Part shown: one piece after another, positions 1 through 43,129 of the stretch | Position numbering within the stretch: the first letter of the stretch is position 1 | How the letters are laid out: every line of letters starts with the position of its first letter | Assembly (NCBI GenBank): GCA_947623805.1 | Contig: CANQHZ010000026.1 | Coordinates: forward strand, 1 to 43,129 | Origin: an uncultured Lachnospiraceae bacterium | Lineage (GTDB): Bacteria; Bacillota; Clostridia; Lachnospirales; Lachnospiraceae | DNA length: 43,129 bases | Direction of reading: 5' to 3' | The notes under the pieces: generated by a model | The model's database searches: none | The model's input: only the letters and a program-made list of their open reading frames with translations | What the model was told of the DNA's origin: nothing | Made by a program: the position numbers and the translations under genes

Positions 1-1
1 A

Positions 2-26
2 GGAGTTTAACATTATATTAAGCTCC
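2..26. promoter_or_regulatory. Imperfect inverted repeat at a possible divergent promoter
   Basis: GGAGTTTAA (2-10) faces TTAAGCTCC (18-26), with one mismatch in nine pairs. Between the arms, read on the minus strand, lies a good -10 hexamer TATAAT (12-17) that would serve a leftward gene outside the window. No good -35 is visible at the right distance. MocR regulators usually sit divergently from the gene they control, so this is a plausible site for the adjacent regulator. The binding role is inference. Confidence 0.35.
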
Positions 27-99
27 CGTTTTTATTATTGAAAAGCACTTCGTTCCGTGTTAGTATTTTAGTAAATTTATCGCAGGGAGGGCGACTGGC

Positions 100-1479
100 A
101 TGAACCTCGATTTCAATTCAGAACAGTCTTCAAAATATTTACAGGTTTACGATTACTATAAGGACTTGATTGTCACGGGCAGGCTTGCGCAGGGTACAAA
201 AATGCCTTCTATACGCAGATGCGCGCAGCAGCTTAGCCTGAGCCGCACCACTATTGAAACGGCATACCTTTGCCTTGCCGCCGACGGCTATATCATAGCG
301 CGCCCGCAGAGCGGTTACTATGTGACAGGCAGGCAGCAGAAAGCCCCTGCTGCTACTGCGCAAAAAAATACAGCCAATCCCACTCCACAAAATGCTCAAA
401 ACAGCAAAAACAATATCCTCTACAACTTCACCTCAAACAACGTAGACGCAGACAGCTTTGATTTTAACCTATGGCGCAGATACATCAAAAGCACCCTGCG
501 ACAGGACAAGCGCATGCTGACCTACGGCGAGCCACAGGGCGAATACGAACTCAGGGAAACCATATGCAGCCACGTAATCAACAAACGCAACGCCGTCTGC
601 CGCCCCGAAAACATAGTAATCGGCGCAGGCTCGCAGCCGCTTATGAGCCTGCTCTGCCCCCTCCTCAAAGGCAGGCACGGCGTATGCTTCCACGACACGC
701 GCTTTGCACAGGGAATTGTAGTTTTTGAGGATTACGGCTTTGAAATTGTAAAAAATAAGGAAACTGCCGACATTTTGTACATGACGCCCTCGCATATGAC
801 CTCTCTCGGCGATGTCATGAACGTGGAAAAGCGCCTCTCTCTCCTGCGCGAATGTGCCCAAAACAGCCGCCTAATCATAGAAGACGACTACGACAACGAA
901 TTTCGCTATTTCAGCAAGCCTATTCCATGCCTGCAGGGACTTTCGGGCGGCGAAAATGTAGTATACCTCAGCACCTTTTCAAAGCTGCTTCTGCCGTCTA
1001 TCAGGCTGAGCTTTATGATACTACCCGATGACCTGCTCGAACTTTACAATGAAAAAAAATCGCTCTACAACCAGACCGCCTCAAAGTCAGAGCAGCTTGC
1101 GCTATGCCAGTTTCTGCGCGACGGGCATCTCGACAGCCAGATTAGAAAGCTAAAAAGGCTCTACTCCAATAAAGCAAGGACACTGTCACAGCTTTTGGAG
1201 AAAGCCTTTGAAAGCGACGCAGAAATATCAATGGGCGAGTCCGTGTTCCTAGTGCACCTAAAGGTCAAATGCGCCCTAAACGGAGCTGAATTAAGGGAGC
1301 TTGCCCAAAGACGCGGAATGCTTATCTTTACTTCTGAAAGCAGGGGGAATATCCACAAGAAAGGGAATAGCAGCGAAAGTTATGCACATATTGCCCTCTC
1401 CTGCTGCGAAGTGCCAGTAGAAGAATTTCCATCAGCCGTGGAATTGTTAAAGGAAATTGTCAGTGAAGCAAATTTATAG
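100..1479 (+). CDS. MocR-family transcriptional regulator (GntR HTH plus aminotransferase-like domain)
   Basis: The protein has 459 residues. Residues about 10-75 form a GntR-type winged helix, ending in the usual SGYYV motif. Residues about 110-455 form a class I aminotransferase fold that in this family binds PLP and an effector rather than acting as an enzyme. Visible landmarks are EDDYDNEFRY (261-270) and the PLP lysine K295 in STFSKLLLPSIRLSF. The stretch between the strand at 195-220 and MTPSH (228-232) is shorter than in typical MocR proteins, and the usual SHQ-PTG loop reads SHMTSLG, so the cofactor domain is divergent. AGGGAGGG lies 8 bases before the ATG. The gene points away from the left edge, so its target may be the divergent gene there. 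PdxR- or GabR-like members are possible, but I cannot assign the effector. Confidence 0.85.
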   Translation: MNLDFNSEQSSKYLQVYDYYKDLIVTGRLAQGTKMPSIRRCAQQLSLSRTTIETAYLCLAADGYIIARPQSGYYVTGRQQKAPAATAQKNTANPTPQNAQNSKNNILYNFTSNNVDADSFDFNLWRRYIKSTLRQDKRMLTYGEPQGEYELRETICSHVINKRNAVCRPENIVIGAGSQPLMSLLCPLLKGRHGVCFHDTRFAQGIVVFEDYGFEIVKNKETADILYMTPSHMTSLGDVMNVEKRLSLLRECAQNSRLIIEDDYDNEFRYFSKPIPCLQGLSGGENVVYLSTFSKLLLPSIRLSFMILPDDLLELYNEKKSLYNQTASKSEQLALCQFLRDGHLDSQIRKLKRLYSNKARTLSQLLEKAFESDAEISMGESVFLVHLKVKCALNGAELRELAQRRGMLIFTSESRGNIHKKGNSSESYAHIALSCCEVPVEEFPSAVELLKEIVSEANL

Positions 1480-1843
1480 TCAGCTTTTTATAGATTATTT
1501 TTATAGATAATTGCAAAATCTATTCAACCGCATAAAAACTGAGCAGAAACGGGTTGCATGGAGCAGACCTTTTAATGAAACTCCCCGCAGCAGAGCTGCG
1601 GGGTATCAGCCCGAGACTCGCTCCGCTCGTCATTAGTTTGTTACGCAGCAGAGCTGCGGGGAATTTACCCTGAGAGATTAAATATACTATCATCAAAATC
1701 TTACTGTCATTTTCTTTTAACTTTTTTTCATGCTACCTTCACTATAAATCAAACTGTCATGTAACTCTCCTATGTTACCATATCTCATTTTATCTATACG
1801 CTCTGACACTGCATTTTTAATTAGCTGTAACCGTAATAAAAAT
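1480..1843. other. Intergenic region with palindromic repeats
   Basis: This 364-base gap lies between the convergent ends of the MocR gene and a minus-strand lipoprotein gene. It holds two copies of a GC-rich palindromic element (described separately) and otherwise AT-rich sequence. I see no convincing open reading frame, RNA gene or classical terminator with a T-tract. The palindromes may end transcription from both sides. Confidence 0.5.
1583..1661. repeat. Palindromic intergenic repeat, two copies
   Basis: Copy one (1583-1603) is a perfect hairpin with arms CCCCGCAG and CTGCGGGG around a CAGAG loop. The core GCAGCAGAGCTGCGGGG recurs at 1645-1661. The link contains CCGAGACTCGCTCCGCTCG, itself partly self-complementary. 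The base composition is far more GC-rich than the surrounding DNA. Such elements resemble the dispersed REP/BIME-like palindromes seen in clostridial intergenic regions. Spread elsewhere in the genome cannot be seen here. Confidence 0.6.
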
Positions 1844-2743
1844 TTATCCCAATATGGTTAAGGTAAGTAAGCTAATAGCCGTTATTTTATAATCTCCAGA
1901 AGGCTTCTTATTAAACCATATAATCCCGTCTTCTACACATATTCCCTGATAGTTTGCAAACATATACTTAATAAACATATTCTTGACTTGCTCTTTAAAG
2001 TCCTGTCCAAATAACTCATCATATGCTTCAATCATCGCTGTTTCATCTTCTATCAGAATATTATTATTACCATCATAAATTGATATTGGATAGGATATTA
2101 ACTTAGCAAATGATGTTTTATCCTCAACGGAATCCTTTATCATTTCCGCAAAACGCTCTGCCTCCTCTGCCTCATATCCTAGCGAAGAGTAATAATTTGC
2201 AATATCCTCGCCTATTGGGAAAAAAGTATTCTGATTTAGCGTAAAAACAACATTATTTCCAGAAATCTGCCCACCCCCGTTTATGCTGATTATACCGTTA
2301 TCATCTGTATTGATGTCCATGTTAAGATAATCACCCATATTATTATTTAGTGTAAACTCTGTAGAATCTTCCCTTAACTCTCCTTGAAAAAAATTTTCCG
2401 CGCCGTCACGGGTTATATAAGCCACAGATAAATCAGCCTCTGTTCTGGTAATTACCATTCTTATCTCATCATCTTCACATTTTCCCATATAAATATTATG
2501 CTCATTGTTATGTATTCCCATATCAACAAGCTCTGTATCATGTGAAGAAGTTTCCAAATCCTGAACAATGGCTTCATCCGCAGCCATCTGGCTATCCGCT
2601 TCAGCATTGCTTTCCACACTGACGGTCGGCTGCATATCCTCCCTCATTATCCCGTCTTCATCTTCTGCCGCATTGGAATTTCCGCACCCTGTTATCAGCC
2701 AAAAACAGGCTGCGGCTGTAATAAATGCAATATGTTTTTTCAT
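1844..2743 (-). CDS. Putative lipoprotein of unknown function
   Basis: The 299-residue protein begins MKKHIAFITAAACFWLITGC, a lipoprotein signal with lipobox ITGC, so the mature protein should be anchored at Cys20 on the outer face of the membrane. An acidic, low-complexity linker (about 25-75) precedes a mixed alpha/beta domain of unknown family. The last residues (ISLLTLTILG) are unusually hydrophobic for the end of a secreted protein. The ribosome binding site is weak (AGGGGA). It lies 40 bases after another lipoprotein gene with a very similar signal end (ITGCGNSN), so the two probably form an operon and may share an ancestor at the N terminus. No function can be assigned. Confidence 0.7.
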   Translation of the reverse strand: MKKHIAFITAAACFWLITGCGNSNAAEDEDGIMREDMQPTVSVESNAEADSQMAADEAIVQDLETSSHDTELVDMGIHNNEHNIYMGKCEDDEIRMVITRTEADLSVAYITRDGAENFFQGELREDSTEFTLNNNMGDYLNMDINTDDNGIISINGGGQISGNNVVFTLNQNTFFPIGEDIANYYSSLGYEAEEAERFAEMIKDSVEDKTSFAKLISYPISIYDGNNNILIEDETAMIEAYDELFGQDFKEQVKNMFIKYMFANYQGICVEDGIIWFNKKPSGDYKITAISLLTLTILG

Positions 2744-2783
2744 AATCGTCCCCTGAAAATGTTCTAATGCCTAATACAAAATC

Positions 2784-3920
2784 TCAAAATGCTTTCTCCG
2801 TAAATCGGATCGACTGTGCCATATGTACAGCATCATCTTTTGTAAAATACTCCTGATTCAAAAACAGTACATAATAGATTTCGCTGTCTTCTTTTCCCAG
2901 AAAAACATACCAGTAATGAGACTGTAACGCAGCGTTCTTCGTTTCTGGATGCTGTGACAGATATTCCTCCCAGTCAGAAGCGGTGAACAGGTCAAATGCA
3001 TACTCTGTCAAAAGTGCCTGTACTTCACAGCCCTCCAGTATCTCTGGTTCGCCGAGTCGTTCCGTATGGTTCATCATCAAGGAGACATCCGTAAGCACCC
3101 CGCTCTCAAACAAAAGCATCTCGGATGCGGCTTCTCCTCTGCCGATACCTCCAGGACAATACCATTCCTTAGCAATGCCTTCCCCATGAAGCGGCTCCTG
3201 CGCTTCTCCTTCTAACAGCCAGCCGTCAAAAAATGTAAGGTTGCTTTGAAATGTTCCCCATGTAAAGCCATCAGGCAAATCATAAGTCAGATGAAGGTCA
3301 AAGTCATTCGGCAAATCAAAGGTCAAATATTGGTCCATTCCGTAATCCCGCTGCAAAAATCCCGCCAGATCCTTTGTAACCGTATATTTCTCGTCCACCG
3401 CATAAAGCAGCACGGCGTCCTGAGATTCTTTTTCCACCAGCCGGATATTGTCAATCTCATTTTCGGTATGCCCATATTCCTCCGTAGTCTCAGGACGCCA
3501 GTAGGAAAGCTGCAATTCATAATTTCTATCATGGACTGTCCCATTTTCAGATATGTACGGATAAACAAGATTGCAGACGTAAAGTCCTGTTAAGAAATCT
3601 TCCTGATCCGAAACCAGTTCCATATTCCCATATGCAAGAAATCCGTCCAGACCTTCTTCCTCCACCTTTAATGCCAGACCACCGTTTTCATACAATTCCA
3701 AAAGAGCGTCCATTGTCAGTTCCTTGGCAGCTTCATCCTCTAATCCTGCTACATCATCAGTGGATTCGGATACTGATTTTTCCTCCGCATCTGCCTGTTC
3801 GACATTTTTCGATAGCTGACCATCAATTTCAGCAGGAGATTCTGCACTGTTTGAATTGCCACACCCTGTTATCATCAAAACAAATATCATTGGTAATATC
3901 GCCGCTAAGCTCTTTTTCAT
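2784..3920 (-). CDS. Putative lipoprotein of unknown function
   Basis: I place the start at the ATG at 3920 because GGAGG sits 8 bases before it, inside the first codons of a possible longer version starting at 3935. The protein has 378 residues with a lipoprotein signal (MKKSLAAILPMIFVLMITGC), an acidic linker to about residue 60, and a large domain rich in aromatic residues with no motif I recognise. It is first in a likely two-gene operon with the lipoprotein gene downstream, and both share ITGCGNSN at the signal-peptide end. The product should be exported and membrane-anchored. Function unknown. Confidence 0.72.
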   Translation of the reverse strand: MKKSLAAILPMIFVLMITGCGNSNSAESPAEIDGQLSKNVEQADAEEKSVSESTDDVAGLEDEAAKELTMDALLELYENGGLALKVEEEGLDGFLAYGNMELVSDQEDFLTGLYVCNLVYPYISENGTVHDRNYELQLSYWRPETTEEYGHTENEIDNIRLVEKESQDAVLLYAVDEKYTVTKDLAGFLQRDYGMDQYLTFDLPNDFDLHLTYDLPDGFTWGTFQSNLTFFDGWLLEGEAQEPLHGEGIAKEWYCPGGIGRGEAASEMLLFESGVLTDVSLMMNHTERLGEPEILEGCEVQALLTEYAFDLFTASDWEEYLSQHPETKNAALQSHYWYVFLGKEDSEIYYVLFLNQEYFTKDDAVHMAQSIRFTEKAF

Positions 3921-4064
3921 TATTTTTACCTCCATACATACCTACTCATGTGTTTATTATTCTACCATAATCATACGTATTCTTTTATGAAATTTTCATT
4001 AAATATCCTGTCCCTAACGCAAAAGCGCATAAATTAAAAATCATCCCATTTTCCAAAATAAAAT

Positions 4065-4100
4065 GGCATATGAATTGTCACATCTGTACTCCCATATGCC
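4065..4100 (-). terminator. Possible weak terminator after the GNAT gene
   Basis: GGCATATG (4065-4072) pairs with CATATGCC (4093-4100) across a 20-base loop. Read on the minus strand the hairpin is followed by ATTTTATTTT. It lies 37 bases beyond the GNAT stop codon. The broken T-tract makes it a weak candidate. Confidence 0.4.
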
Positions 4101-4136
4101 CTCAGATTACTGCCGCTATGAAATTTTAATTCTGGT

Positions 4137-4748
4137 TTAAAGAAGCCTTAAAAGCTGCACTAACTCACGTGGTTCATCTGTTTGTGATGCAATCTGTCTG
4201 GCATCAAAGCGCTTAAATCCATAATTTTCATAAAAAGAAAGCAGCTTTTCATTATTATCCGCCTCCACAAATGCTACCATGCCACCAACCTGATACTGCA
4301 AGATTTGAAGCTGTCTGATAGCTGCTTCCAACAGTTCCTGTCCCGTTATTCTGCCTTTTGCCCTGTCACTATAATTTTTTCCAAGCTGCGCAATCAAATA
4401 AGCAGCTATATTATATGTCTGTTCACTTCTATCCATCTCGCTAAATCTTGCAAGTTTACGTCTTACCGTATTGCTGAATGGCTCTGCTCTCACAACAAGA
4501 GGTTTTATCGTAATGGAAAAATATCCCAGCAATTCCGCATCTTCCACAGATAGTACCAAATATGTAACTGCCTGATGCTTCTTTGAAAATTCAATGGCAT
4601 GCTGTCTTAAAAAATGCTGAACGTCCACATTTAATGGACATGAAAACTCGGAAAGGAGCTGTCTCAATTTTTCCTCTCCGAGTTTTCTATCCTCATTCAC
4701 CAAATACTCACGAATGTTCAGCACAGTAAAATTATTTGTCTGTTGCAT
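4137..4748 (-). CDS. GNAT-family N-acetyltransferase, probably toxin-like partner of the upstream small gene
   Basis: The protein has 203 residues. The C-terminal half carries the GNAT signature: a strand ending in NIAAYLIAQLGK, the acetyl-CoA pyrophosphate loop region RAKGRITG (fits R-x-x-G-x-x-G), and the closing ENYGFKRFD near residue 175. This topology resembles the acetyltransferases found in TacT/AtaT-type toxin modules, but the substrate cannot be read from sequence. It overlaps the preceding small gene by 17 bases, implying translational coupling. The pair has its own promoter with a palindromic operator, as expected of an autoregulated toxin-antitoxin unit. That function is inference; a plain metabolic acetyltransferase remains possible. 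Confidence 0.72.
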   Translation of the reverse strand: MQQTNNFTVLNIREYLVNEDRKLGEEKLRQLLSEFSCPLNVDVQHFLRQHAIEFSKKHQAVTYLVLSVEDAELLGYFSITIKPLVVRAEPFSNTVRRKLARFSEMDRSEQTYNIAAYLIAQLGKNYSDRAKGRITGQELLEAAIRQLQILQYQVGGMVAFVEADNNEKLLSFYENYGFKRFDARQIASQTDEPRELVQLLRLL

Positions 4749-4926
4749 CCGCTTTCTTCCTTTTCTCCATGAATTTTAATATCTCATCTGCTCCATGCAA
4801 ATAGGTAACATTAATCGGAACACGAGGTGTCTTGTCGTTGGCAGACGCTTCAATCGCATCGGCAAACATTTCCACCTGTTTCTGACCAGATATGATAAAA
4901 TTCTTCGTAATGCTTGAAGTTGCCAT
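4732..4926 (-). CDS. Small antitoxin-like protein
   Basis: The start is the ATG at 4926, with GGAGG 8 bases upstream; an in-frame GTG at 4935 overlaps that site and is rejected. The 64-residue product starts MATSSITKNFIISG and continues with a helix (QVEMFADAIEASA) and a lysine-rich tail. It has no DNA-binding fold that I can name with certainty. Small proteins of this look commonly precede a GNAT gene in Firmicutes. The stop overlaps the start of the acetyltransferase. The palindrome in the promoter suggests the small protein, alone or with its partner, represses its own transcription (inference). Confidence 0.65.
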   Translation of the reverse strand: MATSSITKNFIISGQKQVEMFADAIEASANDKTPRVPINVTYLHGADEILKFMEKRKKADATDK

Positions 4927-4945
4927 AAAAAACACCTCCTTTATC

Positions 4946-4990
4946 AGTATAGCTTATTCCAATTATCGTTATGCCAGCATAACGATAATT
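4946..4990 (-). promoter_or_regulatory. Promoter with a perfect 13-bp palindromic operator
   Basis: On the minus strand a -10 hexamer TATACT (4946-4951) lies just before the GGAGG of the small gene. A perfect inverted repeat, AATTATCGTTATG / CATAACGATAATT (4961-4973 and 4978-4990, 4-base centre), covers the place where the -35 would be (4969-4974). No consensus -35 is visible inside it. A protein bound there would block RNA polymerase, as expected of an autoregulated module. Confidence 0.65.
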
Positions 4991-5093
4991 TACATAGTTA
5001 TTCTTTGCTTGCTCATACTTCCTTAATTTATTCTATGATGTTTCAGTCGCTTTTGCAATAAAAATTTTTTTGAAAGACTATGTTGCTTTTGAC

Positions 5094-5194
5094 ATTTTTT
5101 ATCAATTAATTTTTATATATATCGACACTTTTTCAAAAAACTTTTAGAATATTGACACATCTCTACTTAATTTTGCCCGACAATTACCGTCTGA
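5094..5194. repeat. 101-bp direct repeat, copy 1
   Basis: This stretch matches 6270-6370 in the same orientation, with four mismatches in 101 positions counted by eye. It contains TATATATCGACAC, a central CTTTTAGAAT and TTTTGCCCGACA. It lies directly after the YdeI gene and upstream of the antitoxin-like gene. The two copies enclose exactly the two-gene YdeI cassette. Confidence 0.85.
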
Positions 5195-5231
5195 GCCGTA
5201 TTCCAGCAAGAAGAATGAACAATAGAATTTA

Positions 5232-5807
5232 TTATTCTACAATCAGCCGTCCATTGTCATTCCATTCGCCATACATAATGCCTGCTTTGGTGTTATCTAA
5301 AAGCTTCTGTAAGCGGCTCTGGAAAAGTTCCGGCTGTTTTTTCTTAATCTGGATCGTATCAATCCTTACACGCTGATAGAGTGGCGGAAAACTTTGAAAA
5401 TTATTCCAAACCTCTGCGTCAGCTTGCAACGCCTTTAAAATATCGCTGTCAATCACAAAACCTTTCTCCGTCATATCCGGCAGCACAGCACGACCAGCAT
5501 CTGTCATTCGCCCCAACCGCTCCATTCTGCGACAGCGTTCTTTATTCAGTTCAGACCATAAACTTCCTTTTCTTCGAGGAGCTAATCTTTGTGCCGTAAC
5601 GCCATTATCCATTTTCTTTGTGGTACTGTCAATCCAGCCAAAACACATGGCTTCTTCCACCGCATCAATGTACCAAAATGTTTCATCATCAACAGGGCGA
5701 CCACGCTTGACGACAACCCAGCATTCGTTTTCTTTGTCGTGATTTAACAGGAGCCATTGCCTCAGCTCATCTCGGTTTTGAGCTTTCAATAAGTTCCTAA
5801 ATTCCAT
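5232..5807 (-). CDS. YdeI/OmpD-associated family protein
   Basis: The start is the ATG at 5807, with GGAG 9 bases upstream; longer readings run back into the preceding gene. The 191-residue protein matches the YdeI family: an N-terminal ELRQWLLLNHDKENECWVVV segment, the family core EEAMCFGWIDSTTKK near residue 55-70, and RRKGSLWSELN after it, followed by an alpha-helical C-terminal half. Family members are cytosolic and have been linked to bacteriocin or polymyxin resistance in enterobacteria, but no biochemical activity is established. It follows a hypothetical gene by 4 bases, so the two are an operon, and that pair is bracketed by 101-bp direct repeats. Confidence 0.8.
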   Translation of the reverse strand: MEFRNLLKAQNRDELRQWLLLNHDKENECWVVVKRGRPVDDETFWYIDAVEEAMCFGWIDSTTKKMDNGVTAQRLAPRRKGSLWSELNKERCRRMERLGRMTDAGRAVLPDMTEKGFVIDSDILKALQADAEVWNNFQSFPPLYQRVRIDTIQIKKKQPELFQSRLQKLLDNTKAGIMYGEWNDNGRLIVE

Positions 5808-5811
5808 TCGT

Positions 5812-6195
5812 TTAATCTCCGTAAACTCCCAATTCGTCTGCTGCCTTGACCTGCTTTTCCATTTCTTTGACATATTCATCAAATGTATATAATCTCGATG
5901 AACCTTCAAAATAATACATCAGTTCTTTTGCAAACGGGCGGGCAGCCAGCATCTCATATATAGTCATCTTTTTATCCTGATTAGCCTGCACCTTTTCATC
6001 CCAAATTCTGCGGACATCTTCTTCTGTAATTGGAGTCACAAAACTACCAGATGTCTTAGACTTCATATTTGACAGTTCACGATCAAATGTCACCGATTCG
6101 CCTTCCGTTGATTGTGGTGCTTTGGCAGATGTCTGAACAGTAGAGTTACCGCTGTAATTGCTATTAATGTAATTATTATTTAATGCAATGCTCAT
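5812..6195 (-). CDS. Hypothetical protein, first gene of the YdeI cassette
   Basis: The start is the ATG at 6195, chosen because GGAGGG lies 8 bases before it; the in-frame start at 6234 has no such site. The product has 127 residues. The first 50 are Asn/Ser/Thr-rich and probably disordered (MSIALNNNYINSNYSGN). The rest is helical and acidic (ITEEDVRRIWDEKVQ, TFDEYVKEMEKQVKAADELG). There is no signal peptide or membrane segment. I do not recognise the family. It is translated just ahead of the YdeI-family gene, so the two may act together. Confidence 0.65.
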   Translation of the reverse strand: MSIALNNNYINSNYSGNSTVQTSAKAPQSTEGESVTFDRELSNMKSKTSGSFVTPITEEDVRRIWDEKVQANQDKKMTIYEMLAARPFAKELMYYFEGSSRLYTFDEYVKEMEKQVKAADELGVYGD

Positions 6196-6269
6196 AGAAA
6201 TTCCCTCCGCTCTATTTGTAAAATCCTTTTCCAATTCCCGCTCTAAGCATTAGCCTAGTTGTTTCTGCT

Positions 6270-6370
6270 ATTTTTTATCAATTAATTTTAATATATATCG
6301 ACACTTTTTCAAAAAACTTTTAGAATACTGACACATCTCTACTTAATTTTGCCCGACAGTTAACGTCTGA
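6270..6370. repeat. 101-bp direct repeat, copy 2
   Basis: This is the second copy of the repeat at 5094-5194 in the same orientation, differing at four positions. It forms the upstream region of the cassette's first gene (start 6195), while copy 1 lies upstream of the antitoxin-like gene. The repeat could therefore carry a shared promoter or leader, or be the scar of a duplication. Recombination between the copies would remove both cassette genes. Confidence 0.85.
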
Positions 6371-6467
6371 ATTGATTTTCAACATCTTCCGCTAAAGCGA
6401 TGTTCCATCCTTTTGCCTCCACCTCTCTGCTCGTCGTTTATCCTCCCCAGCTAGATAACACTACTGT

Positions 6468-7202
6468 CTACTCATTTATAACATCCGTAATCACCATACC
6501 GCCTATCCGCTTCGCTGGCGCATACACCGCCACGACACACGAAACAAAAACCAGCAAAGCCACACTCCCAACAGCAGCAAACGGCACATTCCACGCGCCG
6601 CCAAAATGCGTGATGATAAGCTTCTCATAAATCAGGTAATGAAGCGCAAGCCCCAGCACTAGCCCGACCGCCATGCCGCATACCGCATATGCTGCCGCCT
6701 CTGCCGCTATCATTCTCGTCATCTGGCGGCTCTCCATTCCGACAGCGCGCATTGCGCCGTACTGTCTTGTCCGCGCGGACACGCTCATTGAAATGCTGTT
6801 CATAATATTCAGCACAGTGATAAGCGATATGATTGTCAGAAATCCATACGCCGCAATCCGAAATACCCAATAACTGCCGTGCATTTCACCCATTTCCTCC
6901 CTGCGGTTTGAAAATACGCCGTCTCCCGAAATGCGCCTGATTTTGTCCACAGTTTCTTCCGAAGCTCCCTTTTCCAATACGACATAAACTGCCATATACC
7001 CTCTCGCGCCTACGAGACGCTCAAATGTTTCCTCGGAGCAGACGACCACCGCCGAACCGCTTACGCTGCCTATTCCTTCAGAAGCAGCACAGGCTATCTC
7101 AAGCTCTGCGCTGCCAAGCTCTATCCTGTCGCCCACATCAAGCCTGCTGTCCTGGGCAAAAACCGTCATTGCATAGCCCGAATCGCCATAAGCCTTTGAC
7201 AT
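6468..7202 (-). pseudogene. C-terminal part of an FtsX-type ABC permease, separated by an in-frame stop
   Basis: This segment is in the same frame as the upstream permease fragment and is cut from it only by one TAA at 7224-7226. Starting at the ATG at 7202 it would have 244 residues: the rest of an extracellular domain (to about 110), then three membrane segments (about 113-140, 165-190 and 210-235) with the FtsX core motif NSISMSVSARTRQYGAMRAVGM between the first two. It forms the second of two FtsX repeats of a permease of about 670 codons. GGGG lies only 2 bases before the ATG, a poor ribosome site, so independent translation is doubtful, though reinitiation after the stop is conceivable. 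Confidence 0.75.
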
Positions 7203-7223
7203 TTCCCCGTTTATTATGGATTT

Positions 7224-8483
7224 TTACGACCACTGCCACATATATTCGTCGTAGGAAATCAAGTCTATCACAGCCGCATTGCCGTTAATCTTTACAGGAA
7301 GCGCGGCCGCGTACATTGTGCCGATAACATCGCTTACGCCCTGTATTTCCCTAATCCGCTCCACAAGGCTTTTGTCCAGAGAATTGTCATTTTCCGCGCT
7401 TGCAATCACAAGGTCAGGCGCAAAATCGCTCTCCGACGGAAGGAGCCTTTGCACAAGGTCAAAGCAACCCGAAAAAACCAAAAACAGCGCAATCGTAAGC
7501 GCAAATGAACCCGTCATAAGAAACAGATTTTTCCTAGCCTCTGCCGCGTGACGGATTCCAAGGGATATTTCCACCTTGAAAAGCCTTGTGTTTGCCGAAT
7601 TTGTGATATTCTTAGGCTTATCGGCGTTTCCCGATACCGCCGCCACTGGCGGTACTGATGCCGCCTTTCTTGCAGGAGCTGCCGCCGCGAAAAGCACCGT
7701 AATAACGCCAACTGCCGCGCCGCACAAAATCCCGCTCACGCTCACGGCCAAAAGCGGCATATCGGCAAATTCTCCCTTTACAAGAAGCTTCAGCAGCGCA
7801 CACGCCGCCTGACAGACGGCAATGCCCGACAGACAGCCGATTGGAATTGCCGTTTTGCACCAGTTTAGCGCCTCAAGCCTCACGAAACGCACAATCTGCT
7901 GCCTGCTCGCGCCTATGCACCTAAGCATTCCGAAAAATTTTGTCCGCTGCGCCACATTGCTGTTCATGCAACTTGAAATCATAAACACTCCCGCCGCCAG
8001 TATGATTACAAAGCAGGCTGCCGCTAAGGGATATAACCCGTCTGCCTTCCCGCGGCTGCTTGCCCCAAGCGCCAGCAGGACGCCCGTATTTTCCTTTACA
8101 TCGACATCTGAAAGATTATATCTTTGCTTTACGCCGTCTATTGTCTTTTTCAGACCGCGCTCACTTTTAAACTTAATATAAAGCTGCGGACAATCATAGC
8201 CCTCGTCATCATCTTCACGGGCTGCGTCCTTCCATTCCGAAAAGGCAATATCTTCATTTTCGATTATCCGCGCCGCCGTTTCCTCCGTTATGCCGCACAG
8301 CGCGATATGCCAGTCGCCGTGCTTATTTCTCATGCTTTCCAGCTCTGCCCTTGTAAACATCTCCGTCATGGAAAAAATAGACGTCACAAGGAACACGGCA
8401 AGAATAATGCAAATCCGCGTCATGCGGCTCTGGCGTTTATGCACGCACGCTGAAATCGGTATAAGCCCAAGATAGCTTTTCAT
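7224..8483 (-). pseudogene. N-terminal part of a tandem-FtsX ABC permease ending at an in-frame TAA
   Basis: The start is the ATG at 8483, with GGGGAGG 8 bases upstream and an ATGA overlap with the ATPase stop. The 419-residue product has a membrane segment (about 23-42), an extracellular domain, three membrane segments (about 147-275) with the FtsX-like block RTKFFGMLRCIGASRQQI, a fifth membrane segment (about 320-342), and the start of a second extracellular domain. It stops after YMWQWS. The reading frame continues beyond the TAA without other damage through a complete second FtsX repeat. The intact protein would be the membrane subunit for the ATPase encoded just before it. A recent nonsense mutation or a sequencing error are the likely explanations. 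Confidence 0.8.
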
Positions 8484-9163
8484 TCGCCGCACCTCCCCAA
8501 ATCGGCCAGCACGCCGTCTGAAACCTGCAGCACGCGGTCGGCTGTCTGCGCAATGCCGCGGTTGTGCGTAATCATAATAATTGTCTGCTCATACTTTTTT
8601 GACGCCTCCTTTAACATAGCGATAACCTCGCTGCTGTTCTGCGAGTCAAGATTGCCTGTCGGCTCGTCGGCAAGAATAAGTGACGGACGTGTCATAAGTG
8701 CGCGTCCGATTGCCACTCTCTGTTGCTGCCCGCCCGAAAGCTGGCTTGGCAGATGCCTACGCCGCTCCTTTAGCTTCAGCGCTTCAAGCAGCTCCTCCAT
8801 ATGCCGCCCGTTTGGCTTCTGGTAATCAAGCAGGACAGGAAACACCATATTCTGCTCCACGGTAAGCTCTGGTATCAGGTTAAACGACTGAAATATAAAG
8901 CCGATATTGCGCCTGCGGAATACAGTAAGCTCCCTCTCCTTCATTGAAAACGTATCCTTGCCGTCAATCAGCACCTTGCCCGAAGTCGGTGTATCAAGCG
9001 CGCCGAGCATATTTAAAAGCGTGGTCTTGCCAGACCCCGACTCGCCGACAATCGCCACAAACTCGCCCTTGGCGACGCTAAAGCTGACATTCTTCAAGGC
9101 ATTTACAGCCGTCTCGCCACTCCCGTATGTCTTACAAATATTTCTGACTTCCAATAAATTCAT
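8480..9163 (-). CDS. ABC transporter ATP-binding protein (MacB/BceA type)
   Basis: The start is the ATG at 9163, preceded by GGAGG; readings from 9235 lack a site. The 227-residue protein has the full ABC ATPase set: Walker [11 protein letters not shown]-loop [14 protein letters not shown], signature LSGGQQQR, Walker B LILADEP and the switch histidine in MITHN. Its closest relatives by motif are the stand-alone ATPases that pair with FtsX-type permeases in peptide or antibiotic efflux and sensing (LolD/MacB/BceA group). The permease gene overlaps it by 4 bases. A two-component system lies upstream, the classic layout for drug-responsive ABC modules. With the permease interrupted, its function in this strain is uncertain. 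Confidence 0.9.
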
Positions 9164-9191
9164 CTCAAACCTCCTAAATTTAAATTTCTCG

Positions 9192-9364
9192 CGAAAAACG
9201 CCCGCCCTTGGCATCTCACAAAGCATTAACATCAATAATCTTTATGAAAAACAATTTCCATCAACATTTCACGGAATATTAACATCACCATGAAAAATAT
9301 CCAACTTCAACATTTCACAAAATATTAATGTCATCCTGAAAAATGCCCGCCCTTTGGCATTTTT
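9192..9364. repeat. Degenerate 46-bp tandem repeats
   Basis: Units starting TGAAAAA at 9245, 9291 and 9337 are exactly 46 bases apart and share TCAACATTTCACRRAATATTAA. A related unit starts at 9192 and shares GAAAAACGCCCGCCC with the last unit. The copies have drifted. The unit is too short, too few and too degenerate for a CRISPR array. The role is unknown, but the units lie wholly inside the presumed leader of the ABC operon. Confidence 0.55.
9339..9364 (-). terminator. Terminator-like hairpin in the ABC leader
   Basis: AAAAATGCC (9339-9347) pairs perfectly with GGCATTTTT (9356-9364) around an 8-base loop. Because both arms carry A/T runs, it can act in both directions. On the minus strand it lies after the histidine kinase and before the ABC genes, so it could separate the two operons or act as an attenuator of the ABC transcript. 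Confidence 0.6.
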
Positions 9365-9376
9365 CTAAACATTTAG

Positions 9377-9413
9377 AAACACTTGGGCAGCGTCTTTTGC
9401 TGCCTTAGTGTTT
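9377..9413 (-). terminator. Long hairpin after the histidine kinase gene
   Basis: AAACACT and GGCAGC (9377-9383, 9386-9391) pair with GCTGCC and AGTGTTT (9399-9404, 9407-9413), with one 2-base internal loop. There is no uninterrupted T-tract on the minus-strand side; on the plus strand TTTTTTT follows after 6 bases. It may be a terminator or an RNA structure at the beginning of the ABC leader. Confidence 0.45.
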
Positions 9414-9427
9414 CTTAATGTTTTTTT

Positions 9428-9481
9428 ATCATAACAGCCAAATCCTACATCTCCCCTACAGCCGCCCTACAGCTTTGTAGG
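9428..9481 (-). promoter_or_regulatory. Candidate response-regulator promoter: three 11-bp-phased CCTACA boxes
   Basis: CCTACA occurs at 9444-9449, 9455-9460 and 9466-9471, exactly 11 bases apart, and its complement TGTAGG at 9476-9481. On the minus strand the boxes lie 10 bases upstream of a -10-like TATGAT (9428-9433) and cover the position of the missing -35. This is the architecture of promoters activated by OmpR/PhoB-family regulators, which bind direct repeats one helical turn apart. The neighbouring response regulator is the obvious candidate. Binding itself is inference. Confidence 0.6.
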
Positions 9482-9499
9482 AATGTGACTTCCCAATGC

Positions 9500-10522
9500 T
9501 CATACAAGAAAATTCATCGTAAATAAAGTTCCCCTGCCCAGCTCGCTGTCCACCTCTATCGTGCCATCGTGAGCCTCCACTATCGCCTTTGCCAGCGTCA
9601 GTCCAAGCCCCAGCCCCCGCGTGTCCTTTGAAAAACGGCTTCTGTAAAATCTCTTAAAAATATGATACAAGTCCTCCTGATGTATGCCGCAGCCGTCGTC
9701 CCTTACCGCAATGCGCACAACCGACGCAAATGCGCTCCATTCCACACAGACAAGCCCTCCCTCATCAGTATGGTCAAGGGCATTTTTTATCAGGTTTCCA
9801 AGCGCCTCCTGCAGCCAAGTCCTGTCACAGCAGAGCATAATGTCATCGCCGCCCGACAGGCGTATTTCCTTTTTCTCCTGTCTTGCGCGGAACAAAAACT
9901 GTCTTTTTGCGCCCGCGGCAAGCTCCGCCACATTTATCACTGATTTTTCCAGCACGATTGTGCCAGCGTCAAGCCTTGCAAGCTTCAAAAGGTTCTGCAC
10001 CAGCGTTTCAATGCGGTCAAGCTCCTGCTCTGACATCTGGCAGATTTCCCTAATATCCGACTGCTCCTCCGCCTCATAAAGTATTCCGTTGTAAATATTG
10101 AGCGCGGCAAGCGGGGTTTTCAGCTGATGCGAAATATCGGATATCGTATCCTGCAGGAATTTTTTGGCGTTCTTTTCTCTTTCCGAATGGGCATTCAAAA
10201 TCGACGCCAGCGCGTTTATCTCGTGAAACAATCTGCAAAGCTCACCCTCGTCATTACACTCTATATATGAGTCCATATTGCCCGATATATATTCCTCAAT
10301 CTGCGAAACGGCATCTTCCATGGCACTGTGCTGCACCTCAAAATACCTGATACACAAAAATAACACGCCGATTCCCTCGCACAAAAAAACCGCCACAACA
10401 TACAGCGCCGCTCTGCCCCCGTCAAACGAAAGCAATAGCGCCAATACTGTCATAGCGGATAAAACACAGGACAAAATACCCGCAAAAAGGGCTTTAATTT
10501 TTCGGTCTGCAAATATCTTCAT
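9500..10522 (-). CDS. Sensor histidine kinase with short extracellular loop
   Basis: The start is the ATG at 10522, one base into the response regulator's stop codon. The 340-residue protein has two membrane helices (about 10-33 and 37-58) joined by only a few residues, so it has almost no extracellular sensor, as in intramembrane-sensing kinases of the BceS type. A HAMP-like linker leads to the phosphoacceptor box DISHQLKTPLAAL (His near residue 133). The ATPase domain shows the N box NLIKNALDHT, G1 DDGCGI and G2 RGLGLGL. It should phosphorylate the response regulator encoded just before it. Such kinases usually detect cell-envelope antibiotics through a partner ABC transporter, which fits the genes downstream. 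Confidence 0.9.
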   Translation of the reverse strand: MKIFADRKIKALFAGILSCVLSAMTVLALLLSFDGGRAALYVVAVFLCEGIGVLFLCIRYFEVQHSAMEDAVSQIEEYISGNMDSYIECNDEGELCRLFHEINALASILNAHSEREKNAKKFLQDTISDISHQLKTPLAALNIYNGILYEAEEQSDIREICQMSEQELDRIETLVQNLLKLARLDAGTIVLEKSVINVAELAAGAKRQFLFRARQEKKEIRLSGGDDIMLCCDRTWLQEALGNLIKNALDHTDEGGLVCVEWSAFASVVRIAVRDDGCGIHQEDLYHIFKRFYRSRFSKDTRGLGLGLTLAKAIVEAHDGTIEVDSELGRGTLFTMNFLV

Positions 10523-11217
10523 CACTCACCTCTGCCAGAAACATTCCATTTATATCCCATTCCGCGGACTGTCACGATATGCCTCGGCTCGCTGGGATTG
10601 TCCTCAATCTTCGTGCGGAGCCTGCGGATATACACGGTAAGCGAATTGTTGTCTATAAAATTTTCGTCGCAGTCCCACAGCCTGCCCAAAATCTGTTCAG
10701 CGGAAAGCACCTGATTAGGATTTTCCATAAAAAAGCACAGCAGCTTGTATTCACTCGCCGTCAGGTCAATCCGCCTGCCCGCTTTCCAGACCTCGCCCCT
10801 TGTGAGTCTCACGCTAATATCATTGGAGCAAAGCTCACCCGCCTGCCCCCCAAAGCCTTCGCTCCTGCGCAGCAGCGCATTAAGCCTTGAGAGGAATACG
10901 GCAAGCTTAAAAGGCTTCGTGATATAATCATCGCCACCTATGTCAAGCCCCATGATTATGTCCGTCTCATCATCAGCGGCAGTGAGAAACATAATCGGCA
11001 ACGCAGAGGTTTGTCTAATTTTCCTGCAAAAGTCAAAGCCTGAACCATCGGGCAATGACACATCTAAAATGGCAAGACGATATCTGCCCTCCTCCCACAG
11101 CGCATCCGCCTCCCTCGCAGTACGCGCCACAATCAATTCATAACCCTGTTTCTTTATGGCAAAAGAAAGCCCATTTATCAGGCTCAAATCATCCTCCAAC
11201 AGAAAAAGCTCTTTCAC
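10522..11217 (-). CDS. OmpR/PhoB-family response regulator
   Basis: I choose the GTG at 11217, which has GGAG 9 bases upstream and leads directly into the receiver domain (VKELFLLEDDLSL); a start at 11265 would add an unlikely tail. The 231-residue protein has the acidic pair EDD, the phosphoacceptor Asp in LAILDVSLPDGSG, the switch Thr in FLTA, and the Lys in YITKPF. The C-terminal half is a winged helix ending VRGMGYKW. It overlaps the kinase gene (TGATG), so the two are translated together. Its likely targets are its own promoter and that of the ABC operon, where phased CCTACA boxes are visible. Confidence 0.93.
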   Translation of the reverse strand: MKELFLLEDDLSLINGLSFAIKKQGYELIVARTAREADALWEEGRYRLAILDVSLPDGSGFDFCRKIRQTSALPIMFLTAADDETDIIMGLDIGGDDYITKPFKLAVFLSRLNALLRRSEGFGGQAGELCSNDISVRLTRGEVWKAGRRIDLTASEYKLLCFFMENPNQVLSAEQILGRLWDCDENFIDNNSLTVYIRRLRTKIEDNPSEPRHIVTVRGMGYKWNVSGRGE

Positions 11218-11243
11218 TCGCGCCAGCTCCTTTCGTATATACA

Positions 11244-11261
11244 ATGTATTGACAAATACAT
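11244..11261 (-). promoter_or_regulatory. Palindrome upstream of the response regulator
   Basis: ATGTATT (11244-11250) and AATACAT (11255-11261) form a perfect inverted repeat around GACA, 27 bases before the response-regulator start. Single CCTACA (11324-11329) and TGTAGG (11397-11402) motifs like those at the ABC promoter also occur further upstream. The palindrome could be an operator. No consensus promoter is clear. Confidence 0.35.
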
Positions 11262-11408
11262 TCATCTAAACGCACAATCCTGCACCCAAACAAAATAATA
11301 AGCGGCAACCCAGCCCGCGCAGCCCTACAGACAGCGCAGCCCAAACTACCACTTACGATTATAAACGATATTCAAAATGAGAACAACTTACAATTTTGTA
11401 GGGAAAAT

Positions 11409-11639
11409 TTACTCCTCCTCCCCCTCATCTGCCTCATCCTCAACATACTCCAATATATCCCCAGGCTGGCAGTTCAGCGCCCTGCATATGGAATTTAACG
11501 TAGAAAGCCTCACAGCCTTTGCCTTATTGTTTTTAAGAATCGAAAGATTGGCAAGCGTGATGTCCACCTCTTTTGCGAGCTCCGTCAGCCCGACCTTGCG
11601 CTTTGCCATCATTACGTCAAGATTTATGATAATCGCCAT
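11409..11639 (-). CDS. Small XRE-family regulator (YozG type)
   Basis: The start is the ATG at 11639, with GGAGGG 8 bases upstream. The 76-residue protein is a single helix-turn-helix of the Cro/CI type: GLTELAKEVDITLANLSILKNNKAKAVRLSTLNSICRALNCQPGDIL spans the five helices in three blocks, followed by an acidic tail. It has the form typical of small HTH proteins encoded directly after a DUF2975 membrane protein, as in the Bacillus yoaS-yozG pair. It probably represses its own operon. The gap to the membrane-protein gene is 47 bases. Confidence 0.85.
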   Translation of the reverse strand: MAIIINLDVMMAKRKVGLTELAKEVDITLANLSILKNNKAKAVRLSTLNSICRALNCQPGDILEYVEDEADEGEEE

Positions 11640-11686
11640 TACGTCGCCCTCCGCTATTTTGTGCCACAGCATAATCCAAACAATCA

Positions 11687-12142
11687 CTAAATCGTCAAAT
11701 CATTTTCCAGCTTGTAATCCACAGCCTTGTCAAACACAAACGCAAGCACCTTGCTGAAAAGCCCCGCTATCACAAACACCAGCACCAGCACGAGCATCGC
11801 CGCCGTCATATACAAAAATGTCCGCAACAGGCACACCACGGCGATAAAAAAGCTGTATGTCCCCATTCTCTGCAGGCTCACGACATTCTCGCGCACAAAA
11901 CAGTTATTATTCAGCACAGTGCGGAACATCTTCCTCAGCTCACCTAATATCATAATCGCCAGCACTCCAAGCACAAAATAAATAACCACAATCTCCCTAT
12001 AGTGCCCGTCAAAGCTCTCATAATTAAAAAAATCCAACACAAGCCGCACACTCCACGGAAGCGACACAGTGACTATCATTCCAAAAAAATACATAAAATC
12101 AAGCAGATACTTTGTAAATACTGCCACAGTTTCCCTCTTCAC
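11687..12142 (-). CDS. DUF2975 membrane protein
   Basis: The start is a GTG at 12142, with GGGGA about 6 bases before it and GGAGG slightly further away. The 151-residue protein has four hydrophobic segments (about 12-36, 47-66, 92-108 and 112-133), with a short charged loop and the family-like NNCFVRENVVSLQRMG between helices two and three. It matches the DUF2975 layout (YoaS-like), integral membrane proteins of unknown function almost always followed by a small XRE regulator, as here. It is probably the structural gene of a self-regulated unit. Confidence 0.8.
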   Translation of the reverse strand: MKRETVAVFTKYLLDFMYFFGMIVTVSLPWSVRLVLDFFNYESFDGHYREIVVIYFVLGVLAIMILGELRKMFRTVLNNNCFVRENVVSLQRMGTYSFFIAVVCLLRTFLYMTAAMLVLVLVFVIAGLFSKVLAFVFDKAVDYKLENDLTI

Positions 12143-12236
12143 AGCTTCCCCACTCCTCCCTAAACCACTGCATATGTAAATGCAATAAAAATATCCCTTT
12201 TCCGAGCATCATTTCCAACACATAAAAGCTAAAATA

Positions 12237-12875
12237 TTATACAATTTCTGACAGTTGCAATTGCTTCAAAAAGCGATCCTCAATATAATATTGAATATCC
12301 AACTTTTCTACCGATTGCTTTTTTGCTTTAATAGGTATTTTTAGTTTACCAAAAGAAACGCTCATTAAACCTATATTCAAATCCCTAAACTGTTGTCTGT
12401 CAACCTTGGACACATATTCTGAACTTAATGCAACATACACTTCATTGGCATATTGCTTATATCGGACCGCTTGTTCCAAACCAGATTTCCAATCAGAAAT
12501 TTTTGCTTCTACAGCAATAAAATTTTTAGTGACAGCATCTACCTTTTTTACAGAGGTAATATAATTACCCTCAATTTTTACATACCCCATATCTTCTAAT
12601 TCTCGAAGAAAATGATAAAATTTCTTTCCAATTTGCCCATCTGATATCTCGACATCTTCCAAATTAACTTTTTTATTATTATAAATATCACTAAAATAAT
12701 AATACGCATTAAAATATTCATCAAACACAACATTGCTTCTGTTAATTTCAGTTGAATAAACAATATCTGCAATATTATTTCCACCCCGTAACTCTCTGAC
12801 AATATAATGTGTCCCAAATCTTTCCCGCAAATCAGAAACCAATTTTTCTACTAATGCTTTTTCATTTACAAACAT
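12237..12875 (-). CDS. Hypothetical protein with a possible PD-(D/E)xK nuclease core and inserted winged helix
   Basis: The start is the ATG at 12875, with AGGTGA 5 bases upstream. The 212-residue protein shows D37 in NNIADIVY, then a helical insert (about 65-110, GKKFYHFLRELEDMGYVKIEG) that looks like a winged helix. After it comes the strand FIAVEAKISDW with E123-x-K125, and a helix with Q135 and Y139 (EQAVRYKQYANEVYVAL). This is the pattern of the PD-(D/E)xK fold used by restriction-type nucleases and by non-cleaving relatives. The family assignment is by motif only. It follows the kinase gene by 23 bases and ends a three-gene AT-rich cassette, so it may be the effector or DNA-recognition part of that system. 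Confidence 0.6.
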   Translation of the reverse strand: MFVNEKALVEKLVSDLRERFGTHYIVRELRGGNNIADIVYSTEINRSNVVFDEYFNAYYYFSDIYNNKKVNLEDVEISDGQIGKKFYHFLRELEDMGYVKIEGNYITSVKKVDAVTKNFIAVEAKISDWKSGLEQAVRYKQYANEVYVALSSEYVSKVDRQQFRDLNIGLMSVSFGKLKIPIKAKKQSVEKLDIQYYIEDRFLKQLQLSEIV

Positions 12876-12898
12876 ATCTCTCACCTGCTACTTTGCTT

Positions 12899-14896
12899 CT
12901 AAATTATCTTTTTTAAATTTTTCAGTAACTTATAATAGTCTGTATTTTTTTGAGTTCCCAAAATTTCTTTTGGTATCGCATCAAGATTATTTAAAGCTGA
13001 TTTAATCCGATCCTTCAAATAAGTAATTTTATCATTTACTGCACATTCATTTATCTTATCAACTTCCTCTATCATCATCTGCCAATGATGCAGCTGTATG
13101 CTTTTATCTCCTGTGCCTATTTCAATCGCTGATTTTCCACTGCACCACTTACAATTGCAGCCTCCAAAATAGTCATAAAGCTGTTTAAATGCAAATGTGT
13201 CCTTTTTGGGATATGTCAAAAATGATAATACTTGCGGAAAATAAAATTTTGAGTATAAATTAAATGAATCTTTTTCCTCTTTTATGTACTGCTCATCAAA
13301 ATAATCAATACTTGCCAGCCCCAGAGAAAAACCATGTATTCCCTTCGCAATCAATGTCAGCCCTAAAGGAATAGGAACTTTCAATGCAATCACAGGTTTA
13401 TTCGTATATTTTTGCAAATTAATCATAAAATCAAGATAACTTCCCAACGATTGTTCATTTAACTGTTTCATATCGGAAACCTGTACAATAAATCCATCTA
13501 CCTGTGCATGAACAAAATAAGACAATATTTTATCTGCCTGAAACACCAAATGACCAAGCCCTATTGATATCATTGCATACTTCTCTTTTCCTTCATCTAC
13601 CACCTGTACGCTTTCATCAATTAATTGAATGTTTATTTTAATCCAATCATCTATTTTATCTACAGAATAATCTGTATTGCTGATATAATGGTATGGTAAA
13701 ATCAATTTTTGTCCCATAGACACTGTAGAATACCATGTCTCGATATATTCTTTTCGCTTATTTGGATTATGTAAATATTCTAAGGAAATAACTCCCTTAT
13801 CTGGTGAATAAGGTAGATCTATCAGCCCCTTTGTATTAGCAAATGCAACATACGATAATCTTTGTGTAGAAGGATCAATAATTACATTTTTAAAATTATT
13901 TTTTGCAAAATATAAATGTAAATTTTTCATCCAATTTTGAACATGGATAGGATAAATAATATCCGATTTATTTACATTCTCAAATTGCTCTGTCACATCT
14001 TTCTCTCGATATATCCAAGCGTAATATTTTCCTACTGTTATCAGTTCTTCTTGAATATTATCTTTTTCAAAAGCATCTATGAACTCATCAACTGTCTGAA
14101 AACGTGCATATGGCTCTTTCGCAGTCGCTTTAAATATAATTCTTTCCAACCCATCACTAATATTAGGATTATACTGTCTAGGCGGAATAATTGGATCATT
14201 CAATATTTTCAATAGCAATTCGGGCAATGTTGCTGCTTTGTATGGAATATTCTTCGTCAACATTTCATATAAAATAATTCCTAATGCATATATATCAGCC
14301 CTGTAGTCAATGTGCTTGCTGTCCCTTAACTGTTCTGGCGACATATATAATGGCGACCCGATTTGTGCTCCTGTTGAGGTTATTGAAGAAAAATCTATAA
14401 TTTTGCTCAAGCCATAATCAATGATTTTAACATTCAAATTTTTATCAATCATTATGTTATCTGGCTTTAAATCTCTATGAATGATACCTTCTCTTTCAAT
14501 TATTGTAGTGTGCAACTCCTTTACCCCATTTAAAATATCCACAAAAATGTGAATTAATACGTCAGGCGAAGATGCTGTTTTCAAAAAATTTCTCAAAGTT
14601 ATGCCTTCAAAATACTCCATTACAATGACATATTCCATGATGCCAAATTCATTTTCAAAATAAAAATCCTCTTGATATTGAATCAGGTTTTTACCCTTTA
14701 CATTTTTTAAAACGTCAATTTCTCTCGTAATTCGATTCTGTTCGTTTTTAAATTCATCTAATATATAAGTCTCCGACAAGACTTTTGCGGCATACTTTTT
14801 ACCGTTCTTCGATACCCTGTATACATCTCCAAAACTTCCACTTCCAAGTGCTTCTTCAAATAAATAATCATTAATTACTCGTCCAACAATATTCAC
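12899..14896 (-). CDS. Cytosolic Ser/Thr protein kinase fused to a TIM-barrel-like, Cys-rich C-terminal domain
   Basis: I choose the GTG at 14896 (GAGG 9 bases upstream), 41 bases after the methyltransferase stop; a longer reading from 14986 would overlap that gene. The 665-residue protein has a complete kinase domain: glycine loop GSGSFG (18-23), K38, HRDLKPDN (140-147), DYG in place of DFG (160-162), and SPE (186-188). No membrane helix or PASTA repeats follow, unlike PknB-type receptors. Residues about 330-650 form an alpha/beta domain with alternating strands (KLILPYHYI, AMISIGLGHLV, VDGFIVQVSD, VIALKVPIPLG, IHGFSLGLASI). It ends in C580-x-C582-x-x-C585 with a His pair at 603-604, a zinc-site pattern reminiscent of tRNA-guanine transglycosylases. 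The relationship is inference. It is the middle gene of the defence-like cassette and visibly AT-rich. Confidence 0.82.
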   Translation of the reverse strand: MNIVGRVINDYLFEEALGSGSFGDVYRVSKNGKKYAAKVLSETYILDEFKNEQNRITREIDVLKNVKGKNLIQYQEDFYFENEFGIMEYVIVMEYFEGITLRNFLKTASSPDVLIHIFVDILNGVKELHTTIIEREGIIHRDLKPDNIMIDKNLNVKIIDYGLSKIIDFSSITSTGAQIGSPLYMSPEQLRDSKHIDYRADIYALGIILYEMLTKNIPYKAATLPELLLKILNDPIIPPRQYNPNISDGLERIIFKATAKEPYARFQTVDEFIDAFEKDNIQEELITVGKYYAWIYREKDVTEQFENVNKSDIIYPIHVQNWMKNLHLYFAKNNFKNVIIDPSTQRLSYVAFANTKGLIDLPYSPDKGVISLEYLHNPNKRKEYIETWYSTVSMGQKLILPYHYISNTDYSVDKIDDWIKINIQLIDESVQVVDEGKEKYAMISIGLGHLVFQADKILSYFVHAQVDGFIVQVSDMKQLNEQSLGSYLDFMINLQKYTNKPVIALKVPIPLGLTLIAKGIHGFSLGLASIDYFDEQYIKEEKDSFNLYSKFYFPQVLSFLTYPKKDTFAFKQLYDYFGGCNCKWCSGKSAIEIGTGDKSIQLHHWQMMIEEVDKINECAVNDKITYLKDRIKSALNNLDAIPKEILGTQKNTDYYKLLKNLKKII

Positions 14897-14937
14897 TTGT
14901 GTTTTCCTCGCTTTCACTAAAAATGCAGATAATATTT

Positions 14938-17703
14938 TTACACAGTTGTAATTTTCTGATACATCTTCATCAGTTCTGCCACGCAACTTTCCTCTGTAGT
15001 GTCCTTAACCGAAAAGCCGTATGCCTGCATAACTGCCCTGTCATTCTGTTGGTGTGCTTTTCTTAGTTCGGTCGGCATCAACAATTCATCATAAAGCTCC
15101 GCCAGCGTACTATTGGGATATAAGGCTCTGGCTGCTAAAATCCCCTTTGCTGTCTGCTCAATTTTTTCTCTCTGCTCATTTGTGGGATTGCACCAAGGAA
15201 AATTATTGTAAACTATTGTGTTTGAATAGCTGTAATCACTTTTTAATCTTCCGCAAACAGCTCTCATCCATGACATATGGACATTGGAAACAATTACCCC
15301 GAAATGATAAAGGGATGAATTTTTCATAACAAATAATTTATCCCCTGGTATAACATCTGCTGAGAGATAATCTATAGGAATATAACGCCTCTGCTCTGAA
15401 GATACTTTTGGGATAGCTACATAATCTGTATCACTTATGCGTATTTCATCAAATAGCGTTGGTGTAGCCGCTTTCTCCCTTGTTGCCGCTTTTTTGCTTT
15501 GTTCCCTAAATATTTGCACTTTTTTCACACGTTCCATAATCAAGCGGCTGTTTTTTATATCTTGTGGATTTGCTTCTGCTAACCATAGGCAGTACCTCGG
15601 CTGTCTTTGTATAAAATCACGCCCCATCATAAATGGTCTTATAAATCGCTCTGTCAGTGGCTCTTTCCGTATAAATTCTTCTTTCTCCTCCTCTGTCAAT
15701 ATCAGATTTCCATCATCTGTTGGCTGGCTGCCCCTGAACATTTCGGGTACATCGCACAATGGTTTACTTCTCCTGTCAATAAACACATTCTCGGCATTTA
15801 CTAAATAAGCATTGATATTACCCACATTTATCGAACGCTCACTTGTGTATATTACTTTTTGCTTTTTGCAGGGTGCTACACTAAAACCTATAATGACACA
15901 ATGAACGTGCGCTTTTATTTTCGCCTCGCTGTCCCAACGGAATGTGCGGTGCGCAAAATCTATATGAACACCCTCAGCAAATAACGGTCTCCAAAGTGCC
16001 GCCACTTGTTCACCCTGCGCAATAGAGTTAGTTGAAACAAGTGCTGCCCTTGCCTTTGAACCTTTCATATAATCTGCCGCTTTGCGATACCAACAGGAAA
16101 CATAATCCATATTTTTCCCCATATCGCCCATAATCATTGCCATTTCTGTTTTTTGCTTTTGGCTTTGATAGGCATACCCTACAAACGGTGGATTACCCAT
16201 AATGTAATCCAATTCATTTTGCGGGATGATGCTTTCCCACTTTAATGTTAATGCGTTCCCCTCAATCACATTCGCATACGATTTCAGCGGCAAAAAGTCA
16301 AGGCTCATATGCACTATGTCCTCTGTTTCCTTCATCATCTGACTTTCCGCAATCCATAGCGCCGTCTTTGCGACAGTTACGGCAAAATCATTGATTTCAA
16401 TTCCATAAAACTGACTGATTGATACCTGTATAGGATTGATTGCATCTCCAAGCACTATTTGCCCGCTCTGCAATTCATAGATAACTTCATTTTCTAGTCT
16501 GCGCATTGATATATAGGTTTCCGTTAAGAAATTTCCTGAACCGCACGCTGGGTCAAGAAATTTCAATCTCGCAAGTTTTTCTTGAAATGCGTTCAGCTTT
16601 GCTTTCTTTGTTCGTTCTACTGCAATCCCCTTAATCTCGTCAAACTCGGCTCTAAGCTCATCCATAAATAGCGGATTGATAACCTTGTGTATGTTCTCAA
16701 TGGAAGTATAGTGCATACCTCCGCTCCGCCTCGTTTCAGGATTTAATGTACTTTCAAATACTGCCCCAAAGATAGTCGGGCTTATGTCCGACCAGTCAAA
16801 ATCTTCACTCGCTTTATTCAAGAGTAGGCTTTTGATTTCCTCGGTAAACGGCGGTATCTCTATGGTTTCATCTGCGAACAGTCCGCCATTAACATACGGG
16901 AACGCTGCAAGCTTTGGATTATCCTCCGACAAATATTTGTCCCTGTCCTCTGGCTTAGTGTCCAGTATCTTAAACAGTTCTACAAGTGCTTTGCGAAAAC
17001 CATTTATAGGAATGTCTTTCAGATAATCGTGAAACATCATATGCGCACCAAAAATACCTGCGTCCTCTGCATACAGGCAGAAAACAAGGCGCACACACAA
17101 AGCATTAAGGCTCTTAAAAGATTGCTCATCAGGCTCTTTGTACTGCACTATCAGCTTATCATAAAGCAGACCGACAATCTCCCCCGCCTTAACCGATATT
17201 TCCATTTCGTGGGAAAGCTCCTTGACTTCTTTTTTGAACATAAAATCAAACAGCGGCAGCTTGTTGCGCACTTCCTCAAGTGGAATGACCGTTGCAGGCT
17301 CATTTGGCTTATTCATATCGTGTATTTCAAAGGTCTTGAAATTACAGGCAACTATCCATAAGGGTGTTTCATTAGGTATCATCCATTGTGCGTAATTGCG
17401 TCCCTGCTCAAACGGTGTTCGCATTGTGCCGTCTGACTGTTGTGCTTTCTTACTTAAATCTTTATCTATGCTTTTCTGCTCTATCAGCACTCTTGTCTCA
17501 GGTATATAGACATCTATGAATTTCGTTTGACCGTCCACGACTACACGCTTTTCAAAAATGATTTTCTTTGTCACATCTCCTATCCCAAGCACATTGCTGA
17601 AAAACTCAATCCAGAAACGCTGGCTGTCGCTTTTCTCGTCCCCGATGCCCCGCCAATCATTGTAAAATTTAGTAGCTGCTGATCTCTTTTCCGCCTCTGT
17701 CAT
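14938..17703 (-). CDS. MmeI-like single-chain restriction-modification enzyme (class I SAM-dependent DNA methyltransferase)
   Basis: The start is the ATG at 17703, with GAGG 6 bases upstream (an ATG at 17715 overlaps that site). The 921-residue protein follows the MmeI plan. The N-terminal domain carries FIDVYIPETRVLIEQK, giving the nuclease motif D64...E75-x-K77. A helical connector follows (about 160-340). The gamma-type N6-adenine methyltransferase core has motif I DPACGSGNF (384-392) and motif IV NPPF (504-507). A C-terminal target-recognition region runs from about 620 to 880. Such enzymes methylate one strand of an asymmetric site and cut at a distance. All catalytic motifs look intact. 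It is the first gene of a cassette with a kinase and a small nuclease-like protein, transcribed from its own region after the DHHW gene terminator. Confidence 0.88.
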   Translation of the reverse strand: MTEAEKRSAATKFYNDWRGIGDEKSDSQRFWIEFFSNVLGIGDVTKKIIFEKRVVVDGQTKFIDVYIPETRVLIEQKSIDKDLSKKAQQSDGTMRTPFEQGRNYAQWMIPNETPLWIVACNFKTFEIHDMNKPNEPATVIPLEEVRNKLPLFDFMFKKEVKELSHEMEISVKAGEIVGLLYDKLIVQYKEPDEQSFKSLNALCVRLVFCLYAEDAGIFGAHMMFHDYLKDIPINGFRKALVELFKILDTKPEDRDKYLSEDNPKLAAFPYVNGGLFADETIEIPPFTEEIKSLLLNKASEDFDWSDISPTIFGAVFESTLNPETRRSGGMHYTSIENIHKVINPLFMDELRAEFDEIKGIAVERTKKAKLNAFQEKLARLKFLDPACGSGNFLTETYISMRRLENEVIYELQSGQIVLGDAINPIQVSISQFYGIEINDFAVTVAKTALWIAESQMMKETEDIVHMSLDFLPLKSYANVIEGNALTLKWESIIPQNELDYIMGNPPFVGYAYQSQKQKTEMAMIMGDMGKNMDYVSCWYRKAADYMKGSKARAALVSTNSIAQGEQVAALWRPLFAEGVHIDFAHRTFRWDSEAKIKAHVHCVIIGFSVAPCKKQKVIYTSERSINVGNINAYLVNAENVFIDRRSKPLCDVPEMFRGSQPTDDGNLILTEEEKEEFIRKEPLTERFIRPFMMGRDFIQRQPRYCLWLAEANPQDIKNSRLIMERVKKVQIFREQSKKAATREKAATPTLFDEIRISDTDYVAIPKVSSEQRRYIPIDYLSADVIPGDKLFVMKNSSLYHFGVIVSNVHMSWMRAVCGRLKSDYSYSNTIVYNNFPWCNPTNEQREKIEQTAKGILAARALYPNSTLAELYDELLMPTELRKAHQQNDRAVMQAYGFSVKDTTEESCVAELMKMYQKITTV

Positions 17704-17823
17704 AATATACCTCATATTCTATAAAAAATATTTTCAAATAATTACCACTGATATATTATCATAAATCTATTGAAAAATCAGCAAAAACCATAAACTTTTA
17801 TTATCTGTAATGATTAAATGCAT

Positions 17824-17883
17824 AAAAAAATTTTCCCTTGTAAAACACCACATAAAGGCAAAAACAAGGGAAAGGTACATAAT
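17824..17883 (-). terminator. Rho-independent terminator after the DHHW gene
   Basis: TTTCCCTTGT (17832-17841) pairs with ACAAGGGAAA (17874-17883) across a 32-base loop. On the minus strand the stem is followed by a run of T (complement of 17824-17831). It lies 36 bases after the DHHW stop codon and separates the surface-polysaccharide operon from the defence-like cassette downstream. Confidence 0.8.
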
Positions 17884-17919
17884 TTAAAACTAATCTAAAC
17901 AAAGCTACACCCTAACAAT

Positions 17920-19044
17920 CTAATAAACTCCCCCAACCCCCAAATCCCCATCAATCGTATTCATATTATAAACCAACACCACATCAACCTCACAGTCAAG
18001 CCCCTCCACAAACGCTGCCACTCCCTTTTTATAATACCTAGTATCAAAAACATAAATCCTCTCATAATGATGCGCCAAAAACGGCACCATAGAATTAGCA
18101 TAACTATCCTTGACAAGCACAAGCGTCCTATCGCTCTGCGCATTTTCGTTCGTAATCTCTATCAGCGGATGAAGATTGTCAAGAAAAAGCGAATACTTGT
18201 CCTTTTTCTCCAGATATTCCAAATTGTACAGACTGTCAGTGACTACTCCCGTATCCGTATAATTGACGCTAAGACAGTCATCAGAACGGGTATAAATCGT
18301 TATTCTGTCACCATCTAAGCTGTAATCATTCGCCTTTGAGTACAACGTCCCAAAAAAATCCTGCGTCACAACCTCCGCATCCCAGTTCCCCAACGCTTCC
18401 GCTTCAAACCCCATTTCCTCACAAAACGCCTTATACCCCACATACGCCCCGAAAGTCGTCCAATGATGGTCCGTTCTATAATAAATCTCCCCCTCATCCC
18501 TACTCTGCATAAGCATATCGCTGCAGTCAATCGGCGCAATCTCCGTCATCTCATACAGTCGCCTCGCCGTATCCATCTGATTTCTGACAGGTGCATTGGC
18601 AGGCAGCTTATCACTGTTTACATACACAGCCGTCGGCACAAGCATTAGATGAACCTCCGCCTTGCCGTCAAGCTTCTCCGCAAAGCTCTTAAAAATCCTC
18701 CCAATCCTCTCCGTATTTTCAGGCGCAGAATAATCCTCAATAAGACTACCATCATCAACCAAAAATATACCGTTTATCTCCCTCTTGCCCAATGCCTTGA
18801 GCACAGCCGTCCTCGCCCCCACAAACGCATCGCGCAGCGGAAAATGGTCGGCAAGGTAATCGTTGACACCATCCATATAATCCCCACTTCTCACAGCTTC
18901 CCACGTAAAAGCAGGCATTTTCGCAAGATAACGGTTTTCATTTTCCGAAAATTCCTTTTTTTCCAAAAGCACAAGCAAAGCCGCCAAGCCAAGCACGCAT
19001 GTAAAAATGCCATATACCGTAATTTTCCTCACAGCAGCCTTCAT
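17920..19044 (-). CDS. DHHW-family SGNH-like protein (AlgJ/AlgX type)
   Basis: The 374-residue protein has one N-terminal membrane helix (about 9-27) and an extracellular domain. Hallmarks are ENRYLAKMP near residue 37, the family DHHW motif in YYRTDHHWTTFG near residue 192, and the serine strand VLVKDSYANSMVPFLAHHYERI near residue 312 (given here in full only as a position guide: KDSYANS). These match the SGNH-fold acetyltransferase-like proteins that work with an MBOAT partner in O-acetylation of exopolysaccharide. GGGGAG lies 9 bases before the ATG. It is the last gene of a four-gene operon, 73 bases after the MBOAT gene, and is followed by a strong terminator. Confidence 0.85.
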   Translation of the reverse strand: MKAAVRKITVYGIFTCVLGLAALLVLLEKKEFSENENRYLAKMPAFTWEAVRSGDYMDGVNDYLADHFPLRDAFVGARTAVLKALGKREINGIFLVDDGSLIEDYSAPENTERIGRIFKSFAEKLDGKAEVHLMLVPTAVYVNSDKLPANAPVRNQMDTARRLYEMTEIAPIDCSDMLMQSRDEGEIYYRTDHHWTTFGAYVGYKAFCEEMGFEAEALGNWDAEVVTQDFFGTLYSKANDYSLDGDRITIYTRSDDCLSVNYTDTGVVTDSLYNLEYLEKKDKYSLFLDNLHPLIEITNENAQSDRTLVLVKDSYANSMVPFLAHHYERIYVFDTRYYKKGVAAFVEGLDCEVDVVLVYNMNTIDGDLGVGGVY

Positions 19045-19117
19045 TTACCGCTCTCCCCCCCAACAGCCACAATACACAACACTCACCAAGCGCCACTCAA
19101 CAGCATCACGCCCCACG

Positions 19118-20587
19118 TCAAAACCTAAAATACAAAAACGGATTGTAAGTGTCACTCACCAAAAACGCCACAGACACCAAAAACAGTGCCACATATCCGA
19201 CCGCCGACACAATATAAACCGCCCTCATCCTTAAGCTCTGCTCACCCGCAGACGCCTCAATCCTCTCCAGCCTCTCCTTTATCCATGGATACACAGGAAA
19301 CGCAAGCACAACCGCCGCAAACAGCACAGCGCCGTAATTGCCAAGATACCACAAGCACTCACTCCCCCACAACGGATTACCCGCAAGCAGCAGCATCGAG
19401 CTGATAAACAGCTTAATCTCACCCATATCCTCGCATACAAAAATGACGAACCCGACTACCACAATAATTATCGAGTACAAATGCTGGAAAATTTTTGGCA
19501 GCTTTTTCAGCCATTTCCCCCACACATATTTTTCCAGCGCAAGCAGTACGCCATGATACAGCCCCCAAAGCACAAAATTCCAAGCCGCACCGTGCCAAAG
19601 TCCCGTAAGAAACCACACGACAAACATATTCCTCAGATGTCTCGCCGTACCCTTTCGGTTGCCTCCCAGCGGAATATAAACATAATCGCGAAACCACGTA
19701 CCAAGCGAAATATGCCATCTACGCCAAAAATCCGTTATGGAAACGCTCGAAAGCGGATATACGAAATTTTCAGGGAAGTGGAACCCCAACATACGCCCCA
19801 TGCCAATCGCCATATCGCTGTACGCGCTAAAATCAAAATAAAGCTGCAGCGTAAATGCCGCCGCCCCAAGCCATGCCGTAGCAGCCGACATATGCGCCAA
19901 AGCCTGTATCCCTGACGCGGCGGACGTTCCCTCCACTCCAAGCAGATGTATCTCCTCCCAGAGCGCACCTACATTATTTGCCAGCAGCACCTTTTTAAAA
20001 AGTCCCCGCAAGAAACGCAGAAACCCCTCATAAACCTCGGTCTTATCTATTCTGCGCCCGCGCAATTCTTTCTGCACAGTCGCATACCGCACGATAGGTC
20101 CCGCCACGAGCTGCGGGAACATTGACACATATGTCAGATAATCCTTATAGCTTTTTTCAACAGGCACTTCTCCCTTATACAAGTCAATGGTATAGCTCAT
20201 AGTCTGAAAAGTAAAAAAGCTGATGCCCACAGGCAGCCCCAGCCCAAGCGGTTTGACGGACGTATTAAAAATCCCGTTTACCGTCCCAATTAAAAAATCC
20301 GCGTATTTGAAAAAGGCAAGCACAGACAGATTTATTCCCACTGAAATAATGAGAAAAATCCGCCTTCTGCCCGCCGTCGTCCCAAACCGCGTCATAAGCC
20401 TGCCGCTACAGTAGTCCACCATCGTGGCAAACAGCAACAGCAAAATATATACAGGCTCGCCCCAAGCATAAAATATGAGGCTGAATACAAGCAATACCGT
20501 GTTTTTATATTTATAAGGAACAAGATAATACAAAATCAGGCAAAGCGGTAAAAAGAAAAATAAGAACGGTATGCTACTGAAAACCAC
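19118..20587 (-). CDS. MBOAT-family membrane O-acyltransferase (AlgI/DltB-like)
   Basis: The start is a GTG at 20587, with GGAGG 10 bases upstream. The 489-residue protein has about eleven hydrophobic segments. Conserved MBOAT landmarks are FFTFQTMSYTIDLYKGE, PQLVAGPIVR, YFDFSAYSDMAIGMGRMLGF, NFVYPLSSVSITDFWRRWH and the catalytic histidine in TGLWHGAAWNF. Enzymes of this type take an acetyl group from the cytoplasm and pass it across the membrane to an extracellular transferase, here probably the DHHW protein encoded next. It starts 14 bases after the DUF4358 gene. The acceptor, a polysaccharide or teichoic acid, is not shown by the sequence. Confidence 0.92.
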   Translation of the reverse strand: MVFSSIPFLFFFLPLCLILYYLVPYKYKNTVLLVFSLIFYAWGEPVYILLLLFATMVDYCSGRLMTRFGTTAGRRRIFLIISVGINLSVLAFFKYADFLIGTVNGIFNTSVKPLGLGLPVGISFFTFQTMSYTIDLYKGEVPVEKSYKDYLTYVSMFPQLVAGPIVRYATVQKELRGRRIDKTEVYEGFLRFLRGLFKKVLLANNVGALWEEIHLLGVEGTSAASGIQALAHMSAATAWLGAAAFTLQLYFDFSAYSDMAIGMGRMLGFHFPENFVYPLSSVSITDFWRRWHISLGTWFRDYVYIPLGGNRKGTARHLRNMFVVWFLTGLWHGAAWNFVLWGLYHGVLLALEKYVWGKWLKKLPKIFQHLYSIIIVVVGFVIFVCEDMGEIKLFISSMLLLAGNPLWGSECLWYLGNYGAVLFAAVVLAFPVYPWIKERLERIEASAGEQSLRMRAVYIVSAVGYVALFLVSVAFLVSDTYNPFLYFRF

Positions 20588-20601
20588 TGTCTGCCGCCCT
20601 C

Positions 20602-21132
20602 CTAGATGCCTGCTTCTATTATTTCAAGGATTGCGTCCTTATTTTGAGAAATCACAAGCCATACATAGCTGCCCTTTGAATCCACAGAGCTTTTGTCCAC
20701 AATCTCAAACTGCTCGGGCAAATAATTCTCCATTTCCGCGCGCTTCTCATCTATTACCGTACTAAGCGCCGCCTCTATGTCCGCTACCGAAGCTTCGTCT
20801 TTCGCCTTCATAATTACGACCGTTTCCGCGCTTGTCGCATCCTCGGACATCGAGAAGACATATTCCTCCAATGTATCCGGCTCTATACCATAATAATTTG
20901 AGATAAAGTCGTCATCCATCTCTACAGGCGATATCAGCTCTACATTCTTAGTTATCTCGTCATATATCTCATCTATTGATTTTGGTTCTTCAGCCGCCTT
21001 ATCCGTTTCCTGAGTTGATGCATTATTTGACACTGCAGCAGTGCTTTTCTCCGCCCCGCCACAACCGCCAAGCAGTACCGCACTGATAAGCATTACCGTA
21101 AACCCGCACAATTTATATGTTAATTTTTTCAT
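20602..21132 (-). CDS. DUF4358-type lipoprotein
   Basis: The 176-residue protein begins with a lipoprotein signal (lipobox LLGGC, Cys near residue 24), followed by a Ser/Thr/Ala-rich linker and a small alpha/beta domain. The features DEIYDEITKNVELI, YYGIEP, MKAKDEASV and SYVWLVISQNK match the DUF4358 family, which clostridia often encode beside MBOAT and SGNH genes. It overlaps the SGNH hydrolase gene by 4 bases (ATGA), so it is translationally coupled to it. It probably sits outside the cell at the membrane as an accessory of the acetylation machinery. Biochemical role unknown. Confidence 0.8.
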   Translation of the reverse strand: MKKLTYKLCGFTVMLISAVLLGGCGGAEKSTAAVSNNASTQETDKAAEEPKSIDEIYDEITKNVELISPVEMDDDFISNYYGIEPDTLEEYVFSMSEDATSAETVVIMKAKDEASVADIEAALSTVIDEKRAEMENYLPEQFEIVDKSSVDSKGSYVWLVISQNKDAILEIIEAGI

Positions 21133-22025
21133 TTTTTCCTCATTTCTGCATTTTTAGAGCTTATGCTTTCTTCTGTCTCGACTTCATTGGCATTATTTTC
21201 TTCCGTTTCAGCATTGCTAAGCTGCTGCGCGGCATAATCCCTTAAAACCGAAACCCACACATCATACGCCGCCGCATTCTGGTGCACAAAGCCATCACTG
21301 CAAAACTCCTTCGCCAAATCGCCGTTCTCATCAGCAAGCGAATCGGCAAGACTGACATAGCCCCACTCGTTCTCCTTAGCAAGCTCCTCAAGCATTGCGT
21401 TGAACTCACGGATTGTATCATTTTTAAGATTGCCCTTTTCTTTTCCGTGGAGCACATATGTCATGCTCATTATATAAACTTCCACATCGGGGCAGCTTTC
21501 TTCTATTTTCTCTATCAGTTCTTTGTACTTATCGCGCGTCTTTTCAAGGCCGTAAACATTCAAATCGTTTATGCCCAGCATAATAAACACGCGCTTGCTT
21601 TCCATAAGTGCAAGGCTGTCCCAGATATAACGTTTCTGCCCTTTGTATATGGGATGAACGCTCTTTTTATTCTTCGTGTCCCAAAACGCATTGTTTACCG
21701 AAAGACTGCCCGCGGCAAGAAATTTCATGCGGCTAAGCAGCGTATCATCCTTGCGTTTCTGGGCATAATTGCGGAAACCGAGCATGACGGAATCACCCAC
21801 AAATACGGAATCATCATAGAAACTCTCTATTTCCTCCTGAGTAAACTCCAAAAGCTCACTGCCGGTTTCTCCCTCAACACTAGTTTCTGTCGCTTTTTCG
21901 GTTTCTGCATTAGTCGGGGCCTGTCTGCTGTCCTGAGCCGCCTGCACGACTATCCCATTATTTACAAGAACCGCAGCCATAAGGCAAAGCGCCAAGCCAC
22001 AGCCATAAAATTTTTTAATCATCAT
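21129..22025 (-). CDS. Secreted SGNH/GDSL-family hydrolase
   Basis: I choose the ATG at 22025 (GGGTGA just upstream); longer readings run into the promoter hairpin. The 298-residue protein has a signal peptide (IKKFYGCGLALCLMAAVL, cleavage probably after VQAA), a Thr/Glu-rich linker, and an SGNH fold: block I FVGDSVMLGF (Ser near residue 81), block III GINDLN, VYIMSMTYV, and block V SDGFVHQN with the catalytic Asp-x-x-His. The C-terminal 25 residues are acidic and disordered. As first gene of the operon with the DUF4358, MBOAT and DHHW genes, it may remove or transfer acetyl groups on surface glycans. Confidence 0.87.
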   Translation of the reverse strand: MMIKKFYGCGLALCLMAAVLVNNGIVVQAAQDSRQAPTNAETEKATETSVEGETGSELLEFTQEEIESFYDDSVFVGDSVMLGFRNYAQKRKDDTLLSRMKFLAAGSLSVNNAFWDTKNKKSVHPIYKGQKRYIWDSLALMESKRVFIMLGINDLNVYGLEKTRDKYKELIEKIEESCPDVEVYIMSMTYVLHGKEKGNLKNDTIREFNAMLEELAKENEWGYVSLADSLADENGDLAKEFCSDGFVHQNAAAYDVWVSVLRDYAAQQLSNAETEENNANEVETEESISSKNAEMRKK

Positions 22026-22067
22026 CTGTTCACCCTTCATTCTTTTGCCGTATATAAATAATTGCCA

Positions 22068-22133
22068 CTTAAATCGACAACCCGTTATTTGACCTGTCGA
22101 TTTAAGTATATCTTTGTCATTATAAAATGTCAA
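22068..22133 (-). promoter_or_regulatory. Sigma-A promoter with a 12-bp inverted repeat over the start site
   Basis: On the minus strand TTGACA (22128-22133) and TATACT (22105-22110) are 17 bases apart, a near-consensus promoter for the SGNH-DUF4358-MBOAT-DHHW operon. A perfect inverted repeat, CTTAAATCGACA / TGTCGATTTAAG (22068-22079, 22095-22106), begins at the end of the -10 and covers the start site and early leader. It could be a repressor operator or an RNA hairpin. It has no T-tract, so a terminator is unlikely. Confidence 0.75.
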
Positions 22134-22168
22134 CCCACAGGGCGTTAAGATTTGGCGTTATTTGACGT

Positions 22169-23347
22169 TTATGCCGCCGCGCTATCAGGCGCTTTGGCGT
22201 AAAGCAGCTTAAGCAATATAGGCACCAGAACCGACGATACGATTATCAGTAATATCACAGCTGTAAAAAACTGGGAAGACATCAGCCCCACAGAAAGCCC
22301 TTTCTGAGACACTATCAACGCTACCTCGCCGCGCGTCATCATTCCTACACCGATTTTAAGACAGTCGTACCCTTTAAAGCCACACAGTCTCGCCATCAGC
22401 CCGCAGCCGATTATTTTTGAGATTAGCGCGACAATGATAAATGCTATTGAGAAAAGCACGAGCGAACTGTCTATGCCGTCTATATTTGTTTTCAGCCCGA
22501 TGCTTGCAAAAAACACAGGTCCGAAGAACATATAGGAGTTGATGTCGATTTTCTCATCTATATACTTGGAATCCCTTATGCTGCACAGAATTATGCCCGC
22601 CACGTATGCACCCGTGATGTCCGCTATACCAAAATATTTCTCCGCCGCGTACGCAAGGAACAGGCAAAACGCCAGCCCTGCAATGGGAATACGGCGCGTG
22701 TGCGGATAGCGGTTGTCAACATATTTGAATATCTTGTAGGAAATCACGCCGAGCACAGCGGCAAGCGCAAAGAACAGTACAGTGTTTAAAACAACCTTGC
22801 TTGGGCTCGACGATGGGCTCTTAAAGCCAATTACAAACGTGAGGACTATGATGCCGATAACATCATCAATTATCGCCGCGCTCAAAATCGTAGTGCCGAC
22901 GTGGCTCTGCAAATGTCCCATCTCCTTAAGCGACTGTACCGTAATGCTCACAGACGTTGCCGTCATAATGCACCCCGTAAAAATCGCCTTGTAAAACTCC
23001 TCCGTGCCCTGCGCTGACCAGAAGACCTTATACAAAAGCGCACCCATTCCAAGCGGCACAAACACGCCCGCGCACGCAATCAGAAACGCAATCGGTCCTG
23101 TTTTTAAAAGCTCCTTTAAATCCGTCTCAAGTCCCGCGGAAAACATAAGCAATATGACGCCTATCTCCGCCATATCAGCGAGGAAATCGGTCTGGCGCAC
23201 CCAGCCTAAAACACTCGGTCCTATGAGCAGTCCCGCGACAATCATTCCGACTACCTGCGGAGCCTTAAGCTTTCTGGCTACTATGCCGCACAGCTTCGCG
23301 GCTACTATTATTATAGCCAAATCCCTAAACACTTCATACGGTTCCAT
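22169..23347 (-). CDS. CPA2-family cation:proton antiporter
   Basis: The 392-residue protein has about twelve membrane segments and the family features of the Na+/H+ or K+/H+ exchangers: KAPQVVGMIVAGLLIGPSVLG at the start, LLMFSAGLETDL, the conserved double aspartate in AAIIDDVIGIIVL near residue 157, and GMMTRGEVALIV near the end. It lacks the C-terminal TrkA-N regulatory domain of KefB/KefC, so it is a compact exchanger. GGGGAG lies about 10 bases before the ATG. It appears to be a single-gene unit. The ion specificity cannot be told from sequence. Confidence 0.9.
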   Translation of the reverse strand: MEPYEVFRDLAIIIVAAKLCGIVARKLKAPQVVGMIVAGLLIGPSVLGWVRQTDFLADMAEIGVILLMFSAGLETDLKELLKTGPIAFLIACAGVFVPLGMGALLYKVFWSAQGTEEFYKAIFTGCIMTATSVSITVQSLKEMGHLQSHVGTTILSAAIIDDVIGIIVLTFVIGFKSPSSSPSKVVLNTVLFFALAAVLGVISYKIFKYVDNRYPHTRRIPIAGLAFCLFLAYAAEKYFGIADITGAYVAGIILCSIRDSKYIDEKIDINSYMFFGPVFFASIGLKTNIDGIDSSLVLFSIAFIIVALISKIIGCGLMARLCGFKGYDCLKIGVGMMTRGEVALIVSQKGLSVGLMSSQFFTAVILLIIVSSVLVPILLKLLYAKAPDSAAA

Positions 23348-23481
23348 TTTTTCATTTCTCCCCTTTTTACGTTATTTATTCCAATATGGATTTTAGCACT
23401 ACTGTATTGCGTATTCAACTGATTTTTTATATTTTTTTTAGGATTTTTTGCGGATTTTTTCAAGTATTTTTGAAAAAACAC

Positions 23482-23509
23482 TTGCACTTTTTTTTAATTT
23501 CTATATAAT
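23482..23509 (+). promoter_or_regulatory. Sigma-A promoter of the tRNA gene
   Basis: TTGCAC (23482-23487) and a perfect TATAAT (23504-23509) are 16 bases apart. The predicted start is about 28 bases before the mature tRNA. The T-rich spacer and AT-rich upstream region resemble strong stable-RNA promoters. Confidence 0.75.
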
Positions 23510-23543
23510 AGAAGAAGTGTATTTGGTTCGTTGCTTGATATCG

Positions 23544-23617
23544 CGGCGCGTGGCTCAGCTTGGTAGAGCGCAGCGTTCGGGACGCTGAGGTCGCAGGTTC
23601 GAATCCTGTCGCGCCGA
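23544..23617 (+). tRNA. tRNA-Pro (anticodon CGG)
   Basis: The sequence folds into a full cloverleaf: acceptor CGGCGCG with CGCGCCG, D stem GCTC/GAGC, anticodon stem CAGCG/CGCTG around loop TTCGGGA (anticodon CGG, decoding CCG), and T stem GCAGG/CCTGT with TTCGAAT. The discriminator base is A. The 3' CCA is not encoded, so the CCA-adding enzyme found in the same window must complete it. It is a single tRNA gene with its own promoter and terminator, on the strand opposite to its neighbours. Confidence 0.95.
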
Positions 23618-23623
23618 TTATAT

Positions 23624-23659
23624 AAAAAACATGGGCTTATCAAAAGTCCATGTTTTTTT
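23624..23659 (+). terminator. Bidirectional terminator between tRNA-Pro and spmA
   Basis: AAAAAACATGG (23624-23634) pairs with CCATGTTTTTT (23648-23658) around a 13-base loop, with T-runs on both strands. It lies 6 bases after the tRNA and 4 bases after the spmA stop codon on the other strand, so it can end both transcripts. Confidence 0.85.
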
Positions 23660-23663
23660 ATAA

Positions 23664-24290
23664 TTATTTTTGATTGATAATTCTATTTTCCCTATCCATA
23701 ACCTTACAATAGACCACAGCCACAATACTGCTCACAAACGTCGCCACAATTGCGGGTGCAATAATTCTTGTGGGATTGGTGCTGCCGTATTGGCTTCGGT
23801 ACGCTATTATATTTACGGGAATTAGCTGCAAGGATGATATATTCATTATTAAAAAAACGCACATTTCTCTGCTTGCCGCGCGTCCTTTTGCTTCTCCCAT
23901 ATATTCCTTGTTTCCTCTTTCCGTTTCAAGCTGCTCCAAATCGCTCATTGCCCTAAGCCCCGCAGGAGTTGCTGCCCAGCCTAAGCCTAAAATATTCGCC
24001 ACAAAATTTGCCGACATAGAATCAAGCGCTCTATGTCCTTTTGGTATCCTCGGAAATAAAAATCTCATAAGCGGTGATATGGCATTTGTCAGTGAACTTA
24101 TTACTCCTGCCTCCGCCGCTACCTCCATAAGTCCATTCCAAAACGCTACAATACCAAGCATTGATATACCAAGCGTCACGGCCTCTTTCGACGATGACAG
24201 CACGGCATCCGTCACAGCCTGCATATTTCCGCTAAGCGCGCCATATATAATTCCGATTATCAGCATCCCGCCCCACAGATAATTCATCAT
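23664..24290 (-). CDS. spmA: Spore maturation protein A (nucleoside-recognition/Gate domain)
   Basis: The 208-residue membrane protein matches SpmA in length and features: MNYLWGGMLIIGIIYG, SSSKEAVTLGISMLGIVAFWNGLMEVAAEAG, FPRIPKGHRAL, SANFVANILGLGWAATPAGLRAM and NISSLQLIPVNIIAYRSQYGS. SpmA acts in the spore membrane during core dehydration and is normally co-transcribed with spmB. Here no spmB follows; the gene stops at a terminator and the next gene downstream on its strand is the antiporter. Two adjacent ATG codons (24290 and 24287) are equally possible starts; GAGGG lies about 9 bases before the first. Confidence 0.88.
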   Translation of the reverse strand: MMNYLWGGMLIIGIIYGALSGNMQAVTDAVLSSSKEAVTLGISMLGIVAFWNGLMEVAAEAGVISSLTNAISPLMRFLFPRIPKGHRALDSMSANFVANILGLGWAATPAGLRAMSDLEQLETERGNKEYMGEAKGRAASREMCVFLIMNISSLQLIPVNIIAYRSQYGSTNPTRIIAPAIVATFVSSIVAVVYCKVMDRENRIINQK

Positions 24291-24310
24291 ACCGCAATAC
24301 CCTCTTGCGT

Positions 24311-24339
24311 ATTATATTATTAAAATTTATGTGATACAA
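24311..24339 (-). promoter_or_regulatory. Candidate promoter of spmA
   Basis: On the minus strand TTGTAT (24334-24339) and a perfect TATAAT (24311-24316) are separated by 17 bases, 20 bases before the spmA start. In Bacillus spmAB is read from sporulation sigma factors, so a sigma-A type element here would be unexpected. It may be fortuitous in this AT-rich gap. Confidence 0.45.
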
Positions 24340-24384
24340 ATACAATATATGCTGTTCAACCCGCTTCTTAAATTTTTCGCATCA

Positions 24385-24416
24385 AAAAATCCCTGACCAC
24401 ACAGGCAGGGATTTTT
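24385..24416 (-). terminator. Terminator of the ACP-acyltransferase operon
   Basis: AAAAATCCCTG (24385-24395) pairs with CAGGGATTTTT (24406-24416) around a 10-base loop. The stem carries T-runs in both directions. It lies 15 bases after the stop codon of the acyltransferase gene. Confidence 0.85.
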
Positions 24417-24430
24417 GCAACAAACATTAT

Positions 24431-25450
24431 TTATAATAAAATCTTCCGCATTACCTTGATTTTACACAAAATCCATACGGATAAGTAAGCACAGACAACA
24501 GCCACGGCAAAAAACACTGCTTCTCCAATCACAACGGGGAAAATGTCAGGATATATATGCAGCACCTTATTCAGTACATTGAGGAAAAACGGATGTATAA
24601 TATATATCCCAAAAGAATATTTGGATATTTGACTTATTATCCTGTTTTTGCTGCACTTTTCAAGGAAAGAGCTATCTGCCGCCAGTGCGAATATCGCAAC
24701 GGAATAAACTGCCACCAGCAAGTTATCCGGCGAATTGTCCGCTCCAAATGCCTGTCCGATTAACATTCCTATAGTGCCTGCCGCCAGCCAAAGCATAGAA
24801 CGACTTCTTTTCATTTTATGTTTTCTTATATAATATCCCATTAAAAAGTAAAAAGGGTATACCGTATTTATAGGTATCATTATTTCTATCGCAATACCAA
24901 ACAGCCTGTTCACTGCCGGACGCACTATAGTCAGTCCAAACAATATGGCAAGCATAAATCTGTAGGTTCTGTCATCTACGTTCTTTGTAAACGCCCTAAA
25001 TAATGGCAGCATAAGATACATTCCAAGCATCATATACACATACCACATATGTGTCCAGCTACGTCCCTCCAGCAGATTTTTGACAGAAACCGCCACAACA
25101 TGCGGTATATCTCCAAAACCATCACTCGCCGCTGTTTCCATAAGGCAATAAAGCAAGCCAAAAGTCAATAGCACAGCCGCCATTCTTGCAATATATTTTC
25201 CCGTCTTTTGCAGACTTATCTCCTTTTTATCGTCCAGCAAAAGATATCCGCTAATCATCACAAAACACGGCACTGCCCAGCGCACAAGTACCTGTATCAA
25301 GACGCAGTCAAAAAAACGCCTCGGTCCGCCTAGGCTTTCTATCGACACAGACGATGTCCAACCGCCTACAATGTGGATAAACACTATAGCACAGGCGGCA
25401 AATCCTCTCAGCGCGTCTATCCAGCCACAGCGCTTATATGACGAAGTCAT
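24431..25450 (-). CDS. Acyltransferase-3 family membrane protein
   Basis: The 339-residue protein has about ten membrane segments and the opening typical of acyltransferase-3 (OafA/WbbJ-like) proteins: RCGWIDALRGFAACAIVFIHI, with the conserved histidine near residue 26, then RWAVPCFVMISGYLL with the family motif for the second helix. WYVYMMLGMYLMLPLFRAF and KYSFGIYIIHPFFL near the end also fit. These enzymes acylate sugars or lipids at the membrane. Its ATG shares one base with the stop codon of the acyl-carrier-protein gene (TGATG), so the two are translated together, and the carrier may supply its acyl group. Confidence 0.88.
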   Translation of the reverse strand: MTSSYKRCGWIDALRGFAACAIVFIHIVGGWTSSVSIESLGGPRRFFDCVLIQVLVRWAVPCFVMISGYLLLDDKKEISLQKTGKYIARMAAVLLTFGLLYCLMETAASDGFGDIPHVVAVSVKNLLEGRSWTHMWYVYMMLGMYLMLPLFRAFTKNVDDRTYRFMLAILFGLTIVRPAVNRLFGIAIEIMIPINTVYPFYFLMGYYIRKHKMKRSRSMLWLAAGTIGMLIGQAFGADNSPDNLLVAVYSVAIFALAADSSFLEKCSKNRIISQISKYSFGIYIIHPFFLNVLNKVLHIYPDIFPVVIGEAVFFAVAVVCAYLSVWILCKIKVMRKILL

Positions 25451-25683
25451 CAGATATCAGCCCCTTGCTCTCTCAAAAACTCCACCACATCACCTACAGT
25501 GCGCACCCGCTTTTCCAGCTCCTCATAAGACACTTCAATGCCATACTCATCCTCAAATGCCATCACGAGCTCCACCAAATCTATCGAATCCGCCCCTAAA
25601 TCGTCTTTAAACGTCATATCTTCCTTAAGCTCTATTCCTGTCAAATGCAATTGCTCCTCAATAATCTCAAACACTCTCTCCAT
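25450..25683 (-). CDS. Acyl carrier protein, stand-alone
   Basis: The start is the ATG at 25683, with GGAGG 7 bases upstream. The 77-residue acidic protein has the ACP four-helix pattern and the phosphopantetheine attachment site in DDLGADSIDLVELVMAFED (Ser near residue 36), with the helix III region YGIEVSYEEL and a final VGDVVEFL. It needs a phosphopantetheinyl transferase encoded elsewhere. It is not next to fatty-acid synthesis genes but is coupled to a membrane acyltransferase, so it probably serves a special acyl transfer rather than general lipid synthesis. It could still be the general ACP of the cell. Confidence 0.9.
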   Translation of the reverse strand: MERVFEIIEEQLHLTGIELKEDMTFKDDLGADSIDLVELVMAFEDEYGIEVSYEELEKRVRTVGDVVEFLREQGADI

Positions 25684-25743
25684 ATACAAACCTCCACCTT
25701 GCACACCCCTCCATGCGCAGACACTAAAAATATACCAAAAGGA

Positions 25744-25772
25744 AGTATATTATTACATATTGCGTTTGTCAA
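25744..25772 (-). promoter_or_regulatory. Sigma-A promoter of the ACP-acyltransferase operon
   Basis: On the minus strand TTGACA (25767-25772) and TATACT (25744-25749) are exactly 17 bases apart. A short inverted repeat (GTATATT facing AATATAC, around 25730-25752) overlaps the -10 and could be an operator. Confidence 0.8.
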
Positions 25773-25826
25773 CTGTTTTATGCCTGTCCCTGCAATTTTA
25801 TTTTTCAATAAATTTTAAAAGAGCGC

Positions 25827-25860
25827 AAAAAAGAAACAGCCATAAATGCTGTTTCTTTTT
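25827..25860 (-). terminator. Bidirectional terminator downstream of ftsH
   Basis: AAAGAAACAGC (25830-25840) pairs with GCTGTTTCTTT (25848-25858) around a 7-base loop, with T-runs on both strands. It is the first good hairpin after ftsH, 134 bases beyond its stop codon, and probably ends the tilS-hpt-ftsH transcript. Confidence 0.75.
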
Positions 25861-25991
25861 AGAGAAGGTATTTCTTTCCTATTGGGGTATAGCAAAAAAA
25901 CTATAAATATATTGGGGTTACATTTTGTATTATATCAGCGATACCATATAATGTCCATTTATACAATTCACAAATTTTACAAAGCCGTAAG

Positions 25992-27863
25992 TTAATTTTT
26001 GTGTATATTCACCAAATCTTTCTCTTTTTCGTCATTTTCATTCTTTTCACCCGCATTATCCGCAAAAAGCTTTTCAAACTCATCACGTCCGATTTTTTCT
26101 TTTTCAATCAAAAGCTTTGCGCAGTTATGGAGAACAGCCTCATTTTCCATGATAATGCTCTTTGCCTTTTTGTAGCACTCGTCAATAATCGCCTTGACTT
26201 CCACATCTATCGCGCTTGCAACCGCCTCAGAATGACTTCTCGTATGCGCAAGGTCTCGCCCGATAAATACTTCATTGTCATCTTCGTCATAGTTGATAAC
26301 GCCGATATTCTCTGAAAAGCCATAGCGCGTAACCATTGCCCTGGCAACTTTTGTCGCCTTTTTAATGTCGCTTGACGCGCCTGTAGTTATATCGTCAAAT
26401 ATAACTTCCTCCGCAATACGTCCCCCAAGCGATACCATAATGTCCTGCATCATCTTTCCCTTTGTGTTGAACATCTCATCACGTTCAGGCAGCGGCATTG
26501 TATATCCCGCCGCACCCAGGCCTGTAGGTATGATTGACACGGTATACACAGGTCCCACATCCGGCAGCACGTGGAAAAGTATCGCGTGCCCCGCCTCGTG
26601 ATACGCCGTGATGCGCTTTTCCTTGTCGGATATAATGCGGCTCTTTTTCTCCGCTCCGATTCCTACCTTTATGAAAGATTTCTTGATATCTTCCTGAACT
26701 ATATACGCACGGTTGTCCTTTGCTGCGCATATCGCGGATTCGTTCAAAAGATTTTCCAAATCCGCACCTGTAAAACCTGCCGTTGTCTGCGCCACCTGTT
26801 TTAAGTCCACATCCTCGGCAAGCGGCTTGTTTTTGGCATGAATATTGAGAATGTCTTCCCTGCCGCCTACATCGGGGGGCGCTACGCTGATTTTCCTGTC
26901 AAAACGTCCCGGTCTTAAGATAGCGGGGTCCAGTATATCCACACGGTTCGTCGCCGCCATCACTATAATTCCCTCGTTTGTGCCAAATCCGTCCATCTCT
27001 ACAAGGAGTTGGTTTAATGTCTGCTCGCGCTCGTCATGTCCGCCTCCCATACCTGTACCTCTGCGCCTTGCCACAGCATCAATCTCGTCGATAAACACGA
27101 TACACGGCGCATTTTTCTTGGCATCCGCAAACAAGTCCCTCACGCGTGACGCGCCGACGCCGACAAACATTTCCACAAAATCCGAACCCGATATTGAAAA
27201 GAACGGCACATGCGCCTCGCCTGCAATAGCCTTGGCAAGCAGCGTCTTACCCGTACCGGGCGCTCCCTCCAAAAGCACGCCCTTGGGAATCCTGGCGCCC
27301 ACCTTTGTATATTTGAGAGGGTCTTTTAGGAAGTCTACTATCTCCTCCAAATCCTCCTTTTCCTCCTGAAGTCCGGCAACGTCCTTGAGTGTAATATCTC
27401 CGCCCGTGGAAAGCCTTGCGCGGCTCTTTCCAAAGTTCATCATCTTACCGCCGCCATTGTTGCCCGCATTCTGCGCGTTCATCATGCTGAACATAAAAAC
27501 AATCACCACTACCAGCATAAGCAGCGGCAAAAGCTCCGTCAAAAACCAGTTTTCCTGCGGTACGTCCCTGACTACCGGGTCTATATTGTATTTTTCAAGG
27601 GTTTCCTGAATTTCCACCACGTCCGACACATACAGCGTCCTCTGCTGATTATTTTTCAACGTGACATAAACCGTACCCGTAGGGACTTGCTCATTTGGGT
27701 GTATCTCCACATCCACTATAAGTCCCTCTTTTAGCTGACTTTCAAATTCACCCTTTGTGTAGGAATCATCGGTCCCCCTGATAGTGCCTACCCATATAGT
27801 GACAAACACGAGAATCATTATAATTATAAAAGTTAAATTAATTCCTTTTGCGCCTTTTCCCAA
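25992..27863 (-). CDS. ftsH: ATP-dependent zinc metalloprotease FtsH
   Basis: The 623-residue protein has two membrane helices (about 9-26 and 108-126) around an extracytoplasmic domain. An AAA+ module follows, with Walker A GAPGTGKT, the pore motif [15 protein letters not shown], Walker B IVFIDEID and the second region of homology [20 protein letters not shown]. The zinc protease has HEAGH, with the third ligand Asp in [11 protein letters not shown]. It degrades membrane and short-lived cytosolic proteins at the inner membrane. The start is a TTG (27863) with GGAG 7 bases upstream. The tail is acidic and lysine-rich. It lies 27 bases after hpt in the tilS-hpt-ftsH order common to Firmicutes. 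Confidence 0.98.
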
Positions 27864-27890
27864 TTTCTTTCTCCTATTCCTGCTTTTACG

Positions 27891-28415
27891 CTAATTTAGT
27901 TCAACCACCCCAATATAGGGAAGATTTCTGTATCTTTGGTTGTAGTCAAGACCGTAACCTACCACAAACTTATCAGGTATCTCAAAGCCTGTATAATCAA
28001 CATGCACGTCTATCACGCGTCTGTCCGGCTTATCAAGCAAGGTGCAGAGTGCAAGGCTTCTGGGACCCCGCTGCTGCAAAAGCTCCAAGAGATAACTCAG
28101 CGTCCTGCCCGAATCGACGATATCCTCCACCACAATAACATCCTTGTCCTTTAGCGGTTCGTCCAAGTCCTTGACTATCTTCACCACACCGCTTGATTTT
28201 GTGGCTCCGCCGTAGCTCGATACCGACATAAAATCAATAGACACGGGTACAGTTATGCGCTTTGCAAGCTCACACATAAAAAAGCTGCCGCCTTTCAGCA
28301 CGCATACCAAGTGTACCTGCTTTCCCGCGTAATCGCGGCTTATCTGCTCTCCTATAGCGCTTATTCTCGCGTCCACTTCTTTCTCTGAAAGTAATACTCT
28401 GACATTTTCAGCCAT
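27891..28415 (-). CDS. hpt: Hypoxanthine phosphoribosyltransferase
   Basis: The 174-residue enzyme converts hypoxanthine (or guanine) and PRPP to IMP or GMP in purine salvage. The PRPP-binding signature VIVVEDIVDSGRTL is near residue 95-108. The flexible loop SSYGGATKSSG, the LKGG turn in VCVLKGGSFF, and the purine-site segment PDKFVVGYGLDYNQRYRNLPYIG are all present. GGAGG lies 6 bases before the ATG. It stands between tilS and ftsH, as in Bacillus, where Hpt also interacts with TilS. Confidence 0.97.
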   Translation of the reverse strand: MAENVRVLLSEKEVDARISAIGEQISRDYAGKQVHLVCVLKGGSFFMCELAKRITVPVSIDFMSVSSYGGATKSSGVVKIVKDLDEPLKDKDVIVVEDIVDSGRTLSYLLELLQQRGPRSLALCTLLDKPDRRVIDVHVDYTGFEIPDKFVVGYGLDYNQRYRNLPYIGVVELN

Positions 28416-28466
28416 ATCAATCCTCCATGCCGCCGATACCGCCTTGAGAGCGGCTCAAACACTGAA

Positions 28467-29909
28467 CTAATGGTTTACGTACTGCGTAAATTCAGCTTTA
28501 AGGACAAGCTTTGTATCCTCCAAAACCTTGTAGTAATTGCTGATACGCCATCCGACTGCCCATATGATATGGCTGTTTTCGGCTAAAAGACAAATGCTGT
28601 CTCTTTCCTGCGCCGCTATCTTTTCATCTGCAAAATACGATTTCAGGGTTTTGTGCTGATTTGACGAATTTATTGTCAAAAAATCACCCGTTTTCCGAGT
28701 TCTTATGACAATATTATCTTTTATTTTACCATAATCAAACCATTTAGTATACTTTTTTTGTTCAATATTTTGCAAATTACTTTTATTTATGACAGAAAAC
28801 TCGATTTTTCCCTGTTTTCCCCACTCAAAGGAAAGGCTTTTGCCCTCCCCTAAGCTCTCTAACTGCTCCTTTGTCACCTCTATCTGCGGATACTCGTCCG
28901 CATTTTTGTCAAAAGCCTCCCTTTTTCCAATCGTCACGCCCTCATAAGTCCGCAATGCCCTTAATCCGTAAGGAAAGTCTATGCTTCTCCCGCACTGCTT
29001 GTCAAACAGTTCCAGCAGCTGCCTGACATGGACCGCTTCTATATCCTTTCTGCTGCCTGCAGCGCGCATGAGCGCCTCCATTGCGACATAGCCTTTCAGC
29101 GTATCATGCAGAACGGCAAAGCGCTCTGCGTTTATATTGCAGAGCACAAATGCATGACCTGCGCCACTTTGCTCATTTGACACCACACATTCCTTATACG
29201 CGTTCGCGGTAAGCGCCTCTATCAAGTCATATGCGTCCTTAATCCTTTCACACGCATCACCTATGCGGCTTATAACAGACGGGCTTATTTCACTTTGAGC
29301 TGTTTTAAGTATATGATGACGGATTTTATTTCTTGTATAATTATCCTCAAAATTTGTGGCATCTATGCAGAATTTAATATTGCGTTCCCTCAAAAAGTCT
29401 TCTATTTCAGCCCTCTCAAGACACATAAGCGGTCTTACTATTTTTTCGCGCACAGGTCTTATCCCTACAAGTCCTCTAAGCGAGCTGCCTCTGAAAAGGT
29501 TGAACAAAAATGTCTCACAGCAGTCATTTTTATTGTGCGCCACGGCTATTTTGCCTTTTCTCTCGCCAAGCGCTTCGTAAAATGCCTCGTACCTGACATT
29601 TCTTCCCGCTTCCTCAACAGAAATATGCCTCTCTGACGCTATCTTTTCCACATCACACTCTACCAGCGTAAAAGGTAGGTCATATTGTCTGCAAAGCTCT
29701 CTCACATATTCGGCGTCCTCCCCCGCTTCACGCCTTATGAGATGATTTATATGCACAACGCCGATTTCCAAATCAAATACCTTTTTGAGCTCAAGCAGCA
29801 TGAAAAGAAGACAGACCGAATCCGCACCGCCGGACACTCCTGCCACTACATAATCCTTTTCCTCAAACATATGCTGCTGCGCCGCGTACTCCAACACCCT
29901 GTTTATCAT
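28467..29909 (-). CDS. tilS: tRNA(Ile)-lysidine synthetase
   Basis: The 480-residue enzyme modifies C34 of the minor tRNA-Ile so that it reads AUA. The PP-loop SGGADSVCLL (residues 26-35) and the N-type ATPase core NHLIRREAGEDAEYVRELC, AHNKNDCCETFLFNLFRGS and IRPVREKIVRPL mark the catalytic domain. The C-terminal third matches the TilS substrate-binding region and ends in QERDSICLLAENSHIIWAVGWRI. GGGGGA lies about 9 bases before the ATG. It follows spoIIE by 43 bases and precedes hpt by 51. Confidence 0.96.
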   Translation of the reverse strand: MINRVLEYAAQQHMFEEKDYVVAGVSGGADSVCLLFMLLELKKVFDLEIGVVHINHLIRREAGEDAEYVRELCRQYDLPFTLVECDVEKIASERHISVEEAGRNVRYEAFYEALGERKGKIAVAHNKNDCCETFLFNLFRGSSLRGLVGIRPVREKIVRPLMCLERAEIEDFLRERNIKFCIDATNFEDNYTRNKIRHHILKTAQSEISPSVISRIGDACERIKDAYDLIEALTANAYKECVVSNEQSGAGHAFVLCNINAERFAVLHDTLKGYVAMEALMRAAGSRKDIEAVHVRQLLELFDKQCGRSIDFPYGLRALRTYEGVTIGKREAFDKNADEYPQIEVTKEQLESLGEGKSLSFEWGKQGKIEFSVINKSNLQNIEQKKYTKWFDYGKIKDNIVIRTRKTGDFLTINSSNQHKTLKSYFADEKIAAQERDSICLLAENSHIIWAVGWRISNYYKVLEDTKLVLKAEFTQYVNH

Positions 29910-29952
29910 TTACCGTAGTCCCCCACACCGCTTTAGCGGCTTACTTTCTCAT

Positions 29953-31134
29953 TCACTTGTATATGTTTTTCAGTACTGAGCATACAAGCACTGTCATATC
30001 GTCAGTTATATGGCCTCCCTGAAGATTTATTGCGCTCCTTAGCAGATAATCCGAAAGACCTCTTGGATTTAGCGTGCTGCTTTTTGATATCGCCTGCGCA
30101 AGCCCTCCCAAAACCTTGTCATCAAATGCGTCAGCTATTCCGTCGGAAACCATTATCAGCATATCCCCATGCTCCAGCCGCGCCGACTGCAGCATAGGAT
30201 AAAGCTCTGCCATGCCGCCGAGCGGGAGCGTATCTGAGGCAATCTCCTCCACACGACTGCCGCGTTTTATATAGCTTGGCGCTGCCCCCGCCTTAAGAAA
30301 TTCAGCCTCACCTGTCAAAAGGTTAAGTGAGCACAAATCAAGCGTCGTAAGCTTACAGCACTGCGCCTGAGATGACAGCGCACTGTTTGCCATCGCAAAC
30401 GCCTTTTCCTTGTGAAATCCCGCCTCAAGGAGCTTCTCCATAAGCTCTATGACTGCCTGACTGTCCTTATTCGCAATCTCACCGCTGCCCATTCCGTCCG
30501 CTATCATGAGAATTGTCTGATTTTGATTATATTCCTCCAGCGAAAAATTGTCACCTGAAATTTTTTCGCCCTCCTTTACCGCCCTTGAAACGGCACTCAT
30601 CACAGCATAACGAGGCTCGTCCTCAAATATGAATGTCTCGTATCGTCTGCTAAGCTGCTGCGCGCTCTCATACGCCGGAGCAAGCCGTCTGTTGAAAAAA
30701 AGCGACAAAAGCCCTCCAAACTCCGCCGCACCAAGCACACGCCTGCCGTTTAGCCTTGCCTCTATACTTATCCTGTCTGTAAAGTCACCGCTATCCAAAA
30801 ACATAATCCCACGCACAGCAATACCGTTTTTCCTGAGATATTGTATGAGCGCCCTGCGTTTGTGCTCCATGGGAACGCTTACGCGCACAGTAGTATCAGC
30901 GACCTCTGCAAACGCCTGCGATATCTCGCTTAAATGATTTGCAAACACTTGGTTTGCCTGATACATCTGATGCTGATACAGAATGTCGTTTCTACCGCCT
31001 ATGCTTTCTTCCTGCGGCATATCGCGATAAAGCTTGGAAAGCTCCTCATAAGTCTTTGAAAGGCAATACAGCTTTTTCTTGCTGTAACCCGCAAATAAAT
31101 AACCATCTATTTTATTGTTCTCTTTTAACTTCAT
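29953..31134 (-). CDS. spoIIE: SpoIIE-family PP2C phosphatase lacking the membrane domain
   Basis: The start is the ATG at 31134, with GGGAG 9 bases upstream. The 393-residue protein is a soluble SpoIIE: a central region (about 30-180) like the SpoIIE regulatory domain, and a PP2C-type phosphatase (about 185-390) with metal-site motifs LMIADGMGSGE, MVSDGIADAF and ITDDMTVLV. Bacillus SpoIIE has about 820 residues, with ten membrane helices that this protein lacks entirely. It stands where spoIIE is expected, between divIC and tilS, so it is probably the true gene, dephosphorylating SpoIIAA to release sigma F. How it finds the septum without membrane helices is open. A candidate Spo0A-controlled promoter lies directly upstream. 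Confidence 0.85.
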   Translation of the reverse strand: MKLKENNKIDGYLFAGYSKKKLYCLSKTYEELSKLYRDMPQEESIGGRNDILYQHQMYQANQVFANHLSEISQAFAEVADTTVRVSVPMEHKRRALIQYLRKNGIAVRGIMFLDSGDFTDRISIEARLNGRRVLGAAEFGGLLSLFFNRRLAPAYESAQQLSRRYETFIFEDEPRYAVMSAVSRAVKEGEKISGDNFSLEEYNQNQTILMIADGMGSGEIANKDSQAVIELMEKLLEAGFHKEKAFAMANSALSSQAQCCKLTTLDLCSLNLLTGEAEFLKAGAAPSYIKRGSRVEEIASDTLPLGGMAELYPMLQSARLEHGDMLIMVSDGIADAFDDKVLGGLAQAISKSSTLNPRGLSDYLLRSAINLQGGHITDDMTVLVCSVLKNIYK

Positions 31135-31159
31135 CACTAAAATCTCCCTTCGCGCTTTG

Positions 31160-31201
31160 ATTATACCAGTATAAATGCCCACGGCATAATTTTTTGTCAA
31201 A
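31160..31201 (-). promoter_or_regulatory. Candidate Spo0A-activated promoter of spoIIE
   Basis: On the minus strand TTGACA (31195-31200) and TATACT (31168-31173) are 21 bases apart, longer than a normal sigma-A promoter but the same wide spacing known for spoIIE and spoIIG in Bacillus. On the plus strand TTTGTCAAA (31193-31201) fits the 0A-box consensus TTTGTCRAA and overlaps the -35. A second hexamer TATAAT with an upstream TG (31160-31165) could instead act as an extended -10. Confidence 0.6.
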
Positions 31202-31242
31202 TTTGCGAAAGGATTTTATGTTTTTGAACTTTTTTTATTGAC

Positions 31243-31291
31243 AAAAACTGCATCTTATCTACTTTAAATACTTAAAGTAAATCAGATGCAG
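31243..31291 (-). terminator. Terminator of the rqcP-yabP-yabQ-divIC operon
   Basis: CTGCATCT (31248-31255) pairs with AGATGCAG (31284-31291), with a second inner stem ACTTTAA/TTAAAGT. On the minus strand TTTTTGT follows. It lies just after the divIC stop codon and isolates spoIIE from the upstream operon. Confidence 0.85.
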
Positions 31292-31297
31292 CAAATT

Positions 31298-31690
31298 TCA
31301 GTCGGTCTCCTTAAATATTATCTCATTGTCATACACCAGCCCCAGCTTATCCTTGGCTACCTCCTCTGCGTACTTTTTTGTCTTTGTGTATGTTTCCAGC
31401 TCTTTTAACTCATCCGTTCGGGCGTTTTCCTGCTCGATAAGCTGTTCAAGCTCATTCTCCCTTGCAGCGTATTTTTGCTCTTTCTCTCTAAGGGAATAGG
31501 AATGTACGCCTACTGCAACCACCATTATTACTATCGCTATCGTCACTATCGTCAATCCAAAGCGGTTTTCATTGCGAGAACGAAGAAACTCAGGCTTTCT
31601 TTTTCTGCCGTTTGACTTTTTCCTGTTTCCTTTTGGGCTTGCCGCCACAGGCGCCTTCAGTGCCCTTGTCATTTTGGATGTCCGTGGCAT
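31298..31690 (-). CDS. divIC: Septum formation initiator family protein (DivIC/FtsB-like)
   Basis: The 130-residue protein has a lysine/arginine-rich cytoplasmic head (1-44), one membrane helix (about 45-65) and an extracellular coiled coil (about 68-110, EKEQKYAARENELEQLIEQEN) ending in YAEEVAKDKLGLVYDNEIIF, the conserved close of DivIC/FtsB proteins. It should join FtsL and DivIB in the division complex. GGAGG 7 bases before the ATG at 31690 supports this start, although it lies 101 bases inside yabQ. It is last in the conserved HU-rqcP-yabP-yabQ-divIC cluster. Confidence 0.9.
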   Translation of the reverse strand: MPRTSKMTRALKAPVAASPKGNRKKSNGRKRKPEFLRSRNENRFGLTIVTIAIVIMVVAVGVHSYSLREKEQKYAARENELEQLIEQENARTDELKELETYTKTKKYAEEVAKDKLGLVYDNEIIFKETD

Positions 31691-32180
31691 ATATGCGTTC
31701 CTCCTTTCCCTTTTTAATCGCGGGCTTTTTTATCATTTTTCTTAAAATAGGTTTGCAGACCGTGCTTATTTTAATTTTAAGGCTGTTTTTGAGCTTAGTC
31801 AACCTTATTCGTGCAAATAAATCTGATTTTCTTAATATTTTCTTAATAATTCCGCATATAGGCGTAAAAATCTTATTTAAAAGCAGATAACTGTACTTTA
31901 CGAAAATTTTTCCAAACGTAAGCTCATAGGCAAGCATACCTGCTCCCGCGCCCAGGACTGCCGCAAAGCGTATCACGCCATTGTTTCCATAATACAAAAG
32001 CGTAAAGCTTGCAAAGAAACACAGCGTCCAGAACAATAAATCCTCAGCATCAACCCATAGCCTGCCGTGCCTGACAAGGCGCCTGAAAAGACGAAGTAAA
32101 TCATACGCAAACGCCATCACAGCCCCCGTTGCTATGGCAGCAATCCAAAAATGCCATTCCGATATAATAGTGTCGCTCAT
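31590..32180 (-). CDS. yabQ: Spore cortex biosynthesis protein YabQ
   Basis: The 196-residue protein has four hydrophobic segments in its first 110 residues (about 9-28, 45-62, 66-84 and 90-105) with the YabQ pattern AFAYDLLRLFRR and WTLCFFASFTLLYYGNNGVIRF. A long basic cytoplasmic tail follows. YabQ is needed for spore cortex formation and sits in the membranes around the forespore. Its start shares one base with the yabP stop (TGATG). The final 33 codons overlap the start of divIC in another frame, and both encode lysine-rich stretches. Confidence 0.9.
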   Translation of the reverse strand: MSDTIISEWHFWIAAIATGAVMAFAYDLLRLFRRLVRHGRLWVDAEDLLFWTLCFFASFTLLYYGNNGVIRFAAVLGAGAGMLAYELTFGKIFVKYSYLLLNKIFTPICGIIKKILRKSDLFARIRLTKLKNSLKIKISTVCKPILRKMIKKPAIKKGKEERIYATDIQNDKGTEGACGGKPKRKQEKVKRQKKKA

Positions 32181-32482
32181 CAGCCAAACAGTCTTGTCAA
32201 AAGACCTTCTCCTTTTTTGGCAAGAGAGCCGCGCTCAGAATAGCTTAGCGAGTTTACCTTTCCACTAACGTCCGCCTCGCCCTTGTCAAGACTGAGGCGG
32301 CTTACGTGAAGTCCGCTGCCCTTTATGGTAAGCACACCGTCTACTGTTTCAAGCAGTATGGTATTTTCGTCAAAGGAATGCACCTCAACTACGCCCGTTA
32401 TTTTACATTCCCGCCTCTGGTCCATGCTTAGTCTATGCTTGCCGATGTTTGCGTTCCCTGAAGTGCCTGAAATATTGTCCAT
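32180..32482 (-). CDS. yabP: Sporulation protein YabP
   Basis: The 100-residue protein matches YabP in size and in the conserved pattern HRLSMDQRRECKITGVVEVHSFDENTI in two overlapping blocks, then LTIKGSGLHVSRLSLDKGEADVSGKVNSLSYSE. YabP is a soluble protein made under sigma E in the mother cell and works with YabQ in cortex assembly. GGAGG lies 8 bases before the ATG. Start and stop are tightly linked to rqcP and yabQ. Confidence 0.93.
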   Translation of the reverse strand: MDNISGTSGNANIGKHRLSMDQRRECKITGVVEVHSFDENTILLETVDGVLTIKGSGLHVSRLSLDKGEADVSGKVNSLSYSERGSLAKKGEGLLTRLFG

Positions 32483-32556
32483 ATATCATTCCTCCATCCC
32501 CAATACGCTTTATGCTCTGTCCATATAAATATATTGGGAATAAATCCGATATATGA

Positions 32557-32796
32557 CTATAAATATCTGAAAAGCTCTTTTGCCTCGTCCTTCTTGACAG
32601 TCTCCTGGACGTCCAGCACCTCCACCTTGACATCCTTGTTTCCGAACTGAATAGTCAATATGTCCCCTGCCTTGACTGCAGATGAGGCCTTGGCAGGCTT
32701 ATCATTTATGAGTACCCTGCCTGCGTCACACGCCTCGTTTGCCACAGTGCGGCGCTTTATAAGCCTTGACACCTTTAAATACTTGTCTAAGCGCAT
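32557..32796 (-). CDS. rqcP: RqcP, S4-domain ribosome quality-control protein (YabO/Hsp15 family)
   Basis: The 79-residue protein is a single S4 RNA-binding domain: MRLDKYLKVSRLIKRRTVANEAC, AGRVLINDKPAKASSAVKAGDILTIQ. In Bacillus this protein stabilises the peptidyl-tRNA on stalled 50S subunits so that RqcH can add alanine tails. GGGAGG lies before the ATG. It opens the rqcP-yabP-yabQ-divIC run, 92 bases after the HU gene and past its terminator. Confidence 0.93.
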   Translation of the reverse strand: MRLDKYLKVSRLIKRRTVANEACDAGRVLINDKPAKASSAVKAGDILTIQFGNKDVKVEVLDVQETVKKDEAKELFRYL

Positions 32797-32837
32797 AGTT
32801 TTCCTCCCTTATTAACTTCCCCGTTGATTTCCACTGC

Positions 32838-32872
32838 AAAAAAAGAACAACTGATATACATCAGTTGTTCTT
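32838..32872 (-). terminator. Terminator of the HU gene
   Basis: AAGAACAACTGA (32843-32854) pairs perfectly with TCAGTTGTTCTT (32861-32872) around a 6-base loop, followed on the minus strand by a run of seven T. It is a textbook terminator 16 bases after the HU stop codon. Confidence 0.92.
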
Positions 32873-32888
32873 AATCAGGCACGATTAA

Positions 32889-33164
32889 TTACTTATTTAC
32901 TTCGTCCTTCAATGCTTTGCCCGGCTTAAACTTGGGTGCCTTTGATGCTGCAATCTTCATTGCTGCACCAGTCTGAGGATTTCTGCCTTCTCTTGCAGCT
33001 CTCTCAGCAACCTCAAATGTACCGAAACCAACCAACTGAATTTTTCCGCCCTTCTTTAATTCCTTTGTCACAACCTCTGTAAAAGCTGTCAGAGCTTTCT
33101 CTGCATCCTTCTTTGTCATGTCTGCCTGCTCTGCAATAGCTGCAACCAATTCTGTTTTGTTCAT
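32889..33164 (-). CDS. hup: HU-family DNA-binding protein
   Basis: The start is the ATG at 33164, with GGAGG 7 bases upstream; an earlier in-frame start at 33242 lies in the promoter. The 91-residue protein is a standard [27 protein letters not shown], the dimer core [23 protein letters not shown] with the DNA-intercalating Asn-Pro, and a lysine-rich C terminus. It compacts and bends DNA as the major nucleoid protein. Its strong promoter, hairpin leader and terminator make it a single-gene, highly expressed unit. Confidence 0.97.
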
Positions 33165-33231
33165 TGTAAACTCCTCCTCTTGGTTCTTTGAAATAGTTAT
33201 ATTTAGTGTGTATCGCACACGCCTATATCTA

Positions 33232-33260
33232 TTTATAAGCAAAACCTATCTGTTTGTCAA
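33232..33260 (-). promoter_or_regulatory. Sigma-A promoter of the HU gene
   Basis: On the minus strand TTGACA (33255-33260) and TATAAA (33232-33237) are 17 bases apart. The transcript leader begins with a small hairpin, GTGTG/CACAC (33207-33221), ahead of the ribosome binding site. Confidence 0.85.
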
Positions 33261-33332
33261 GAAAAATTACGCAATTTTTAATAAATTTTGCTTATTTTAT
33301 TAACATTTTTATTATCTTTGTCATTTTTGTCA

Positions 33333-34802
33333 TTAATCCAGCTCACTTAACTCCGTAAAAGAGTAATTTACATTCTTCTTTTCGCTGTCTATTTGCAATG
33401 TATAACTCCTCGTCTGACAGCCCTCTTTTCTCAGTGTAACCACATAATTGCCTGCATTTTTCGCAAAGCTTGTCGGCGTTATGCCTATATAATTGCCGTT
33501 TAAGTATACCTCTACTCCCTCCGGAGCGTCTATATACACCTTGTATCCACTGTCCGATGATACCACATCGTCATCATCGACGTCACTGCTGCTTTCCTTT
33601 TCTTCGCTGCTTTCTTCCTCAGTGCTCTCTTTCTCATCATCGTCATCCGATTTTTGTGAGCTCGTCTGCGTTTTTGTGCCGGATGGACTGGTAGTGGTGT
33701 TGTCATTTTGGACTAGACTTGTATCTTTTTCCTCACTGCTTTCTTCCTGCAAGCTCTCCTCCTCACTTTTCTGCAGCTCTATGTCAATTCCGGCCGTAGG
33801 CTCCGCCACTCTTATATACTGCGATATCGTATCATACCCTTCCGCCGTCACGCGCATACGGTGTAAGCCGTAATCAAGCTCTACAGGCTTGGAAATGTTC
33901 ACAGCACTGCCGTCTATCGCCACTGCCGCCTTAGCCGTAGCAGGAGAGACAGTGAAGATAATGCTGCCTTTCTGCACCACAGTAATCTCTACACTTCCCA
34001 AGTCCCACGCCATTTCTTCGTTCCGCGCAAAGGTTATCCGCTGCACGGCTTGGCTGCCCTTGCTGTTTACAGTCACATCAAATGTCCCCTCCGGCACGAC
34101 AAGCAGCATGTCCTCCGTAATCTTTCGCATAATCCTGTCGCCGACCTCAACCCAGCCGTCCACAAAGTATGTCTCGTTCTGCAGGCGCAGATAACCGTGC
34201 CCGCGCTCCACATTTATGCCGTAAATCATGTTGTCAAAGCCCCATACGCTAAGCACGTCCACTTGATTTACGTCCATGAGGTCAGCCTCTTTTCCGTCAG
34301 AGATAACGACGATATGCCCGCTTATATTGTATATGTTTCCACCAGTAGAAAGTGTCCCCTTTTCCAAATCTATCGAGTAATCATCAAGCTTGTTGTAGTA
34401 AATTCCGTCCGAAATTACCTTTACATACGAAAGCGCCTTATTTTCCCTGTAAAAGCGCGCTGTCACTACACTGCCCTCCTCGAGCTGGCTCATGGAAATA
34501 TCCTCGCCGTGGCGATTGTAGAGCCTTGTAGTGCCGCTGTAGTTTAACGTATAGCGGCGCGAGGTTCTGATATTTTGAAACTGCACAGTGCCCGCCTCGT
34601 AATCTTTTTTTACTACTACAGCCGTATCCTCGGAGTCATAAATATTTGAGGGGCGCACTGCCTCCTCCTGATATGTCTGCGTCTCATTCGTGTCCTTTTC
34701 CTGAAACAAAGTGGAACCATCCGAGATATTTTGAAAACTGCAGCCCGCAATTATAAACGCCGTCGATAAAATCAAAAAAATGTCTTTATAAATGCATCTC
34801 AT
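33333..34802 (-). CDS. PEGA-domain lipoprotein
   Basis: The 489-residue protein has a lipoprotein signal (lipobox IAGC, Cys21). A beta-rich region (about 55-270) is followed by a PEGA domain (about 285-345: SPATAKAAVAIDGSAVNISKP, then GLHRMRVTAEGYD). A long acidic Ser/Asp/Glu linker (about 348-425) leads to a second PEGA domain (about 428-480: GVEVYLNGNYIGITPTSF, GNYVVTLRKEGCQ). PEGA domains are surface adhesin-like or wall-associated modules. The ribosome binding site is weak. It lies 51 bases after a nitrilase-family gene. The exact role is unknown; cell-wall attachment or envelope stress sensing are possible. Confidence 0.85.
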   Translation of the reverse strand: MRCIYKDIFLILSTAFIIAGCSFQNISDGSTLFQEKDTNETQTYQEEAVRPSNIYDSEDTAVVVKKDYEAGTVQFQNIRTSRRYTLNYSGTTRLYNRHGEDISMSQLEEGSVVTARFYRENKALSYVKVISDGIYYNKLDDYSIDLEKGTLSTGGNIYNISGHIVVISDGKEADLMDVNQVDVLSVWGFDNMIYGINVERGHGYLRLQNETYFVDGWVEVGDRIMRKITEDMLLVVPEGTFDVTVNSKGSQAVQRITFARNEEMAWDLGSVEITVVQKGSIIFTVSPATAKAAVAIDGSAVNISKPVELDYGLHRMRVTAEGYDTISQYIRVAEPTAGIDIELQKSEEESLQEESSEEKDTSLVQNDNTTTSPSGTKTQTSSQKSDDDDEKESTEEESSEEKESSSDVDDDDVVSSDSGYKVYIDAPEGVEVYLNGNYIGITPTSFAKNAGNYVVTLRKEGCQTRSYTLQIDSEKKNVNYSFTELSELD

Positions 34803-34853
34803 ATGTTTTTTGCCTGCGCCTTTCTATCCTCATTTGCCTGTTTGGACAGTCAT

Positions 34854-35660
34854 TTACAAGGCGGAAATCGTCGCACTGGCATACAATGCCTCCCGCCTGT
34901 CCGCCTTTGTCGGAAATGCCGCCCTAAACTCGCCTACGTCATTTACAAGGCTATAATACAGTATATCCTCCCCTGACGACGTCAATGCCTGTATATCTCC
35001 GTTTGGATTTATTACCATGCTGTCGCCAGTATATTCTATGCCACCTATCTCTCCCACACAATTGACCGCGAGCATATACACTTGATTTTCTATCGCCCTC
35101 GCTCTCAAAAGCGTCTTCCAATGTTCACATCGCTTTGCGGGCCAGTTGGCAGGCACAATTATGACATCTGCCCTTTTTGACGCCGCCTGAAAAATCTCGG
35201 GGAAACGCAAATCATAGCAGATAAAGTTTGAAAACGTTATGCCATTCAACTCAAAAAAGCCAAGTTTCTCTCCGCCCTTAAATTTTTTGTCCTCGCCCGA
35301 ATATGAAAACGGGTGTATTTTTGCATAGTCCGAAATCACTGCGCCTGCTTTATCCGCAACGGTATAATGGTTTTCCGCCTTTTCACCGCAAGCCTTCACC
35401 CAGCCAAATCCCACGTTTATATGGTATTTACGCGCCGTCTCGCATACAAAGTCCACAGTCATGCCATCCAACTCGCCGGTAATCTCGGTATTCATCGAAA
35501 AGCCCGTAAAGCTCATCTCGGGGAAAAATATTGCCTCCGTTCCACGCGCCGCGGCCTGTTCTATGCAGCTTTTTGCCTTTTTGAAGTTTTTCTCTTTATC
35601 CTCCCACACAATATTTGTCTGCGCCAGAGCTATATTTATCCTGCTTTGTTCAGCTTTCAT
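34854..35660 (-). CDS. Carbon-nitrogen hydrolase (nitrilase superfamily, omega-amidase-like)
   Basis: The start is the ATG at 35660, with GAGGTG about 7 bases upstream. The 268-residue cytosolic enzyme carries the Glu-Lys-Cys triad: E in FFPEMSFTGF (near 48), K in YAKIHPFSY (near 113) and C in FICYDLRFPE (near 147). These blocks are closest to omega-amidase and YafV/Nit2-type proteins, which hydrolyse amides such as alpha-ketoglutaramate. It shares an operon with the PEGA lipoprotein but no functional link is evident. Confidence 0.9.
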   Translation of the reverse strand: MKAEQSRINIALAQTNIVWEDKEKNFKKAKSCIEQAAARGTEAIFFPEMSFTGFSMNTEITGELDGMTVDFVCETARKYHINVGFGWVKACGEKAENHYTVADKAGAVISDYAKIHPFSYSGEDKKFKGGEKLGFFELNGITFSNFICYDLRFPEIFQAASKRADVIIVPANWPAKRCEHWKTLLRARAIENQVYMLAVNCVGEIGGIEYTGDSMVINPNGDIQALTSSGEDILYYSLVNDVGEFRAAFPTKADRREALYASATISAL

Positions 35661-35776
35661 CACATCGCACCTCAAATTCTTTTCTTCCTGCTATTTTTTG
35701 TTTTCCTTGCTTTTCGTATAAGCTCTATTTTCCCTTAATTATAAAAAATAATCCCCTTAAGCACAAGCCTAAACTT

Positions 35777-36763
35777 TTACATCAGACTTTTCAAAAGTTT
35801 CTCCTTATATTTCTCCTGACGCACCAGCCCCTCGAGTTTTTCGAGATTTCTGTCCGGCATCCAGGATTTTCTTGAATTTATGTAAAAGTTTATAATTTTC
35901 CAAAACTTTTCAGGGTAAGACAGCCTCAAAATAAGCGAGCGCCACTCACATGGCGCGAAACTCCTTTTTTTCTGGTATGCCTCAAGCATACTTTCGGCAA
36001 GCTTTTCCGACCAGTCGCTTTTCTCGGAAACTTTCCTGAAAAGCAAGTAAAAATCCCTCACGCCCGCGTCATGCGCAAAATGTTCAAAGTTTATTATGCC
36101 CGTTTTCCCCGCGCCGTTTTTGGGAAATACGACATTGTGATACTGATAATCGCCGTGACAGTACAGTCCGTTGCCGCGCACATACTCCTCGTAATCCTTG
36201 CGCGGCTCCTTTTTTGCCTGCTCCGTTATATCTACGGCCTTTTCAAAAAAATAATCATACTGTCCGAAAAGCATACGTTCAAAATCAGACTTTATGCGAA
36301 GTTTTTTCAGGTAATTCCTGACGCGCCTACATTCTTGAGTGTGTTTCTCCATCTCATCGGCATAAAAACAGACCGGCATCTCCTCGCCGCCATTGTCCTG
36401 CACTTTTGCCACAAGGCTTGTGTGGAGTACGGCCATCGCCTTGAAAGCGCTGATTATGTCGTCTTCATTTTTGTAACTGCATTCTCTGCCCTCTACCTGC
36501 TCCTTTAATATATACACGCTCCCGTCCGTATCCCTGACGGACAATCCGCCCTCTTTATTTCTGACAATAACGTCCGTTTTGATTGAGCTGTCCACTCCGC
36601 TTTGGAGCCGGTCTAAAAGCTCAAGCTTTTCAAGCCTACCTTTATATTCTTTAAGCACGCGCACGCCTTTGTCCGTATCGCAGACAATTGTTCCCCTGCC
36701 TTTAAAGGTACGCGTCACCTCCATGTCATATTGGGTTAGAACATTCACAGTCCTGTCATTCAA
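35777..36763 (-). CDS. CotS-like spore coat kinase homologue
   Basis: The 328-residue protein has the aminoglycoside-phosphotransferase/CotS fold: an N-terminal lobe with RVLKEYKGR (probable ATP lysine) and YILKEQVEGREC, and the catalytic loop GLYCHGDYQYHNVVF (Asp near 208, Asn near 213). IINFEHF follows at the metal site, where relatives usually have I-D-F-D. The change of that Asp to Asn may weaken or abolish activity. The end (RLSYPEKFWKIINFYINSRKSWMP) is typical of the CotS/YsxE/YutH spore-coat group. The start is a TTG at 36763 with AGGGGG 7 bases upstream. It is probably sporulation-related. Confidence 0.78.
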   Translation of the reverse strand: MNDRTVNVLTQYDMEVTRTFKGRGTIVCDTDKGVRVLKEYKGRLEKLELLDRLQSGVDSSIKTDVIVRNKEGGLSVRDTDGSVYILKEQVEGRECSYKNEDDIISAFKAMAVLHTSLVAKVQDNGGEEMPVCFYADEMEKHTQECRRVRNYLKKLRIKSDFERMLFGQYDYFFEKAVDITEQAKKEPRKDYEEYVRGNGLYCHGDYQYHNVVFPKNGAGKTGIINFEHFAHDAGVRDFYLLFRKVSEKSDWSEKLAESMLEAYQKKRSFAPCEWRSLILRLSYPEKFWKIINFYINSRKSWMPDRNLEKLEGLVRQEKYKEKLLKSLM

Positions 36764-36839
36764 GAAAAGTCCCCCTCTGCATAAGTGATAAAATTACTAA
36801 TCTATCTTATGTGGGAGAGTTTTTGTTTATTACTTGATT

Positions 36840-38168
36840 TTACTTGAATTTTTCAGCCTTTGAAAGCAGATATTCGCGTTCATTATTTTCGGGGTTTTGA
36901 AGTACGTCCTCCAAAAGCGCGTTTAATATCTCTCCGATTTCCCTGCCCGTAGGTATACCAAGTCCGATAAGGTCTTTGCCGTTTACCGCAAGGTTTTTCA
37001 GTGACACACACTGATTTTCCTCTTTTATCTCATTATACACAGACATAATCTTAGAGAGCAGTGCAAGCTTTTCCTCCCGCATATAATAGCTTTGCGCTAA
37101 TATGTCCGCTTGCTTTATCTCGAGCACCTGTCCGAAATATTCCTCGCCGATTTTGCTCACAGCGCGGCGCACTGCCTCGTGCGTCGGTTCTATGTTGTAA
37201 TCATGATACCTGATGTATCTGCTTACTTTAGCGATAGTGTCATTGTCGAATTTTAAGCGCCTTAGTATTTTCAGCGCCATCTCCTCGCTTAGCTCGACAT
37301 GACCGTGAAAATGGTCTATTCCCTTTTCATCAGTCGTGCGCGTCAGCGGCTTTCCTATGTCATGCAGCATTGCCGCAATCCGCAATGCTTTGTCGTTTCG
37401 GACATTACACAGACAGTGCATGATGTGTTCACCCACAGTGTACATATGGTGCGGATTATTCTGCAATGTCTCAAACGCATCGTCAAGTTCCGGCAGTATT
37501 ATCCGTGTAATTCCAAGGTCGTAAGCTATTTTGATGTAATCCGGGTTCGGCGAAGTGATGAGCTTGACAAGCTCCGTCTGTATGCGTTCAGCGCTTATGT
37601 TTTTCAGCCTGTCCGCAAGCTCTACTATCGCCCCCGCAGTTCTATCCTCTATGGCAAACCCAAGCTGCGCCGAAAAGCGCACAGCCCTCATTATGCGCAG
37701 TGCATCCTCCGCAAAACGCTCCCCAGCGTCCCCCACACATCTGATTATCCCACTGTCGAGGTCATCTTGTCCGCCAAATTCATCCACCAATCCGTTCCTG
37801 TCATTGTATGCCATGGCGTTTATCGTAAAATCACGGCGCTTTAAGTCTTCTATAAGGCTCGACGTAAATCTTACATCCTTGGGATGACGATTGTCCTCAT
37901 ACTCGCCGTCCACACGGTATGTCGTTACCTCAAAGCCTTTGTGATTTAACATTACCGTGACCGTACCATGCTGTATACCCGTATCTATTGTACGATTAAA
38001 TATCTTTTTTACCTGAAACGGCGTCGCCGATGTAGTGATATCCCAATCATCAGGCTCTTTGCCCAAAATCGTATCCCTTATGCATCCACCTACGGCATAT
38101 GCCTCAAAACCCGCGTCTTCAAGCTTGCTGATTATATAACTTACATTTTCCGGGAGGTTTATATACAT
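36840..38168 (-). CDS. cca: CCA tRNA nucleotidyltransferase
   Basis: The start is the ATG at 38168 (GGAG 7 bases upstream); an earlier in-frame start at 38231 adds a basic tail without a site. The 442-residue enzyme adds CCA to tRNA 3' ends. The class II signature AVGGCIRDTILGKEPDDWDITTSA holds the metal aspartates. RRDFTINAMAYN, GDAGERFAEDALRIMRAVRFSAQLGF and an HD domain (AAMLHDIGKPLTR) follow. The HD part may give phosphohydrolase activity. The tRNA-Pro gene in this window lacks CCA, which fits the need for it. Confidence 0.96.
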   Translation of the reverse strand: MYINLPENVSYIISKLEDAGFEAYAVGGCIRDTILGKEPDDWDITTSATPFQVKKIFNRTIDTGIQHGTVTVMLNHKGFEVTTYRVDGEYEDNRHPKDVRFTSSLIEDLKRRDFTINAMAYNDRNGLVDEFGGQDDLDSGIIRCVGDAGERFAEDALRIMRAVRFSAQLGFAIEDRTAGAIVELADRLKNISAERIQTELVKLITSPNPDYIKIAYDLGITRIILPELDDAFETLQNNPHHMYTVGEHIMHCLCNVRNDKALRIAAMLHDIGKPLTRTTDEKGIDHFHGHVELSEEMALKILRRLKFDNDTIAKVSRYIRYHDYNIEPTHEAVRRAVSKIGEEYFGQVLEIKQADILAQSYYMREEKLALLSKIMSVYNEIKEENQCVSLKNLAVNGKDLIGLGIPTGREIGEILNALLEDVLQNPENNEREYLLSKAEKFK

Positions 38169-38283
38169 AGTCTGTCTCCGTTCCTGCCGTCTTAAGCGAC
38201 GGCACATTTTGCTCTTTACCCATTCTATCATTTTTTCCGGAAAAAAGCATTAAAAAATTATTCTGATTTGATTATTCGCCAAA

Positions 38284-38328
38284 AGAAAAAGGATATGCCT
38301 CACACCTCCCAGTGATGGCATATCCTTT
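38284..38328 (-). terminator. Terminator of ackA
   Basis: AAAGGATATGCC (38288-38299) pairs with GGCATATCCTTT (38317-38328) around a 17-base loop, followed on the minus strand by TTTCTTTT. It lies 26 bases after the ackA stop codon. Confidence 0.88.
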
Positions 38329-38354
38329 CTATCATATTTCATTTACAGATATCG

Positions 38355-39548
38355 TTACTTAACAAGCGCCAAAGTCTGCCTTGCAATCGCAAGCTCCTCG
38401 TTTGTCGGGATGCACATGAGAGCAACCTTGCTGCCGTCCTTAGAGATAATTCTCTCCTCGCCGCGCATATTGTTCTTTTCCAAGTCTATTTCAGTGCCAA
38501 GATAACCTAAATACTTCGCAATCTCCACACGTCCCGAAATATTGTTCTCACCAACGCCCGCCGTAAACGCGATAGCGTCAACACCGTTCATAGCCGCCGT
38601 GTAAGCGCCAATGTACTTAGCAACTCTATAGTAGAATGCATCAAGCGTAACCCTCGCAAGCTTGTTGCCGTCATTTGCCGCAGCCTCAATATCCCTGAAA
38701 TCGCTCGAAACCTTTGAAAGACCGAGCACGCCGGATTTCTTGTTTAGAATATTGTTCATCTCGGCAGGAGTAAGATTTTCTTTCTGGCAGATAAAATCAC
38801 ATATAGCAGGGTCGATATCACCTGAACGTGTACCCATGATAAGTCCCTCAAGCGGTGTAAGGCCCATGCTCGTGTCTACACATTTGCCATGGTCTACAGC
38901 GGAAATAGAGCCGCCGTTTCCTAAGTGGCAAACTATAATCTTCAAATCTTCCCTTGTCTTGCCAAGCATCTTAGCCGCTCTATCCGATACATAATCATGG
39001 CTCGTACCGTGGAACCCGTAGCGGCGAACCTTGTACTTCTCATAATACTCATAGGGAAGTCCATAAAGGTATGCTTTCTCCGGCATTGTCTGATGGAAAG
39101 CTGTATCAAATACTGCAACCATAGGCACATTTGGCATAATCTCCTTGCATGAATTGATACCGATAAGGTTTGCGGGATTATGCAGAGGCGCCAAATCATT
39201 GCACTCCTCAATCGCTTTCATGACCTCGTCATTGATGACCACAGATGATGCAAATTTCTCTCCGCCATGCACTACGCGGTGTCCCACAGCGCCAATCTCG
39301 TCAAGCGACTTGATAACGCCATGCGATGCATCCGTCAAAGCGTCAATGACAAGCTTAACTGCAACCGTATGATTAGGCATAGGCGTCTCAATCTTCACTT
39401 TGTCCTTGCCCGCGGGCTGGTGTGTAAGCACACTCCCGTCAATACCAATCCTTTCACAAAGCCCTTTCGCCAAAACAGCCTCCGAATTGCTGTCAATAAG
39501 CTGATACTTAAGCGATGAGCTTCCGCAGTTGATAACCAAAATGTTCAT
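38355..39548 (-). CDS. ackA: Acetate kinase
   Basis: The start is the ATG at 39548, with GGAGG 8 bases upstream. The 397-residue enzyme converts acetyl phosphate and ADP to acetate and ATP, the energy-yielding last step of fermentation. It shows the ASKHA signatures [51 protein letters not shown] (as [14 protein letters not shown]), [32 protein letters not shown] and FTAGVGENN. The phosphotransacetylase gene, often adjacent, is not in this window; ackA has its own terminator and stands alone. Confidence 0.98.
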
Positions 39549-39641
39549 AAAAAATACCTCCAATTATTTTAATTTTTTAATTACCCTAATAAATAGTCTA
39601 CTACTATTCCCCGAAAAACAAAAGAACTTAATCAAAATTTT

Positions 39642-40571
39642 TTATTTCATATGCTCATTTATCCACTCCAGCACATCGGCATAAACCACGTCCCTGTCAA
39701 GCTCATTCAAAATCTCATGCCTGTCATCAGGATAAAGCTTCATACTCACGTCCTCGATACCTGCTGCCCTGTATGCCTCATACACTTTCTTCACGCCCTT
39801 GCCGTAATCTCCCACAGGGTCGGCATCCCCCGCAATCAGAAAAATAGGCAGCTCCTTTGAAATCTTTTTGATATTACCGACGTCCTGAATATACGCCAGC
39901 ACCTCAAACAAAGTCCTGTACCCATTCACGGTAAAGTCATAATTGCAGTATTTATTTGAAAGATTAAGGTCCACAATATCACTGTCCCTGGTAAGCCAGT
40001 CATTTGAAGTCCTCGGCTGCGCAATGCGTTTCAGATACCCTCCAAATGCCGCGCGCTTAAGCAGCCTGGACCGAAACCTGTCGCTGAAAAACAGCCTGGA
40101 AACCTCCGCCACGGTCATTCCCGACATCAGCACAAGCGGACTTTTAGTACCCGTGCCACAGATAATCGCACCATCCAAAGCATCAGGATACGTCATTATA
40201 TACCGTCTCGCCATAAACGAACCCATGCTATGCCCAAACAAAAAATACGGCACGCCCGGATATCTCTTTTTTGCGCACCTTGTCACTCTGTAAAGGTCAG
40301 CAACCACAGTCGCACTCATATTCTTAGGGCAAAAATACCCCAAATCCGTATCATTTCCCGCCGTCAGACCATGCCCCAAATGGTCATTTCCGACTACTGC
40401 AATGCCGTTTTTATTCAAAAACTCCGCAAAGTTGCCGTATCTCTCAATCATCTCAATCATGCCATGTGAAATCTGCACTACCGCTCTTATCTCGCTTTCA
40501 GGTTCCCACACAGCCACATGAAGTTTGTGAACCCCATCTTTTGACGGTATTCTGAAGTCTTTTCTCCGCAT
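39642..40571 (-). CDS. Alpha/beta hydrolase (monoacylglycerol-lipase-like)
   Basis: The 309-residue cytosolic protein has the serine hydrolase triad: the nucleophile in LFGHSMGSFMARR (Ser near 114), Asp in IAGDADPVGDYG, and His in PDDRHEILNE. The start (VAVWEPESEIRAVVQISHGM, with the oxyanion HGM) and VVGNDHLGHGLT match the serine aminopeptidase/monoglyceride lipase (Hydrolase_4) group. A cap domain lies between about 150 and 230. The substrate is probably a lysolipid or ester, not shown by sequence. GGGGGA lies about 10 bases before the ATG. Confidence 0.92.
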   Translation of the reverse strand: MRRKDFRIPSKDGVHKLHVAVWEPESEIRAVVQISHGMIEMIERYGNFAEFLNKNGIAVVGNDHLGHGLTAGNDTDLGYFCPKNMSATVVADLYRVTRCAKKRYPGVPYFLFGHSMGSFMARRYIMTYPDALDGAIICGTGTKSPLVLMSGMTVAEVSRLFFSDRFRSRLLKRAAFGGYLKRIAQPRTSNDWLTRDSDIVDLNLSNKYCNYDFTVNGYRTLFEVLAYIQDVGNIKKISKELPIFLIAGDADPVGDYGKGVKKVYEAYRAAGIEDVSMKLYPDDRHEILNELDRDVVYADVLEWINEHMK

Positions 40572-40806
40572 TTTATAATTCCCCCTTTTTCGCTATATAC
40601 ATTTTTATGCTATCATATCAGCTATTTCATTTCAACATTTTATTTAATTTATATAAAAATATTTTAATATGTGCAAAAATTTTGTTAATTTTATTATATA
40701 AAAATTTTTGTATACAATACACGGCAATTGTGTTATTATTATTTTGGATTGATTTTATCGGTCTTTATTGAATTTTTGTTATAAATTATAAATGAGGTGT
40801 TTTTTT

Positions 40807-41856
40807 ATGTATAAGCTTTCCCCGCAGTCGCTTAAACCGGGTATGGTAACTTATGAGGATATATATTCACCGCGAAAAGAGATTTTAGTCAAAGCAAATA
40901 CTTCTCTCACAGATGAAATGATACATCTTTTGTGTGAATACAATTTTGAATATATTCCACTGTCAGAACCTTCCGAAATAGATATCACACATTACAAACA
41001 GCTGCATACCAGCTCTCACTTCCAGCGTTTCAACGATACCTATACTCTGTCGCTCAATTCATTCATGAAACTGACGCGTGTACTCGATACAGGGCTTGAC
41101 CTCAATCTCACAAAGCTGCTTTCCCTGCGCGATGACGTCATGGGTACTGTAATGAACGGCGAACAGCTACTTGATTACCTTTACAACATGATGCCAAACG
41201 AAAATGAAATTACATATAATCACTGTTTCAACTGCGGTCTTTTGTGCTATGTGTTCGGTCAGTGGCTTGGCATGAAAGAAGATGATTTGGATACGCTCAC
41301 TATATCGGGACTTCTGTTTGATATCGGAAAGACAAAGGTTTCCGATGAGCTTCTTTGGAAACCTGACAAGCTTACCCCCGAAGAATTTATACAGATGCAG
41401 CATCACATACACCTTGGCTATGAGCTTCTCAAAAACAGAGAGCTTCCACCGCACGTCATCAGCGTGATGATTATGCACCATGAGCGCTGCGATGGCAGCG
41501 GATACCCCGCGCGTCTAAAGGAAAACCGCATTGACCCATATGCCCTTATCGCGGCTATCGCCGACACTTATGAGGCTATGACGCATCCTAGAGCGCAGCG
41601 GCTTGCACTGACCCCGTTTCAGGCAATCCGTGTGTTTGAACAGCAGGGCTTTGATAAATACGGCAAGTCCATCAAACCGATACTCACTCGCATAGCCAAC
41701 ATGTATGTCGATAGACGCATCTGCATTACCGGAAATATCAACGGCAAGATATCACAGATAAATGAAGATGTTTTGTCAAGCCCCATTGTATTTACCGGCA
41801 CGGTTTATCATGATTTGCGCACCACTCCGTATACCGAAATCATTCGTATGCTATAA
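40807..41856 (+). CDS. HD-GYP domain protein with altered HD motif
   Basis: The start is the ATG at 40807, with GAGGTG just before it; an ATG at 40792 overlaps that site. The 349-residue protein has an N-terminal region of the kind often found before HD-GYP domains (LSPQSLKPGMVTYEDIYSP) and an HD-GYP domain from about 125. Present are H139, LHLG-like IHLGYELL, HHERCDGSGYP (234-244) and IADTYEAMTH (271-280). The defining His-Asp pair reads F171-D172 (LLFDIGK), losing one metal ligand. HD-GYP enzymes cleave cyclic di-GMP, so this protein may be weakened or a binding-only receptor. It has its own terminator. Confidence 0.88.
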   Translation: MYKLSPQSLKPGMVTYEDIYSPRKEILVKANTSLTDEMIHLLCEYNFEYIPLSEPSEIDITHYKQLHTSSHFQRFNDTYTLSLNSFMKLTRVLDTGLDLNLTKLLSLRDDVMGTVMNGEQLLDYLYNMMPNENEITYNHCFNCGLLCYVFGQWLGMKEDDLDTLTISGLLFDIGKTKVSDELLWKPDKLTPEEFIQMQHHIHLGYELLKNRELPPHVISVMIMHHERCDGSGYPARLKENRIDPYALIAAIADTYEAMTHPRAQRLALTPFQAIRVFEQQGFDKYGKSIKPILTRIANMYVDRRICITGNINGKISQINEDVLSSPIVFTGTVYHDLRTTPYTEIIRML

Positions 41857-41861
41857 AAACA

Positions 41862-41898
41862 AAACCCATCCGGACATCATCAAACCGGATGGGTTTTT
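41862..41898 (+). terminator. Terminator of the HD-GYP gene
   Basis: AAACCCATCCGG (41862-41873) pairs with CCGGATGGGTTT (41885-41896), followed by more T. It starts 5 bases after the stop codon, and could also serve the convergent lipoprotein gene. Confidence 0.92.
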
Positions 41899-41911
41899 GC
41901 ATATTTATTTT

Positions 41912-42268
41912 CTAATCATTATTTTTAAAAATATTGGCTATTTTCTCGTCGAGCTCATCGTCCGAAAGTCCTTTCGCCTTTTCAAGCGTATCGTAAACCG
42001 CAGTCTTTGCTTTTTCAACAGCCTCCTCGTCAAGCTCATAATCCTCTATATAGCTCTCTATAGATTTTTCAAGCTCCTGCGCACGCTCGCTGCTTATGCC
42101 GAGCGTATTCTCCAAATCATCGTTTGCAAAAAAATCTACGATACCTGCCTTAAATGTCTCCTTTATGCTGTCGCCAATGCTCTGCGAATTTATAGGAATA
42201 TCGTCCCGGCAGCCGCCAAGCAGTACAGCCGATATCGCAGCCGCCATAATAATTGTTAAACGTTTCAA
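41912..42268 (-). CDS. Small helical lipoprotein of unknown function
   Basis: The 118-residue protein has a lipoprotein signal (MKRLTIIMAAAISAVLLGGC) and a mature part made of acidic helices (SSERAQELEKSIESYIEDYELDEEAVEKAK in two blocks). The start is a TTG at 42268, with AAGGA 7 bases upstream. It is exported and membrane-anchored. It is convergent with the HD-GYP gene and follows a hypothetical gene by 23 bases. I do not recognise the family. Confidence 0.7.
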   Translation of the reverse strand: MKRLTIIMAAAISAVLLGGCRDDIPINSQSIGDSIKETFKAGIVDFFANDDLENTLGISSERAQELEKSIESYIEDYELDEEAVEKAKTAVYDTLEKAKGLSDDELDEKIANIFKNND

Positions 42269-42291
42269 TCCTGTTTCCTTGCTCCTTTTAT

Positions 42292-42735
42292 TTATTGTGC
42301 TGATGCCTGCGCCGCGGTTTGCTCCTGCATGGCTATTTGTGACGCTTTCTTTTCCTTAGTAATGTTTTCTATTACACTTTGGTCTATTATTCCTTTATTT
42401 TCCGATATGTTGAGCGGTTTTTCAGGCCAGGGCGTAGACTTTATGCCGCGCGTGCTTGTCTTTATCCTAAGATAATTTTTGCCATCTTCAATAAATTTAA
42501 TTATAGAAACATTTTTCCATGCATAAAACTCAAACGGCGCGACCTCTACTCTTATTTCTTTTACTGCGCCTTTCAGCTCAAAATTAATTAATTTTTTATC
42601 CACATGAACCGGCAGTGCGTATATATATTTATTATCCGTAGTCTGGATTATCGTCGTCTGAAATACCGCGGATTTCCCCTCTTTGCTCACCTTTATGGAT
42701 GCTGCGGCAGGTATCGGAATTTTTTCTACTTGCAT
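42292..42735 (-). CDS. Hypothetical beta-rich protein
   Basis: I choose the ATG at 42735, which has GGGGGA about 9 bases upstream; the earlier in-frame start at 42831 has none. The 147-residue protein is mainly beta strands to about residue 105 (VFQTTIIQTT, YIYALPVHVDKKLINF, IRVEVAPFEFYAWKNVSIIKF, YLRIKTST), followed by an Ala/Gln-rich tail. It has no signal peptide. The strand pattern faintly recalls the N-terminal domain of YcgR/PilZ proteins, which would fit the nearby cyclic-di-GMP-type gene, but no PilZ motif is present. Function unknown. Confidence 0.6.
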   Translation of the reverse strand: MQVEKIPIPAAASIKVSKEGKSAVFQTTIIQTTDNKYIYALPVHVDKKLINFELKGAVKEIRVEVAPFEFYAWKNVSIIKFIEDGKNYLRIKTSTRGIKSTPWPEKPLNISENKGIIDQSVIENITKEKKASQIAMQEQTAAQASAQ

Positions 42736-42950
42736 TCTCAATCTTCCCCCTTGTTGCTTAAAAAATGCTCTGTAACTACATTTTGTATTATATTCTGCCA
42801 GTTTTGTATTGTCAAGCGGCACATCGGACATGCATGAACATAATTTGTGAATTTTTGTGAAAATGGCATTTAAGCTATTTATTTTTTTCTTAGTTTATGA
42901 TAAATTAGTTCAGTGAGAGATTTGCTACATAAAAAGGAGTTGAAATTAAA

Positions 42951-43070
42951 ATGGCAAAAAAAAATGGCAAAAATAATACTGTAAATATGAGTAAAAGCAA
43001 AGCAAAGCGCGAGGCGCGCAAAAAAGCAGTCGCAAAGGACAAGCGCACAAAGCCCGTCTTTAAGATTTAG
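42951..43070 (+). CDS. Small basic protein, 39 residues
   Basis: An ATG at 42951, with AAGGAG about 10 bases upstream, opens a frame of 39 residues ending TAG at 43068-43070. The protein reads MAKKNGKNNTVNMSKSKAKR at its start and continues with EARKKAVAKDKRTKPVFKI. Almost half the residues are Lys or Arg, and there are hardly any acidic ones. A long basic helix that binds RNA, DNA or ribosomes is plausible. It lies alone, divergent from the hypothetical gene, with room for a promoter in the 215-base gap before it. The good ribosome site and clean frame support a real gene. Confidence 0.65.
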   Translation: MAKKNGKNNTVNMSKSKAKREARKKAVAKDKRTKPVFKI

Positions 43071-43129
43071 CACTATATTTTTTCAGAGATAACTTTATAT
43101 CAACTTATTGCCAGTCGGCTTAAATGCCG

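Follow-up and report, generated by a model that had tools for sequence, protein, structure and literature searches.

A serine/threonine kinase, a predicted TGT-fold domain and a putative PD-(D/E)xK nuclease form a recurrent gene module in bacteria

The KKP (kinase-kinase-phosphatase) module of Pf and P4/P2 prophages is described as a toxin-antitoxin system that also defends; it consists of a PP2C phosphatase and two kinases that carry cold-shock or FHA domains (PMC11341870). BREX type 2/Pgl pairs a kinase (PglW) with a methylase (PglX), MADS has a kinase (MAD6) and a methyltransferase (MAD2), and in MmeI-type enzymes restriction and modification are united in a single chain. TGT homologues are found in the Dpd and BRC systems, for which the relevant part of the account reports no kinase-TGT coupling (PMC12839542). 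Searches of open PMC papers brought up no account of a PD-(D/E)xK protein accompanying a kinase that is joined to a TGT-fold domain. Here we describe such a combination.

The window is a stretch of 43,129 nucleotides (contig CANQHZ010000026.1, forward strand) from an uncultured Lachnospiraceae bacterium of the gut. A first-pass annotation had pointed to three co-directional, closely spaced genes at 12237..17703, and they do lie together on the minus strand, with 41 nt from the MmeI stop to the K-T start and 14 nt from the K-T stop to the S start, as calculated from the coordinates; they are probably co-transcribed. The features are as follows.

12158..17903, strand not assigned: insertion that a same-genus genome (L103) lacks at the syntenic position
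14938..17715, minus: MmeI-type (type IIG/IIL) R-M enzyme, 925 aa, with five Pfam MmeI domains and motifs
15121..16004, minus: end of the methyltransferase part and TRD of the MmeI gene, unalignable with locus L010 DNA (blastn gap)
12899..14896, minus: K-T, Ser/Thr kinase with a fused TGT-fold domain, 665 aa, by Pkinase match and predicted fold
14066..14878, minus: kinase domain K, with Pkinase match and the motifs GSGSFG, AAK, HRDLKPDN and DYG
12902..14065, minus: predicted TGT-fold domain T, 388 aa, by AlphaFold2 with Foldseek/VIA, no Pfam match
13874..13876, minus: Asp64 of T, in IIDPST
13142..13159, minus: CNCKWC of T, a TGT-like zinc motif
13088-13090, minus: His326 of T, paired with CNCKWC
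12237..12884, minus: S, protein of predicted PD-(D/E)xK fold, 215 aa, by fold and motif

All three genes had been called AT-rich, which holds strongly for K-T (31.3% GC) and S (30.4%) but not for the MmeI gene (41.5%), which is near the remainder of the window (44.4%). In L103 the flanking DHHW and DUF2975 genes are direct neighbours, separated by about 300 bp, and the site is otherwise intact; thus the segment behaves as a single insertion. The first-pass readings of the individual proteins, namely a complete single-chain MmeI-type enzyme, a cytosolic kinase with an unusual C-terminal domain and a small protein with a possible PD-(D/E)xK core, were borne out by domain matches or predicted folds. 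The first protein matches Pfam MmeI_N, hel, Mtase, TRD and C, all above cut-off, and PADLOC REase_MTase_IIG (E=0), and it keeps the D..ExK, DPACGSG and NPPF motifs; by these matches it is classed as a complete IIG/IIL member with nuclease, helical spacer, methyltransferase, TRD and C-terminal domain in one chain, unusual only in its company.

The K-T reading frame is open from 14986, and relatives favour the GTG at 14896 as the likely start. K matches Pfam Pkinase (E=6.8e-47) and has the Gly-loop, Lys, HRD..N and DFG-like motifs of what looks to be an active Hanks-type Ser/Thr kinase; among the 45 kinases of module loci, HRD is kept in 43 and the DFG-like motif, sought with a narrow pattern, in 39. 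For T, an AlphaFold2 model (pLDDT 87.9) predicts a TGT-type barrel across the whole domain, with Foldseek and VIA matches to TGT; further structural matches are phage proteins that carry the annotation queuine tRNA-ribosyltransferase. T gave nothing against Pfam or, by profile, against PDB, the profile comparison with seven Lachnospiraceae TGTs was negative, and PADLOC returned five weak families, none named dpd in a library that may not hold dpdA. T is placed in the TGT fold solely by the fold search, in whose libraries a family absent from the matches is not thereby excluded. PF01702 found no match at E<=10 among 49 T members, and in the genome of the window it matched C14 and C17 and nothing in the window itself.

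The T alignment has 49 rows: of the 51 T stretches above 250 aa in length, the near-copies L010, L011 and L014 were dropped, and the window was added; the T profile had been iterated on ORFs from module loci, which makes the E-values of weak members optimistic. Asp64 is Asp in all 46 members that have a residue there and, judged by strand order, would be the counterpart of the Asp in TGT "LTDSGG". His326 is His in 48/49 members, while CxCxxC is present in 25 and missing from 24. In Zymomonas numbering the TGT residues are D102, D156, Q203 and D280. At the position of the nucleophile (strand 8), assigned by strand order rather than by residue-level superposition, Asp occurs in 0/49 members (Ser 14, Thr 14, Ala 7, Gly 6, Glu 5, others 3), and the positions matching D156 and Q203 by strand order are not kept. 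T thus differs from the TGT family (QTRT1, bacterial and archaeal TGT) in having no detectable sequence similarity, in an apparent loss of the nucleophile and in being fused or coupled to a kinase; with neither a sequence match nor that Asp, it was not assigned to the enzyme family PF01702.

S has no Pfam match, and as a single sequence against PDB it gave only noise. Its model shows a PD-(D/E)xK fold with a D...ExK...Q motif (D40, E126, K128, Q138) and, spanning roughly residues 53-113, an inserted winged helix, which explains why the S profile matched winged-helix regulators of PDB in its middle part. By fold and motif S is a putative nuclease of the PD-(D/E)xK superfamily; NCBIfam sce7726 was rejected (18.1 bits against a cut-off of 70). 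In an alignment of 55 rows (window included; L010, L011, L014, L017, L046, L050, L056, L060 and L070 left out), D40 is kept in 49/50 and Q138 in 55/55, and E126, K128 and W132 are invariant by construction, being part of the search pattern. Independent support for ExK comes from L007-L009 and L127, which were found through T and have it.

Relatives were sought with one ten-residue pattern of S, which matched 74 stretches, 63 of them confirmed as loci; only S proteins matching that pattern were returned, so the counts describe this sample. K, T and S occur together in 45/63 loci and S with T in six more, in scattered bacteria of many kinds (phyla taken from record titles). The methyltransferase does not belong to the conserved system, which is K-T-S. 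K and T are fused or adjacent genes, and S is co-directional or convergent, in many loci overlapping T-K. S stands alone in 12 loci: L017 and L040 (near contig ends), L044 (complete) and nine, mostly archaeal, in which S is short. L032, L046 and L070 gave no K, although T or a part of it exists there. In T-seeded searches, 6/10 non-centre matches lay beside S, five of those with K, and the two seeds are not fully independent because L007 (via T) is apparently the same record stretch as L031 (via S). Over 51 loci the pairwise distances correlate (S-T r 0.894, S-K 0.888, K-T 0.948), values reached by 0/1000 permutations and partly reflecting organism relatedness, for which they are uncorrected.

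The surroundings are those of mobile DNA and, in places, of defence. Copies of the module are on plasmids, one of them in Priestia megaterium (L002), serine recombinases are beside or near it in L013, L051, L062 and L072, and the three confirmed viral-contig loci all carry K, T and S. No match to the T of the window or of L026 was found among 50,697 phage records, nor any to the K-T-S of L026 among E. coli genomes. In L026 the module adjoins psu; psu-int is described as an antiviral hotspot of P4 satellites (PMC9122126). The order in the L030 island is PtuA, a PglX/IIG-like enzyme, K-T, S and an LmuA-like protein. T-like proteins adjoin RES toxins of Xre-RES toxin-antitoxin pairs in three of the four loci without K and S. 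Flanking-ORF clustering over the 63 loci gave no fourth universal gene: the groups in at least three loci are MmeI (four loci), a serine recombinase, one broad unidentified group and three archaeal groups confined to three syntenic archaeal loci without T. In a scan of 141 of the 166 flanking ORFs as a set, most flanking families of the relatives occur once or twice; five longer than 1000 aa and 20 others, nearly all short, were left out, of the former that of L030 being scanned apart and those of L047 (two), L055 and L059 lying outside the scan. In the window the flanking proteins have no defence match save one marginal hit and an ABC-ATPase-like one to mad3/mad8 (8480-9235); the latter we judge to be a PADLOC cross-hit, the protein being an ATPase of ABC type next to a two-component system.

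Compared with described systems, K-T-S is like KKP in having a Ser/Thr kinase whose C-terminal domain is of another kind, in its prophage and satellite settings and in sometimes lying near R-M genes (PMC11341870). A phosphatase is beside S in L026 and, judged by eye, in L037. Unlike KKP, it has a single kinase together with a TGT-fold domain and a PD-(D/E)xK protein, those phosphatases are PPP-type, and Pfam finds no CSD or FHA in the window kinase. As in BREX type 2/Pgl, a kinase is near an MmeI- or PglX-like methylase in the window, L028 and L030, but against PglW the window kinase reaches 73.7 bits (cut-off 990) and PglZ (PF08665) has no match in its own genome, 95.7% complete (positive in 2/14 control genomes), which upholds the first-pass view that this is not BREX. 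The kinase and methyltransferase also recall MADS, and K resembles the mad6 kinase domain; the scores are 136.9 bits for MAD6 (cut-off 460) and 22.2 for MAD2 (cut-off 720). KKP, BREX and MADS were each rejected as a classification on the differences given here. The Dpd and BRC systems likewise have a TGT-type protein in a defence setting (PMC12839542), but T differs in its apparent lack of the nucleophile, and no dpd partner recurs at K-T-S loci.

Our leading reading, held at a little under even confidence, takes K-T-S for a mobile conflict system gated by phosphorylation and directed, most probably, at phages or plasmids, its defensive role being inferred from context. The T barrel would be a sensor or ligand-binding domain, the ligand being a base, a nucleotide or a nucleic acid indicative of invasion; binding would free or activate K, attached or separately encoded next to it; K would phosphorylate S, its winged helix or T; and the PD-(D/E)xK nuclease would thereby be released onto DNA.

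The first-pass annotation had instead taken the MmeI enzyme, kinase and nuclease as one three-part response dependent on methylation. The genes are indeed adjacent and of defence type, and the block is common to L010-L012 with homology stopping at its edges; since L011 and L012 have flanks other than those of the window, the genes are not independent neighbours in one genome only. Moreover, L028 joins an MmeI 72% identical to that of the window to a distant K-T-S (K just 42%), which implies at least two separate origins or exchanges of the pairing, and L030 has its PglX/type-IIG-like enzyme in the same upstream place. Against a single response, MmeI adjoins only 4/51 loci with S and T (L010, L011, L012, L028), relatives mostly without the methyltransferase being what the annotation itself had named as telling against it; a PglX/type-IIG-like enzyme adjoins 1/51 (L030) and a type II methyltransferase is one gene away in 1/51 (L027). 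L013-L016, with K 71-86% identical to that of the window, have no MmeI, and its GC differs from that of K-T and S. In L010, 95-96.5% identical in blastn on both sides of 15121..16004, the MmeI protein is 99% identical in the N-terminal part and 40% in the TRD, which has been exchanged, and K-T-S is still 98.5-100% identical; therefore, K-T-S tolerates any specificity. We thus regard the three-part response as quite improbable and propose that MmeI is an independent R-M enzyme carried in the cassette of the clade of the window, an add-on bringing site-specific restriction to the conserved module.

That the three are chance neighbours in a variable region, as their differing GC might suggest, has a negligible probability: for K, T and S it is contradicted by joint occurrence, reciprocal T-seeded finding and co-divergence. 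It is unlikely, but deserves weight, that K-T-S is a toxin-antitoxin or addiction module stabilising mobile elements; the toxin would be S or K, the antidote phosphorylation, and defence would be incidental. The plasmids, recombinases and satellites, the convergent overlap of S, the Xre-RES neighbours of T-like proteins and the precedent of KKP as described (PMC11341870) all fit; three large enzymes with active motifs would be heavy for such a module, and the island setting of L030 speaks for defence. Distinctly unlikely is a working DpdA-like T that exchanges or modifies bases of DNA or RNA to mark self, with S cutting unmarked DNA and K regulating, so that modification and restriction would be the two components of one system. 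The predicted fold with its phage matches, the one kept Asp, the zinc motif in about half of the members and the nuclease-like model of S favour this, and the residues apparently missing at the catalytic positions, together with the absence of a recurrent partner beyond the flanking groups named above, oppose it.

Extending the conflict-system reading, we offer more tentatively a picture of an immune system, scattered widely and not described before, whose TGT-fold barrel, once a base-exchange enzyme, now senses a base, a nucleotide or a phage-altered tRNA or DNA state and signals through a protein kinase to a PD-(D/E)xK nuclease with a winged helix. Coupled also to other effectors, above all Xre-RES pairs, this family of sensors would be a reusable immune sensing domain, and the MmeI, PglX-like and LmuA/PtuA neighbours would each form a layer of a single island. 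If true, this would extend bacterial immunity by a nuclease system under kinase control, show the fold of a tRNA-base-swapping enzyme reused for signalling or sensing, and give a testable reason why phages carry TGT/DpdA homologues, which could alter or evade what T reads. The cassette would also illustrate how the recognition domains of MmeI enzymes are replaced inside a moving defence cassette, and T would account for the unannotated C-terminal domain of kinases in plasmid records labelled only "serine/threonine-protein kinase".

Three genes lie next to each other on the minus strand of the window, as the first-pass annotation had described:

17715-14938, minus strand: MmeI-type single-chain restriction-modification (R-M) enzyme
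14896 (likely GTG start) to 12899 (stop), minus strand: Ser/Thr kinase (K) with a C-terminal extension, the predicted TGT-fold domain (T); together K-T
12884-12237, minus strand: small protein (S) with a predicted PD-(D/E)xK fold

The first enzyme is complete, as proposed: it has each of the five Pfam MmeI domains, and its nuclease and methylase motifs are intact. The AT-richness ascribed to all three genes holds for K-T and S (30-31% GC) but not for MmeI (41.5%, against 44.4% in the remaining window).

A single S-seeded scan of 84,980 genomes yielded 63 loci: K, T and S in 45, S and T in 6, and S only in 12. In three of the six (L023, L027, L031) K would be expected beyond the contig edge, and in the other three (L032, L046, L070) no K turned up. 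Among the twelve, L017 and L040 sit close to the ends of their contigs, L044 lacks K and T although the locus is complete, and the other nine are short S proteins, seven of them archaeal by title. Such short archaeal relatives without K or T include L065, L067 and L068, among others; synteny is conserved in three short-S loci of Thermoplasmata/Methanomassiliicoccales. By record titles, the 45 K-T-S loci belong to Bacillota, Patescibacteria, Pseudomonadota, Actinomycetota, Myxococcota, Chloroflexota, Campylobacterota, Bacteroidota and Acidobacteriota. Their layouts include fused K-T followed by S, S convergent with T-K, and S-K-T; in L047 the three are separate genes in the order K-T-S. Plasmids of Priestia, Kocuria, Polaromonas and Kineococcus carry copies, and all three confirmed viral contigs (of 11 pattern matches) have K, T and S. 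When S, T and K are compared in pairs across 51 loci, their distances correlate with coefficients of 0.888-0.948, uncorrected for host relatedness; the highest value under permutation is 0.192.

The rival reading, a three-part system of MmeI, kinase and nuclease, had been the earlier proposal. By DNA comparison, the three genes are an insertion: in L103, a genome of the same genus, the DHHW and DUF2975 genes flanking the block in the window are about 300 bp apart, and homology picks up again at window 17903 and 12158. L011 and L012 share window DNA over 12237-17786 and 12240-17706, respectively, with a break in MmeI, and their flanks differ, so that the three genes travel as a unit. L013, L014, L015 and L016, however, share only K-T and S without MmeI (12235-14895 in L013 and L014), and MmeI adjoins only 4 of the 51 loci having S and T (L010, L011, L012, L028), so its membership was not borne out. 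Between L028 and the window MmeI is 72% identical, but K only 42% and T only 29%, so their pairing originated, or was exchanged, on two or more occasions. A PglX/IIG-like gene takes the place of MmeI in L030, and in L027 a type II methyltransferase is found one gene away. These cases amount to a tendency of K-T-S to keep R-M company in Bacillota; the methyltransferase is not one of its fixed parts.

Alignment with L010 indicates that MmeI swaps its recognition domain while K-T-S stays constant: K is 98.5% and T and S are 100% identical, whereas MmeI is 99% identical in its N-terminal part and 40% in the recognition domain, window 15121-16004 giving no DNA alignment. Flanking DNA is 94.6-96.5% identical over long stretches and 88.9% in one short stretch. 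In the MmeI of L010, L011, L012 and L028, identity in the target-recognition domain is 40-53% versus 84-99% in the N-terminal part. In L103, the empty insertion site (L103:2171-2470) contains an imperfect, GC-rich inverted repeat about 200 bp long with arms CCCGCCCATGGGC; the window has no copy of it when up to 1 mismatch is allowed.

A phosphorylation-gated nuclease conflict system in which T is the sensor agrees with the retained kinase and nuclease motifs, the barrel that lacks the TGT nucleophile, the co-divergence and mobility of the genes, and their occurrence in defence or satellite settings. T would sense, and its signal would gate the S nuclease via phosphorylation by K; the steps from sensing to cutting are ones that we infer. 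Reversible phosphorylation is plausible because PPP-type Ser/Thr phosphatase genes lie directly beside S in L026 (7089-7853, Pfam Metallophos) and L037 (314-1081, by eye), and the kinase-kinase-phosphatase module of prophages and satellites offers a precedent (PMC11341870). Besides the three-part system, the rivals are that T, with its predicted TGT-type fold, is a working modifying enzyme, and that K-T-S is a toxin-antitoxin module. Counting against the conflict-system reading, 50,697 phage records gave no match to the T of the window or of L026, E. coli genomes gave none to the K-T-S of L026, and the window's own flanks hold no defence island.

Elsewhere, the order in L030 is PtuA (E 5.5e-133), PglX/type-IIG-like (E 0), K-T, S and LmuA-like (E 1.6e-19). 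L026 has psu 0.3 kb from K and AbiEi, SymE and HNH genes farther out, with no integrase among ten ORFs scanned; L049 has a dCTP-deaminase-type defence protein nearby. Large or small serine recombinases adjoin or lie near the module in L013, L051, L062 and L072 (by eye). Resolvase occurs in 2 of 141 flanking proteins, and JetA, JetB, AbiEi and AbiEii come up once each per model in the pooled scan. All these neighbours are plain observations, with no claim of enrichment. In the window, 7224-11265 encodes an ABC-type ATPase, which cross-hits the PADLOC mad3 and mad8 models, together with one more gene, next to a two-component system.

T-seeded searches gave ten non-centre matches: 3 came from the window's phylum (299 genomes), 1 from the class to which L043's genome belongs (369 genomes) and 6 from the class of L045's (394 genomes), while the window's family (150 genomes) had none. 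The module is thus uncommon in every group, at about 1-2% of genomes. Six of the ten matches adjoin S, five with K and the sixth starting at a contig edge. The other four have neither, which shows that T-like proteins serve elsewhere too; three of these stand beside RES genes:

L121:3286-5508: stand-alone T-like protein, adjoining an Xre/MbcA-type antitoxin and RES toxin
L126:3381-5737: stand-alone T-like protein, with the same neighbours
L124:264-2577: stand-alone T-like protein, adjoining a RES protein

These genes possibly form a three-gene Xre-RES-T system.
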